The position numbers and the translations under genes are program-made. 64,000 nucleotides of DNA from Massariosphaeria phaeospora (taxonomy: Eukaryota; Ascomycota; Dothideomycetes; Pleosporales): NCBI GenBank assembly GCA_011032825.1, contig JAADJZ010000005.1, positions 1,989,001 to 2,053,000 on the forward strand, read 5' to 3'. The notes beneath the pieces were generated by a model. It saw only the letters and a program-made list of their open reading frames with translations. It was not told the DNA's origin and searched no databases. Below are positions 1 to 64,000 of this stretch, piece by piece (position 1 is the first letter of the stretch; each line of letters begins with the position of its first letter).

Positions 1-384
1 GCTCTGGAACTGCGAGTCCTGGAACAGCGGCGGCCTGTCTGGCAGAGGAGGGATGCTTTCGGTCGAGTCGGCCTGCGATAGGTCGTCCTGGACCGATTTC
101 CTCCGTCTACGGCCCTTGAACAGCTTCGAGATACGGCGCCGGTGCGACGTCTCGCCCTGGTCGTCCTCGGAGTCGCGACGCCGGAACTTATCCAGCGCCC
201 CGTCGCCAGACGACTGCAAATCGCTCGCTGCGTCGCCGCGACTGCCTCCGCTGGCAAGTGAGACTGCCGACGAGCTGAAGCCGCCCCTGGAGCCCTTGCG
301 CGTCCCGGGGGCCGCCAGGGAGTTCTCTCTGCTGGACTGCCCGACCGAGGGCGTGACGCTGCGTGCGCGCTCCGAGGCTGCCAT
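1..384 (-). CDS. N-terminal part of an unidentified basic, disordered protein (cut by window edge)
   Basis: The minus strand is open from an ATG at 384 to the window edge, giving 128 residues that begin MAASERARSVTPS. An in-frame TGA lies 11 codons upstream, so this is the first possible ATG. The product is rich in Ser, Arg and Gly. It contains a basic patch (ISKLFKGRRRRKS, about residues 87-99) followed by a proline-rich stretch (IPPLPDRPPLF). It looks like the disordered head of a longer protein. I do not recognise the family. It is divergent from the gene starting at 929. Confidence 0.7.
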   Translation of the reverse strand, partial: MAASERARSVTPSVGQSSRENSLAAPGTRKGSRGGFSSSAVSLASGGSRGDAASDLQSSGDGALDKFRRRDSEDDQGETSHRRRISKLFKGRRRRKSVQDDLSQADSTESIPPLPDRPPLFQDSQFQS

Positions 385-928
385 GCTTGCGTTGTAACTG
401 CGCGGTGTAGGCGCTCAGCGAGGGGGTCGGCCGGTCTTCTTCGTGAACGGGAATGTATTATTAGACGCTCATGGCGATGCTGCGGGCAGCTAGGGTGGGT
501 GACTGTGGGGACCGCGATGATGTCGATGTCCGGGGGATTGATTACGTCGCGCTCGAGGCGGGAGCGCAAGTATAGCTGGGTAAGGCGAATGCAGAGGGAA
601 ACATGCTATGAGAAACGAAAGTCAAGCTAGGATGGAGGCCTGGAGGGAGTCGAGACAAGAACAGGTAGAGGCAGAGGTGGAGTGCTCAGCCACGGACTGG
701 ACTGGATGCCTCAGTGTCTGTCCCGCTGGTGACGCAGGCGCAGGTGATGGCTGCAGGGGGCCAATCACGCGCCTGCCCGGCCGACAAGCGAGGGCCCCGG
801 TGAATCCGGCAGGGCTCGAAGTGGCTGTCCACCGCCGAACTGCCCTTCACCGCACATCTCACATTGCACCCCTACACCTACGCCTCCGCCTGTCCTCGCC
901 ATGACTGCACACCTCTCGCCGCGCCACC
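385..928. promoter_or_regulatory. Divergent intergenic region
   Basis: These 544 bp separate two divergent genes and must hold both promoters. I see no clear TATA box, RNA gene or repeat. The reading frames that cross it have no family-like sequence. Confidence 0.4.
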
Positions 929-2858
929 ATGGAATCTGCACACCTCACCAAGGCCCACGAGCACGTCCGCAACGCTGCGACGGCCACGTTCGGGAACAGC
1001 ATCGCGACTGCGGGCACAGAGCATGAGCTTGCTGCCTCCGCCTTCCACGACGCCGCCGAAGATACCCACAACGCGGAGGTAGGCAGCTCTTGCTTTGTTG
1101 ACTCCAGCCGTGTTCCTAATACATGTATAGGCCCTCCGCATACTGTCGCTCCTCGAAGGCCACCACCACCGGCTCGCAACGCTGATCAAAGAACCGCCGC
1201 GCAAGAAAGCGAAGGAGCGAGTCACCACCTCAGAAGACCCAGAGGCAGCCACCACGTCGCCTCCGCCAAAAGGCTCAGCATCCCGCACGGCATCCCCCTC
1301 CACCACGTCGCCGACACGCGCGCCTTCCCGCCGCCGACTGCCCCAGTCATCCATAGCCAGCAACCTCGCCGAGAAGCGGGGCATACCGGGCGCACGCCGA
1401 AGCACCCCCTCGAACGCACCGGTATCCGTGACCAACGCGCTCGCAGGTCGCAATGAGACGCCCTCTACGCCGGTTCGGGATCTTCTTGAACGGCAGTCGC
1501 GACAGGCAGAAGCCAGTAAACGGAACGACTCCTCCGCCAGAGATGAGGCCCCTGCTCGCCAGGAAGTCACTTCTCCCTCAGACGAGGGCTTCCGACGGTT
1601 TTACTCTGCCTTTGGCGGTGTTATATCCGCCATTTCCGCGCCTCTAGCTTTCACCTCCCTTCCGCTAAATCCTATTTCCCCTACCTCAGCTGCAGACGCC
1701 CCGCCCTCGCCCACCAAAGAGAAGGGCAACAAATCGACGACGCAATCACCGGAAGCACCGCGCACCGTAAGATCTAGCATACCCGACCTGGCATCCCTGA
1801 TCAGCAAGCCCGCTCTGCGCGCACTCCAAGAAGACGGTTCTGCCCCGCTCGGCCCCTTCGCCAACAACGAGTCCTTCTACTTCGTGCCCACGAGCGGCGG
1901 CACCACGTCCTACGCCTCGATCCTCCAAGCCCAAAACGCGCAGCACCACGCTGCGCAGAACCCACACCTGCACTCCATCAACGAAGGGGAAATCGAGAAC
2001 TCCGGGTCCGGCCTCAAAGGCTCCTCCCACGAAGAATTCGTCGACGCCCGCGAGTCGGTCGCTCCCCCAAGCCCGACCGCACCGCGCCACCAGAACCCGC
2101 GTTCGCGCGGGAAGACCAACACCGCAGCCGTGACGACCGCGCGCACCATCGCTGCAGGCCACGGCACCGGCCGCAAGACGATGGAAGAGCTCGCCCTGGA
2201 GAACGAAACGCTGAAGACCCTCGTCGACAAGCAGTCTAAGCGCCTCTCCATGTGGGAAACCACGTCCCAATCCTCGTACAACGCGCTCGCGCAGTCGTTC
2301 CGCGCCCGCAGCGGCCCCCGCCCCGGCAGCGACCCCAGCGCCCTCGCCCAAGCCTTCTCTACCACAGGCTCCACCTCCAACTCCAACTCCCACTCCCACG
2401 CCATCCCCGCACCCCTCTCCCCCTCCATCATCCCCACCACCGTCACCACCACCACGCCAGCATCCCCCTCCTCCCCGCCCCCGTCCCCCCTCGTCGCGCA
2501 CCAACGCATCGCCGACCTGGAAGCCCAAATCGCCAGCCAAACCGCGCAGATCAGCGCCCTCGCGTCCGACAAGGCGCAGCTCGCGCGCCAGAGCGAGAAG
2601 CACGCGCTGGTGCTGGGCCGCTACCGCGAGCAGTGGGAGAGGCTGAAGGCGGGGGCGCGCAGGAAGGAGGTTGAGAGGAGGGAGCGCGCGGTGGGGGGTG
2701 TGGGTGCGGGTGCGGGTGAGGCGAAGGGGAAGGCGAAGGGGAAGGAAGAAGCTGGTGGGGAGGAGTTGGGCAAGGAGGGCGAGGGTAGAGAGGGTGATGG
2801 CGATGGTGGGGAGGAGGATGTGGTCGAGGCGGAGGAGCCTGGGTTTGGGAAGGCGTAG
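929..2858 (+). CDS. MIT-like domain / coiled-coil protein, possibly Atg38/NRBF2-like
   Basis: Two exons (929-1078 and 1131-2858, 52-bp intron) join in frame to 625 aa. Residues about 1-75 form an alpha-helical hairpin-like segment (HLTKAHEHVRNAA ... ALRILSLLEGHHHRLATLIK) resembling MIT domains. A long disordered Ser/Pro/Thr region follows. Coiled-coil segments lie near the C-terminus (MEELALENETLKTLVDKQ; RIADLEAQIASQTAQISAL), then a Gly/Glu/Lys-rich tail. An N-terminal MIT domain with a downstream coiled coil is the layout of Atg38/NRBF2, which bridges subunits of the autophagy PI3-kinase complex. That assignment is inferred from layout only. The ATG at 929 is used because the intron joins it in frame to the long exon. 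Confidence 0.75.
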
Positions 2859-3249
2859 GACGGCTGGCGTTTTGGGAGACAGACGTCGTTTGGTGTTTTG
2901 GTTTGGTTGCGTGGATTATGCATGGAGGACAGGATAAGATACCCTAGCCTAGTTATGACATATTACACATGACATGTTCACTGTCGATATACATCTATCG
3001 TTCGTTCATTTCAAGTGCAATGTAAATCCTTTGGGGCAAAGGCAGCCATTGTACTTTGTAGAGCAGCATCGCAGGATTGTATGAATAGGCAAACTGGCTA
3101 CTACGGAAAGCCTTCAGATACGGCTTCATGTACACTCCGAGTCTCTCGCCCCTACCTTACCCTAGGGACACGCAAAGATGACCGCAAATCATAAACTCCA
3201 AAAACTACCGGATTCCTCAAGTAACGCAAGTGAAAACAGGCCCAATCAC
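2859..3249. other. Convergent 3' intergenic region
   Basis: 391 bp between convergent genes, so probably two 3' UTRs and terminators. I see no further gene or repeat. Confidence 0.5.
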
Positions 3250-4807
3250 TCAAGCCGCAGCAGCAATCGGCTGAGGGGCTGGTGTGCCTGCGCTGTCAAC
3301 CACAACTTCCGGCTCGATCTTGCCCGGGGCATGGCTCTGGAAGTCGTCCGGCTGAGCAGGGTGGACACCAACACGCTCCTTGCTGAGCAGGTCCACGAGA
3401 AGGGGGCTCGGCTTGTTGTTCTTGTTGGCAAACATTGTCTGATGGTCCTTGTATTTCCGCACGCTCTCAATGTAACGGTCGAATAGATACGCCGAATCGA
3501 GAGGTCCACCCTTGGCCTCAGGATGGAACTGGGCGCTGAAGATGGGCCGGGAATTGTGGATCAGGCCTTCGTTGGATTGATCGTTCAGGTTGGTGAAGTA
3601 CTCCCTCCAGTCTCCGGGCAGCGTAGTGGGATCTACAGCATACCCGTGGTTCTGCGAGGTGATGTGGCATTTTCCAGTCGTAAGATCCAGAGCAGGAATG
3701 TTATGGGCACGGTTGCCGTACTTCAACTTTATCGTCTTAGCACCGGCAGCAAGAGCGATGAGCTGGTGGCCCATGCATATGCCCATGATCGGAATCTGGG
3801 AGCCCTCGAAGAGCTTGCGAAGGTTGTAGACAGTCTCAGTGCAATGTGTTGGGTCGCCTGGCCCATTGGAGATGAAGACGCCATCGAAGTGGTGGGCGAC
3901 CTTGTGGATCGGATAGTCGTATGGGAAGGAAGTCACACTGGCACCCCGAGCGACAAGACTGCGAAGGATATTCTCCTTTACGCCGCAGTCGATCAAGGCG
4001 ACGTGCATGTCACCGAGGGCAGAGCTCACGTGGAAGGGAGCCTTGGTGCTAACCCTGCGGACCAAGTTAATAGCCTCCGGGTCGATGTACGCCTCGTCTT
4101 CGTCGGCATCGTATTCCTCGCCGATGGTAATTCGTGCGAGGGAAGACCCCTGCTCGCGAAGATATGTAACGACCTCCCGGGTGTCTACACCAGAGATGGC
4201 TGGTACTCCACTTCGAGCACACCACTGAGCCAGACTTTCTACGGCCGTCCAGTGGCTGTGTTTTACGGCATAATCCTGAACGACGATCCCGCTTGCTTGA
4301 ATCCACGGCGATTCGAAATAGCGAAGGAGACCATGTTCATCTCGGGCCGAGGAAGGGACGCCATAGTTCCCAATTAGCGGAGTGGTGAACACGAGGATCT
4401 GGCCACGGTCTTGAAGCAAAATTAGCGTCTCGGTCCAGATGACCAAGGACTGACTCACAAGAGGGGTCGGTCATAGACTCGGGATATCCGACAATCGAGG
4501 TCGTGAAGACGGCTTCGCCAGAGATGTTTGTTTTGGCGCCGAAAGATTTCCCAGAAAAGATAGGCCCATTCTAAATAGCGGTGAGTGACGTGTCCCACAT
4601 GTGCTATCGAGAATGTTGACCTACCTTGATTGTGAACGTGGCCCGCTCGGTGGAGATTGGTGTCGAACGACGATGCGGAGCAGGTGCTTGACGAGGGGTA
4701 TTGCCCTGGACACTGGCCATGAGACGTGCCTGCGCACGACTCTTGGTGACTTGTCTCAGAGCGCTCGAGGACCGAAGAGCGGAAGGTTTGAGGTATTGCA
4801 ACATCAT
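3250..4807 (-). CDS. CPA1: Carbamoyl-phosphate synthase, arginine-specific, small subunit (mitochondrial)
   Basis: Three exons on the minus strand (4625-4807, 4459-4570, 3250-4409) join in frame to 484 aa. The N-terminus is a Ser/Arg-rich mitochondrial presequence ([15 protein letters not shown]). The CPSase small-subunit N-domain follows, then a class I glutamine amidotransferase domain with nucleophile Cys310 in GICMGHQ and the His-Glu pair in FHPEAKGGP. The enzyme releases ammonia from glutamine for carbamoyl phosphate made by the large subunit, the first step of the arginine branch. Family knowledge: this subunit is repressed by arginine through an upstream peptide. That peptide is present at 4857-5131, 49 nt ahead of this start. 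The alternative start is the second Met at 4804. Confidence 0.97.
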
Positions 4808-4856
4808 GTTGAGTGGAGGGGAAGAAGGTATGTCGAAAGGTATGGCGGCAGGAGTT

Positions 4857-5131
4857 CTAGTTTACAGAGGCCTTCCACAGGTGGTCTGGCTGGAAATTAG
4901 TATTTGGTGTCCAGCGCATGACGAAACGTTTGCCGCCAGCAGCATACCTGAGATATAGTCCTATTGCAAACAATTAGCTATGATCATGATGAAGACTAGG
5001 GAAAGGGTTTCGCGGATCCTACAGCCGTCGGCGGCTGGATTGACGGTGTGTGCGTTGGGTTGAGATAAGGAACCGCGCGACGGCGAACATTTACGTACCT
5101 GGGAGGTGAAGGTGGTTTGAACAGCTCGCAT
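4857..5131 (-). CDS. Arginine attenuator peptide (AAP) uORF, split by two introns
   Basis: On the minus strand, exon 5099-5131 encodes MRAVQTTFTSQ. Exon 4948-4960 adds DYIS plus the first base of an Asp codon. Exon 4857-4885 completes DHLWKASVN and a TAG stop. Spliced, this is a 24-residue peptide, the same length as the Neurospora arg-2 AAP. It keeps the invariant Asp12 and Trp19 and the motif TSQDYxSDHLW. In fungi this nascent peptide stalls the ribosome at its own stop codon when arginine is high, which limits initiation at the CPSase start and triggers mRNA decay. The introns are 138 bp (4961-5098) and 62 bp (4886-4947), with GTACGT and GTATGC donors and TAG/CAG acceptors. Confidence 0.93.
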
Positions 5132-5946
5132 AAGCGCGACGGAGGCTGTTTGGCAGGATCAGGGCAGGGCGGGTGTGAAGGACCCTTTGGAGCGACGTAG
5201 GAAGGTTGAGGGGGTCGATAAAGCGGAATCGGGAGGCTTTTTGTTGTGTGGAGGACTAGAGGTTATTATCTCAATAGAGGCGGGGGTCCTCGTCTTCGGG
5301 GCGGCGCTAAGGCCTGATATAGTCTAGCGTTCTGATTGCGAATGACGCAGAATTTTGCGGCGGCGTTCAAAGTTCAAACCGTCAACGTCAACTGCTTGTT
5401 CGCCCATCTGCGATTGGACGACAAGCTCGCGATAGCCATATGCTTCGGCCCGGTGACCATTAACAGCTGCAGCGAGAAACTGCAGAAAGCAAATTTTAGA
5501 CAAAAGGCGAATTTGGCCCGTCCCCGCACTATCCTGTACTCTGCCGTACGTTTGCCGGCCCTGATAGGCATGACGAGTTTGAGTGCCATGCATATACATG
5601 AGGGTAGACCTTCTCCGCGGGTTCGGCATCATGTATCTCTAGCATGCTGCGCAGAACCCCCAGTCCAACACCAAACGCATCCCAAACATTCAGTGACGCC
5701 AGGCCAGTGTAGACCCAGAAAGCCAAAGTGAAATTCTCGATACAGCAATGCAAAGGCTCTGGTATGAGTTTCTGACGCTGCAAGAAGAGCTGTAGAGACT
5801 TTGGGATAGGAGGAACGGCCAGGGAGTGGAAACATACTGTACAAGTACGTAACCATAAACCTTTCTTCGATCTTTAGTATTTACACGAACTTCCCAGCTT
5901 CATATCTACAATCTTGCCCGTCCCGCTCTCCCCCCAAACACACTAC
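5132..5946. other. Intergenic region upstream of CPA1
   Basis: 815 bp that should carry the CPA1 promoter (read leftwards) and the 3' end of the beta-glucosidase gene. No frame looks coding, and I see no repeat or RNA gene. Confidence 0.4.
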
Positions 5947-8577
5947 TTACACGCTAATCTTCCCCGTCAACCTCGCATCCCTCGAACTCGCACCCACATT
6001 GACCGTAAACGCGCCACTCGGCACCACCCACGCCTGGCGCCCCGAGTCCCAATAACTCAGATCCCTCCGCCTCAGCTTGAACGTCGCCGTACCGCTCGCG
6101 CCCGCCTCGAGCTTCAACTTGCTGAAGCCGCGCAGCTGCTGGGGCGGCACTTCCGGCGTCCCGGACGGGTATCCGATGTACAGCTGCGGCACTTCGGCGC
6201 CAGCAACACCGCCGCTGTTGGTGATCTTCGCGGTGACGGTGGCGACGGTGTCCCAGAGGTCGGCTGCGCCGCCGGGGCCCTTTTTGCCGGTTGCGGGGCC
6301 GGAGGTGGGGGCGCCGGTGATGGTTATGTCGCTGTAGGTGAAGTTTGTGTAGGCTGGTTGTTGGTTGGTTGGTTAGTGGGGGTTTTGCAGCAGATGGCGA
6401 GTAAGGGGATACGTACACAGCCCGAAGCCGAACTCGAATCTGGGTTCGATCTTCTTTTGGTCGAAGCGGCGGTAGTCGATGAACAGATCCCACGTAGAAT
6501 CATCGCCGGCCGCAATGGTTGTGCCGTAGTCCTCTTCCCTCTTTGCGATCGTATAAGGGAGCTTGCCGCTGGGAGATGCAACGCCGTAGAGGATGTCTAC
6601 GAGACCGTTGCCTGATTCCTGGCCTAGTTCTTGTCAGCACTATCTTCTGTAGGTATGTAATGAGTGAAGACTTACCGGGCAGGCCAGCCCAAACCACGGC
6701 AACAACATTTGGGTCGTCGATGTATGGCTCGAGGATAACTGGGCCAACGCTGTGGATCACCACAACAGTTTTCTTGTTCACAGCAGCAACAGCCTTGACG
6801 AGGTCGTTGCCGTTGTGCCATGGCTGAAGGTTTTTGCGGTCTCCGGCGTTGCCTTCGACTGTGATGTAGCCTTCGCCTCCATCCGAGTTGATGTGGACAA
6901 TGGCATACTCTGCATTTTGGGCAGCAGAAGCACCTTGCTGTGCGTTGTCGTTGGTCGAAGTCGTGATGGTAGTGCCATCCTTCTGAGCCTGAGCTCTGAT
7001 AGCCTCAAGAGGAGCAATGAGATATGGGAACTCGGTAGTGCCGCTTCCCCATCCCATGGCCAACGTGCCGTTGTTGCAGCCTCGGTCAACCTTTCATCCA
7101 CGTCAGTTACTGAAATCTACGAACGGGGGGACGCAATGAACTGACACAAGCATTCGCTCCCTTAGGATCCACGATCGCATCACTTCCGATAACCGCAATG
7201 CTCTTAGGTTTCTTCAAGGGCAAAGCGTTGCCTTCGTTTTTGAGGAGGACGATTCCATCCCTCGCCGTAGCCCGCACATTAGTCTTGTGGTTGCCACCGA
7301 CATCCTTGGTTCCAATCTTCCACGAATTGAAGGTCGCGGTAGGATATCCTTTATCTTGGCCGACGAGATACCATGACGCAAGAATGCGTTTCACCATGTC
7401 ATCTAGACGAGATTGTTGAATTTGGCCACCTTGAACAGCAGATTGGAGAGCTGAACTAGTTAGAATTGTTGTAGGGGAGGATTTAGGGAATGGAAATCAC
7501 CTGGGCCCCAAAGAATGTTCTTCTTATTGAAGTCGCTGTTCGTCACCGTTAGAAACGCGATATCCGAGGGGGGTTACGACATACGATCCCGGCATTGTCA
7601 TGTCCATGCCTGAGTTCGCGCTTCCTGTCGTGGTGTGCTGGGCTGAGTAGTATCAGTATAACGACCGATCTTTGGGAAGGTAACGCACCGTTCCAGTCAG
7701 ACATGATATAACCGCGGAAGCCAAGTTCATCCTTCAGTAGCTTGTTCATTATACTGCCACTCTCACACGCCCAAGTGCCGTTGATTTTGTTATAGCTGTA
7801 CCAAGTATCAGCAACGCCGCCTCCACAATATCGTATCCGACTGACCTGCACATAAACGAAGCAACATTTGCCTTGACCGCGTCATAGAACGGCCAAAGGT
7901 ATAGCTCATGCAGAACGCGATCCGGAACATTGCTGCTCATCGTCTCGCGGTTTCTTTCCTGCTCATTCGCAATGTAATGTTTGGCGCAAGCCTGCACCCC
8001 CGATTCCTGCATGCCTTCAATGGTCTCCTTCATTGCAATGCCTGCGAGGTATGGATCCACTCCGAACCCTTCCCAATTTCGGCCTCCGTTGGCATACTTC
8101 CCCAGAGGCCCAGAGGAGGGACCCAGCATTACGTGGATGCCGAGTTGCTTTGCTTCAGCCCCAATGAAGGCTCCTCGCTCACGGATAAGATCGATGTCCC
8201 AGGTCGAGGCGGCCTGGATTCCGGCGGAGAAGGCGGTTGCGCCCATTACGTAGCGAATACCGAGCGGGCCGTCCTGGAGACATAGCGACGGGTATCCAAT
8301 TGAGCCAGCTGCGCGAGTGTTTCCGACGCAGTTTCCGCCTTGCCATCCAACGCCAGTGACGATGCCAACTTTGTCGTTTTGGGAGAGTTTTGCCAGCGCC
8401 GCGGTCGCCTTCGTGTATGCATCATCCCAGCTGCTCACTGCTCTTTTTGCGCCAGTGTGGTCGGAGGGAATAGCTGTGTTGTATTAGCACGGAGTGAATT
8501 CTGGTGTCGTCGGTCGACATACCGCTGGCGTTCGACAAGACCGCCGCTGCCAGCACAGAAACAATATAGGAGCGCAT
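5947..8577 (-). CDS. Secreted GH3 beta-glucosidase
   Basis: Nine minus-strand exons (8523-8577, 7846-8473, 7795-7689, 7642-7585, 7535-7501, 7450-7146, 7090-6676, 6623-6417, 6353-5947) join in frame to 738 aa. Residues 1-19 (MRSYIVSVLAAAVLSNASA) form a signal peptide. The GH3 (alpha/beta)8 domain follows, with substrate-binding LGPSSGPLGKYANGGRNWEGFG and the KHYIANEQE motif. The nucleophile is Asp261 in GYIMSDWN. The second, alpha/beta-sandwich domain (RDGIVLLKNEGNALPL, INSDGGEGY) and a C-terminal fibronectin III-like domain complete the usual fungal layout. It should release glucose from cello-oligosaccharides or aryl beta-glucosides outside the cell. All key motifs are intact. Confidence 0.95.
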
Positions 8578-9655
8578 CTTAATTCTTGATCACTTGCTCT
8601 AGAGTCTAACTTCTTAACAACTCAGTCACATATGATTCCGATTTCAGGAAGGCAATCATCTTAAGTACCTCGTTGATCTTTTGGCTCGGACTCTCGCTCA
8701 CATGATGTTTCCAATATTGCTCTCTTGGCAATACCTTGGAACGCCATACACAATCCTCGGCCTCGTGAAGATCCAAGAGTGCCATCCACAGTTCTTGCTT
8801 GGGATATATTAGACATCTAACCAGGTAGATGAAGCGAAAAGGTCACCTCGTATGGCTTTAAGGTAGCGGGCCGGCTATCCAGGGTATTTATTCGGGTTAC
8901 CAGGATTTTTTCAAAGAAGATCGGCACCGAAAGAGGTCATTGGTGGATGTCCTCATTGGAACCCAAATCTCTGCCCAGCTAACATATAACGGGTTTAAAG
9001 TTGGACCTGTGGAAATCTGCCAAGGCCATCCCCAGACTCGGAGGCTCAATAGTGATTTAGGACAAATTAACATGGCCTGTGCGGGGTTGATTAGCTGCAG
9101 ACTGACGCGGAAATTCGCGTCATCGCGAAAGATGGAAGTGTCTTGCTGGTACGATTGGCATAAATTCGGCGCTGTTCACTATTATTATGCCTGCGATTCG
9201 AAGTAATGAGCTTATACCTGACTCATGATGATACAGTGTACACAACAGAGCCATTAATATCACATATCCCTAAGTTCGTGGTATACCGAGGGCGAGCATG
9301 ATTTTGCCTCGCGTGATCACCTGGATCCGCGGCTCCGTATCGCCCCATCTACTTGCAGCGTGAGGTGTAACCGAGTGACTGCTTGCTCCTGAACATAACC
9401 GTATCGAGTATGCGAGTATCGTGCTGAAGATTTGCCGCATTGGTATACAAGGCACAACACCTGCTGATCCAGATGACATATCAGCACAGCAGCAGCATTG
9501 CTCGTGACATACACACCTCTCAGGAATGAACCCGCTTGTGCGCATCATAAAAGCGTGTGTCATCAATACACAGCCTATTAACCAGTGCCCGGGGTGTCGC
9601 ATCTGGCTGGGGGGAGTGTGCGACTCCTGCAATAGAGTGGTGCGGAGTTCAGACT
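8578..9655. other. Intergenic region upstream of the beta-glucosidase
   Basis: About 1.1 kb. It contains the GH3 promoter (minus strand) and the 3' flank of the Zn2Cys6 gene. The short frames here have no ATG-led coding character, and no repeats were seen. Confidence 0.4.
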
Positions 9656-11120
9656 TCAGACTTCATCTGTGTACATGCAATCATCGTCAACTTTCAGGCA
9701 GTACGCACAAGAAGGTCTTTCCTCAGTGCATTTGCGCTTCCGCTGACGGCAGTTGATGCATCCGTTTTTGGATCGCTTCTTGGGGGCATCCGTTTCGTAC
9801 TGGCAAGTCCAGAGCCCGCGTGCACACTGGTTACATGTCGGCTTCGCCTCGTTGCACTTGATCTTCTTCTCGCGACATCTCAAACATGCTTTGCCCCTGA
9901 CCGATTTTGCTGGTGGTGACGCATCTTTGGGAGGGGCCTTCTTACGCGACTTTGACGGTGATTGAGGCTCTTTTCCCTTCTTTGCTTTCTTTGTGGTCGA
10001 TGACTTAGGCGCCTCGGGTGAAATAACAGTTTTCTTCTTTTTGCCCTTCTTTTTGGACGGGGTCTTGCTAGCTTCCGGGGACGTGGACATGTCGAGGTTT
10101 AGATCGTGGAATGGATCCTCCTGCCCCGCGTCATCCTTCTTGCTTCGCTTCCTTTTCTGTGGTACGGATCCATTGGTGGCACTGACAGTACCCTCGGTCT
10201 GCCCTGTTACTAGCGCGGGCAACTGACTGAGAAAGACATTAGTGGGCTGTTGATAAATCTCTCGCTTAGCCCAGTGGTGAACCATATGGTGGGTATGGAT
10301 AGATGGACTAAGAAGGATATCGAGTAAGGAAGCTACGTACCTGTCACCGTTCTGATCATTTAACGCGCGAGTGCTTACGTCTCGGTGTATCGGGTTGTGT
10401 TTGTAGATGACATTAATCGCCTCGCGCTTGATGGAGAATTTGATATGTATGGCACCGCCACAGTCATATGTTCGAAGCTCGGCTGGGTTTCTTTTCTTTG
10501 GTTGCTGCTCTCCATCTGCATTCTCACCGTTCTTCTCTTTCTTGATATTGCGCTTCCGATCCCTGTTCTGAAGGCTGTCTGCACACACATACTTGAAACG
10601 AGTGCCCTCAGTGCCGTCCTTATTAGTATAGGCTTGGCGCTCGGAGTATTTGAACCCGTCCGCGCCTTGGATCGCCTCTATGAAGCTCCTACAAACGCGT
10701 TAGTGGCTGGGGGTGAACGCGATACCGCGGCCTGACAATACCGTGCGATTGCCCTTTGCGCCTTGAGCCTATCCTTGCCTTCGATGCTCCGACACAGGGC
10801 TTGATCAACGGTAATGCTTTGTGCAAAATCTGCAGGTTGAAAAAGAGCCTCCAGATTGGGCTGATGGATCACGGGGATGGTGATGGTCGATGCAATTGTA
10901 AACACGAACTCGGTGACAATCTCCACTGGGATCAAACTCTGGGCGTTCTTCTCTAATTCGTTCCGGATTGCGCCATCAAGAGTCTGCGATGATAGCATTT
11001 AGTAACAATTCCAGACGACTGGATAGCAGCTGGTACCTCTGAAGACGGGCAGCGATAGTACACTTCGGGTTTGAGGCCACGGTGATAGCGCAGATCCAGC
11101 TCATCATCTAGTTCATTCAT
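9656..11120 (-). CDS. Nuclear protein with two C-terminal Zn2Cys6 clusters
   Basis: Three minus-strand exons (11037-11120, 10742-10983, 9656-10688) give 452 aa starting MNELDDELDLRYHRG. The middle contains FKYVCADS, then a Lys-rich insert, then TYDCGGAIHIKFSI and YKHNPIH. These Cys, Cys and His-x3-His residues resemble a split WRKY/GCM1-type zinc finger (inference). A basic Lys/Pro/Ser linker follows. Two Zn2Cys6 modules then lie in tandem, C377-C404 (CLRCREKKIKC) and C419-C446 (CINCRQRKRKC), both with the CX2CX6CX6CX2CX6C spacing. Fungal regulators normally have one such cluster at the N-terminus, so this layout is unusual. Probably a DNA-binding regulator. The exon 2 donor (GTATTG) is weak, and an extra intron near 10300-10380 is possible. 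Confidence 0.7.
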
Positions 11121-11401
11121 GATGACGCGTGCGCAGAGGATCGAACAGTATTTGGGAGATTCAGGGCCGCAATATCATGATGCGCAAGCGCGTGAGCTGA
11201 TGGATGTTCGGTGGAGCGCGAGGTGCTGAAGCGTGCAGGCACTTAGCGCCGGATAAACCCTTCCGGGCCGCCGAGATTGCCAGGGTTGGCTCGGCCTTGG
11301 AGTCTGGACGACAATGTTCAATGTTTGGAGTTTGTCTGTTTCGACACAGTGCAAAACAGTTTCAAGGAATGGTCGGATTGTACTAGAGATACACAGCCCT
11401 A

Positions 11402-11444
11402 CCGTGTCCGTGCGCGCAACGCCCGGAGTCGCGCAACGCCCGAT
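11402..11444 (+). repeat. Left terminal inverted repeat of the pogo element
   Basis: 43 bp, identical to the reverse complement of 13492-13534. Adjacent TA at 11400-11401. Confidence 0.95.
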
Positions 11445-11489
11445 CACCAAAACAGCACCCACACTTCAACGCGTAACAACTCAACGGCC

Positions 11490-13373
11490 ATGGCACCTAT
11501 TGATGATGCGCTTGCAGCAATCAAAGCGCTAGACTCAAGAAAGAAACTTGTGTATCAAAAAATTGCTGATCAATTTGGTGTCGATCGCTCAACTTTGGCG
11601 CGGAGACACAAGGCTGTTCAGGCACCCCGAGAAACTAAAGACTCCAACCAGCAGAAGCTTACCCAACAACAGGAGGAGGAGCTTGTAAAGTATATAGAAG
11701 AGCTTACTGCTCGTCATATACCTCCTACAAGAGAGATGATCGCCAATTTCGCGTCAGCAGTCGCCCAGGAGCTAGTGAGCGAAAGCTGGGTTACCCGCTT
11801 TATCAACAAGTACTCTATCCATCTTATCTCTCAATACTCAACGGGGATGGACGCCAATCGCCACAACGCCGACTCCTACACAAAGTATGAGTTATATTTC
11901 AACCTACTACAACGCAAGATTGCTGAGTATAAGGTTGACGCTGAGCACACGTACAATATGGATGAGAAAGGCTTTATGATAGGAGTTACCTCAAGAACAA
12001 AGCATGTGTTCAGCCAACGTATGTGGGAGAAAAAGGAAGTCAAAGCATCACTCCAAGATGGCAATCGTGCCTGGTTGACGCTTATAGCGTGTGTGTGCGG
12101 CGATGGATCAGCTCTGCCGCCAGGCCTCCTCTACGAGTCCGCCAACAACACTATCCAATCAAGCTGGGTAGAGGAAATCAAGCCAGAGATACACTCTGTG
12201 CTTGTTTCCTCGTCACCTTCAGGGTGGATCAACAATGAGCTAGGCCTAGCTTGGCTTCAACAGGTGTTTGATCGCTTCACCAAGCAGAAAGCTCGAAGAA
12301 AGTACCGCCTATTGATCGTTGACGGCCACGGCTCTCATGTAACAATGGACTTTATCAACTACTGCGATCAGAACAAGATACTCCTGGCTATCCTTCCTCC
12401 TCATTCAACCCACACGCTGCAGCCGCTTGATAAGGTAATGTTCAAGCCTCTGTCAACTGCGTACTCAAAGGAGCTTACAACACACCTTCACAACGGCCAG
12501 GGGCTGTCAGTAATCAAGAAGAGCGACTTTTTTCACCTCTTCTGGAAGGCCTGGACAAGCACGTTTACTCAGGAGCTGATACTTAGGTCCTTTGAGGCAA
12601 CGGGTATATCACCCCTTCAGCCTAACGTTATCTTTTAACGCTTTGCTAAGGATACTCCTGAGGACTCTGATAGCAGCACAAGCTCTTCTTCAGTCTACTC
12701 TGGCAAGGATTGGCTTAAAATAGAGACTCTGTTACGCAAAGTCGCCAAAGATAAGAGCAGTAAGGAGCTAAGGAAGGTCAGCCGCTCGCTCCACTACATC
12801 TCAATTCAAAACTCTCTCCTCCACCACGAGATAGTAGGCCTTAAAGAGGTTCTTAAGACTCAGAAGAAGCACAAGAAGAAGAGCAAAGCTCTTGAGTTCA
12901 AGCCTCGCAAGGAGTATCATAGTGGGGCTGAGTTCTACTCTCCTAGTAGAGTAGAGAAGGCACGCTCTGATAAGAGGACTAAACAACAGAACCAGAGGGC
13001 AGAGGAACTTAGAAAAGCAGAGATGGCGAAGCTCAGACACGCTAATAAGCTGTACAATGAGAAGATTGCTCAGGAGAAGCGTGAGCAGCGCGCGAGGGAG
13101 AAAGCAGAGCGAGACTAAGTTAAAGCTAAGAAGGCTGAGGAAGCAGCTGAGCGCAAGGCTCAAAGAGAGCGTAATAAGCAAGCTTCTGACGCTGAAAAAG
13201 CTGTACAATTGCCTCAAAGAGGCAAGCGCAAGGCCTCACAGTCTGCTGCACCAAGAAAAAAGCAAAATCGTAGTGCAGTGGCTGCGCGGCGTGGTGTTGT
13301 TGCTGCAGAGCCTCCTGCCGCACCTCGCACCCACACTACCCGCAGCGGCAGAACAGCAACTCTATATAATTAA
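11490..13373 (+). pseudogene. Pogo/Fot1 transposase, two in-frame stops
   Basis: From the ATG at 11490 the frame runs to a final TAA at 13371, giving about 627 codons, but is broken by TAA at 12636 and TAA at 13116. The N-terminal part has the psq/CENP-B helix-turn-helix (KKLVYQKIADQFGVDRSTLARRHKA, about residues 17-41). The DDE domain follows: first Asp in YNMDEKGF, second in LLIVDGHGSHV, and a later acidic residue near HTLQPLDKVMF. The Lys/Arg/Glu-rich C-terminal coiled-coil tail lies beyond the first stop. Both stops could derive from CAA to TAA changes, which would fit repeat-induced point mutation, though the ancestral codons are inferred. Probably unable to make a full-length protein. 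Confidence 0.9.
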
Positions 13374-13491
13374 TTTGTATGAGAGAATATCATCGCATAG
13401 GTCTTTAGTGCACTCTACCAAAATATATCGCTATAGTAGCTATTGTATGTGGCTCTACAGCCTCAATTTTGTATGTTGCTGGAGAGTGATT

Positions 13492-13534
13492 ATCGGGCGT
13501 TGCGCGACTCCGGGCGTTGCGCGCACGGACACGG
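13492..13534 (-). repeat. Right terminal inverted repeat of the pogo element
   Basis: 43 bp, a perfect inverted copy of 11402-11444. Followed by TA at 13535-13536. Confidence 0.95.
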
Positions 13535-13536
13535 TA

Positions 13537-14726
13537 CGGTTCATCACAGGCTTTCTCGATCTGATAGCTCGGGGCATGCTTATCTTGCACAGCGAGCTGA
13601 ACCGCACCCGAAGCCCCTGCAGCCCCGCATATGGATTCATACGCACGACAGGCAGCACTACCGACACGCGACTATTGACTGCAAAAGAGCGTCTGTTCAT
13701 GGTTCCGCGTGGCTCCTCTGAATAGAGCAGCGCAGTCTCCCTAGGTCGGAATGGGCGCATCCACGGTCATGAGCTCCACAGCGACGCCCAACCCCGCACG
13801 GCTGCATATCCAGATTTAGAGCTCTTGTGCCTCATGGAGATGCCAGCCTCGGGTCTGCACAGCGACTGTGTCGGCAAGTTCTGTACTGTAGTCGTGTAGG
13901 TAGACTCTGTCCAGTGGACGGTGGTGGGCGCTCTGCATGCGCACACCCAATCGCAGCTCGCGGCTCCCATGGCCTGCCACGCGTGAATGAGGCATCAGCA
14001 TCGGCATCTCGACGGCAGGGCTGTCGAGACGGTGCAAGCCACCTGGTCGTCTATGAAAGCCGTGTGCTGTGCAGAGCGGCATTATATATCGCTGGCGAAT
14101 TAGGTGCCGGCCGCTGTACTGTGCAGTGTGAAGAGAGTAGCCATGCCGCATCGGTAAGGCCGGGGCTTAGCTCCAGACAGCCGCTGCCGACGAGCTCGAC
14201 AGCCTGCGACTGTCAACCTCCAACCCACCGCGCCTTCTCCAGCTTCTGCGATAACGCGCTCACGTCCGGCCGACACTGCGCGTGCAGTTGTCCTTGTTTA
14301 TCTCCCGCTGGCCCGACTCCCCAAAGAGCTGACCCCCATCCCTTCGCTTCATTGTTCGACCTCGCCCGCCTCTTTGAAACCTCGAGGGTCCTGACGTTGC
14401 GAGTTTCAAAGCCCACAAGCTTGCGTAGCACGCGTCTCCGGTGGTCCTGAGTAGGACTCACAGGTATGATGACCTGCTTTCCGCACCACAGCGGTGATGA
14501 GTGACCGCGGCTGACTTTGTTTGCCCGTCCAGCGCTCACCCATTGAGCCCCTCGTTTGGACAGCAACCCAGTAACAGCTCTAACACAACGGATTTCGTGC
14601 TCCATTCTTACGTTTCCCGTCCTACTCACCACACACCTTCCTCCACGAGCGCGGCAGAAACAGACTGCTTGCCTATCGATAATACCCCGCTCCGAGTCCT
14701 CCTTCACACCATAGCACAATCTCATC
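13537..14726. other. Intergenic region upstream of CDC42
   Basis: About 1.2 kb of GC-rich sequence with long but unconvincing open frames on both strands. It presumably holds the CDC42 promoter and leader. No repeat or RNA gene recognised. Confidence 0.4.
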
Positions 14727-15567
<841 letters not shown>

Positions 15568-16472
15568 GCATGGGGTTACTAGTACCCATATCAAGAATGG
15601 AGTGCCGATACTGAGCCGTAATGAGCTCCTAGACCACCATTGAAGGCGGGCGTGATTTTGGATACCTTTTCGTTTTGGGCTCCTGGCGCTTTGTGGGTAG
15701 CGGCTTTTTTCTTTCAATTTATGCACTTTTATATCTTCTTCACTGGAATCATGGCCTCCATACTCCTCTTTGATCGTGCAGTAGCGGCATGTCGGCCTGG
15801 CTAGATATTACTGGAGGCTAAACTTGCCATCTATGGGCGGTGAAATAGACGCTTGCCTGACATACACGCCGGGTGAAATGTAACTAGGTGGTATGCAGTC
15901 TATTCATTCCTCATTATCCTATTAGCTTATGCTTTCGCGACTTGTAATTTCACTCTCACCGCGTGCCTCACAAGCCGCATGTCTGTCTCGTAATTTCTGT
16001 TTGCACCGGTGAAAGTGGCCGAGCTCCAGCCAGGGGTGAAAGAGTTCGACAATCTTACGTTAGCTGACTTTTCACTACACATTTCTTCCGACTGTTCTTC
16101 TTTCCCTTCGCGTATGTCTCTGTTGATAAAGGATAGTCGTGTTGTTGTTTGGTTGCCTGGGCGAAGGGCCTCGCGGGCTCGACGCGACCACGAAAGACTT
16201 TGACCGTTCGCCTCGAGCACCATAACAACAACAACAGCAACACTTGGGCCGAAAGCTTTTGCCACACTTCTACGTCTACTGTACCCTAGCTCGCATATTA
16301 TTTAGAAAATGTGCCCCGGTCGTTATTGAGTCCGTATTGTTGTGTAAGCAGTACATACTGCTGCGTCCACGCATACCCGTAAGTCGAATCGTTCACATCA
16401 TCAAAGTAACCCGCTGTCCTATACGCGCCTTATTTGTTAACTCGTATCATCCAAGAATTCGTACCACGCACG
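15568..16472. other. Intergenic region between CDC42 and the next gene
   Basis: 905 bp carrying the CDC42 3' UTR and the promoter of the downstream gene. No additional coding signal, repeat or RNA seen. Confidence 0.4.
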
Positions 16473-19266
16473 ATGTCGGCCCCGTACGAGGATTACAGGA
16501 AGCGCACCCCTCATCCTGCGCCAAACGCGTTCGCGGTGCCAGCACGGCCTAAGCAAGAAACCATGGAACAGGTACCTACAGCTCACCCATCACGATCTGC
16601 TTCGCCGGTACCGACGAGCGACGAGGGCCTTCTGCGGATGGGCTCACATACCAGCAAGGACAAGGGTCGCCATTCAGCGATGACGACCTTCTCCAATCTG
16701 ATGGATCAAGCTCGCGGAAGCGTCTCGCCCCGCAAGAAAGAGCACCATAGCCTCCCTGCCTCAGCACGCTCTAAGCATTCAGAACGGAGTTATCGTAGTG
16801 CAGTTTCAGAGCAGGCTCGCGTCGAAGAAGCAGATGAAACAACAACAAGGAGCGCCATCGAAGGCTACAGCGAAGCGCGATTCCAGAAGATGATGCAGCA
16901 GGCTCCGCAAACACCCACCACTCGTATGTAAGCCCCATACCGCAGACAAACCTGCCATGTGTAACGTTGATTCTGACTCTGACAGAATTTCCGGACGATC
17001 ATGTTGTCACATATGACCTAAGGCCCAAGCGCAGTACTTCAGAAGTAGGGGGTCTGAGGTCGACTCACGACGAACCACCGAAGAGCCCAAAGAAGAAGCT
17101 GTTCGGAATGAGTTTGCCGGGTTTCATGAGCCCCAGTAGCAACTTGCCCGCTCCGCCCATGCCCTCGAAAGCTGCAAAGGTGTTGGGAGCCCGCCCTGCC
17201 AAACCACATCAGTTCAAGACTCCACGGTCCGACACGTCCGCCTCTCTGCCGACCCGAATCTACAACCAGCACAGCCGTGTTCGCCAGCATTATCAAACCC
17301 ACGTCAGTACCGCGCGGTCGCGCCAGCGTGTTACTAGCCGCAAGGTTAGCTCGCCCAGGAGGATGGTATTGCCAGGGAATACATCATCGTCTCCAGTGAC
17401 TCTGACATCTAAGGACGTTCAAGTTGCAGAAGAGCCGGCCAGCGTTGGTTCTCCACGTCCACCGACCCCGCCCCAGAAAGACACACCTCCCGATGTGAAG
17501 AAGCAGGCTCGGGCTGAAACTGGTCGCGATGCTGCTGCAAGCAACGATCTGTACAAAGGCCCAGACCAACATGTGCCGGGTCCTATACAGCTGCAACTTC
17601 CAAAGTTCACGGGTGTAGTAGAAGCGGTTCCTGCGGTCCGTGGCAGTAGTCCAGTCAAGTACAACCCTTCCGGAGCCGAGGAGTATATACGATTGATCCA
17701 GGGCGATCGCATCACGTCGACGCATCCAGTCATGGACAGCGTCGATGATGTTGAGAGCGACCAGGGTATTTCACGAGGTGAGAGCGATGAGCTGTTCACT
17801 ACTCCGCGGCCTGGCAGAAGCCAGTCGCGCGACGAAAAGCACTCACCCTCACGCGCGTTTGTTAACAGCCAGAATCGTGCCCCACCGCTCCTTCCGGCCT
17901 TCTTCACGCCGCCCAAGGACCATCTACGTCTATCAACAAATGTAAGCCATCTTGCTCTTTCCTTGCGCACCAGGTCCTCCGGCAGCACCTTCCCGCTCGA
18001 GCGTCCACTAGTGCTGCCTGGTGAGGCCTCGCTTCGTCGCTCCTTCCCTTTACTTACACTGACGTTTCCTGTTAGATTGACACTGGCCGCTTCTTGTTTT
18101 CGATCCCTCCGAGAACGGAACCCCAACACCACCGCGAGGCCGGATCGGTTTTATTTCAAAGCACGTCGAGTGAGATTGACCCCAATTCCGAGACTGGCAG
18201 CATGACCAGACCGACCATGGAAGAGGCGGCCTCATCGCACGGTTCTCTTAACGGTGAGCAACAGCAGGAACAGGCGTCTCTTCGCGGCGGTGGAGGAGGC
18301 AATGAATTGAAGTCTGTCTACATCAGCCATTCACCGTACAGACTTACGGAGATACTAAGAGATCTTAGCTCCACGGCGACCGAGTTCGCACGCGATTTCA
18401 ATCCCAACTGTCCCAGCGCCGTTCCGAGTCCGCTCCATAGAGTGCCAGGCCAACAGCAGCTATCGCACCGTACCGGCCCAGTGCCGCCTGCAGCGCCTGT
18501 GCCACGTGTGCTCGGGAGTCCGGAGACCTTGGAAGACCACTTCTATATGACGAACGAGCATATCGACGTGCTAGGCCGCAGTCTCTATGATCATTTCGAG
18601 GTATGCTCCAGCCGCGACCTTAACTACGCCATGAAGAACAAAACGGCCGTCATAAATACGATAGAGAAAGAGTTTGTGGATATCAAAGGGCAGCTGGATT
18701 CGGTCAACGACAAAGCGGATCGTGCCTCGGAGCAAACCCAGAACATCCATCTGAAGCTGGACAAACTTTTGGAGTTCATCAAAGCTGAGGTGGCCGAGCC
18801 ATTGGTGGCCCAGACACACAAGGTCAAGGAGATGGAGAACAACATGAAGGAGCTGCAGCAGACAGTTCTTGAGCTGCAAAAGGCGGTGGGGACACAGTCA
18901 GACATAGGTTCGAACCCTTACTCTGGCCCTTCTCCGTCTTCGCACGCGCCTTCGGCATCGTTCGCGCTCCCGACTGCTCGGTCTCAGCCTGCATTCGCTG
19001 GTTATCATGATGGCACTATGGAAGCCTCCAGCAACCGCCTCCCGTTCCGAGCAGGACGCCCCGACGGCCAAGCTCGATACAACAATAATTACGGTCAGAC
19101 GTGGGCTCGTCCAGAATACAGTCGTGAGAACAAGGAAGGCGATAGTCATCCCTTCTCTGGCGCGAGCCCCTACCACATCCCCAACTATCCCCAAACCTTT
19201 GGATACCACATGCCCCGCGAAGGGTCTGATGTGCACTACAACTTCAACCAAGGAGGCTCGAAATAA
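16473..19266 (+). CDS. Disordered protein with C-terminal coiled coil (unidentified)
   Basis: Three exons (16473-16923, 16986-17941, 18076-19266) join in frame to 865 aa starting MSAPYEDYRKRTPHP. Residues about 1-550 are Ser/Pro-rich and disordered, with many SP/TP sites (PKSPKKK, PRPPTPPQK). A more ordered region starts near YRLTEILRDLSSTATEFARDF. A coiled coil follows (NTIEKEFVDIKGQLDSVNDK ... KVKEMENNMKELQQTVLEL). The end is Gly/Tyr/Asn-rich. I do not recognise the family. The many possible proline-directed phosphosites suggest a cell-cycle or cytoskeletal role, which is speculation. The start is the first ATG in frame. Confidence 0.75.
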
Positions 19267-20279
19267 GCCGGATGCTTGTTACACACCTGTTCCCCACAAG
19301 GGGTTATTTCTGGGCAATCGGGTGTTCGGCGGTCATTTGACGGGCTTGATGGAGCTTGAGCCGATGTACGATTAACGGTAGAAGATATGGGACTTTTTAC
19401 TCTGGATGATTATGGCATGAGATGACGAGAGCCGGGCTGCAGCTCGATTTTTACAGGACTCGCGATACTAATATAGCAGCTCTGCTCAACGAGTGGAGCG
19501 TGTTTGGCGTCAGCCTTACCGGAGTCTGCGGATGACTCGATCGAGCTGGAGATCTTACATGAGGGCTAGTAAATGATTAATTCTCCGATCTACATGCTTC
19601 TGGCTGAGTGACGTTATCCTGTACCCTGTCTGCATGTCGATGGGTTGGCTGATGGCTGAGTTCTGATTCGGGTAGTCCATCGGTGCGGTCTGGGCTATCT
19701 TTACGGTGGTACACAGACGTGGAGTCAGCTGGAGTAAATGCGCAGTCTAGTCGGGTCTCTCCCAAGCTTCTAGGTTCATAGATGCGCATGTGCCGGCAGG
19801 CAGTGCTGCCTACACAAAGGATTGAGGTCGCACGCATATGCACGTGTAACATTCCCCAAGACTCCCTAATAAGCAGCCCAGCGTCGTGGGCAGATGGGGT
19901 AACGCTATAGGCTAGCCGTTGCACAGATAGTAGTCCTTCTGGTTGTCCGTCCCACGGTTTGCTCGGTGGAGTCGAGCAACAGTAGGGTCGAGTATGGAAA
20001 TAATTCACGTTGTTGAAGCAACTTTTTCTACTCGAGTAGGTATTCGGTCGCAGGCCACCTCGACACAGCAGATTAGAACCTTGGAAGTTCAAGACCATAT
20101 TCGCCACGATTACTCCGTACCCGTTACCCCCAGGTGACTCCGCTTCCCCACGTCCGCCCGAGATACGCGGCGTTGCTTGGTGGTGCAACGACGCGCGCTA
20201 AACTACTTTGACCAGCCACGACGGTCTGCCGCCGCAGCGTGTAGCGTACCGTACCTAAACTGTCCTATCTTACAACACC
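19267..20279. other. Intergenic region before the kinase gene
   Basis: About 1 kb. A 200-codon minus-strand frame (19577-20188) starts on TTG and has no domain-like pattern, so I treat it as chance. No repeats seen. Confidence 0.4.
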
Positions 20280-22417
20280 ATGGAGGTCCCCAAGCCATCT
20301 CTCCAGGGTGACCTCCCTTCCTCCACCCCACCGTCTGGCCCCCAGCCCGCCGCCCGCTCAGACGAATCCAGCAGCCCGCCGCATGCGGAGGCGACAGCTA
20401 CTACCACCTCACAGAACTCGGCCCCCGCAAATGCAACCGCATCTCTCTTGAACGCGCAGCTCCCGTCGTCTGTGGCCCACTCCGCCTCCGGCTCGCTGCC
20501 TATCTATCCCCCGCGTCCGCACATCCGCACACCCTCGGCCGCCGGTCTGCAGCTCCAGACGGACCTCCCTCTCTTCACCACGACCGTTGGACCGCTGCCG
20601 TCCAACCACCCCGCCATCGTGGAGGACACTGCAGGCGACCCGCCGCGGCACTCGGCCACGGCGCCAATTGGGATACAGGGTGGCTATCTGAGGAGCAACT
20701 TGTCGGCGGGGAGCATGACTGGATCGCTGTCGCCCGGCTCTGCACTCTCCTCGCCTGCTCTGAACGCGATAGGAGACATGACTCCGCTGCCGTCTCCGCT
20801 GATCATGGGCGAGTCGCCGGGACCATGGGCGCGCGCGGGCATGTCGATGCGTCCGCGCGGCGCGTCCAACTCGTCGCGGGATGACTCTTTCGTTACACTT
20901 GGTAGGGCTACCTTGTCCCCGTCCCCGTCGCTGAAAAAGAAGGGCTACCACGGACTAAAGACAGCCGCCGTCGAAGCTGCGGCTGCCAGCATGCATACCC
21001 ACCACAAGAACGAAGAGAGTCGCGAACGGAACAGGAGCATCAGCGAGTTCACGCCAGACTCGCTGCATAACATTCGTGCACGACATGTCACAATCTCGAA
21101 TGTCGCCCCCTCGCAGATGGACGCTGCTGGAAGCCCAGAGGCTCTGCTCCATCGCGAGCAGTATCTCGCTGGCCGGCGGGGTCTTGTCTCGATTACATCC
21201 AACGCAGGTCTCCCAACGCCGCCGGCCAGCAATGCGAGCAACGCCAGCAACCGCAGCGTCACCGAGAGCGAGGAGGAAGAAGTGGCAGAAGATCCCAACA
21301 TACAGTATCTCATGGTGAGGCAGGGCCCGCGCCAGACGAAGAAGCTCTGGCGCCCAGTCCGGACCCTCGGCCAAGGCACCTTCAGCAAAGTCTATCTGGC
21401 CACTAGCGAGAGGGTGGCCGCCCAAGACCCGCTGGACGAAACCACCCTCGATCCCCGCAAACTGGTCGCTATTAAGGTTGTCGAGCACGGCCCGGCTGGT
21501 GGCGCCGACGAGCACCGTGTAGAACTAAGCCTCAAGCGAGAAGTCGAAATACTCCGATCCGTGTCTCATCCTGCCCTCGTGCATCTCCGAGCCTTCGACC
21601 ACACTGACGCCCAAGCCCTGATCGTCTTGACCTACTGTCCCGGTGGTGACCTCTTTGACGTAGCCAGCACCCACCGCGAGGTGCTGGGAGTAGATCTCGT
21701 CCAACGTATATTTGCCGAAATGGTCAGCGCCGTGAGATATCTGCATACCGAACTAATCGTGCACCGCGATATCAAGCTCGAGAGTACATCTCACCGCTTC
21801 TGAGGGTCAGTCCTACCAACGCAGCACCGTACTAATACACGACAGATGTTCTCCTTAACATTCCAATCGCTACTGTGCCCCTGCTGAAGAACCCGCAATC
21901 GCATCCGTACCCCATTGCAACACTTACGGACCTCGGCCTCTCCCGTCGTATCCCTCCCCTGCCGGAGTCTCCTCTTCTAACCACCCGTTGCGGCAGTGAA
22001 GACTACGCCGCTCCGGAGATCCTGCTCGGCCAGCCATATGACGGCCGGCTCACTGACGCATGGGCCCTTGGCGTCCTCTTGTACGCACTCATGGAGGGCC
22101 GCTTGCCCTTCGACCCGCCGCCCGGGAAAGCCGGCTCACGCAGTCGCGCCGTTCACCGAATCGCTCGGTGCGACTGGATGTGGACCGAGTTCGGCGACGA
22201 CGACGGGGACTGGGATGTCGAGAAAGGCAAAGAGTGGGGCGGCGCTCGCGAGTGCGTCGAGGGCTTGCTCAAGAAGGTCTCGCGCGGTCGCAAGCTGCTC
22301 GAAGATGTCGAGAAGATGGACTGGGTGCAGCAGGGTATACAGGTGGACGACGGGCTCCGCAAACGCATCGAGGATGAGGATGCAGAGCTAGCGGCGGGCG
22401 ACAGCACCGCGAGGTGA
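20280..22417 (+). CDS. Serine/threonine protein kinase with long disordered N-terminus
   Basis: Two exons (20280-21783, 21846-22417) join in frame to 691 aa. The first about 350 residues are Ser/Pro/Ala-rich. The kinase domain follows: glycine loop LGQGTFSKV, VAIK lysine, and catalytic loop HRDIKLEN, whose last codon spans the intron. The metal-binding motif reads DLG (TDLGLSRR) instead of DFG. The activation segment RCGSEDYAAPE and the D-W-LGVLLYAL segment are intact. The fold is CAMK/AMPK-like, but I cannot place it in a named subfamily. DLG occurs in some active kinases, so activity is likely. Confidence 0.9.
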
Positions 22418-22800
22418 TTGTTAGTGAGGAGCATATCCGTCGCGTAGCAATGCTCCTTCTGCCTTGTTTCGAGATCCGCTGGGCCCTTTCACCGGGCTGT
22501 CGCTGCGGCGTTGGACCGGTACCGGATCCTTTCTGTCGTTGGACTGTTTCCTTGACTCTTCGAGGAGGGGGCGTGGGGTGGGTAACTGGGGGGCAGCGGG
22601 CTTGGGGGCAAACGGGGAACACATGCAGCAACGAAAAAAGATACCACAAACATGGCGGGCGGGAGCTAGGCGGGGCGTCTCCTTATCGAGCTTTCGGGGG
22701 GGAGGGGGGGTATCAGGTTTCCTCTACTCATCACTTCACATCATATCCGACATGCACCTTTGAAAACTTTTCTCTTCCAAACAAAACTTCATTTGTCTTT
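22418..22800. other. Kinase 3' flank
   Basis: About 380 bp of G-rich sequence after the kinase stop. No gene seen. It leads into the repeat-bearing accessory region. Confidence 0.4.
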
Positions 22801-23350
22801 TCTATTCCATTCCCTTTGCTCGTCCGTCTTCGATATCCTATCCTATATTTGTTTATACGTCTTTGCGGTCTTCTACTTTTCCCAATCTCTCCCCTTGTTT
22901 GGTTTTGATTTTGATGGGTGGGTTGGAAGCTTCGACGTACATGGAACTATGCTCGGGGTTCGTGCATGCGTGCGGTGCGGTGCTTTCACTGGCAAGGAGG
23001 GGCATGCTGCAAGACTCGTTTTTGTGGGGAGTGGGGAGTGGTGGAGCAGTAAGTAGGCTGAATAGAGAAGAAAAACTATCAGGGGTTGATTCGGTGTAGC
23101 TGCGCTGAGTGTGTTTACGGTTTCCCTCCTGGTGCTGTTGTGTGTGTGATGTTGTTGGGTTCGGTGGATGGGTGTGTGCTTGGTTTGCTGATGGGGCGGC
23201 GATATAGTCTTCTAACAGCACGGTAGAGAGGTACGCATCCCGTCGCTCCGCACATGATCTCTCCTCACAAGCACCCTCCCAAAAAGTTTCTACACCTGTC
23301 TGTCTGTCCATCATCGTTTTCATTTATACGTCTTGTCTGAAACAAACAAC
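22801..23350 (+). repeat. Accessory leader/promoter repeat, copy 1
   Basis: Starts with a TATATTTGTTTATACG motif at 22845 followed by CGTCTTT and a pyrimidine-rich tract. A GATTTTGATGGGTGGG segment follows, then AAACTATCAGGGG and GTGTAGCTG. The same ordered blocks recur near 23.8 kb and 26.9-27.2 kb with many differences. No intact ORF follows this copy. Confidence 0.6.
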
Positions 23351-23689
23351 AGCTGCTACACGTGCTCTACAACCTTAGTTTTCCCATCACGTTTCATCGA
23401 GGAACCACATGCGCGCTAAAAGGAGGGCTCGGCGAGCATCACTTGGTCTTCCTGCTTTCTGCCTCGCTGGAACAAACAAACATGAGCCTGTTAGGTCTTC
23501 TATCTACGGGGCGAGCTAGGCATCGCACGGGCGACCACCCCTCCTGCTTAGGTCGGTGGTCAGCGCTGGGATTTACCTGGGCACGGCGTGGTGGAAGAGC
23601 CCGCGCTGGGGTGGATGGAGGGCCGGTTGCGACTGACGGGCGACGAGCATCCTGCACAGCAATCCTTCCGTGCGGCACCTTAGTTTTCC

Positions 23690-23960
23690 CTTTCTCCAGC
23701 CGCGTCATCACATCCATCTCATCCTATCCCATCCCGGAGAGTCGCGAAGTATGCTTCTTTTTCTTGAATGTTGTGCGGGTGGTGTACACTTATCTGCTTA
23801 TACGTCTTTCCAATCTCCTACCTTTTCCTTCCCCTTATTCGATTTTTGATGGGTTGGTTGGTTGGAAGTTTTGGCAGGCACTACACTCGGGTTTCATGTA
23901 TGCAGTGCTTCCACTGGCTGTGGCATGCCGCAAGTCTCCTCGGCTATGGTGGATCTTGTG
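23690..23960 (+). repeat. Accessory leader/promoter repeat, copy 2 (partial)
   Basis: Contains GCTTATACGTCTTTC at 23797, a CCTACCTTTTCC tract, GATTTTTGATGGG and a GTTTCATGTATGCAGTGC segment. All align with copy 1 (22845-22990). Confidence 0.55.
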
Positions 23961-24663
23961 CCCCTTTGCACGTTATTCAGGCTTACATCATCTGTGAAGT
24001 AGTCTTCTTCGCCAGAGACATAACGTCGCAGTCGCTGGATAACCCGCTTATACTGAACCGCAGACGGAGACCGGCCTTTTTCATCTACGAGGTGCTTGAC
24101 GTAGACCGACGGCGCGAATGGTTGCGTGTATCGAAGCATCCACTCCGAATTATCCGCGTAGTACGTGCTTGCTGGGGAGTGCCCGTCATTGCAGGCCAGA
24201 CTAAGATTGCCGGAGACTAAGTGATCCAGTACCTCGCTCGGAATAGAGGCTAGGATCGGCACCCCTACGAGGATGAATTCCCGCGCTGTCATTGAGCAGG
24301 CAACCGAATGTTTGTCGACCGTCTCCTCTACGTACGCAGTGCTCACGACTGCCGTAAGACCACGTTCTAAGTCGTTGGTATAATCCACCCTCGGACGTCT
24401 TGCTTTCTCTTCGGGCTTTTGAATGTAGTCCGGGCTGATTGGTAACTCTAGAGCCTTCCTCTCGTGTGTATGCCGAGTGGGAGACAGGTCCGGAACCTCA
24501 ACCTCGATTGTGTCGTTCACCGCTTCGCTGACGTCGCTGCCTGAATCGGTGTCTGCTACCACGCGCTCATTTGGACTTGGTAGCGTCAGCAGCTGCCACT
24601 TGCGGGTGGGCGGGAACTTACGCAGAATCCAGTTCAAAAGAATTTGGCGGTTGCAGGCTCACA
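23894..24663 (-). pseudogene. Unidentified minus-strand ORF without a usable start
   Basis: An open frame of about 247 codons (23894-24637) with varied, protein-like composition (e.g. TAREFILVGVPILASIP; YKRVIQRLRRYVSGEEDY). It begins on TTG. A 46-bp intron (24617-24662) could extend it into a further open stretch up to 24809, but that also lacks an ATG. The product has an acidic Ser/Asp stretch and no family I recognise. It may be a decayed gene, or its first exon is not visible to me. It overlaps repeat copy 2 at its 3' end. Confidence 0.35.
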
Positions 24664-24829
24664 GATTCCCGGTAGGTGTTGTTCCAGTGCGGGTCTGATG
24701 CACTGCGTGTGCCGTGTCCGACACTTTCATGGGCTTGGCCAGACGCAGTAGATGCTGCATATACCGACTCGCCTGAGGAGGGGTCAACTCGTTCACAAGA
24801 AGAGTACACCAGCTGAGCTGGTTTGTTTT

Positions 24830-25050
24830 ACCTAGTGCTGTTGTGTAGTACCGTCAGGCTCAGAGGACGTGTGCTCCGTCACGACGCTGAGCGTCGATAG
24901 CTATAGGTAGGTACGCGTTGCTGTCGCGTTTTCGTCGTCGCGTCGGGCAGGACCGCCATGTGAGGGCGCTGTGGCGAAAATTTTCGTCGCCGGTTTTGGA
25001 GAGGGAAGGAACACCTCGCCTTTCTTTCCCTCCACATCAAGACGGTGAGC
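24830..25050 (+). repeat. Accessory leader/promoter repeat, copy 3 (3' part)
   Basis: GACGCTGAGCGTCGATAGCT at 24880-24899, then GGTAGGTACGCGTTGCT, TGGCGAAAATTTTCG and GGAGAGGGAAGGA. The same order occurs at 27172-27330 directly ahead of the gene at 27508. Confidence 0.6.
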
Positions 25051-26880
25051 GAAGACACTTTCAGTCTCTCCAACTATCGCGCACAAAGCTTTCTTCACTG
25101 CAGCTCGTCTCGACCCAAAACACGCGCGCCACTACCATTTTCTCGCCCAGATAACCGATGCAAAGTTTCCTTGCACTTTGCCAGACAACAGGGCCATCCA
25201 GCAAGAAGCGTCCAAGCTGGAGAAGGTCCTCGCGACACTAGGTCGTATCGAGACACTCATCCGACAGCAAGGGCTGCGGGTAGAATCCAACGACAATATA
25301 ATTTGAGTCGTGAGGGGGTTCATCGGTGAGTTCCCACTTGGTGTTTCTGACCTCTACTGACTTGCAGCAGATCAGCGAGTGAACTGATTAGAGGCCCTCA
25401 GACTCGCAGTGCAGTAAAGAGTGGAAGCAGGTAGGCCAATTTTCACAGCCAATGGGGTAGAAATGATGATGAGTTTCTGCGCTTGTCCATCAACGCTTTC
25501 ATCGACACATTCTACGAGAACAACGACGGCTAGCGTGCTTTGGCGGCAAGCCTGAAAAGGAGCCAAAGAAGGGCAAGAAAGGTTCCGCCCCCGTCAAAGG
25601 ACGTAGCCAGCAAACAGGCTAGCAACCCCAAGGCCAGGGGCTCCGGCACCAAGGCCAGCGGGACGTCCTTATCTCACAGCATCCCTACTAGCAGCAGCAA
25701 GTCCTCCAGCACTAAGACTAGCGAGGCGACCTCCTCCCGCACTATCCCCCGCTACTACTCTACTCCCTATCAAGGTAACGTCTCCGGCACCCAGACCAGC
25801 GAGACGCCTACCTCCCACAACGTAGCCAGCAACCCCCCCAACACCTCCACCAACCCAAGCTCCGGCACCGAGACCAGCGAGTGCTCTACAACTCTGACAC
25901 CCCCGCTCCGCCTTTGCGGCTACTGGCCGAGTTCCTCTTCTCTGTGGAGAGTGAAATTGCGAACATCCAGTCTACTGTCCCGCTCCGGCCTCCACAGACC
26001 CCTCCCCTCCGCCTTTCCGGTTGATACACCAATACACTTCTTCGTTAGAGCGTGAAACTGTGAGCATGGAGTCGTTACTATCTCGCTGCAACCCCTCGCA
26101 TAGCCCGCCGTCGAAATCCCTCCATCGTATGATGTGTCAACTCTCCTCAACTAGGAGCAACTACGTACGAATGCAGAACTGCTTGCGGAAGCAGTTCCAA
26201 GGGACGAAGGCAATGCTATGGAGTTGTGTACCGTAGCCGCGAAGGAGACGTCCCAGGTCACAGAGCTCTTTGTTTACTCGTGTATACAACTCGCCTACCG
26301 AAATTCTCAAATAAAGCAATCCTACAAACTACCACTCACCCGTACTGATACTGGCTAGGCCGAATACCCAAAAAGTGTCGTCCCTCCAATTCCCCTTCCC
26401 CTCTCTACAGGAGGCTTTTCGCTCAAACGGAGCCAGTCAAGTGCATTTCAGAATGAAGCTACGAAACGCCCAACGGCACCCAGGAAACGCCCAACAGCGC
26501 CCACGATACACATCAGTAGCGACGAGTCAACTAGCGAGTCTGAGGAAGACGAGGTCAGCGAACCTGGAGTACAAAGGACCTCCAACCAACGGACAAGTTG
26601 TGCAAACACACATCCGTGAAGACGCAATGGATAATGCATAACCATCTCGCCTAAGGAAGGGGCGACCCGTTCGGAAGAAGAGGACACTAGCGCAGAGGAA
26701 AGCTCCATAAGCTCGTATGAAGAAGATATAAGATACGGAGAAGTAGTTTCTTTCTGAGCTGGACAGTGATGCCTTATGTGGCAACGGAGTAGCTCGCGAC
26801 TTTCTTCGATGCCGAACACCCAAAGACCGGTCGGCATTGCCTCTATGACTATAGGTCATAACCACGGCGAGGGCGACATA
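25051..26880. other. Decayed sequence following repeat copy 3
   Basis: No ORF with an ATG and a credible product. Ser/Thr-rich open frames (e.g. 25540-26055) start on TTG. By position this could be a degenerate copy of the gene found after copy 4. I could not align it by eye. Confidence 0.35.
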
Positions 26881-27507
26881 CCGGAAGGTGACATTGAAAT
26901 ATCCTACATCCTATATTTGTTTATACGTCTTTCTATCCTAGCAGTGCATGGTGCAAGACTCGTTTTCGTGGGGGGTGGCTGGCTTTTCTTGTCGTGTCTT
27001 TGCGGGCTTAGGCCTGGTCCTGGAGTGGGCGGACGAGCAGATGCGGAGCAGTAGGCTAAGTAGAAAGAAAACTATCAGGGGCTGATCGGTGTAGCTGGTG
27101 TTTGTCACTTTCACCCAGTGCTGCTGTGTGTGTGATGTCGTTGGGCTTAGAGGATAGGTGCTCGCGTCATGATGCTGAGCGTCGATAGCTATGGATAGGT
27201 ACGCGTCGCTCGTGCTCGCCGTCGCGTCGCGCTCTGACGTAGCAGAGTGGAGTTTGGCTTCGCGTCGGGGGAGGCGCTTCGGTAATACAGTGGCGAAATT
27301 TTCCTCGTGGGTTTCGGAGAGGGAAGGAGCTCGCGGGTGGACTTTACCTGCCACCTTCACCTCTCCGGCCGCGCTCGACACCCCACCTCTCCTCTTCTCC
27401 ATCTGCCCTCTTATCTCTTCGTCTGCTCGGCTCTGCTCTGCTCTTCTGGCCTTTGCTTGGCCCTCCATCCACGGTTCAACTCTCGGTTTCGGCTCCGGCC
27501 TCACAAC
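26880..27507 (+). repeat. Accessory leader/promoter repeat, copy 4, upstream of an intact gene
   Basis: TATATTTGTTTATACGTCTT at 26912, GTGCAAGACTCGTTTT, AAACTATCAGGGG, GTGTAGCTG, ATGCTGAGCGTCGATAGCT, GTACGCGTCGCT and TGGCGAAATTTTC occur in the same order as in copies 1-3. A long pyrimidine-rich tract (27350-27470) then leads to the ATG at 27508, so this copy probably provides that gene's promoter and leader. Confidence 0.6.
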
Positions 27508-28971
27508 ATGGCCGATCAGAACGGCGGAGAAAGCTCATTGGTGCTGCGTCAAGCGAAGGACCGCCTCGCCGCTATAGAGCAGACGAAGGCTCAACAACTG
27601 GAAGGTATGTTTCATGTGCAGAGCGACTCTAACCCCTTCTCAAGCTGACTATTCGCAGAAATTGTGGCTCAGTTGATTGCCGCTCAAACAGCGTCAGAAG
27701 GCACCATCGCAGCCAAGGATGTTCAGCTTGCAGTCAAATCTACTGAGCTCACGGCCAGAGACGCTGCGATCGTGGCCTTGAAGGATGAGATCGCGGCCTT
27801 GAAGGATGAGATCGTGACGAAAAACGCCCAGCTCAGCGCCAAAGGTGCTGAGATCGCCCCAACAAACGCGCGACTAGCGGCATACACGCGGTATGTCGAA
27901 GGCGAAGATATCAGGCGACGGCAATTCCAGGCATGTATACAAGACGAGGCCCGCTTTCGCCAGTCTCCAGTTCCTCGAATCAAGGGTGAAGACCATAACA
28001 TGGAAGGCGGCGAGGAAGAAAGCCATTCCCATTCAAGTCTGTATGGAAACGATAACACGGTGAACGACGAAAGCCGGAAGATAGATATGTATGAGGGTGA
28101 AGACGAAGGCCCTTCCCATTCACTTCAGTACGAAGACACGGCCACGGTGGGGTCCGAGGACGACAACCGGAGTCTAGACTGGAGTGATACAGAACAACCA
28201 GACGTGGATAAGAGAGAGGAGGAAGGCACTTCCCGTTCAGCTCGATACGGCGAAGACATGTCAGACGAAGAGCTCAACCAGCCGCGCAAAAGGCCACTCA
28301 CGGGCTCCACGACGTCGGTTACAAAAAGGCGCAAACGGCACCAAGAGAATAACACAAGTGGGCAATACGAAGACATGGAAGAAGGCCACGAGGAAGACGG
28401 AGAAGAAAGCGAAGAATGGGAAGACGAGGAAGAAGGCGAAGATGGAGAAGACGAGGGAGAATGCCACTCAACATTAACCCCGCTTAACGATCTATATGAG
28501 TTCACCACTTTCCCAGATCAAAATTGGACAGATCTAGCTATGTTATCTGCTGGAGCTACAAGGGCAGGTGCACCAGCTTGGAAGTGCGAGACCCCTCACG
28601 CCTGGGGCCTCTATTACAACGCGGCAGACCGGGCAAACTGCCGAGGATGCAGCAACAGTAACAAAAAATCCAGCAAGGCAGCATTGTACTTGCCTTTCGA
28701 CAAGAACAGCGCAACTGGTGGAAAAGGCCCGCAGGGATATGTTATATTCCACGATACACGCTTCATATGGAATAGGGTAGTGAACGGAACTACAATGCGA
28801 TATGACAATCAGCGTGCTAGTCGACAGTTGGAAATTCTGCTAAGCGATGGAGTTCCGCTCGATATTGCTATACGGCATGCCCGGACGCCCTTCCGTGTGA
28901 AAGATTTGAAGGAATTTAGGGCGCGTGTCGATCACATTAATGGTGAGGACGAGGATGAGGAGGAAGAGTAG
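27508..28971 (+). CDS. Acidic coiled-coil protein with a Cys-containing C-terminal domain (unidentified)
   Basis: Two exons (27508-27604, 27659-28971) join in frame to 469 aa beginning MADQNGGESSLVLRQAK. Residues about 10-125 are a coiled coil with short repeats (AALKDEIAALKDEIVTKNAQL). A very acidic middle follows (Glu/Asp runs). A basic patch (RKRPLTGSTTSVTKRRKRH) could be a nuclear localisation signal. The last about 160 residues form a compact-looking domain: WKCETPHAWGLYY, NCRGCSNSNKKSSKA, then GYVIFHDTRFIWNR. Three Cys and a His there might bind a metal (inference). No family recognised. It is the only intact ORF behind the accessory repeat. Confidence 0.75.
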
Positions 28972-29277
28972 AAGGCAACAGTCGAGCGTCCGCAGAGAAT
29001 GCATTTGATAGTATTTAATTGATGAACAGTAGACAAGGAGAAGGCAGTGGGTACGATCTACGATCGCTACTAAAAGTGATGCATTCATGTGTAGTATAGA
29101 AAGCACAAAATCCCAACCTTGATTAAAGGCGATTGTCATCAAATTTCTATCTAAGCTTGGTCTTGGACTAACGTCATTGATCGCGCTTTAGGTAAGCTGG
29201 TGATAATGCTTATAATCGCGGTACTTGTCTCCAATCCTCACCGTTCTTGTTAGCTGTCCGTGGGCGGCGAACTCAAG
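28972..29277. other. 3' flank of the coiled-coil gene
   Basis: About 300 bp with nothing recognised. It leads into the TATA-unit array. Confidence 0.4.
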
Positions 29278-29324
29278 TATAAAGATCTCCAGTCTCGAAC
29301 ACTAAAAAGGCACAGTAACTATCT
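29278..29324 (+). promoter_or_regulatory. Array unit 1 core promoter
   Basis: TATAAAG at 29278, CACTAAAAAGG about 22 bp on, then ATG at 29325 opening a 26-codon ORF to 29405. The pyrimidine tract is weak. Confidence 0.4.
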
Positions 29325-29559
29325 ATGGGACGACAAGGTGCGAGATGCACAACCATAACATTCTGGGGCCGCTGCGTGTTTGCATGGAATCCAAGAAGCA
29401 CATAGGAGTCGGAAGTCGGACGTTGGAAGTCGGATTTAGAGGTAGTAGAGGACGCGACGTCGGGAAAGAGGGGAGAAGTAGATAATGCTGGACATCATCC
29501 TCGTCGCGTATTCGATTTTGGTTGGAGAGCTGTCTGATGTGAATTGTCCATCTAGAGGG

Positions 29560-29645
29560 TATATAAGCCCGCCCACTTCCTCTCCCCAAAGGTCACAGAG
29601 TCTTCACAGGTCCAGCGTGATAATAAAATCACAACAGACCTCCTG
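29560..29645 (+). promoter_or_regulatory. Array unit 2 core promoter
   Basis: TATATAAG at 29560, CCCGCCCACTTCCTCTCCCC tract, then ATG at 29646 opening a 55-codon Arg- and Cys-containing ORF to 29813. Confidence 0.5.
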
Positions 29646-29910
29646 ATGGAGCATCGAAAACAATGCGCCAAAACGACATGGCTTCTGCCGGCTGCAGCGT
29701 GGCGCCGAAATGCATCCAATGGAACCGCATGTGAGCTTCGCTGTTTTCGTCGTGCATCTAAGAGGTTGCCACACTTGGCGGCCATCGAAGATGCTGATGG
29801 GCAACTTGCTTAATGGATGATGAGGGCCGACAGCACGTGAAAAGGACGACAGGATATCAAGACGTGAGAGCGGGTACTTTGCGGCGCTCGTGGGAACTAG
29901 GCGTCGTGGG

Positions 29911-29999
29911 TATATAAGCCCCGCCCGCTCTTCTCCAACGACTTTCTGTACACACTTGAGGCTTCAAAGAGTGCTCTAAAAACTTAATTCCGCAGAACA
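29911..29999 (+). promoter_or_regulatory. Array unit 3 core promoter
   Basis: TATATAAG at 29911, CCCCGCCCGCTCTTCTCC tract, CTCTAAAAAC at 29974, ATG at 30000 opening an 18-codon ORF to 30056. Confidence 0.5.
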
Positions 30000-30473
30000 A
30001 TGACTGTCTTGAGAAAGGAATGCGGCGAGGTAGTATGTATACGGGTGAGTGTCTAGGCACATACCCGCATCTCCTGTGCGGCAAGGACATCCAGCAAAAT
30101 AAAACGTAGGTTTCTCGTTGTAGAGCTACATTGCAGACTCATTGCGAAAGTGTAGACCAGTTTGGTGGTGTAGTAATAGCATGCTGTTGTTTGGTCGATA
30201 CTACCGAGTGCTAACGTAGCTCTTTTCTCCTCCGCAACATCGAAATCGTCGACCCGAACGTGCACATACTAGGTTTGTTCCTCTCCAACACCTTCAAGTC
30301 CTTATACCTAGTACCTCTCTATTTCTTCTTATCATGGTTCATCGATACCCATGCTCACCAAAAGGAGGCCGCATCGCTCAGCCTTCCTGCTTTCTTCCCC
30401 ACTCGGACAAACATGCACTTTTTCCGCTTTCTTTTGAGGACATTCATGCTTTAGCAGTCCCAAGACTTCGCAT

Positions 30474-30562
30474 TTCAGGTTGCAATCTCCTTTTTAGAAA
30501 ATCTAGCGAAAGCAAGAGACTGAGTGTACCAAGTAAGAAGAGTCGGCCCATGGGCTTATATA
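30474..30562 (-). promoter_or_regulatory. Array unit 4 core promoter
   Basis: Minus-strand TATATAAG (30555-30562), TTCTAAAAAGG near 30500, ATG at 30473 opening a 9-codon ORF (30444-30473). Confidence 0.5.
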
Positions 30563-30768
30563 CCCGCATCCGAGAGTAAAACCAACATACTGCGAGTGTT
30601 CAGTCTTTTTACTTCACAGGGCGCACTGCATCATCATCTTCCATTGGCGGTTCACCACCGAAGCACCATGAAGATTCTCATCACTTTCTTCCCATAAGAA
30701 ACACTGCACAACGCATTTCTACATCCTTACGTCGTCGAGATTCCAACTGCTCTCTCTCTCCACACCAT

Positions 30769-30858
30769 GGACTTGTCGTCGTCGTTTTTGAAGACGCCAA
30801 GAGAAACAGTGTATTCAAGATTATAATCAAGTGGAGGTTAGGAAAGGGGGCTTATATA
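30769..30858 (-). promoter_or_regulatory. Array unit 5 core promoter
   Basis: Minus-strand TATATAAG (30851-30858), CTTCAAAAACG box, ATG at 30768 opening MVWRERAVGISTT (30727-30768). Confidence 0.5.
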
Positions 30859-30978
30859 CCTGTTTATGCGAAGGTTAACCATATTCTCGCAGCTAGTGGT
30901 AATAATCAGTGCTCATCATCTCATGCCCGCGTCTCACATGCACCCTCCGCGAACCATTTCTATTGATATGGTTGCCAT

Positions 30979-31057
30979 GTTTTTGTCTCCTTTTAGCGGT
31001 ACACTATGTGCAGTGTGGGAAAGATGAAACAAAGTCGCGGAGAGAGAGGATTATATA
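30979..31057 (-). promoter_or_regulatory. Array unit 6 core promoter
   Basis: Minus-strand TATATAAT (31050-31057), CACACTGCACATAGTG then CGCTAAAAGG, ATG at 30978 opening a 14-codon ORF (30934-30978). Confidence 0.5.
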
Positions 31058-31299
31058 CCCCTCCTTGTTGCGAAAGAACAGCCTATTCTCACCGCCGGTG
31101 GGAAAGGCGGGTCACGACCATGATGCTCACCACCACCATATTTTGTTTTCTTTTTTCTTCACACGGCCCGCGATCACTTTCTCGTTACCACTGTGTTCCT
31201 ATTTTCAGGTCATATAGCGTGCGAAGCGTCTCCCCTGACTTCCATGTGTGTGTGTGTTCGAACTTTTTTATTGCTCTCGCACTCCGCAACATCGGACAT

Positions 31300-31381
31300 C
31301 TTGTGGTGTCTTTTATTTTAGACACTGAAATGCGCAGTGAAGTGAATAGGAAGAAGGAGGTAGGAACAAGGGACTTATATA
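31300..31381 (-). promoter_or_regulatory. Array unit 7 core promoter
   Basis: Minus-strand TATATAAG (31374-31381), CACTGCGCATTTCAGTG then TCTAAAATAAAAG, ATG at 31299 opening a 29-codon ORF (31210-31299). A second ATG at 31292 is in another frame. Confidence 0.5.
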
Positions 31382-31462
31382 CCTGTCTCGCAGAGGGGTA
31401 AGACTTGGTCTCTGTCAAGAAAAGCAGTGTAGTAAGGAGCAGAAGGAGGTTGAACGAAGGGG

Positions 31463-31470
31463 CTTATATA
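31463..31470 (-). promoter_or_regulatory. Array unit 8, truncated duplicate of unit 7 promoter
   Basis: Minus-strand TATATAAG only 89 bp from that of unit 7. The flanks share CTTATATACCTGTCTCGCAG and GTCAAGAAAA/ATCAAGAAAA segments, so this is a recent partial duplication. Confidence 0.5.
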
Positions 31471-31588
31471 CCTGTCTCGCAGAGGTACAAGGATTCGTAA
31501 CCATCAAGAAAACCAACAATGATGATGCTCACCGTCTATACTTTCATGTTGAATACCTTGATTTCACTCCTCTCCAGCTCCACAACAT

Positions 31589-31673
31589 GAGTGGCAGCAG
31601 GATACCCTTTTAGAAGCGCTAGGAGCGTAATGTGGTGAAGCGTAAAAGGAGATTGAACGAAGGGGCTTATATA
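31589..31673 (-). promoter_or_regulatory. Array unit 9 core promoter
   Basis: Minus-strand TATATAAG (31666-31673), TTCTAAAAGG box, ATG at 31588 opening MLWSWRGVKSRYST (31544-31588). Confidence 0.5.
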
Positions 31674-31835
31674 CCCGTTTTCAAAGCAGAAAGAGAATTG
31701 CCGATCATCAAGAACGACAAGGATGATGATGCTCACCATCTTCTAGCTCCGTTTCTCTCTCCCGAGCGGCCCGAGCGGCCCGAGTCTACATATTCATAGC
31801 GAACAGAGTTTTGCTCCTTTCCAGCTCCACAACAT

Positions 31836-31923
31836 GGGGCAGTTTGGATAGTTTTTAGAGACACTACAGTGCGCAGTGCAGTGTAGTAGAGAAGAAGAAG
31901 AGTAAGAACAAGGGGCTTATATA
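31836..31923 (-). promoter_or_regulatory. Array unit 10 core promoter
   Basis: Minus-strand TATATAAG (31916-31923), CTACACTGCACTGCGCACTG, CTCTAAAAAC, ATG at 31835 opening MLWSWKGAKLCSL (31794-31835). Confidence 0.55.
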
Positions 31924-32084
31924 CCTGTCCATAGGAGTAAAGCTTAGTAATTTCAAACGTAACGATGATGATGCTCGCTATCTTTCCCCTGTGTCTTTCT
32001 TTCTGCGCAGATAGCGAATTCTCCGAGCAGCACATATCAATGTGCATCTTTGGGTGTTTTTCTTCTTCCTCCGCTCCACAACAT

Positions 32085-32177
32085 GTAATTGTTTGCTTCA
32101 CTTTTAAGGCACTGCAATGCCCAGTGCGGTGTAGTAGGGAAGAAGAAGAAGAAGAAGAAGAAGAAGGGGCTTATATA
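32085..32177 (-). promoter_or_regulatory. Array unit 11 core promoter
   Basis: Minus-strand TATATAAG (32170-32177) followed by CCCC and a CTT trinucleotide run. Then CTACACCGCACTGGGCATTG, a CCTTAAAAG box, and ATG at 32084 opening MLWSGGRRKTPKDAH (32037-32084). Confidence 0.55.
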
Positions 32178-32348
32178 CTCCCTTACGTAGCGGTCTGAGG
32201 CATAGCCACCGCTAGGAAGAGATTGGCGATGCTTGCCATTATGTTCTTTCCCCTCTCCTTCTTTCCTTCTAGGCGGAAATCGTCTTCTCTAAGCAGCACA
32301 CATCAACACGCGTACGTAAATCTTTATTTCTCTCCCGCCCCACAACAT

Positions 32349-32444
32349 GCTACGTCCATCTGGGATTTTTTAGAGGCGCTGAAATGTGCAGTGCAGTGTA
32401 GTAGAAGAAGCAGAAGGAAGAGACAGAAACAACGGGCTTATATC
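32349..32444 (-). promoter_or_regulatory. Array unit 12 core promoter
   Basis: Minus-strand GATATAAG (32437-32444), CTACACTGCACTGCACATTT, CTCTAAAAAA, ATG at 32348 opening a 19-codon ORF starting MLWGGRE (32289-32348). Confidence 0.5.
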
Positions 32445-32601
32445 CCTGTCTACCCAACTTTCGGGTAACGAAATGATGATGATGGTGCTCACCATCTTCT
32501 CTCTGACGCGCCCACCGCAGGACATGTCCTCGTGTTCCTATAACTACTCCAATGCCTATGGATTAAGTACATATGCAGAGACGTCTCCGTCCAGCACACA
32601 T

Positions 32602-32696
32602 GACGAATTGTCGTTCTGAGTTTTTAGAGGCACTGCTATGCGCAATACAATGTAGTAGAGAAAGAAAGACGTGGGTAAGAAAAAGGGGCTTATATA
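32602..32696 (-). promoter_or_regulatory. Array unit 13 core promoter
   Basis: Minus-strand TATATAAG (32689-32696), CTACATTGTATTGCGCATAG, CTCTAAAAAC, ATG at 32601 opening MCAGRRRLCICT (32563-32601). Confidence 0.5.
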
Positions 32697-32913
32697 CGCG
32701 TCTACCTCGCCTTCAGGCAAGCAAAACAATGATGCTCACCACCTTCTTTTCCACTGTTCTCTTTCATGATGTCTCCTTGTATTTCTTCTACTTTCTATCA
32801 GCACCATTGTGCGCACAGGTGGAGTACATCTTAGATAGCCGGCAGCGTCGCCGTCCAGCACACATAGCTTCTTTGTCATCACGGTTTCTTTTTTGCTCAC
32901 GCGCCCAAGACAT

Positions 32914-33009
32914 GTTCATAATTTCGATAGATTTTAGAGGCACTAAGAGCGCAGTGCAGTAGTAGAGAAGGAAGAGGAGCAGCGTGAGAAAGATGGGTTT
33001 ACATTTATG
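32914..33009 (-). promoter_or_regulatory. Array unit 14, TATA box degenerate
   Basis: The TATA position reads CATAAATG on the minus strand (33002-33009). The downstream tract, CTACTGCACTGCGCTC and CTCTAAAATC are kept. ATG at 32913 opens a 41-codon ORF starting MSWAREQ (32788-32913). It contains MCAGRRRCR, related to the unit 13 peptide. Confidence 0.45.
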
Positions 33010-33113
33010 ATGTCCGTGTGTCAGCTTGCGGAGTATAGAGATGAAGAGAGGACCACTTGTGCCTGGTGTCGAAATTTGGAGGACATGACGAAGTAAATGG
33101 CATCCGGGAGGGG

Positions 33114-33185
33114 TATAAAGATCCCTCTTCGTGCTCTTACTCTCCTTTCCTTCTACAACACCGCATCGAGCGTCTAAACTCTAAA
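33114..33185 (+). promoter_or_regulatory. Array unit 15 core promoter
   Basis: TATAAAG at 33114, pyrimidine tract ending CTACAACACC, CTCTAAAATG, ATG at 33186 opening a 15-codon ORF to 33233. First unit of the right-hand plus-strand block. Confidence 0.5.
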
Positions 33186-33275
33186 ATGATATCGATTCTA
33201 GAGCATAGAGAAAAGACGACGGTGGCGCTCTAAACTTGATTTCCAGAATTGTGTTGTTGTATATGGTGATGATGA

Positions 33276-33380
33276 TATAAAGACCCCTCTTCTGCACCCT
33301 TACTTCGACACCCTTCCCTCCTTCCTGTCCCCACAGCACCTTGTGTGCGTGTGTCTAAAAATTTGTGAAAACCAGGTTCG
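33276..33380 (+). promoter_or_regulatory. Array unit 16 core promoter
   Basis: TATAAAG at 33276, ACCCCTCTTCTGC tract, GTCTAAAAATTT, ATG at 33381 opening a 24-codon ORF starting MFEILKTLKH (to 33455). Confidence 0.55.
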
Positions 33381-33620
33381 ATGTTCGAAATCCTCAAGAC
33401 CTTGAAACATGGCCGGAAGCCCGCCACGCTGCTCGGAGTCGTAGTTCGTTCGTGAGGAGGACATGGTGATGGTGATGAGCGATTTCATCGATGGCCGGAA
33501 GCCGCCGCTGTTCGGACTCGTGAAAGAGCAACCGTAGTTCATTCGGAATGACGAGATAGTAATGGTGATGCTAACCACCATTCCAGCAACCAAACCGCAC
33601 AGCACGTGCACATACACAGG

Positions 33621-33714
33621 TATAAAGACCCCCCTTCAACACCCACACTTACTCCTCTCTCTCACAACACCTCGACTCGTCGAGTTTGTCTAAAAAGAAA
33701 CTTTCTAGGGTAAC
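33621..33714 (+). promoter_or_regulatory. Array unit 17 core promoter
   Basis: TATAAAG at 33621, ACCCCCCTTCAACACCC tract, CACAACACC, a CTCGACTCGTCGAG near-palindrome, GTCTAAAAAG, ATG at 33715 opening a 28-codon ORF starting MFGSVESICA (to 33801). Confidence 0.55.
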
Positions 33715-33915
33715 ATGTTTGGAAGTGTTGAGAGTATCTGTGCATGTTGGAAGATTGTCGCGGTGCTTGCAGTCGTGGAGGCGGAGTTGAAGTGTGTGTG
33801 AGGTGAGGTGAGGTGAGGAGAGGTAAGGCGAGGAGAGGTGATGGTGATGATGATGATCAACACGTCAACTTGAAATCGTGTAAGGCGTAACGTATGCAGA
33901 CACCAATTGTAGACG

Positions 33916-33997
33916 TATAAAGACGCCACCCCCTATTTCCCTCCCTATTACTTCCCTACCGCTCAGAGCACACCAAGGCCCTCCCAAAACAGGGCAC
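33916..33997 (+). promoter_or_regulatory. Array unit 18 core promoter
   Basis: TATAAAG at 33916, pyrimidine tract, no clear CTCTAAAAA box, ATG at 33998 opening a 68-codon ORF that ends inside the next TATA box (34204). Confidence 0.45.
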
Positions 33998-34199
33998 ATG
34001 GTGTTGCATGTCGAAATTCAACATGATATACTACCCCATGTGGGACGTGGCTGCCGTGTTCCAACCCCTAGAGTTAAGAGCATGATATGTGCGGGCTTGC
34101 TTGAAGATATCACTCACCATCAACTCCGACTCCATTCCAGTGCGCGCCCAAGCCACCCACCAACAGCAAAGCGGCCAGGCCAGGTATACCCGAAATTCC

Positions 34200-34289
34200 T
34201 ATAAAGACCCCCCCTCCTCGCACCCTTCTTCCTTCTCTCTACCACAACACCTTGATCCAGCGTCTCTAAAATCATCGAGAAACAACCTC
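34200..34289 (+). promoter_or_regulatory. Array unit 19 core promoter
   Basis: TATAAAG at 34200, ACCCCCCCTCC tract, CCACAACACC, CTCTAAAATC, then ATG at 34290 followed at once by TTC TGA, so the ORF is lost in this unit. Confidence 0.5.
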
Positions 34290-34457
34290 ATGTTCTGAAA
34301 CCGACAGTTTGGAAGCCTATGGGGAAGCAGCTGCGGTGCGCTCGCTCAGCGTCGACCTTGTGGCATAGCAGCGGCAAAATCAATGATAATGATGAACGGA
34401 CTCCAGCAGAACACTTGCTTACTACAACACCGCAGCTACAAGCTCGCTGAGCACACA

Positions 34458-34538
34458 TATAAAACCCTTGCGTCATACTCTCCTTTCTACCCCGCACAAC
34501 ACTCCAATCCCCTTATAAAACGAACAGGAAACTCGCGG
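34458..34538 (+). promoter_or_regulatory. Array unit 20 core promoter
   Basis: TATAAAA at 34458, pyrimidine tract, GCACAACAC, then CTTATAAAAC where other units have CTCTAAAAA. ATG at 34539 gives only Met-Ala-stop. Confidence 0.45.
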
Positions 34539-34706
34539 ATGGCGTAAAAAACTCCACTTCGCCGCGCTCGATGGGGATCTGCGGTGCGGTGCAGTGCAAT
34601 CCCCGAAACTTCAAAGTCGACCCTGTCATGTTACACACGACCATGGCGATCACCACCTTCATCCAAACTCTAGGACGAAAGACGAATCCTACGTTGGAGC
34701 TGCGGG

Positions 34707-34801
34707 TATAAAGGTCCCTCTGCTGCTATGTGCTATTGCTTCTTCTGAATTCTACCGGCGACCGCGGCTGGAGCTTGTAAAAAAACCAAACAACAAGCTA
34801 A
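34707..34801 (+). promoter_or_regulatory. Array unit 21 core promoter
   Basis: TATAAAG at 34707, GTCCCTCTGCTGC tract, TTGTAAAAAAACC, ATG at 34802 opening a 60-codon ORF starting MFWKKFAEMI that ends in the next TATA box (34984). Confidence 0.5.
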
Positions 34802-34977
34802 ATGTTCTGGAAAAAGTTTGCTGAAATGATAAATGTGGGGAGGGAAGTAGTTGCTGTGTTCGAGGCTGTAGATGCGGGGACGTGGGTTGGCTTGGTGGAT
34901 ATGGTAATGATGGCGATGACGATGGCAATCCGCTTCAGTGCTCCAGCAATGCGACAAGCTGAGTTGAGCGACGAAGG

Positions 34978-35062
34978 TATATAGTTCCCCTCCTTCCTGC
35001 ACCCCTTGCTTCCCTCGACCACAACGCCTCTCCCATCTCCAAAATCCAGAAACTGGACCTTT
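34978..35062 (+). promoter_or_regulatory. Array unit 22 core promoter
   Basis: TATATAG at 34978, TTCCCCTCCTTCCTGC tract, CCACAACGCC, CTCCAAAATCC, ATG at 35063 opening an ORF that starts MFQIGRILKY and runs on into later units. Confidence 0.5.
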
Positions 35063-35257
35063 ATGTTCCAAATCGGCAGGATCTTGAAATATGGTGCGGG
35101 GGTGGTGGCTGCGGTGCGCGAGATCGGGAATCCAATTGCGTTTGATCGTGATTATGCCGATGCTCAACACCTAGAGGCTGCTTCAACGGTTATGCATACC
35201 ACCACACACTCCTCACCTACTCACCCTCCGCGAACGCTTTGCTGCAAGACGGGCGGG

Positions 35258-35353
35258 TATAAAAACCCTCCCCTCGTCGAACCACTCTTTCCATCCCTCA
35301 CAACAGCAGCAAAGCAAGCACCCAGAGTCTCTAAAAACAGTATCAGCGCTTGC
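35258..35353 (+). promoter_or_regulatory. Array unit 23 core promoter
   Basis: TATAAAAA at 35258, CCCTCCCCTCGTCG tract, TCACAACAGC, TCTCTAAAAACAG at 35328, ATG at 35354 (MFLKDRVSML). Confidence 0.5.
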
Positions 35354-35569
35354 ATGTTCCTAAAAGACAGAGTGTCCATGTTAATGGAAAGACGGCGGGG
35401 ACGGAGCGGCGGCATCTCATTGTCGAACGTGCATGGTAGTAGTAAAGCCAATACTGATGATGGTGGACATCACCAGCTGCGTGACCCATGCGCCCTTCTA
35501 CCCCTTTCGTCGACTCCGTATGCTATGTCTGACGTAGGCTGGAGAACACACGTGTTTAGCTTGAGAGCG

Positions 35570-35669
35570 TATAAAGATCCCCCCTCGCAGCCCCAGTTCC
35601 CGACTTTTCCTCTCCACGGCATTCCATGTTAACATGGCAAGTCTAAAAAATATTACTAATGATATTATT
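35570..35669 (+). promoter_or_regulatory. Array unit 24 core promoter
   Basis: TATAAAG at 35570, ATCCCCCCTCGC tract, GTCTAAAAAA at 35641, ATG at 35670 opening MWTTGGEA. An earlier ATG at 35626 lies before the box. Confidence 0.45.
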
Positions 35670-35827
35670 ATGTGGACGACTGGTGGGGAGGCCTGACGTA
35701 TGAAGATTAATGTGTGGTTCCTGTCGGACCGTAGTGAGTGATGATGATTTATTCTTGGTGTTGAAAATGATGATGATGATGATGCGTGTCGTCAAGCGTG
35801 AGGTGATGAGGCTGGGGGCAGGAGGGG

Positions 35828-35908
35828 TATATAGATCCCTCGTCGGCTTGATGTCTCCTGCCTCCCATAGAGTTGTGGGTGTCGAACAAAACTAGAGCGA
35901 CATTCGAC
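35828..35908 (+). promoter_or_regulatory. Array unit 25 core promoter
   Basis: TATATAG at 35828 after a GATGATGATGATG run (35767-35782), ATCCCTCGTCGGC tract, ATG at 35909 opening a 22-codon ORF starting MLKNEQRYVQ (to 35977). Last clear unit. Confidence 0.45.
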
Positions 35909-36122
35909 ATGTTAAAAAATGAACAAAGATACGTTCAATGGGGAGAGACGCGGCGGGCGGTGTTTGAGATCAAGTAAGTGACCTGTAGATTGCTCTTGTA
36001 AATGGTGGTGATGATCTTCGCGAGATTCATGATGATGATGACAATATAGTTCTTGGTGTCGGGTATTACGGAGAAGCCTGCCGCGCACTACAGCTTCGAC
36101 CAGACGGTAAAAGCGGCATGCA

Positions 36123-37196
36123 TTAGACCTGAAACGCCACTCCCTCCCTCTTGACCATATTCTTCCCCCCGCTCACAAACCCCGTCCCCTCGCTCCTAAT
36201 CTCGACCAACCCCGGCTTCGGGCCCCTCTCCTTGTCCTTCTTGTGCTTCTTCCCCTGCTTCTCGTTCGGCGGCGACAAATCCGCATCGCAAACAAAGCAA
36301 TGCACACTCTCGGGCTCTGGATCCCGGTCATGTGCATCTCTCTGATGTCGATGTTCCGGCTTCATGAACTTGTCGACGCAGGGCTTGCACAGGACGTGGC
36401 CGCAGGGTATTGCTACTACCGCTTTTGAGGAGTTCGACAATGATTTCTTGCAACTCGGACAGATTCGCTGTTGTTTCGCTGTTTCGGCCGACTTTTCTTC
36501 TGTGAAGTGGACTGACGTGAGGCCTTTGAGGGACAGTGCATGGGGGTTCGCCGGGTCGCTGGATGGGCAGATAGGATTCTGTTTTGCTTTCGCGGCCTCC
36601 TTGTGGTCGGTGTCGGGTGCTTGCGACGGTACCCAGAAGCTTGGCAGATGACCCTTTGCAGCTTTCTTCTCCTCGTCGAGTGCCAGCTTTGCGCGACTCC
36701 GTTCCGCGAGCGCAATGCGCTTCAGCTCCTCCTCATCGATCTCGAATTTCCGCTTCTTGCCTCTATTCTCACCCCCCTCAGTCGTATCGTCCTGCTCAAC
36801 AACGACCTTGCCGCCGTCCCTGCCCACGACCTTCGAGCCTGCACCGACTTTGACTTCCAACCCCATTTGCACGGCTTCAAAGTCCTGCACAGCGCGTAGC
36901 TTCGCTTCCTCGTTGTCTCGGTCTTTCTCGTCTTCTTCGTCTAGTTTCCTCCTCTCTGTCGCTTTCTCGAGCCGCTTCATCTCTTTCCGCTGGGCGAGGA
37001 GGTTCGTCATGGCGCATTCGCGGCAGAAGAGATCGCCGGAGGGACAGCAGACGGGGTCGACTGATGGGAGGAGACATAGTTGGCAGCTACCGAACGGCAG
37101 GAAGGAGTCGCGGGTCAGGCGTGTGGATTGGGCGCCCCATGAGTTCTTGAGGGTGTTTCGCTCGTACGAGGTGAAAACTGATTGTTGAGTTGGCAT
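36123..37196 (-). CDS. NOSIP-like RING/U-box protein
   Basis: A single open frame of 357 aa from the ATG at 37196. The N-terminal block (NTLKNSWGAQSTRLTRDSFLPFGSCQLCL, then VDPVCCPSGDLFCRECA) is the half-RING of the nitric-oxide-synthase-interacting protein family. A charged coiled coil follows (LAQRKEMKRLEKATERRKLDEE). A second zinc-binding region lies near the C-terminus (CPSCKKSL, IPCGHVLCKPCVDKF, CFVCDADL). Animal NOSIP is an E3 ubiquitin ligase linked to the spliceosome. In fungi a nuclear ubiquitin-ligase-like role is inferred. The ATG at 37196 is the first in frame; the longer frame to 37238 opens on TTG. It is divergent from tafazzin with 199 bp between starts. Confidence 0.88.
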   Translation of the reverse strand: MPTQQSVFTSYERNTLKNSWGAQSTRLTRDSFLPFGSCQLCLLPSVDPVCCPSGDLFCRECAMTNLLAQRKEMKRLEKATERRKLDEEDEKDRDNEEAKLRAVQDFEAVQMGLEVKVGAGSKVVGRDGGKVVVEQDDTTEGGENRGKKRKFEIDEEELKRIALAERSRAKLALDEEKKAAKGHLPSFWVPSQAPDTDHKEAAKAKQNPICPSSDPANPHALSLKGLTSVHFTEEKSAETAKQQRICPSCKKSLSNSSKAVVAIPCGHVLCKPCVDKFMKPEHRHQRDAHDRDPEPESVHCFVCDADLSPPNEKQGKKHKKDKERGPKPGLVEIRSEGTGFVSGGKNMVKREGVAFQV

Positions 37197-37395
37197 GGTC
37201 GTTTGGTAGAATTGGTGCGGGATAAGGCTTACAGGCAAGAGAGTTGTTGTACTTGCTACGTAAATCTGCAGTTATAGAGTTGGATTGATACCAGAATCAG
37301 TGAGGTCGGAGCTTCGGCATCTTCGCGGTCGCCACAGGTGGCTGATGTGATGGCCCAAGCTCCCACCCCTGCCCCATCAAGTCGGAAGTTACGTG

Positions 37396-38725
37396 ATGCG
37401 CAAGCCAGAGTTCCTGCCGTTCGTTAATCACCACTCAATGCGCCCGGACGAGCAGCCCACGGCCCCCAGCCGACAATGGCAGGCGGGGTCGGCGTTCACC
37501 ATGGGCGCAGTTGCCATGATATGTCGCGGATTCCTATACGGGTTGAGCAAGCCTGAAGCTCATGGGCTGGATCAGTTTTTGCAGCTGTTGGACGAGCGGG
37601 ATGACGTGGAGGGCAGACAGCGAGGGCTGATTACAGGTAAGGAAAGATTGATATATCAATGACCGGTTAATTGATCGTTCTAGTGTCGAATCATGTGTCA
37701 ATGTACGTATGTTGGCCGCAGCGGAGCTCTCCTGGTCGAACATTCTGCTAACGCGCTGCTCGATTTGCAGAGTGGACGACCCTTTGATATGGGGCATTCT
37801 CCCCCTTCGATATACGTGGAGCCCCGATAATATGCGCTGGGGCTTGGGAAGCTTCGATCTGTGCTTTCAAAACAAGTAGGGACAGAATGTAGCTTTACTT
37901 TCAACGAGCTAACAGATTGGCAGATTTACCTCCACCTTCTTTACCCTTGGCCAGGTGCTACCCACCCATCGTACCGCGCACTCGGCGTTTGGCGGCCTCT
38001 TCCAACCTACAATGACCCAAGCGATTCGTTTGCTCTCACGCGGCCCGTTCCTCAGTGCCAACGAGCCCCCACGCACGCCCGATACATCCGTCGCGAGCCC
38101 CGACCTGGCAGATCCATTCACAGGCGGCCACCTCACATTCTCTACAAACGGTCAGGACACGTTTCCTGCGCCCTCGGCCTACCGCAACCGTCGCCACAGC
38201 TGGGTACACATATTTCCGGAGGGCATGATACACCAGAAGGACGACAGAACAATGCGCTACTTCAAGTGGGGAGTTTCGAGGTTGATACTGGAGAGCGATC
38301 CGATGCCTGACATCGTGCCGATGTGGATAGAGGGGCCGGATCAGGTCATGCACGAAACACGCACATTTCCTCGGTTTATCCCGCGCCCGTTCCAGAACGT
38401 TAGTATAACGTTCGGCGAGAAGCTAGATGGCGAGAAGGTATTTGGAGATTTGCGCAACAGATGGAAGCAGATGCGCGCCAAAGAAAAGAGATCTAGCGGG
38501 AGGCTGGAGGTGGGGGTGCTGAGCGAGGCGCTCAAGTACTCTGACGAGGCTGTCGAGCTGCGCAAAGAGTGCACCATGCGTGTGCGTGCCGCGGTGCTGG
38601 ATGTCAGACGAACGCGCGGCCTGCCCGACGAGGATCCGAAGGGAGGACGGGTAGAGACATACAGGATAGAGGGAGCCAAACGCGAAGGCGCAAAGCAAGA
38701 CGGGAGCTGGACTCGCGATCCGTGA
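37396..38725 (+). CDS. TAZ1: Tafazzin, cardiolipin-remodelling transacylase
   Basis: Four exons (37396-37636, 37684-37702, 37771-37875, 37924-38725) join in frame to 388 aa. The acyltransferase HX4D motif is H84-VSIV-D89 in SNHVSIVDDPLIWG, split by an intron. It is followed by RWGLGSFDLCFQNKFTSTFFTLGQ and VLPTHR. The second motif is FPEGMIHQ. A membrane-associated segment precedes motif I (MGAVAMICRGFLYG). Tafazzin moves acyl chains between phospholipids to mature cardiolipin in mitochondrial membranes. The 19-bp second exon is unusually small but required for frame. The insert after GPFLSANEPP is fungal-type. Confidence 0.93.
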
Positions 38726-39463
38726 CGTGGAGGCTGCACCGTGATGCGCGGGTAGCCGTCCCGGCGCCAAAAGACGGAATAAAAAAAAGGCTCGAGGACA
38801 GAACCTCACAATGGACGACCAGGCGCGCAGTGTTGTCAGATTAGATCAAGTAATTCACCCTCAATGACTGCCTGTTCCAACCCGGCGGTCGATGCCAACG
38901 ATGGAACCACACGCGCTGGCCGCCCTTGGGGGCAAGGCAGCGAGCAGGCTTCGTCGTGGACAACGGCCACCGTGGCCAGAACAGGCGGCGCGCAACGCTG
39001 TCCATCGCGCGCCCAGTCTCTGGCGTTGCTCTATCATCACCCATCGCTGCGCGTCCACTGCGTGCGTCCGGGATGGAAAGCGCGCAGTGGAGTGTGGTCG
39101 CAGAACATGGGATCGGTCTTGAGGCGGACGGGATGATTTGAGTGGGAAGGCAAGGTGCGGCTAGCGGCTTGGCAGGCGCGCCCCCTGGCCGCATGTGTGA
39201 TATTTAGGTGCGGGGCATCGCCTCAACGCTCAACGCAGCCCACCGCTCGCTCCCGATCTGCACCTCCGTTTTCTGCCGCTGCCGTCCTCACCGCCCGCCT
39301 GCAGCGCGTCCGCCCGCTCCCCAACGCTGTTCGAGCTTCGAGCTTCGAGTGACGTTGCCGTCGAGTTTGCGGCTTCGCGTAGGCCTCCAATCGCCGGCCG
39401 CTCTGCCTCAGCCACTAGCATCCTCCCGCACGTCCGCCCTTTGTGTCCCACGCTCCCCAGCCA
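38726..39463. other. Intergenic region before NC2-alpha
   Basis: 738 bp. It holds the tafazzin 3' UTR and the NC2-alpha promoter. The several short GC-rich frames are not supported. No repeat seen. Confidence 0.4.
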
Positions 39464-40227
39464 ATGGACGGCGCCGACGCTTCGTGGGCTCCACAATCCC
39501 CCGATCTGTCCAGCGTCCATTTCGCCGATCCTGAACCCGCCCACCCCCAGCACCACCGCTACAGAGCCTCCCTCTCGCACGCCGCACCCTCCCTGCCGCT
39601 GGCCTCGAGTCCGACGCGTCAGACACCGCTGCCGCCGCCGCTGCCCATCCCAAACATGCCTCGAGGTATCAAGTCAGAGCCCATGCAGGATGCAGACTAC
39701 GTTCCCGACGCGTCCGAGGGCCCGCGAGGCAAGAAGCCCAAGGTCGGCAACGGAACCAGCGGGGCTCCAGCTGAGCCGACTGCGCTGCCGGGCACTGAAC
39801 ACATCAAAATCACATACCACTTCCCGGTCGCCAGGATAAAGCGCATTATGCAAGCCGACGATGACGTTGGCAAGGTCGCACAAGTCACCCCCGTCGCTGT
39901 CTGTATGTATTCTGCCCTGCATATAGCCTGCCGCCAGCTCGTTGTTAACATTTTCCAGCCAAAGCACTCGAGCTCTTCATGATCTCTATCGTCACCAAGG
40001 CTGCCGCCAAAGCGAAGGAGAGTGGCTCCAAGCGCGTCACCACCTCCCACCTCAAGCAAGCTGTCACCAACGTCGAGCAGTTCGACTTCCTCTCCGAGAT
40101 CGTCTCCAAGGTCCCCGACGCGCCTTCTGCCGCGGACAAGAATGATCCAGATGCTATGGATGTCGATGGCAAGAAGAAGAGGTCATCAGTTAGAAGGAAG
40201 AGAAAGGCTGACGATGAGGATTTTTGA
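39464..40227 (+). CDS. BUR6: Negative cofactor 2 alpha (Bur6/Drap1) histone-fold corepressor
   Basis: Two exons (39464-39902, 39959-40227) join in frame to 235 aa. After a Pro/His-rich N-terminus the H2A-like histone fold runs from ITYHFPVARIKRIMQADDDVGKVAQVTPVAV, across the intron, to SKALELFMISIVTKAAAKAKESGSKRVTTSHLKQAV. This matches NC2-alpha, which pairs with NC2-beta on TBP to block TFIIA/TFIIB. The C-terminus is Lys/Asp-rich and ends DDEDF. The frame stays open past the TGA for 61 more codons (see 40228). Confidence 0.93.
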
Positions 40228-40413
40228 ACAGGGAAGCCTCGTGTCAAACGGAAATCCACCAAGCGCAAAAGGAATGAGCCGGAGCTTCCACAAGCTGCCC
40301 CTCTTGCACAAGCTACGTCTCTTCCACAAGCTGCGCCTCTTGCCCAATCTACGTCTCTTCCACAAGCTGCGCCTCCCGTGGACAAGGCCAGCATCGGCTT
40401 TTTGTTGAATTAG
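40228..40413 (+). other. In-frame coding-like extension after the NC2-alpha stop
   Basis: Directly after the TGA (40225-40227) the same frame stays open for 61 codons to TAG at 40411. It reads TGKPRVKRKSTKRKRNEPE, then a 12-residue repeat LPQAAPLAQATS / LPQAAPLAQSTS / LPQAAP encoded by a 36-bp tandem repeat (40285-40374). Basic then Ala/Pro/Gln-rich. It could be an alternative C-terminus reached by splicing or readthrough, or a tail lost to a nonsense mutation. Confidence 0.45.
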
Positions 40414-41221
40414 TACGAGGATCAAAGTCGGATCGCTGTTACTAGGTATACGGTCAGCTTGTTGAATCCTACAGCATCTTACACCGTACAGGTCGTGCAA
40501 TCTGCCCCGGTCATTATTTCGGCTTCGTGCATGATGGGTGCAACATCCTCCATGCTGGAAGATTCTTGGATTGTCTATTAGAAGGTGTGCCTTATACGCG
40601 TATCTACCTCGGAGCAGTGTTTGGGCTTACATTTAGGTCTGCATAGGTTTTGGTCACCGCAACGGTCACGGTCGAAATAGGACGATGCTAATGAATACTG
40701 ATTAATTACATTCTTTACGTCGTGAAGCTCGCACTATTCAGCAGTGATTTTCTTAGTTCTACCCTACAATTCGCGCTGCTGGGGAGGAGACCCAGCATTG
40801 CCGGCCTGCTCCACATCCTTCTAGATCTCTACCTACTGTCAATATTAACGTCATGCACACATCCCGACAGCGCAGTTCCGATGGCTAAATTGGACGACGG
40901 GTTGTCCCTAAGCTGCGGCTTAAACATTGCGACCACCAACCAGGACCGTCTTCCCGATGCAATTTATCCGCCAATCTACGCGCACCCCCGCTCGCCATGG
41001 CCTCTGTTCAGGAACACGTTACTCAGGCGGCGAATCTGTTCACATGCCGTGAAAGCCGTTACTCTATTCGCGCTTGTGTTGACGCTTACTTGTTCTAAGG
41101 CTTAGAGTTCCGTGCGACCGTAGAGCCATGCAGGCGGGTAGTATAAAGGCCGCATTTCCCCTGATTAAGGAGCTAAGCGTTTGCTAACTTACACTTCGGT
41201 CGTTTGTTGAGTTCCGACACC
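40414..41221. other. Intergenic region upstream of the SGNH hydrolase
   Basis: About 800 bp without a supported gene. TATAAAG at 41142, about 80 bp before the ATG at 41222, is the probable core promoter of the hydrolase. Confidence 0.45.
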
Positions 41222-42628
41222 ATGCACAAGATGATCAGCGGAAGATTCCTCTTGCTGCTTTTCGGATTGGTGGGGTCCATCCGCTGCGATGATGTTGAAA
41301 ACTCCCACGTAGATATATCAAGACGTGCGATCCGGCCAAATCCTCTCAATGGCCACTGGATCGATACCTGGGCTTCTATGCCCCAGTTGACGGAGCCTGC
41401 CAATTTGCCTCCAGCCCCATTTGTACTTATTCCTCCCATTCTCTGACCAATCTAGCTTACTCAGACATAGAACCAAACCGGCGCTGTATTCGTGAACTCA
41501 ACCATCCGTCAAACATTGCACATGTCCGTCGGAGCAAATCAGATTCGCTTGAAGATTTCAAATGCTTTTGGGGTGACGAACCTGCCTATCACAGCTGTCT
41601 CTATCGCACTGCCCGCGAACGATACAGCAGGCATCCATCAGATACAGGCCAAGACAGTGCAGAAAGTCACTTTTTCCGGTCAAGACTCAATCTCGATACC
41701 AAATGGCGCGCTCGCAGTCTCCGACCCTCTGGACTTCAAGATCAAGGCGCAGTCGATCCTCACTGTTACCATCTACGTCAAGGACGGACAAACAACAAAC
41801 AGTATCACGAGTCACCCCGGGAGTCGCACCACCAGCTGGTGGCAGTTCGGAAACGCAGCAGACGCCTCCGCGCTGACCATCACCGACTCCAGCACCCAGA
41901 GCGCCGCCCATTGGTACTTCGTCTCCGCAGTCGAAGCCTGGGTCCCGCCCTCGTCCGGCAGTCTCGTCCTCATCGGCGACAGCATCACCGACGGCCGCGG
42001 CTCCGACCCCAACCAAAACAACCGCTGGCCCGACCTGCTTCTCGCGCGTCTCCAACAGAGCCCCGCAACCCGCCACATCGCCATCGCCAACCTCGCTGCG
42101 GGCGGCAACCGCGTCCTCGCCGACGGCTTGGGCCCCAACGCCCTCGCCCGCATCGACAGAGACGTCCTCGCCCACCCCGGCGTCAAGTACGCCCTGCTCT
42201 TCGAAGGCGTCAACGACATCGGCACCGCGGACCCCTCGCGCGCCGCTCAGGACGCGCTCTACGCATCCCTCACGCAAGCGTACCGGCAAATAGTAACGCG
42301 CATCCACGCCGCCGGCATCCCCGTCTTCGGCGCCACCATCACGCCCTTTAGCGCGCCGGCCAACTTCACGGCGCAGCCGTACTCGCACCCGGAGCGCGAG
42401 CGCACGCGTGTGCGCGTCAATGCGTTTATTAAGGAGGCGGGAGTGTTTGATGCCGTGGTGGACTTTGCGAGCATGTTGGCGGATGAGAGCGTGCCGAGCC
42501 AGTTGGGGAGCGAGTGGGATAGTGGCGATTATTTGCATCCCGGTGTGAGGGGGTATCAGCGGTTGGCGGATTTGTTTCCCGTGGGGGTGTTTGGGGCGTG
42601 GGAGGGGGGGGTGGGGGGGTGGGTGTGA
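41222..42628 (+). CDS. Secreted SGNH/GDSL hydrolase
   Basis: Two exons (41222-41422, 41471-42628) join in frame to 452 aa. A signal peptide (MHKMISGRFLLLLFGLVGSIRC) precedes an N-terminal beta-rich domain (residues about 40-230). The SGNH domain follows: block I LVLIGDSITDGRGS with nucleophile Ser238, block II Gly in NLAAGGNRV, block III EGVNDIG, and block V DYLHP with Asp420 and His423. It should be an extracellular esterase, perhaps acting on acetylated polysaccharide. The substrate cannot be read from sequence. The last residues are Gly-rich. Confidence 0.93.
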
Positions 42629-42800
42629 GGAGGGGAAGGGAATGTTTCAACTAATCTAGCACCTTAGTGGATGTGTGTGTCATTCCAGGAGAACGTCTAG
42701 ACTATCGAGATTTTCCGCTTTGGTGATTAATTGGTGATGAGTAGTTGTGTGCATTCACTTGGCGGATCCTATTTGCTGATTACGATAAACCCCAGGGGGG

Positions 42801-43135
42801 GATGCTCTTGATAGTGTATAAAATAATAGCAACAAGCCAACACCTAACGGTCATTTGTACAAAGCCCTACTGTATCTACTATAGCAGGTAATTACTATAG
42901 CAGGTAATATCTACAGCGAATAAAGGTTCAGCGCAGAGGCGTCTAAAGAATATGCAATATTAAGCTTTGCGGGATAGATAGAGAGGCTATGTAATCTAAT
43001 AGACTTTGAGTAATGCTCTTGACAGTGTATAATATATCGGCAACAAGACAACGCCTAACGTTTACCTTTACGAAGTAGTACTGTATCCACTATAGCAGGT
43101 AATGTCTAGGCGAATAAAGGTTTAGCGCAGGCAGC
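42801..43135 (+). repeat. Two diverged copies of a ~130-bp AT-rich direct repeat
   Basis: Copy 1 (about 42803-42940) and copy 2 (about 43013-43132) share GATGCTCTTGA/TAATGCTCTTGA, AGTGTATAA, CAACAAG, CCTAACG, ACTATAGCAGGTAAT, GCGAATAAAGGTT and AGCGCAG in order. Copy 1 contains the ACTATAGCAGGTAAT block twice. Purpose unknown; could be the ends of a small non-autonomous element. Confidence 0.65.
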
Positions 43136-43147
43136 TGTTACTCTATA

Positions 43148-43690
43148 GGTCCCCATGTCCAACTTTCCGGCACCCACACACAAGACGTGGCGAGGCAGAA
43201 GTCTAGTGTTAAGATGTTAATTAGCCGCCTGCATTGTAGTAGCAGCCTAAGATACTATGCCGAGAACGTAACTCCTTCTTTTCCTTTAAGGATCCAGAAT
43301 CCTATATCGGTCCACGTCTTGGTTGCACGATCTGCTTCGTCTAGCGGGTCCCAACCGCTGCAGAGACGATTACTACTAGCACCTAGTTTCACTGCCTAGA
43401 TACACAGCCGCTTCTTCTTCCTAAGAGCGTCTCACAGGCTCGCTTCTTGTCACCTCCTGCGTTCTTCCCTTTCTGCGAGCCATTTCCTTTGAGGATGACG
43501 GAGTGGGCGATGCACGGATTCCGAGAGTATTGCGTCTTCATGTTCCGCTGAACAGTATGGACACCCTTCTTCGCGCTGTACGTGCTCGCTATGTGGCCTC
43601 TAATTCCGTCTTGACGCTAGGCGGTACTTGGTCCGTAGGTCGCCATGTCCAACTGCTTCCTTCCGGCACCCACAAAACGTGTCGAGGCGG
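43148..43690 (+). repeat. ~50-bp direct repeat pair
   Basis: 43148-43196 and 43638-43688 share CCATGTCCAACT, TTCCGGCACCCACA and a GTGGCGAGGC/GTGTCGAGGC end. The second copy has a 7-bp insertion. Confidence 0.6.
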
Positions 43691-44118
43691 GTTGAGGGTA
43701 TGGTAGGCGGAGATACAATCTCTTCACGAGAGGGAGAGGCTGTCTGCGTAGCAGTCTGCGGATTCGAGGGCATGGTAGGCGGAGATACAATCTCTTCACG
43801 AGACGGAGATGCCGTCTGGAAAACATGCGGCATAACAGGTGAGGGCTGCACAGTCTCTTGACTGTCAACAGCATCTAACAACAGAGATAAAGACCGAAAC
43901 CGAGACCGAGACGAAGAATGCCTTCCCACATATTCCAGGAGCGAGTCGACACTTATATAATCGACTTGTTCCTTCAACAGAGTCAGAGAAGAAGGACGTT
44001 GCTGCTGTTTAGTAGGCTGGGGCTGCCGAGTCGAACGCCCCACTGACGGGTCTTGTTCAAAAGAAGCTGGCGGAAATTGAGGACAGACAGGAGATGACTG
44101 CGAGCGACTAAGTATCAA
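43600..44118 (-). pseudogene. Ser/Pro-rich ORF with internal 24-residue repeat, no ATG
   Basis: The minus strand is open for 172 codons but begins on TTG. The stretch TASPSREEIVSPP occurs twice, encoded by a 72-bp tandem duplication (43700-43731 and 43772-43803 are nearly identical). Probably a fragment of a larger gene. A CTTCAAAAGAAGCTGG sequence near its 5' end (44056) also recurs at 44151. No family recognised. Confidence 0.3.
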
Positions 44119-44762
44119 CCGATGGCAACCGCGAGCGTTTCAGAGGCGGGGCTTCAAAAGAAGCTGGAGGTAATTAAGGGCAGGGGTGGCGGAGGCGTTG
44201 ACTTTCTCGTGTTAGAGAAAGTCTTCGCAAAGAGAAAACTTGCTGCGGAGAACCTTGTTTGTGCGTGTCTATCGTGTCAGCCTATCAATGTGATTAGCTT
44301 CGTGGCGGGCTAGTCAATTGATCTAGTGGTTGTACGGCGCGAGTGAGGTAACCTCTGTAAGGCAGCTACTCGGACAGCGGCTAGAACACGAACAGCGGAG
44401 AGCGGCTCGTTTGCAGTTGTAGGTGTTTAGCAGAGCAGAGTGCTTGATCGAGTTGTCATGTAAGTGGGGCGCTGGGCAGCGGGGTGGCGGGGAGCCGGGA
44501 GCTCTTTATTGGCAGGTGGAGTGATTAAGCACTGACATGTATAGTAGGCATATCGAGGCATTAATTGTAGCATTTATCTACGCCTTCCTCTCTAGACAAA
44601 GATGCTGCCTTCTTTCGCCCATTCTGAGAGGCCTCCAAGATAAGTGACTGCGAACCCCTTTTGTCTTTGTATGACACACCGCACTGCATGTGCGCATGTG
44701 TGCTGGCCTTCACTACCACTCCAGAGAACTTTTGCGCAAAGCTCAAACGTTCTGCGAGGGAG

Positions 44763-45400
44763 CTACTCATTCCACCACGGATCAATAGGAAAGGACGACA
44801 CGGGTGTCACAGGGGGGGATGCCCTGTCGCTGCCGGCCCTCTCGCTGATATTGTCTGGGTCGAGGGCCTTGTATTTGGCCTTCGTCCGCTTTTCAGTTGC
44901 CTCTTGCAAAAGACCTTTGGCACTCTCACGCTCCTGGACAGCGTCGTCGAGCTGCTTCTGCATCTCATCCCGTTCGGTTTTGGCCTTTTTCCGAAACTCT
45001 TCGAGTTCTTCCTCAGCCCTCTCCCGCTTCTTGCGCTCTTTCCATTTGCCCGCCGTTGCGCGTCCGCTCTTTCTCGAGCGCAGCCTCGGCCATCTGCCTC
45101 TTGGCTTTCTCTTCTTCCAGCTCGTCGACAAGCGCCTTCGCCACCTCGCGATGCCTGTCGCGCGTCTCGATGGCCTGTTCGATGATGGCCTGGAGCTGCT
45201 GAGCTGCGAGTTTCCTCTTCTGCGCCTTTTCGAGCTTCGCCGCCAAGTCCACTTCGCCGTCGGAGTCTGGTAGGGCCGTCGCGATTATCTTGATCGCCCC
45301 GTCTAGTGGCCGTCGTCCACATGGCCTGCGCATTGGTGCTTTCGCGGCAGTTGGCCTCGTAGAACTTCTCGATCGCTTCGACGTGGCCTTCGGAGATCAT
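44763..45400 (-). pseudogene. Frameshifted coiled-coil protein
   Basis: From the ATG at 45400 (MISEGHVEAIEKFYEAN) the coding signal moves through three frames. It runs in frame 1 to about 45305, in frame 2 through AIKIIATALPDSDGEVDLAAKLEKAQKRKL and EKERTRNGG (to about 45050), and in frame 3 from KERKKRERAEEELEEFRKKAK to a stop at 44763. All three pieces are Glu/Lys/Arg-rich coiled coil, consistent with one protein of about 210 aa. No plausible introns bridge the shifts, so two indels are likely. Family not recognised. Confidence 0.55.
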
Positions 45401-46431
45401 GGTGAAGCTGTACTGTTTGATTAGCTGCTATTTGCGTAGATTGATGACCCTAATACTAACGTAGTTGCTGACGATAGGCGGAGTAACATCCGTCCCTAAG
45501 GCCCGGAAAACCCCCTGCACCGGAAAATAAGCGAGGTACTTCAACTTTGAGCGAGTATCACTGTGCGCACACATGGAATCTCTAGACGGCCTTTGTAGAC
45601 CATGTACTAGGCCTTCTTATAAGTATCTCTAGCCGTTCCTCTGCAGTAAAATACAGTTGCATGATTACTATAACAACTAGTACACAGAGTGCCTCATCTA
45701 ACAGCAAAACAAAGTGCCTTCGATTTAGCAACACAGCAAGGTTTCTACGGCTAATAACACAAACTAGGACATCTTGTTCAGCCCCAAGATCTTTGCCCTT
45801 GTGCAATGAAGTCGTACCAGCCTTGTGGCTACTGTGGCGCGCAAGGGTATACAACGTCAACCCCCCTGTCGGTACTTGAGATCTAGGCGAGCACCGCTTT
45901 TGGATAGCATAAAACCATCCGATACGACTAGCGGGGCTGTTATTTTATTTTTCACTTACATCTGTCATCCGGTAAGCTCCGCTTGTGGCTATGAGGCTTA
46001 TCGCTGTGCTGAGCCTCCAACCCAGTTAGCAAAAACAGATGACCAACATACAACATGTCTTAATTACTCTAGATCTTGTTGCGACAAGAGCCTCTGCGAG
46101 TGCCTTGCTAGCTGCATCCATCTCTACGATCGTGGTGGTACTGTGCGACACCAGCGACACCAGCGACATCTGGCAGCACTGCCTCCACGCCAGAGCTAAA
46201 AATAGCTGTCCATGGAAGCTTCGAGAAGGGCGCCACACTCTGTTAGGACTAGCATAACTAAGTTAACAGTAACTTGGCGATGCATAGCAGAGGTTCAGCC
46301 TTGCACTGCCACAGAGTCAGCTGTGCTACCCCGCTAGGTTGCTGCCTTGCGCTCTTCAGCTCATCCTTCACAATTCAGTAGATGCTCCATAACCCTAATC
46401 ACTCTAAACAGGGTTCCGGTAATGCGCTGTA
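45401..46431. other. Intergenic region upstream of the NACHT gene
   Basis: About 1 kb without a supported gene. Presumed promoter region of the STAND protein. No repeats seen. Confidence 0.4.
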
Positions 46432-49400
46432 ATGGCCGAAGCTTTAGTTGTTGTCAGCGTTGTTGCTAGTATTGTCCAGCTAGTTGATTTCAGCACTAGA
46501 GTTGTATCCCGCTTGGACGACTTTTATTCTGTCGCTAAAGAGGTTCCTGAGTCATTTCGCCATGTCAAGACTGAGTTGCCATTATTGGCAACCACGCTTG
46601 CACAACTAAAGGGGTCCATCAGTACGACTTCGGTAGCCGACAAATCCACGGAGGCCCTTGTGCCTGTTATAGCAGGATGCAACGAACAAGTCACGCAGCT
46701 AGACGCTATCCTTAAGAAGACGTTACCAGAGGCGAACGACAGTTTGCGCATAAAGAGCAAGAAAGCAATAGTGAGCCTGCACTATGACTCTAAGGTGGAG
46801 AGCATTACAAAGACATTGCGAAACTACGTTGGAATCCTAACGTTCTACTATGCTGCTGCGTTGTCCACTCTACAGCCACTTACAGGTAGTCCTCTTAAAG
46901 TTACTATATACTTTTCGTTCTAACTATTCTATAGATGTAAAACTATGTAAGATCCGACAGTGGTTATCTGCACCGGATCCGTCAACAAACTACCAGAAAG
47001 CACTTAAGCTACGGCAGGCTGATACTGGGCTTTGGTTCCTTGAGAGCGATGCATACACAAGATGGAAGAGTGCCGCTACAACACCTCTCTGGCTCTATGG
47101 GATTCCCGGATGCGGCAAGACTATCCTAAGCTCTACAGTATTGCAAGATGTACACCAACATTGTCAGGATGACCCTGGGAAAGTAATAGCGTATTTCTTC
47201 TTCGACTTTAACGACGTAAAAAAGCAGAATCCAGAGATGATGGTGCGTTCGTTGCTGTGCCAACTCTCACAGCAATCCATCAAGGTTCCAGCAAGTCTCG
47301 ACGCCCTATTCTCTTCGTGCGAAAGCGGGCAGCGGCAGCCATCAACTCGTGCACTTGTGGATGCACTGCAATCAATAATACAGGATCTCCCGCAGATCTA
47401 TATCGTGCTCGATGCTCTGGACGAATGCGCTGAGCGCGTAGAGCTGATGGAAATGTTTGAAATGACGGTGAAATGGAAAGTACCAAACCTGCACCTCCTA
47501 GTGACGAGCAGAAGAGAGCGAGACATCGAGAGCTCACTCGAGGGCTGTTTGGATCCGCAGAACAGCATCTGTCTTCAAAGTAAGGTAGTCGACAAAGACA
47601 TACAGCACTACGTGCGGCAAAGGCTGTCGGACGACAAGGCCTTGAGCAAGTGGAGCAAAGACATCGCTCTCCGGCAAGAAATCGAGACGGCTCTAATGGA
47701 GGGCTCCAAGGGAATGTGTGTGTCCTGATAAGTTCTAGGACGTCCAATGCTGATAGCAGTGCTAGGTTCCGATGGGCCGTGTGCCAGCTAGACACGCTGG
47801 GAAAGTGTCGCAATCGAGCGATGCTACGGAAAGCACTGGCAGCACTACCGCCAACATTAGACACGACTTATGACCGGATCATGTGTGCCATCGCCGAAGA
47901 AGACGTTGACTATGCCATCCGCGTCCTGCAGTGGCTGGCGTTCTCAGATCGGCCACTTGCGGTAGACGAGGTCGCGGAAGTGATCGCTATCGACGTGGCA
48001 CGCGATCCTGCATTCGATCGAGAGGAAGTGCTCGAAGACCCTCTAGAGGCTCTAGACATCTGCTCTAGTCTTGTCACCATCGCAACAGACGATAGCAACG
48101 GAAGGCTAGAGTCAACAAGGCAAGTCGCCGTGCTTGCGCACTACTCTGTCAAGGAGTACCTCGTCTCCGACAGGATCCAACGAGGCCAGGCAGCGCGATA
48201 CAGCATGCAAATTGCAGCGTGCCACAGTACGATAGCTAAAGCGTGCCTAGAATACCTTGGTCAGTTCCAGAAGCCCGGGCCTATAGCAGAGGATATGTTC
48301 GGCAAGTGCAAACTAGCACGATACTCAGCGGAGTTCTGGTTGAGCCACGCTCAGAAAGCAGGGGATCGAGCAGCGGAAACGAGCTGGGCTGCACCTGCAC
48401 TTCGTCTGCTGTCAAGGGATAACGCTGCGTACTTGAACTGGATCCGAATACATAATCCTGACAGACCCTGGGAGGGGTCCAAATTTGAAAGAGTAATAGA
48501 GAGAACACCAAATCCACTCTACTATACAGCACTCTACGGTCTGGAAGAAGTGACAAGGCTGCTGCTAGACGAGGGCGCCGACGTCAACGCCCAAGGTGGA
48601 AGATACGGCAACGCACTCCAGGCGGCTTCATCGGGAGGCCACGAGGCAGTGGTAAGGCTTCTGGTGGACAAAGGCGCCGACGTCAACGCCCAGGGTGGAG
48701 ATTACAGCAACGCACTCCAGGTGGCTTCATGGGGAGGCCACGAGGCAGTGGTAAGGCTTCTGGTGGACAAAGGCGCCGACGTCAACGCTCAGGGTGGACA
48801 CTACGGCAACGCACTCCAGGCGGCTTCAGAGGGAGGCCACGAGGCAGTGGTAAGGCTTCTGGTGGACAAAGGCGCCGACGTCAACGCCCAGGGTGGAGAT
48901 TACAGCAACGCACTCCAGGTGGCTTCATGGGGAGGCCACGAGGCAGTAGTGAGGCTTCTAGTAGACAAAGGCGCCGACGTCAACGCCCAGGGTGGAGATT
49001 ACAGCAACGCACTCCAGGCGGCTTCATCAGGAGGCCACGAGGCAGTAGTGAGGCTTCTGGTAGACAAAGGCGCCGACGTCAACGCTCAGGGTGGACACTA
49101 CGGCAACGCACTCCAGGCGGCTTCATCAGGAGGCCACGAGGCAGTGGTAAGGCTTCTGGTGGACAAAGGCGCCGACGTCAACGCCCAGGGTGGACACTAC
49201 GGCAACGCACTCCAGGTGGCTTCATGGGGAGGCCACGAGGCAGTGGTAAGGCTTCTGGTGGACAAAGGCGCCGACGTCAACGCCCAGGGTGGACACTACG
49301 GCAACGCACTCCAGGCGGCTTCATCAGGAGGCCACGAGGCAGTAGTGAGGCTTCTAGTAGACAAAGGCGCCGACGTTAACGCCCAGGGTGGATTTTATGA

Positions 49401-50073
49401 CAACGCACTCCAGGCGGCTTTAAAGGGAGGCCACGAGGCAGTAGTGAGGCTTCTAGTGGACAAGGGCGCCGACGTCAACGCTCAGGGTGGACACTACGGC
49501 AACGCACTCCAGGCGGCTTTACTAGGAGGCCACGAGGCAGTAGTGAGGCTTCTAGTAGACAAAGGCGCCGACGTCAACGCCCAAGGTGGAGATTACAGCA
49601 ACGCACTCCAGGTGGCTTCATGGGGAGGCCACGAGGCAGTGGTAAGGCTTCTGGTGGACAAAGGCGCCGACGTCAACGCTCAGGGTGGACACTACGGCAA
49701 CGCACTCCAGGCGGCTTCATCAGGAGGCCACGAGGCAGTGGTAAGGCTTCTGGTAGACAAAGGCGCCGACGTTAACGCCCAGGGTGGATTTTATGACAAC
49801 GCACTCTGTGCGGCTTCATCAGGAGGCCACGAGGCAGTAGTGAGGCTTCTGGTAGACAAAGGCGCCGACGTCAACGCCCAGGGTGGAGATTGCAGCAACG
49901 CACTCCAGGCGGCTTCATGGAGAGGCCACGAGGCAGTGGTAAGGCTTCTGGTAGACAAAGGCGCCAACGTCAACGCTCAGGGTGGAAGATACGGCAACGC
50001 ACTCCAGGCGGCTTCATCGAGAAGCCACGAGGCAGTGGTGAGGCTTCTGGTAGACAAAGGTGCTGTCACGTAA
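46432..50073 (+). CDS. NACHT/ankyrin STAND protein (fungal NOD-like receptor)
   Basis: Three exons (46432-46885, 46935-47715, 47766-50073) join in frame to 1180 aa. Residues about 1-150 (MAEALVVVSVVASIVQLVDF ...) are the all-helical SesA/NACHT_N-type signalling domain. The NTPase starts near LWLYGIPGCGKTIL (P-loop about residue 207), with Walker B IYIVLDALDEC (about 306) and the sensor TSRRE. The winged-helix region follows (LAALPPTLDTTYDRIM). From about residue 671 come 15 ankyrin repeats of 33 aa, nearly identical at DNA level, then a partial repeat ending GAVT. Fungal proteins of this layout act in non-self recognition and heterokaryon incompatibility. This role is inferred from family. 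Confidence 0.93.
48562..50070 (+). repeat. 99-bp tandem repeats encoding ankyrin units
   Basis: About 15 copies of a 99-bp unit (GGHEAVVRLLVDKGADVNAQ, then GGxYxNALQxAxx). The first 20 residues are almost invariant. Differences concentrate at the residue after GG (R/D/H/F), two residues later (G/S/D), at A/V after LQ, and in the last residues (SS, SW, SE, LK, LL). This indicates concerted evolution with a few variable surface positions. Confidence 0.95.
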
Positions 50074-50109
50074 GAACAGAGTGTGCAAGGTTTCTCAAGG
50101 ACACAGTAA

Positions 50110-53100
50110 CTTTGTTGCAGCGTTCGGCATGGATGGAGAAGGAATCCTCCATTCGCCCATGGGCAACCTCTGGAGATTTCCATGGGCGCCAAGTCGGATA
50201 TCCCGCCCATAGTAACTTGTATAGGCTAGATATCTGCATAGTCTAAAAGGTTAATCCTACGGGGTCTATCAATGGCCTCCGGGGCGAGATTTCGCCACCC
50301 GGTGTCAGTGTACGATCGTTGACCTAGCGCTTGATTGTTGCTAGCTATCTACACTATATATTGATTGCCTGATCAAATGAGATTGCCTGTTGCCTATAAA
50401 AATGAGTGTAGCTATCGTCGTCGCCTCAATCCTCTTGAAACAGTACTCCGCCAGCAATTGACTCATCGCATGTAGAGAGATCACGTACAGGGGGGTAATC
50501 CTCGTCAATAGCAAGGTAGGTGCCCCGTAGCGCCTCGTAGTGGTTGGAGACATCTACGAGCCCTGATTTGCCCCAGTTTTGTAGGCAAAGTGAAGCCTCT
50601 AGTGTGGCCTCGAGCATCCGATTTCGATGCGCTATAACACGGAGGCCAGCTTGGCTGAAGATTCTCTCTGGCTCAGAGCTCATGGCAGGTATAGAGAGTA
50701 TATCAACCGCCATACGTGAGAGGCGTGGGTATTTGGCCTTGATAGATGCTCGCCTCCAGAAGAGCGCTGGCACAAGGCGATCAGTCGCTCGAGCCTCATT
50801 GAGGTAGGCATCTAGCTCATCCCGGAATGCCTGGGGCAATGGGAGGCGCATGTCCTCCTCAAGCTCCTCATCAATCTTGCGGTACTTCCGTTTACGCTGG
50901 CTTTGGCTGTTGCCAGAGGTATCTGCCAGTGGAGCGCGGGATTCCTGGGACGACGATGTATCCTCTGGCAAGGTGATAGGGATACTCTCGTACTCCTGTT
51001 TGTACAGAGCGCGCACCTAGGCGACGCCTATGTTCGCCCAGTAGGTGCCCCACTCCTTTTCCAATAGGAGTTTTTTACCCCTTGGGTCTAACAGGACTGC
51101 GGCGGCGTATACCGGCGATCTATCAAGCAGAGCATAGTAATCCTTTGCTTTCTGCCACGCCTGTTCGATTGCCACCCACATATACCGATGGGAATCGTGC
51201 GGAGACTCTTGATACTTGATCTTCAGGTCCTCAAGCCTACGCAAGAGGATTTTAAGGCATCTAGCAACGTGCGCTACACCCATATCAACGTTCTCATCTA
51301 GCCTAGCTTCAAGCATCTTGGTGGCGTCTTTGAAAGGTTCCAGGATCTCAATCAACTCATTGATTACATCCCAATCGTACGTAGCCATGCGATTTTGCAG
51401 TACAATACGGGCAAGAGACTGGCTAGGCATCTCATTGAGCGGTTTTTCAAGCCGTCTAGTCACGAGAGCCCGGTGCCTTGAGGTCTCGTCATCCAGAAAC
51501 GTTTCAATGGCGTCCTGTAGCTTTGCGGCGCGCGCAGCCATATCGTAGGTTGAGTTCCATCTGAAGCAGTCGTTAGTTAAGTAGCGTCCCGATTAGGCCA
51601 ATTGTATAGCCAAATCCAAAAACACTCTACTACACTTTTGTTTTCGCCCACAACGTCGCATCTCAATGCAATTTTGGGGATCGCTGCAACAAGGTCATAC
51701 CCTCAGGAGTTTTTTAGGAATAAGAAAAATATTGCGTGGCGATAAAGTAAAGTGATCTGGCGCAGCGCGGAGTTTTGATGGGGTCGCGAAAAATACGCTA
51801 AAATAATTAAGCGAGCCTGCCGCCACCCCCGCCTGCGATGGCCGCTGGCTCTCAGCCATGTTTTCGCCGCGGGAGTGCCCCTGAACTCTCGCTACAAGAT
51901 GGCCAGCGCCAACCCCCCTATCGCGACAACAACACCACCACGCATCGTCGCATTACAAATGAGAGGTGAATTACGATAGAAATTTGCATGCGACAAACGT
52001 CCCGTTCTCAGAAATAGAAAAAAGCGACGTGGGGTGGAGCGATTTCGCTCTAAAGTTGGTTGTGTACGAAATGGAACATTTGCGCGACAGTGAGGTGAAA
52101 AACAACGTACCGGGTATCATTACACATGATGAGCTTGAGGATAGGCGCAGCCCCTTTTGCCCGTGGATTTCTCGCCTTCCAGAGATGCTCCTGTACGTCC
52201 TCAAAGCGTCGAGTTCTGCCTGCGGAAGCTCTGATCCATCGTACAATCATATGGAGCATCCCAATAGGCCCCTTTTGTCTCCAAATCTTGTGCTCATCCT
52301 CTAAACTAGTGCGAGTTAGGAGCTCCCGTTCAAACATCTCATAATCCTGCCCCCATAGGACCTGCTTAGCGATCAGGTTGATAATGTGGCCAGCGCAGCG
52401 AAGTCTCCTCCACGCTGGGTCAAAGTTCAGCTCCTTTGCAAGGTCATCAACTGCAGTGTCGTTGGAGGACGCGTTGTCTAGTACAAAGTAGCCAATCCTG
52501 CTCTCAATATCATAGGTCTTGATGACTGCAAGAACGTCCGCGCAGAGATTGGCGCCACTGTGTGAATCCAGGAGCTCTGTGAGTGCCAAAAGCGCTGTAC
52601 GCGTTTTACCGTGGCGATCCACCCAATGGGCAACTACACCATTCATTGCCTTGTTACGGCGGGACGTCTATACGTCAAAAGATAGATGGACCTTGCCGTA
52701 AGACTCCTTCAGGAGCTTCTTAATCTCGTCTCGATGGAGCCTAAACTCCTTCATCATCCATCGAACTACTGTAGTCTCATCCGGTACAGCTTGCTCATCT
52801 GTGAACGGAATGATGCGCGATAGAATACGCCAGAAATGTGGACTGTTGACCTTATGGAAGGGGATATTGTCAAGCACGATCCATTTGAAGATGTCCTTCT
52901 TGAGGGCAATGGGATCAAAGGTCTCAAGAATCTGATTGTACGCCTCCTTTTGCTTAGGATCGGATGTATCCAAAAGATCAAGAGCGCCGGCGCCGCCAGC
53001 AAGGTCGTTCAGAAGAGATGTACTCTCATCTTAATAGGTCCTAAAATGAACCTGGCGGAAGTGATCCAGTACACCTCTACTGCCTTTTGTGATGTTCATA

Positions 53101-53871
53101 AGGCAAAGCGACGTAGGTTGTTTGCCGTAACACGTCCTGCAGAGGAAGCTCCTCTTTTCTGAATTGATCCCGTTTTGGGAAACATCCGGGCGGGCAAGCG
53201 GTACGCCGTATTTCCACCACCAAGCACGTGTTTTGGCAACCTTTGTAGGGCGTACAAAGTTCTGCAGGTACAGATCATCCCATTTGACCCACGAGTAGTC
53301 AAAGGATAGCTGCTAGGTAGGGCCTGGATCGGCCACTGCCTCCATACTCTCTTCATTTGTACGTTGAAGCTCTGTAGGCACCTCTAAATCGGCAGTGGCA
53401 ACCTCTATAAGAGATGCGGCATCAGCCTCATCATCTTGCCAGATGTTGAAGCTTGAATTGAGTGGCGTTTGAGAGCTCTGTGATGTATTCGGACCATCCG
53501 GAGTAGGCGTAGCAACCTCATTTTGAGTCGATCGAGTGATTCTGGAGGACATCTTGACGATAGAGAGTCAAAACAACACGTATTGGATAGGGCAGAGTTG
53601 ATTTATAAGGCAGAAAAACGCTCCTAAGGTGTATGAGATGGATGAGATAGATGCGGGCAATAAAGGGGGGGAATGACGTTCAAGCGCTATACGCCAAGGT
53701 CTCCACATCCCCGCGTCAAACTAGCGCTAGACGATCAATTAAACCTAAGGTAGCTAATTGTATTACAAATCTATGAGCTTAGCCACCTTGGAGAAAATCC
53801 AGAGTCTAGGGGCGGAGGTGGGCGGAATAGGCTGGATGGAATCTCCATCCATGCAGAACGCTGCTTTGTTG
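50110..53871 (-). mobile_element. hAT transposon 1 with perfect 8-bp target duplication
   Basis: The element spans 50118-53863 (3746 bp). Its 22-bp terminal inverted repeats match at 21 positions (50118-50139 and 53842-53863; outer bases CAGCGTTC then G or T, then GCATGGATGGAGA). The flanking 8-bp duplication CTTTGTTG is perfect (50110-50117 and 53864-53871). The left end lies 44 bp after the NACHT stop codon. The internal transposase gene is on the minus strand and decayed. Confidence 0.93.
50426..53552 (-). pseudogene. hAT transposase, several in-frame stops
   Basis: Reading leftwards from ATG 53552: an acidic head, a BED-type finger (CRTCYGKQ ... HFRQVH), a conserved helical region, the RNaseH-like catalytic core (SFDV then TSRRNKAMNGVVAHWVD; YFVLDNASSNDTAVDDL) and the C-terminal dimerisation domain (YPRLSRMAVDILSIPAMSSEPERIFSQAG). 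In-frame stops lie at 53313-53315 (TAG), near 53032 (TAA), at 52668-52670 (TAG, where relatives have Trp) and at 51017-51019 (TAG). A 550-bp intron (51561-52110) joins NDTR to WNSTYDM. CAA/CAG to TAA/TAG and TGG to TAG changes would fit RIP. Confidence 0.88.
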
Positions 53872-53934
53872 TACTATCCTAGTTATTTAGAGGGGTCTCT
53901 GCAAGTGCCCTGCTGGCTTGGTCTATCTTAAACA

Positions 53935-56900
53935 CAGTTGCTATCAATCAAATCAATCAGGCCGAGGGCCTCGGCCTGATTTGACTGGTGTTTTCTCGGA
54001 GGGTGAATTGATTTGATTGACTGATTGCTCAGCAGCTCTCGGCCTGATTGAGATCAGATTGATAGACTGCAAACAGATTGATAGACTGCAGTCCAAATAG
54101 CGGAAATTGCCGGCAGATGGGAGGGAGGTTAGATTTGTATGAGATTAACTAGGCGCTATCACCCCAGTCCTATATACTGTACAATTGATCAATTGCCTCT
54201 TCAGTAAGCGGAGTCGTAGTCCTATCCTTGAAGCCAGCTCTGAGCCAGCATCGTACACAGTGAATTGCCGCGAGTAATTGAGGCGACAGAGTTCTACACT
54301 TTAGCTCTAGGAGATCGCCAACCTCGCTAAACATACGCTCACATTCACAGCTAGATGCCGGAATTGATAGTACGTCAATAGCCAGCCTGCTGAGGTTGAG
54401 ATAGAGCTGCTTCATGCCTATCCAATAGGCAATTGGGTCAATTGAATAGGGGTGATCCGATGGGAGATGAGGCACTCGTCTCCAAAGCTCAAACTCGTCA
54501 CTGCTATTAGCAACTGCTCTGCCTTGTACCGGATTTGTAAAGAGATCAATGCTTGCCTGTATATCTGATACCTTGACTTTCTTGCGCGAGCGTTCCAAAT
54601 CCAGAGTCTCCTTCGGCTTGTACTCACTCCATAGCGCCTGAAAAGCGGCATCTGATAAGGCAATCCACCTAGGTTGATCTGCCTATGAGTTTTGACAGTA
54701 GAACTTCGTGTTTGGGTGCAGTATCGTAGCGGCGTAGTACGCTAGCGAGTCATTAAGTTTCTCCTAGTACTTTTGAAGCTTTTGCTATGCTGCGTATATG
54801 TTGATAGCTAGATAGTCCTTTGGCGAGTTCTCTTCGTTGTAATTGACGCTCTCGTATTGCTGCGCAATCTGCTCGTAGGTGTTGAGTACGTACTCAAAAG
54901 TAGAGATAACGTTATGTAGCGCACCAAATCTTCTAGTGTTGCCTCTGCCTTCGAGGCGCTTTGTGGCCACCTTCAATGGCTGTAGAACCTTAATGTACTA
55001 AGTAATAACACCCCAATCTGCTGCGCTCAATCCAGTTGACGTCATCTACGCCGGAGACTTAGCTATCTGATTCCCGCGGGCAGAGGCGTACGCAGCGGCC
55101 GTACGCGTATTCTCGATATGATACTGTATGTAGGCATCAAGCAGATTCTTGAGCCTCTCGACGGCTCGCTCAAACGCAGAGCAGAAGGAGTTCTATCTAG
55201 TTACTACTAGCTTAATCGGCTCAATCTGTTTATATGGCTTCTGTTGAGCCTCTGCCTCCTTGCGTACAAAGCTGTACAGCAAATCGTACTGTTGAGGTGT
55301 TTTGATGTAGTGGAGAACATCTATGAGAACACCCAGCGGGCTATGTTTGCGCCAATCTAGCAACAATCTCTTCTTAAGCACGTGCTGAGTTTCCTCGTTT
55401 TCAAAGGCCTCTTTATTTACTCTAAACATGATTGTTTGGCCTATAAGATTGAGAGTGTAGAGGCCGCAGCAGAGTCGCTGATAATCTGCATCAAAACTGT
55501 ACATCTCCGCCAAATAATCCACCGCTGTTTTGTTATTGCCTGCGTTATCCAATATAAAGTATCCCACTTTTTTCGAGTTAATATTAAAGCTCCGGAGAGT
55601 TTTCTGTATAACTAGAGCTATTTTTTCACCTAAATAGGCGCCGGAGAGCTGTGGGAAAGAGATCGGAAGATCTCTAATGCGACCCGCTGAATTAGCGTAA
55701 TAAGCATGTTGCGGTTATGAAGAGAAGCAGATTACGTAATGGTGTTCTAGTGCTACTTCCTCGCTTATCGAGTACCTCTTACCTAAGCTGCATCATAGAT
55801 ACGTCATGTAAATAGACCCTGCTGTTGGCCTTCTTGGAGGTTCGCACGAGCGGAACAGAACAACAGAACAATACACGATACTTTTGCTTTTACCGCATTC
55901 TATACTGCGACAGAGAAACAACACCTAGATACTCTTTCTTGCCACCTTTTACAGTCTATCCGTCAAACGATAGGTGTATTTTGCTAAGCGCCTTCGACAG
56001 GTCCTCTATTACCTGGGGCTGCAGGTAGTTGAACAGTCGCATTATATATCTAGCTACACTTTGATGGTTCTTTCATAGCGCCCGGAGGGCCTTCGGATTG
56101 GCTATCTCCAGCATATTCCTAAAAGCAGGCGTCTCAAACTCCCTCAGAGGGTGATTGTTTGCTACTAGCTACTTGATAGCTGCTATTTGAAATCTCTGTA
56201 CGTCAAAGTTGCCTAGCGCGTTGCCTACTGCCTGCGGAACGTCGATGCCGCTGTGTATGACTTACTCTAGTGTACGCTAGCCACCTAGCCGAGGTGCCTC
56301 TATCCGCTCGCCCATCGGCGTGAGATAGTGGCCTCTTTTCTTCTGCTGTAGATGATTGGCAGCAGATGAAGTTGATGTGCTAACGTCGTACAACCCAGCG
56401 CCGCCTCTATCTATTGTTTTATCCTTATGACAGTACGCGCACACGAAAAATATCTGATTAAGGACCTGGCGGAGGCATACGCGATAGCTATGGCTATAAA
56501 TCCACGACTTCCGGTGTTTCTGTGTACGCAGCGGCGCCATATTATATATAGTCAGGTAACCGCTCCTAGTCAATCCCATCAAAGTTATCTTCAAATCGCG
56601 CGTCGAGAGCTTCGTCGGGGACAGGCAATTCACCCTCTGTAGCGGATAGGGTGACTGAGGTTGCAGCGGGTGCAGGCGATGGATCACGGCGCTCACGCAT
56701 CTCTACTTCGAAAGTTTGGGTACTCTGTGTATCGGCGGCAGCGCGCCCACGGCGGCGAGGGGGCATCGTAAATACAGCTAATAGAGGCAATTGACAGTAA
56801 TGGGCGAAAATTTGCGGGTGCCGAGTACTCAGGGGCGTGCGCTACACTAGTTGACTCATACGTCTGCCGATTGGGGGCCAAAATAAACACCAGAAATCCT

Positions 56901-57154
56901 ATCACGAACTCGCTATACGCTAATCTCTACGGCCTCAAAAACGGCCCCATCTGTACGAGTACAATCTGGGCCCTTTGGCCACCTCAGATCTCTGATGGAG
57001 AAAACAATCAATCCGTTTCCAACTTTCCAATCAGGCCGGCCATCACTGATTGATTTGACTGCAAAAAATCAAGAGAGTGAATTGATTTGATTGACTGGTT
57101 ACATAATCAATCAATCAATCAGTCGACTGCAACAGGACTGATTGATAGCATCTG
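53935..57154 (-). mobile_element. hAT transposon 2 (decayed)
   Basis: Imperfect 16-bp terminal inverted repeats: 53935-53950 and the reverse complement of 57139-57154 both read CAG, T or A, TGCTATCAATCA. Next to each end are runs of AATCAATC-type subterminal repeats and a GTGAATTGATTTGATTGACTG segment (54004-54024, 57081-57101). No matching 8-bp duplication was found, so the ends may be rearranged or mutated. Only 63 bp separate it from hAT 1. Confidence 0.75.
54170..56766 (-). pseudogene. hAT 2 transposase remnant
   Basis: Minus-strand pieces in hAT order. A start MPPRRRGRAAADTQ (ATG 56766) leads to a BED-like finger (FVCAYCHKDKTI ... AANHLQ). The core follows (MGYFILDNAGNNKTAVDYLAEM, 55193-55567). 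The C-terminal dimerisation domain is LNLSRLAIDVLSIPASSCECERMFSEVGD (54170-54598). Many stops and frame breaks separate them, and the DNA is AT-rich with many TAG/TAA codons, which fits RIP. Confidence 0.85.
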
Positions 57155-57164
57155 TGAAGACTAG

Positions 57165-57616
57165 CCACGTCAAAGGTTTGCACCCCACACTGTCATCTAC
57201 GAGAGTTTTCTGACCTCAAGCGCAGGCGGCCCGGAAGATGTAATTGGCCGATGGCTCAAAGAGCGGGGAGCTTTCGACAGTGTCCGTTAGTACACTCCCT
57301 TCTAAAACTTTCTCATCACTTCGCTCGCCAGCACCGCAACAGGCGAGAGGATGCCCCGGCGCTTGCCACCCATCCACATGCGGACGAAGACGTGTAAATA
57401 GCCCCAAGGTCTCTTCATCGTCTTCCGAAGGGCCCCTTCGACCATTTCGATAGCAGCTGGGACGCGCTGAGTCTCGCGGAAAAGAAGAAGCCCTTGGATT
57501 TGGAATTGTACCCGGACAGCATGATTGAGACATTGGAGACAAATGGACGAGAAGGTATTGAAATGATAGACAAGGCCTGGCAGCGCGAGCAAAACGAGTC
57601 ACGGCAGCGTGGTTAG
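57165..57616 (+). pseudogene. 3' remnant of an unidentified host gene next to hAT 2
   Basis: Coding-like sequence without a start: an open stretch from 57165 (HTVIYESFLTSSAGGPEDV, IGRWLKERGAFDS), a likely intron (about 57285-57331), then an exon from 57332 (HRNRREDAPALATHPHADEDV). That exon hits TAA at 57395 and continues in the same frame to TAG at 57614 (PFDHFDSSWDALSLAEKKK ... MIETLETNGREGIEMIDKAW). The hAT 2 terminus ends 11 bp before it, so the 5' part of the gene appears to have been displaced. Family not recognised. Confidence 0.5.
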
Positions 57617-58442
57617 AGGGGGCTACTACCATCACGTGATCTGAACTCTTCTGCGCACCCCCAGATTCCTACTAGGCGGGCAAGAACTATAGCATACACC
57701 CACAGCACCTCCCTTCGAACTTACTGATACTGCAGTTCATCCGCTGGCTTCATCCACACGTTTATATCTCTTGACTTCGCCGCTCAACAGCAATAACCCG
57801 GTTCAATACGCACTCAACTGGGCGCCCCTACCGTCTCACCATCTGTAGACAAGCCTTGCATAGACATTACCTAGTATACCAGATACAGTAGGGCTTTGTA
57901 TGGATCTAGGCACACTGTCTACTTGTTCCTGGAAACTCGTGCACTGTCAAGAGGATTGCCTCGAGTTCGCGGTTGGATCTTGTTATTACAGGGGGTGTCC
58001 GCGAAGACGATGGGGTGGTGAGTAAATGACGGTCCTTGCTTGTCTGGCACGCCATGGTAGTGGATTCAATGGGTTCGGCGTGGCAAACGATCGACTGCTG
58101 AATCTGAGCTGCGAGTCGAGCAGCTTCCATCGAAAAGAATCGCAAAGAATACCCTCGATTTCCGCGTCGCTAGAGCATTTACTGTGCATGATTCATGCGG
58201 ATATCCGGGAATAAATCTGGGGATAGGTTGGTGGTCCAGAAAAGCTTCAAACGCGACGACTGAAGACGTTAGCGGCTGAGGTCTAGCTACCATGACGTCA
58301 TCGTGACCGAGAACTGCATTTTCTACCTTTGCCGAAAATGCCCACGAGCTGCCGTAGCTGACCTATATATAAACGTACGTACGGTATAAGAATAGTATCG
58401 CCAGCTAGCTAACACATAATTTTGAATCGTGAATCGTTCATA
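57617..58442. other. Intergenic region upstream of the MFS transporter
   Basis: 826 bp without a supported gene. CTATATATAAACG near 58364, about 75 bp before the ATG, is a probable TATA box for the transporter. Confidence 0.4.
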
Positions 58443-60247
58443 ATGCCAGAAATGGCAGACGCCCGGCTTTCTGACCCCGGTCTCAACCGTAGCAGATCTC
58501 GAGGAAGTTCAATATCCAGTGTTTCTAGCTCGTCTAGTTTCAACGGCGAACTGGACAAAGACCACGACGGTCACCGGCCCTCAAACCGTGAATTGCACCG
58601 CTCGATAGCGCGGTCACGCAGCCGAGGACAAGGCGCAAACTCAACAGCAACAGGACGCCGCTCGCAACAGTCATTATCTCGTACAATCTCCCGTCGCGAA
58701 ACAGTTCTATCCAGAATACGTACGCGTCCTCCACTCCCACCTTTCAGCCACCCACTCTCTCATCAGCCGACCACCACCAATGTCCTTGTCGATTTTGAAG
58801 GCGAAAAGGACCCCTACCTCCCCATGAACTGGCCCACCAAGAAAAAGATCATCACCACGGGCCTCTACGGTCTCGTGACCATGAGCTCAACGTGGGCGTC
58901 TTCGGCGTACAGCGCCGGCACGCAGCAAATAGCCCACGAGTTCCACGTCGGCACCCAAGTGGCGACGCTCGGAACCACGCTCTTCCTGTTCGGCTTTGGG
59001 ATTGGGCCACTGCTCTGGGCGCCATTGTCGGAAGTGTATGGTAGGCGAATTGCGGTGTTGGCACCCATGTTTGTGGCTATCTGTCTCAGTTTCGGGAGTG
59101 CGGTTGCGAAGGACTTCCAGACGTTGATGCTGACACGGTTCTTTTGCGCGTTCTTTGCGAGTGCGCCGGTCACGAATACGGGAGGGGTGTTGGGCGACCT
59201 GTATAGTCCAGCGTATAGAGCAATCGCCATGGCGGGGTACGCCATGGCCGTCGTCGGCGGTCCATGTCTTGGTATGTGTTTGCCCTAGTACTAGTATTGT
59301 AAAGAAGGACTTCAGTGTTGATGATCACCACAGGCCCCATAATTTCTGCCGCCTTCGTCGCCAACCCCCATCTCGGCTGGCGCTGGACCGAATACTTCAC
59401 CGGCATACTCCAGTCCCTCATGGTTCTCCTCGCCGTCGTCTTCGTCGACGAGAGCTACCCCCCCAAACTCCTCATCTACAAAGCGCGCCGTCTACGCCAC
59501 ACGACCGGCAACTGGGCCCTGCACGCCAAATTCGAAGAATGGGACGTGTCCATCACCGAGCTGGCGCACAAGTTCCTCTTCCGCCCGATCCAGCTGCTCC
59601 TGACGCCCATCTGCTTCCTCGTCGCGTTGTACGCCAGCTTCTGCTATGGCATCTTGTACATGCAGCTCGGCGGCATTCCAATCATCTTCCGGGAGATGCG
59701 CGGCTGGTCGCCCGTTGTTGCTACGCTCCCGTTTCTGGGTATCTTGATTGGCGCCATATGCGGCTGTCTGATCAACGTATACAACCAGACTGTCTACAAC
59801 AAAGCGTACCGGGCCGCGGGCAACCGCGCCGTGCCTGAGAAACGGCTGCCGCCCATGATGCTCGGCTCGGTTCTGTTTTCCGCAGGCCAGTTTCTCATGG
59901 GCTGGACGGCTGACCCAGCAATCCACTGGGCTGTGCCATGTATCGGACTATTGTTGCTAGGCACGGGATTCTTCACCATCTTCCAGGCCGCGCTGAACTA
60001 CCTCGTGGATACGTTCACGCAGTATGCGGCGTCGGCGGTGGCCGCGAACACGTTCCTCAGATCGTGCTTCGCGGGAGCCTTCCCGCTCGTTGTGGGACCC
60101 CTGTACCATAACATTGGAGTGGGGCCGGGAAGTAGTATTACAGGCGGTTTTGCAGCGCTGTTGATTCCAGTGCCGTTCATCTTCTATGTCTATGGGAAAA
60201 GGATAAGAAGAGCCAGTCCGTGGAGTCGGGGCAGTGTTTTTGATTGA
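58443..60247 (+). CDS. MFS transporter, DHA1/polyamine-type
   Basis: Two exons (58443-59271, 59334-60247) join in frame to 580 aa. A Ser/Arg-rich cytosolic N-terminus of about 120 residues precedes 12 predicted membrane helices (e.g. GTTLFLFGFGIGPLLWAPLS; PICFLVALYASFCYGILYMQ; IGLLLLGTGFFTIFQAAL). The DHA1 signature LSEVYGRR lies between helices 2 and 3. NWPTKKK before helix 1 is typical of the fungal TPO/FLU1-like branch, proton antiporters exporting polyamines or drugs. Substrate is not predictable. The ATG at 58443 is the first in frame. Confidence 0.92.
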
Positions 60248-61952
60248 GGGGTTGAGGCGGTTCAATGGCCTCTCAGTATTCAGGCCCTTTCTGGATTCCA
60301 TGGTGTGGAGTTTGGATCCCCGCACGATCAATTATAGCTCTCCGCATTCCGGTGTCGCATCGATAACTCCTATTCTGTTAGCACGGCCGAGAACCAGCTG
60401 TTTGTGCATCGACGTGCGAAAGCTTTTCGGCGCTGTTTCATAGATATCAACGTTCGTACTGATAAATCAATGAGGCGTGGACATACCAGCGACACTCATC
60501 GGTGGCACAGCCTAGGCTAAAATCGACGCCGCGTTGTTGTCGCCGACAAACTCTTGAGACTTCGTTCTACAGAAGATATGGTCGAATCTATTACATGCAA
60601 GTTTCGCTGAAAGAGCTTTGTTTATTCACTTGCCACGCAAGCTTCTAGTTTAGTGGGCTCTACGCTGACGGCAACGCCATCGAGAATGCTGTTTCTAAGA
60701 TACAAGAAGCTGAGACGCCTCACTTGGTGAGTTTCACAACTCTTACTGCGCCCCTTGGAGTTGCAGTCCAGTCCGGCAACCCCTCTGCTGTGCCACTCGA
60801 CCTTTGCCAGGCTTTCTCACCAACACGCCAGTCGAGACGCCATGAGACGTTAACGCAAATACCTAGGCCAAATATATCCTCTTTCTTCTCATCATCCCGT
60901 ATATAAAAGTAAAACTGAACACCGCGGTTTTAGTCTTGCCATTGAGAGAGATTATGACATTGATGATGGACATTAGGACACGACTGCTGTTCTGCTCTAT
61001 ATTTCACTTACATAGCAAGTGAGTAATCCAAGATTGATGTGTTATACGTCTCACAGGGTTTTGACAGCGTGTTTAGTTCGGTCGTCACTGTCATTGTCCG
61101 CATCAGACGATCTATATTCCAGGGGAGAAGTTCTGGCTCTCGGAACACGCGCTCATTGGTGCAAGTCTACCACTCAACCGTGCGCTAATACAAATAAGAG
61201 TTGTTTTGATGCTGTCTAGTTTCCGTCAGATCTAGAGCTCAAGCTAGCGCATCCGAGAAGTCTGGTACTTCAAGTATTGACTTCAACTCAGTCCCGGAGA
61301 CGCAATCAGAGGGTGACTTTGTTTACAACGATCTAGTGCACCCTGATAGCAGGGAGAACAATACCAGGCACTCTGATCTCAGCAGTGAGAACATTATCAC
61401 GGTCGAGCGGACATTTGAGGGTTTCTGAGAAGAGTTAGCTCCTGGACCGCTGCAAGTCGAACATCGTACGCAGTGTTGTGGATCCTGCGTGTAGCACTAG
61501 TGAATCGGTGCCGTTTGGGATGTTTAGTTCGATGCGCTGTTGTTCTTGTGCGGCGTAAGTCCTTGGTGTGTCTGAGTTTACATTGCAAAGCAAGCTTCGG
61601 CCGAGGGCGCTCGGACGGTGATTGTATAACATCGAGACTGATTTATAAGTTAGGCTCCACATATTCCGTGCCGCATGTCCCCGATCTCACCGATTAGACC
61701 TAGGTGGTAACCTGGGGCTGCGTGGCGTGTGTACATGCGACATGATACAGGCCTCAACACCCGAGTACTAGCCAGTACACTGACATATGCCACGCTTGTC
61801 ATTGTTGGAATCCGGAACTTGGGGCTCAATTCGCCAATCTACCCTTCCGGTCATAGCATGTTACGACTGACTATTCTGACCCCAATATATGTTGCTTCCC
61901 CGTCATCCTGTCCTGTCTTTTCGCAACTCTCTCCTCCAACTCCATCACAACC
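60248..61952. other. Long intergenic region with unexplained coding-like pieces
   Basis: About 1.7 kb. TATATAAAAG at 60899 is followed by an ATG at 60954 (MTLMMDIRTRLLFCSIF). An ATG-less open stretch at 61210-61429 encodes protein-like sequence (SSIDFNSVPETQSEGDF). I could not join them with acceptable introns. This may be a decayed gene. Confidence 0.3.
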
Positions 61953-63133
61953 ATGGCTACAGAACACAGCGAACGCAAAACGCTGCGCATCGATGACAGC
62001 CTCACTTATTCTTACATCTACCACGAGGCCAAGAAAGACTGTCCAACCTTTCTTCTCGTTCATGGCTTCCCCAGTTCCGCTTACGACTGGCGCAAGCAGA
62101 TTGCAGACCTCCGCCAGTCTGGATACGGCGTGCTGGCCCCTGATCTCCTTGGATACGGAGAGACGGATAAGCCAGACGCCGTCGAAGAATACAAGTTCTC
62201 GAAAATGACTGCGCATATCTCGAAGATAATCGAGCGCGAGCAGTTGACTCAGGTCATTGGCGTAGGACATGACTGGTAATACCCCGTCAATGACCCTACT
62301 CTAAGTCCGGTGCTGATAGCATTGTGTCAGGGGGTCTGTTATGCTGTCTCGGCTGTGGAATTACTATCCTCAGTACTTCTCGTCTCTGGTCTTTCTCGCG
62401 GTCCCCTACCAGCCACCAGGCCCCTTTGACTTGGACGCCGTCAATGCAATGACCGAGCAAGCTTTCGGATACCCTGTCTTCGGCTACTGGAAGTTCTTCG
62501 ATGAAGCCGATGCCGCAGACGTGCTCGCTCGCCATGTAAGTGTCTCTGTACCTCGAGACTGGTTAATCTCTCCACTAATTATGCCACTCTCATGTAGCAT
62601 ACTTCTGCAACATCGATCATCTACCAAAGCGATATGGACTTGTGGAAGACCGAGCTCTGTCCGGTTGGAAAATTCAAAGAGTGGGTGACCGCAGGGAGGA
62701 CGATGGCACTGCCGGCATGGCTCACAGCTGAGGAGAGGGATGTGCATGATAAGATACTTTTAGAAGGAGGCTACACGGGACCTCTAAACTGGTATGCCGC
62801 CCTCCTTGTCCCCTAGGAACGCTTCTCGCCAGGAAATTCGTATCTAACCTGCATGAAAGGTACAAAGCCGTCATCCGCGGCATACACGGCGACGACGACA
62901 GCCAGATCCCCCCGGAAAGATTTGTCGTCTCGGTACCAGCTGTGTTTGTACCCGGCGAGCTTGATGCTATCAGTCGGCCGGAGTTAGCATTGCGGGCCGC
63001 AGAACAAGGACGTCAAGGTGGTTACTTGACAGACGTGGAGGTCAAGATTATGCCGGGGACTGGGCACTGGCTTCCGTTGGAAAAGCCCGACGAGATCAGA
63101 GAGATTCTCGAAGAGATGGTGCGTAAGTTGTAG
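61953..63133 (+). CDS. Epoxide-hydrolase-like alpha/beta hydrolase
   Basis: Four exons (61953-62275, 62331-62535, 62598-62791, 62860-63133) join in frame to 331 aa. The oxyanion motif HGFP is at 37-40. The nucleophile elbow GVGHDWGS has Asp107 as nucleophile, with the codon after it split by intron 1. The acid is Asp276 in GELDAISRPE and the base His310 in GTGHWLP. A cap domain lies between. An Asp nucleophile with HGFP is the layout of soluble epoxide hydrolases, which open epoxides to diols. Cytosolic, no signal peptide. Substrate unknown. Confidence 0.92.
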
Positions 63134-63824
63134 CAGGTGATGGCGGGTCAACGTAGAGGTTATGAAGCGTGTGGTGACTAGCCACCTAGCGTACCGGCTC
63201 CGGATCCGCACCAATCATCTGGGAAAGCTTATTGTACCTCATCCGAACCGCTTCGTCTCTTTGTCTCTCTACTCTCTATCATGTTTATAGCACCTCCACC
63301 ATCTCCATCATCTCCACCAACTGCACGTCTTTTATCTCCGGCATCTCCGTCGTCTCCACCATGTCCGGACCAGATTCCTCGTTTACTCGTTTACTCGTTT
63401 ACTCGTTTACTCACAGGAATGAAAAGCTACATCCTCACCGCCTCACTGGTAGCAGTCGACTGTAGTCGAAAGGCTCAGGCTGAACAAGCTTTATCCGCGG
63501 TCGTGTATATCCCCCTGGTTTCCGATGTTGGACGCACGCCGGCGGGTGGGGCCCAGATGGGTGACATGGCCCGACAAGCTTTAAATCAAACTCTATATAT
63601 GCACCCACACCAAGTACATCGCTAGAAGTTCAGATATACACGGGATTAGGTCGCGCCGTGTGCCGTATGTGCAACTCCCGCGTGCGACCGTCTTCCGCGC
63701 GAGACAATTGGATATTTATTTAGTGACGACTCGCCCCACGGGGCGAACATTTAATATCGCGCGACGAAGAACACCCAACTCGCTCTTTCAACACAACTTC
63801 GTGCTCTGCTCAGCTCACTTCACC
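63134..63824. other. Intergenic region upstream of the dehydrogenase
   Basis: 691 bp. It contains about four copies of CGTTTACT (63383-63412) and a CTCTATATATG stretch at 63590. No gene supported. Confidence 0.4.
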
Positions 63825-64000
63825 ATGCCATCCTTCGACCGCAACACCACCGACGCCGAGGTCCTGCAGACGTTTGGAGCTGAAGCCAAGGGCAAAACAT
63901 GTAAGCGATATATATCAAACGTGTCAATCCGCTCCGAGTTTCCTCGTTAACGATTTCGCAGTTCTCATCACCGGCCCTAGCAAAGGCGGTATCGGCGCCC
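63825..64000 (+). CDS. Short-chain dehydrogenase/reductase, N-terminal part (cut by window edge)
   Basis: Exon 63825-63900 (MPSFDRNTTDAEVLQTF) and the start of a second exon at 63962 join in frame across a 61-bp intron. Together they read KGKTFLITGPSKGGIGA. The TGxxxGxGA-like glycine motif, here TGPSKGGIGA, after a short beta strand is the NAD(P)-binding start of an SDR enzyme. The remainder lies outside the window. Confidence 0.75.

What the first reader, a model, noticed from the sequence alone, without database searches (positions are those of the whole stretch)
29278..35977. Tandem array of about 25 diverged TATA-box mini-genes
Over 6.7 kb, TATATAAG or TATAAAG boxes recur mostly every 200-340 bp. 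In most units the box is followed in fixed order by CCCC/pyrimidine tract, ACAACACC or ACTACACTGC, a CTCTAAAAA-like box and an ATG within about 100 bp. The spacers are poorly conserved while the boxes remain, which suggests selection on promoter function. This is not a satellite of identical copies, and no transposase, rRNA or tRNA signature is visible. I know of no described fungal locus of this form. It could make many short coding or non-coding RNAs, or be a decaying family of tiny genes.
Basis: partly seen in the sequence, partly recalled or inferred. Interest (0 to 1): 0.93.

Follow-up and report, generated by a model that had tools for sequence, protein, structure and literature searches.

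The report
Promoter-led arrays of variable RNA cassettes
A fungal genome carries many clusters of tiny promoter units, each followed by short cassettes in which two fixed boxes frame a different 17-18-letter sequence, an arrangement that looks like a family of small non-coding RNAs with exchangeable guide-like segments and that matched no known kind in the searches made.

Summary
In 29,278-36,000 there are 24 TATA units plus one TATA-less relic, in three strand blocks (+3, -10, +11): 20 TATAWARR boxes against 1.1 in shuffles. (1) It is genome-wide: TATATAAG followed by CTAAAA occurs 149 times in this 42-Mb Pleosporales genome, 0 for the reversed pattern; for a related pattern 58 of 82 hits lie within 5 kb of another. 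(2) No coding signal follows the ATG. (3) The conserved core is a cassette, AAAA - 17 to 18 unconstrained bases - ATG. The boxes keep their distance (386 pairs at 21-24 bp against about 17 per other position), recur at about 45-50 bp, and lie on the promoter's strand, mostly downstream. 389 of 391 variable segments are distinct. A weak hairpin of varying sequence precedes the first box. No Rfam family matches. Best reading: Pol II-type tiny non-coding RNA genes whose variable segments sit between two protein-recognised boxes, possibly as guides. Transcription, level of action (RNA or DNA) and targets are unproven.

The parts
29278..30002 (+). Plus block 1: three units, TATA at 29278, 29560, 29911; cassettes AAAA>ATG at 29304>29325, 29625>29646, 29657>29678, 29978>30000
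32599..32696 (-). Minus unit: TATATAAGCCCC 32696, TCTAAAA box 32627, ATG 32601
32346..32444 (-). Minus unit: GATATAAG 32444, box 32373, ATG 32348
32082..32177 (-). Minus unit: TATATAAG 32177, box 32107, ATG 32084
31789..31923 (-). Minus unit: TATA 31923, box 31858, ATG 31835; second cassette AAAA 31812 > ATG 31791
31586..31673 (-). Minus unit: TATA 31673, box 31613, ATG 31588
31243..31470 (-). Two minus TATA boxes 89 bp apart (31470, 31381); box 31321; cassettes AAAA 31314 > ATG 31292 and 31269 > 31245
30976..31057 (-). Minus unit: TATATAAT 31057 with CTAAAA and ATG at a non-standard distance
30766..30858 (-). Minus unit: TATA 30858, AAAA 30789 > ATG 30768 (a further cassette AAAA 30610 > ATG 30588)
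30412..30562 (-). Minus unit: TATA 30562, box 30497, ATG 30473; second cassette AAAA 30435 > ATG 30414
32911..33003 (-). Relic unit without TATA; TCTAAAA with AAAA at 32935, ATG 32913
33114..33190 (+). Plus block 2, unit 1: TATAAAG 33114, GTCTAAA box 33174
33276..33383 (+). Unit: TATA 33276, box 33355, ATG 33381; GGTGATGATGAT element directly upstream
33621..33717 (+). Unit: TATA 33621, hairpin CTCGA-CTCG-TCGAG, box 33690, ATG 33715
33916..34010 (+). Unit: TATA 33916, AAAA 33986, ATG 34008
34200..34292 (+). Unit: TATA 34200, box 34266, ATG 34290
34458..34541 (+). Unit: TATA 34458, AAAA 34517, ATG 34539
34707..34835 (+). Unit: TATA 34707, cassettes AAAA 34779 > ATG 34802 and 34811 > 34833
34978..35065 (+). 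Unit: TATATAG 34978, AAAA 35041, ATG 35063
35258..35386 (+). Unit: TATA 35258, box 35331, ATG 35354; second cassette AAAA 35362 > ATG 35384
35570..35672 (+). Unit: TATA 35570, perfect palindrome CATGTTAACATG, box 35643, ATG 35670 (27 nt after the box, longer than usual)
35828..35940 (+). Unit: TATATAG 35828, cassettes AAAA 35888 > ATG 35909 and 35914 > 35938

Best explanation
Each unit is a tiny RNA polymerase II-type, non-coding transcription unit. TATATAAG/TATAAAG plus a pyrimidine tract directs initiation near the ACACA block (about 40 bp after the TATA). The RNA starts with a short hairpin whose sequence is free, then UCUAAAA, then one to six cassettes [AAAA - 17 or 18 free nucleotides - AUG - G/U-rich linker]. 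I propose that a protein or RNP grips the A box and the AUG box and that the fixed-length free segment is the specificity part of the RNA, as a guide is, so the many units give the cell a large set of different short segments. Shown: boxes, order, strand, fixed box distance, unconstrained segment, absence of a coding signal, a modest hairpin signal, clusters at many places of the genome. Inferred: that the units are transcribed and by which polymerase, that the boxes act in RNA rather than DNA, and that the variable segment pairs with a target.
For: Genome-wide layout: 149 strict hits versus 0 for the reversed pattern, 82 versus 1 for a related pattern, 58 of those 82 within 5 kb of another, about 1.5 expected at random. 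ATG at 23-26 nt after the CTAAAA start: 105 ATGs at these four offsets among 132 units, 0-7 at each other offset from 6 to 69; s.d. of that distance 0.86 in the 106 units selected by an ATG at 22-28, against 10.0 for the TATA-box distance. Second cassettes repeat the distance: 56 of 78 at 21-25. 386 AAAA>ATG pairs at 21-24 in array sequence versus 17.3 per other position; no peak on the antisense of units. Strand bias 481:43 summed over 23 loci, each counted by its majority strand (from 31:1 and 23:0 to 17:6 and 9:4). Cassettes 5.09/kb between the first TATA of a locus and 600 bp past the last, versus 0.44 for a shifted distance; 1.11/kb upstream. 389 of 391 segments distinct, near-even base use. 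Hairpin window: mean z -0.70, t -6.7; per-array p = 5e-4, 20 of 22 arrays. No coding signal. Chance matches in viral and prokaryote DNA lack the other features: CT tract and ATG together in 1 of 27 and 0 of 80 versus 22 of 32 in fetched loci.
Against: No transcript data. The hairpin effect is modest; an upstream spacer used as control also gave a small excess (mean z -0.30, t -2.3). Sense and antisense do not differ (p = 0.21; A-C mismatches no rarer than G-U in best stems), so RNA and DNA action are not separated. The variable segment is no more diverged than ordinary spacer, so free filler of fixed length fits as well as a selected guide. Two of two segments tested found no near-perfect partner in the genome beyond chance (one hit with 2 mismatches, about 0.5 expected by my own arithmetic). 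No internal pairing of the segment. The genome count for TCTAAAA-N17..19-ATGK (292) exceeds the shifted distance (58) but not the reversed-pattern control (299). All data are from one genome, and the stretches read were chosen by the motif. 33 of 165 units have no recognised CTAAA box.
Confidence: 0.42

Rival explanations
1. The cassette is a bipartite DNA site: a protein binds AAAA and ATG on one face of the helix two turns apart (about 21 bp), and the bases between are only a ruler. The arrays would be chromosomal binding arrays (recombination, chromatin or replication) with promoters that open them.
For: The distance is close to two helical turns with +-1 bp tolerance; the segment is as free as spacer; hairpin strength does not differ between the strands.
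Against: Cassettes keep the orientation of the promoter and lie mostly downstream of it, which a DNA site need not do.
Confidence: 0.25
2. The cassettes are tandem poly(A)/3'-end signals: A-rich element, about 20 nt, CA/UA cleavage site, GU-rich element. Each unit would be a promoter closed at once by terminators and give very short polyadenylated RNAs.
For: A-rich box, about 20 nt, then often a pyrimidine-A and a G/T-rich stretch (after ATG: G 0.35, T 0.28).
Against: The distance is more constant than such signals usually are (recalled), the nearly invariant TG after the A is unexplained, and the same arrangement is not clearly enriched in the rest of the window: 17 hits outside 28.5-36.2 kb on both strands, against about 10 and 12 for two shifted distances in the bins outside the array.
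Confidence: 0.1
3. A decaying or neutral tandem expansion of a strong core promoter, without function.
For: Units lack boxes here and there, one has lost its TATA, blocks are inverted; local subfamilies indicate tandem duplication.
Against: The array of the window has no blastn match elsewhere, yet arrays at other places keep the same boxes, distances and hairpin position.
Confidence: 0.13
4. A family of tiny protein-coding genes or variable first exons starting at the ATG.
For: The ATG is nearly invariant; segments after it are somewhat conserved within an array.
Against: Frame 0 is hardly longer than frames 1 and 2 (means 21.1, 19.9, 19.7 codons); mismatches flat over codon positions; second ATGG flat modulo 3.
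Confidence: 0.04

Closest known systems
Type-I 21U-RNA (piRNA) genes of Caenorhabditis elegans
   Same: Very many tiny loci, each with its own upstream motif, clustered, with unrelated sequences behind a fixed element (individual transcription from an own upstream motif seen in a passage of PMC6468775; number and clustering recalled).
   Different: TATA/CT promoter rather than the nematode motif; several cassettes per promoter; a box on both sides of the segment; a hairpin; no evidence here of mature small RNA.
CRISPR repeat-spacer arrays
   Same: Leader/promoter followed by fixed-length unique spacers between recurring boxes.
   Different: The repeat is only two short boxes with a linker of variable length; some segments are seen to be inherited with local duplications; eukaryotic chromosome; no match to invader DNA shown. 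Analogy of layout only.
Box C/D guide RNAs
   Same: Two short boxes frame a guide; often two guide positions per RNA (recalled); doublets are common here (100 doublets).
   Different: Boxes AAAA/AUG instead of RUGAUGA/CUGA; no Rfam match at gathering score and only weak sub-threshold ones.
Core promoters of strongly expressed filamentous-fungal genes
   Same: TATA box, pyrimidine tract and start region of this general type (recalled); a gene in L046 whose start reads like a secretion signal (my reading) has TATATAG, a CT-rich stretch and an ATG.
   Different: That gene shows no CTAAAA-18-ATG cassette and codes for protein.

Membership tests
C. elegans type-I 21U-RNA genes | Individual upstream motif for each RNA | tested here: inconclusive
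   165 TATA+CT units in the fetched loci and window, but one promoter often leads several cassettes and the motif differs from the nematode one (recalled)
C. elegans type-I 21U-RNA genes | Mature 21-nt 5'-U RNA bound to a Piwi protein | not testable with these tools
CRISPR array | Near-identical direct repeats | tested here: not met
   Only boxes recur; linkers from ATG to the next AAAA are 10-51 nt and loosely alike
CRISPR array | Unique spacers of fixed length | tested here: met
   389 of 391 distinct, AAAA>ATG 21-24 (that range is part of the search rule, its peak is shown)
CRISPR array | Spacers match foreign DNA; cas genes | not tested
   Only two segments were searched, in the own genome
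Box C/D snoRNA | RUGAUGA and CUGA boxes with terminal stem; Rfam match | tested here: not met
   Boxes are AAAA and ATG; no Rfam family at gathering score in the window, weak sub-threshold hits only in the array and in L045, L055, L056 (one of them a C/D snoRNA model at 20.9 bits, cut-off 60)
Box C/D snoRNA | Guide complementary to rRNA | not tested
   Own-genome rRNA searches gave no answer
Protein-coding gene family | Open, frame-conserved coding sequence after the ATG | tested here: not met
Satellite DNA | Near-identical tandem copies | tested here: not met
   Tandem Repeats Finder reports only two short simple arrays within 29,278-35,977; units of other arrays align poorly outside the boxes
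General poly(A) signal | Same element around ordinary genes of this genome | tested here: inconclusive
   17 hits in the window outside the array against about 10 and 12 for shifted distances; no mapped 3' ends

The most novel reading that the evidence does not exclude
A eukaryotic repeat-spacer guide-RNA system: promoter-led non-coding RNA genes (165 units and 391 clustered cassettes read here, more in the genome) carry several hundred different 17-18-nt guides, each held between an A box and an AUG box, used by an unknown RNP for target recognition (defence, silencing or RNA modification).
Probability: 0.18. Interest if true: 0.97.

Novelty: categorically new. Interest (0 to 1): 0.86.

Why it matters
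If the units are transcribed, a filamentous fungus has a large, diverse family of small non-coding RNA genes built on a two-box fixed-length cassette that fits no family found here. Either outcome of the guide question would be informative: guides would add a new eukaryotic RNA-guided system; a DNA ruler would add a new kind of chromosomal array. The architecture gives exact, cheap predictions (RNA ends, box mutants, binding at 21-24 nt).

Tried and rejected
Coding peptides after the ATG: rejected by frame, codon-position and stop tests. The repeated MLWSW-like starts of several minus units I take as a DNA-level repeat after the ATG, since no frame is kept over all units. RNA family: none at gathering score, weak hits only. 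Pairing of the variable segment within its unit: observed score equals shuffled (15.94 versus 15.94). Near-perfect genomic partners for two segments: none beyond chance. 13-mers of segments in held DNA: 26 segments with other sites, by eye chance, low complexity or local duplicates, although the number of extra 13-mer hits (182) is well above shuffled segments (11.1). Similarity of the array DNA to other loci: none at E <= 1 for two of its stretches (the second hit lies in the array itself). A common flanking gene: 5 of 9 flank ORFs tested have a Pfam family, all different (sorting nexin, Vps35, fungal TF, RTC4, OPT). The first formulation 'hypervariable segment evolves faster than neutral' was dropped: it is only as diverged as spacer. 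The 'CT part' row is meaningless (zero variance). The reversed-pattern control (299) is as high as the count (292), so I rely on the shifted distance and on clustering. Paper searches showed no description of such arrays in the titles and abstracts listed; only listings were seen, and for only 15, 8, 8 and 6 of 336, 17, 43 and 693 papers were listed.
Full report
WHERE. The window is C45:1,989,001-2,053,000 of a 42.08-Mb, 51-contig genome. The flanking NOSIP-like protein (36,123-37,271, minus) has its best named matches in Pleosporales, 76% identity to Lindgomyces and 74% to Clohesyomyces (the order is recalled), so the host is taken to be a dothideomycete fungus. No tRNA and no Rfam family at gathering score lie in the window.

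OBSERVATION. Reading 28.5-36.7 kb and scanning both strands gives 24 TATA units and one TATA-less relic in three strand blocks: plus (29278, 29560, 29911), minus (32696, 32444, 32177, 31923, 31673, 31470, 31381, 31057, 30858, 30562) and plus (33114, 33276, 33621, 33916, 34200, 34458, 34707, 34978, 35258, 35570, 35828). The counts are far above 300 dinucleotide shuffles of the region, and the other 55.8 kb of the window hold 1 TATA+CT unit. The order TATA, pyrimidine tract, ACACA-like block, CTAAAA, ATG is as described.

GENOME-WIDE. The pattern TATAWARRNNCCN{35,65}TCTAAAA has 82 hits and its reversal 1; 58 of the 82 lie within 5 kb of another hit, 1.5 expected for random places, and they fall on 18 contigs. 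TATATAAGNNCYN{38,68}CTAAAA has 149 hits and its reversal 0 (only the first places were listed). Two stretches of the array have no blastn match elsewhere in the genome at E <= 1, so other arrays share the layout and not the sequence. I read 23 stretches picked from the hits; not all hit regions could be fetched. With the window they hold 207,520 bases, 73 strict hits and 165 units by a looser rule. By simple proportion the genome would have roughly 340 units and 800 cassettes; this is an extrapolation from regions selected by the motif.

ANATOMY. Of 165 units, 132 have a CTAAA/YTAAAA box at +45 to +125 (33 dropped). The distance from TATA to TAAAA has a median of 71 (134 units). An ATG follows 23-26 nt after the box start (105 ATGs at these offsets for 132 units, 0-7 at each other offset from 6 to 69), although ATG was not used to select units. 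After it come a G/T-rich stretch, a further AAAA, and again about 22 nt to an ATG: 56 of 78 second cassettes at 21-25. In array sequence, both strands, AAAA>ATG has a sharp peak at 21-24 (71, 136, 122, 57 against 17.3 per other position), with no peak on the antisense of the units. Sequence that I had masked as non-array also showed the peak (50, 64, 58, 28 against 15.3), and by locus this comes from arrays that extend beyond recognised TATA boxes; within the window outside the array there are 17 hits on both strands against about 10 and 12 for two shifted distances. Cassettes keep one strand per locus: 481 on the majority strand and 43 on the other over 23 loci, with weaker cases such as 17:6 (L044) and 9:4 (L052). 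The typical pitch is 45-50 bp, and clustered cassettes come as 116 singles, 100 doublets and 22 longer runs up to six. Density is 5.09/kb between the first TATA of a locus and 600 bp past the last, 1.11/kb upstream and 1.35/kb beyond, against 0.44, 0.24 and 0.16 for a shifted distance (21 of 23 loci; L043 and L052 had no recognised TATA on that strand); 30 of the 46 upstream cassettes are in L038, L044 and L050. Upstream of TATA, GATGATG/GGTGATG-type elements peak 40-120 bp away, mainly in one orientation (GATGATG in 44 of 164 upstream stretches, its complement in 11).

VARIABLE SEGMENT. Between AAAA and ATG the base frequencies are nearly even. 389 of 391 clustered segments are distinct; the one repeated sequence belongs to a short local tandem repeat. 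Near-identical segments within a locus were seen in L040, L044, L047 and L056, so segments can be inherited with local duplication. Between units of one array the segment shows the least excess identity (0.005, against 0.060 after the ATG, 0.036 in the hairpin region, 0.015-0.042 in spacers, and 0.007 in another downstream stretch). It is therefore unconstrained in sequence but fixed in length. It is not shown to evolve faster than neutral.

HAIRPIN. The 30 nt before the box fold better than shuffles (-4.25 versus -2.69 kcal/mol with mononucleotide shuffles, 132 units; mean z -0.70, t -6.7 with dinucleotide shuffles, 113 units). An upstream spacer control was also slightly negative (z -0.30, t -2.3), the variable segment and the stretch after the ATG were not. 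Counting arrays instead of units, 20 of 22 are negative, p = 5e-4; a control window gives p = 0.53. The stems differ in sequence from array to array. The antisense strand is also better than shuffles (p = 0.015) and does not differ significantly from the sense strand, so this does not separate RNA from DNA.

NOT CODING. After the ATG the open lengths are 21.1, 19.9 and 19.7 codons in the three frames (120 units); mismatches between related units fall 66/60/64 on codon positions (32 pairs), and early stops are equal (19, 23, 23 of 106).

CONTROLS. The same TATA-box pattern in viral contigs (27 stretches) and prokaryote genomes (80 loci read) rarely has a CT tract (2 and 4) or the ATG (1 and 1), whereas the fetched own-genome loci have 30 and 24 of 32. 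Genome-wide, TCTAAAA-N17..19-ATGK occurs 292 times and N27..29 58 times; the reversed-pattern controls are 299 and 208, so only the comparison of distances and the clustering carry weight.

MECHANISM. The fixed orientation to and position after the promoter favour action in the transcript; the distance near two helical turns leaves a DNA reading open. I commit to small non-coding RNA genes whose variable segment is held between two recognised boxes (0.42), with the guide system as the boldest step (0.18).

KNOWN KINDS. The layout resembles 21U-RNA genes (passages of PMC6468775), CRISPR arrays and box C/D guides, but each fails or lacks a defining test (see the membership table). Seven paper searches (listings only, often a small part of the papers found) gave no description of such arrays; most subscription papers are not in that library, and names and motifs of known systems are recalled.

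Noticed in passing
window 46841-50073 (+): NACHT-type NTPase (NPHP3_N/NACHT) followed by an ankyrin repeat region of about fifteen 99-bp units with 90% matches, as in repeat-bearing fungal NLR-like proteins.
   Followed up: partly
window 11247-12638 (+): Transposase-like ORF with DDE_1 and HTH_Tnp_Tc5 domains.
   Followed up: no
L055 (C45:1978500-1986000) and C45:2072-2077 kb: A further array of the same kind lies about 4 kb left of the window (read), and pattern hits lie about 20 kb right of it (not read).
   Followed up: partly
L048:7316-7390: A 13-bp tandem repeat (CTGGAGATGAAAA) inside an array mimics cassettes and gives the only repeated variable segment.
   Followed up: yes
window 36000-36050: GGTGATGATC/GATGATGATGA-type upstream element followed by a degenerate ATATAG without further boxes, perhaps a dead last unit.
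   Followed up: no
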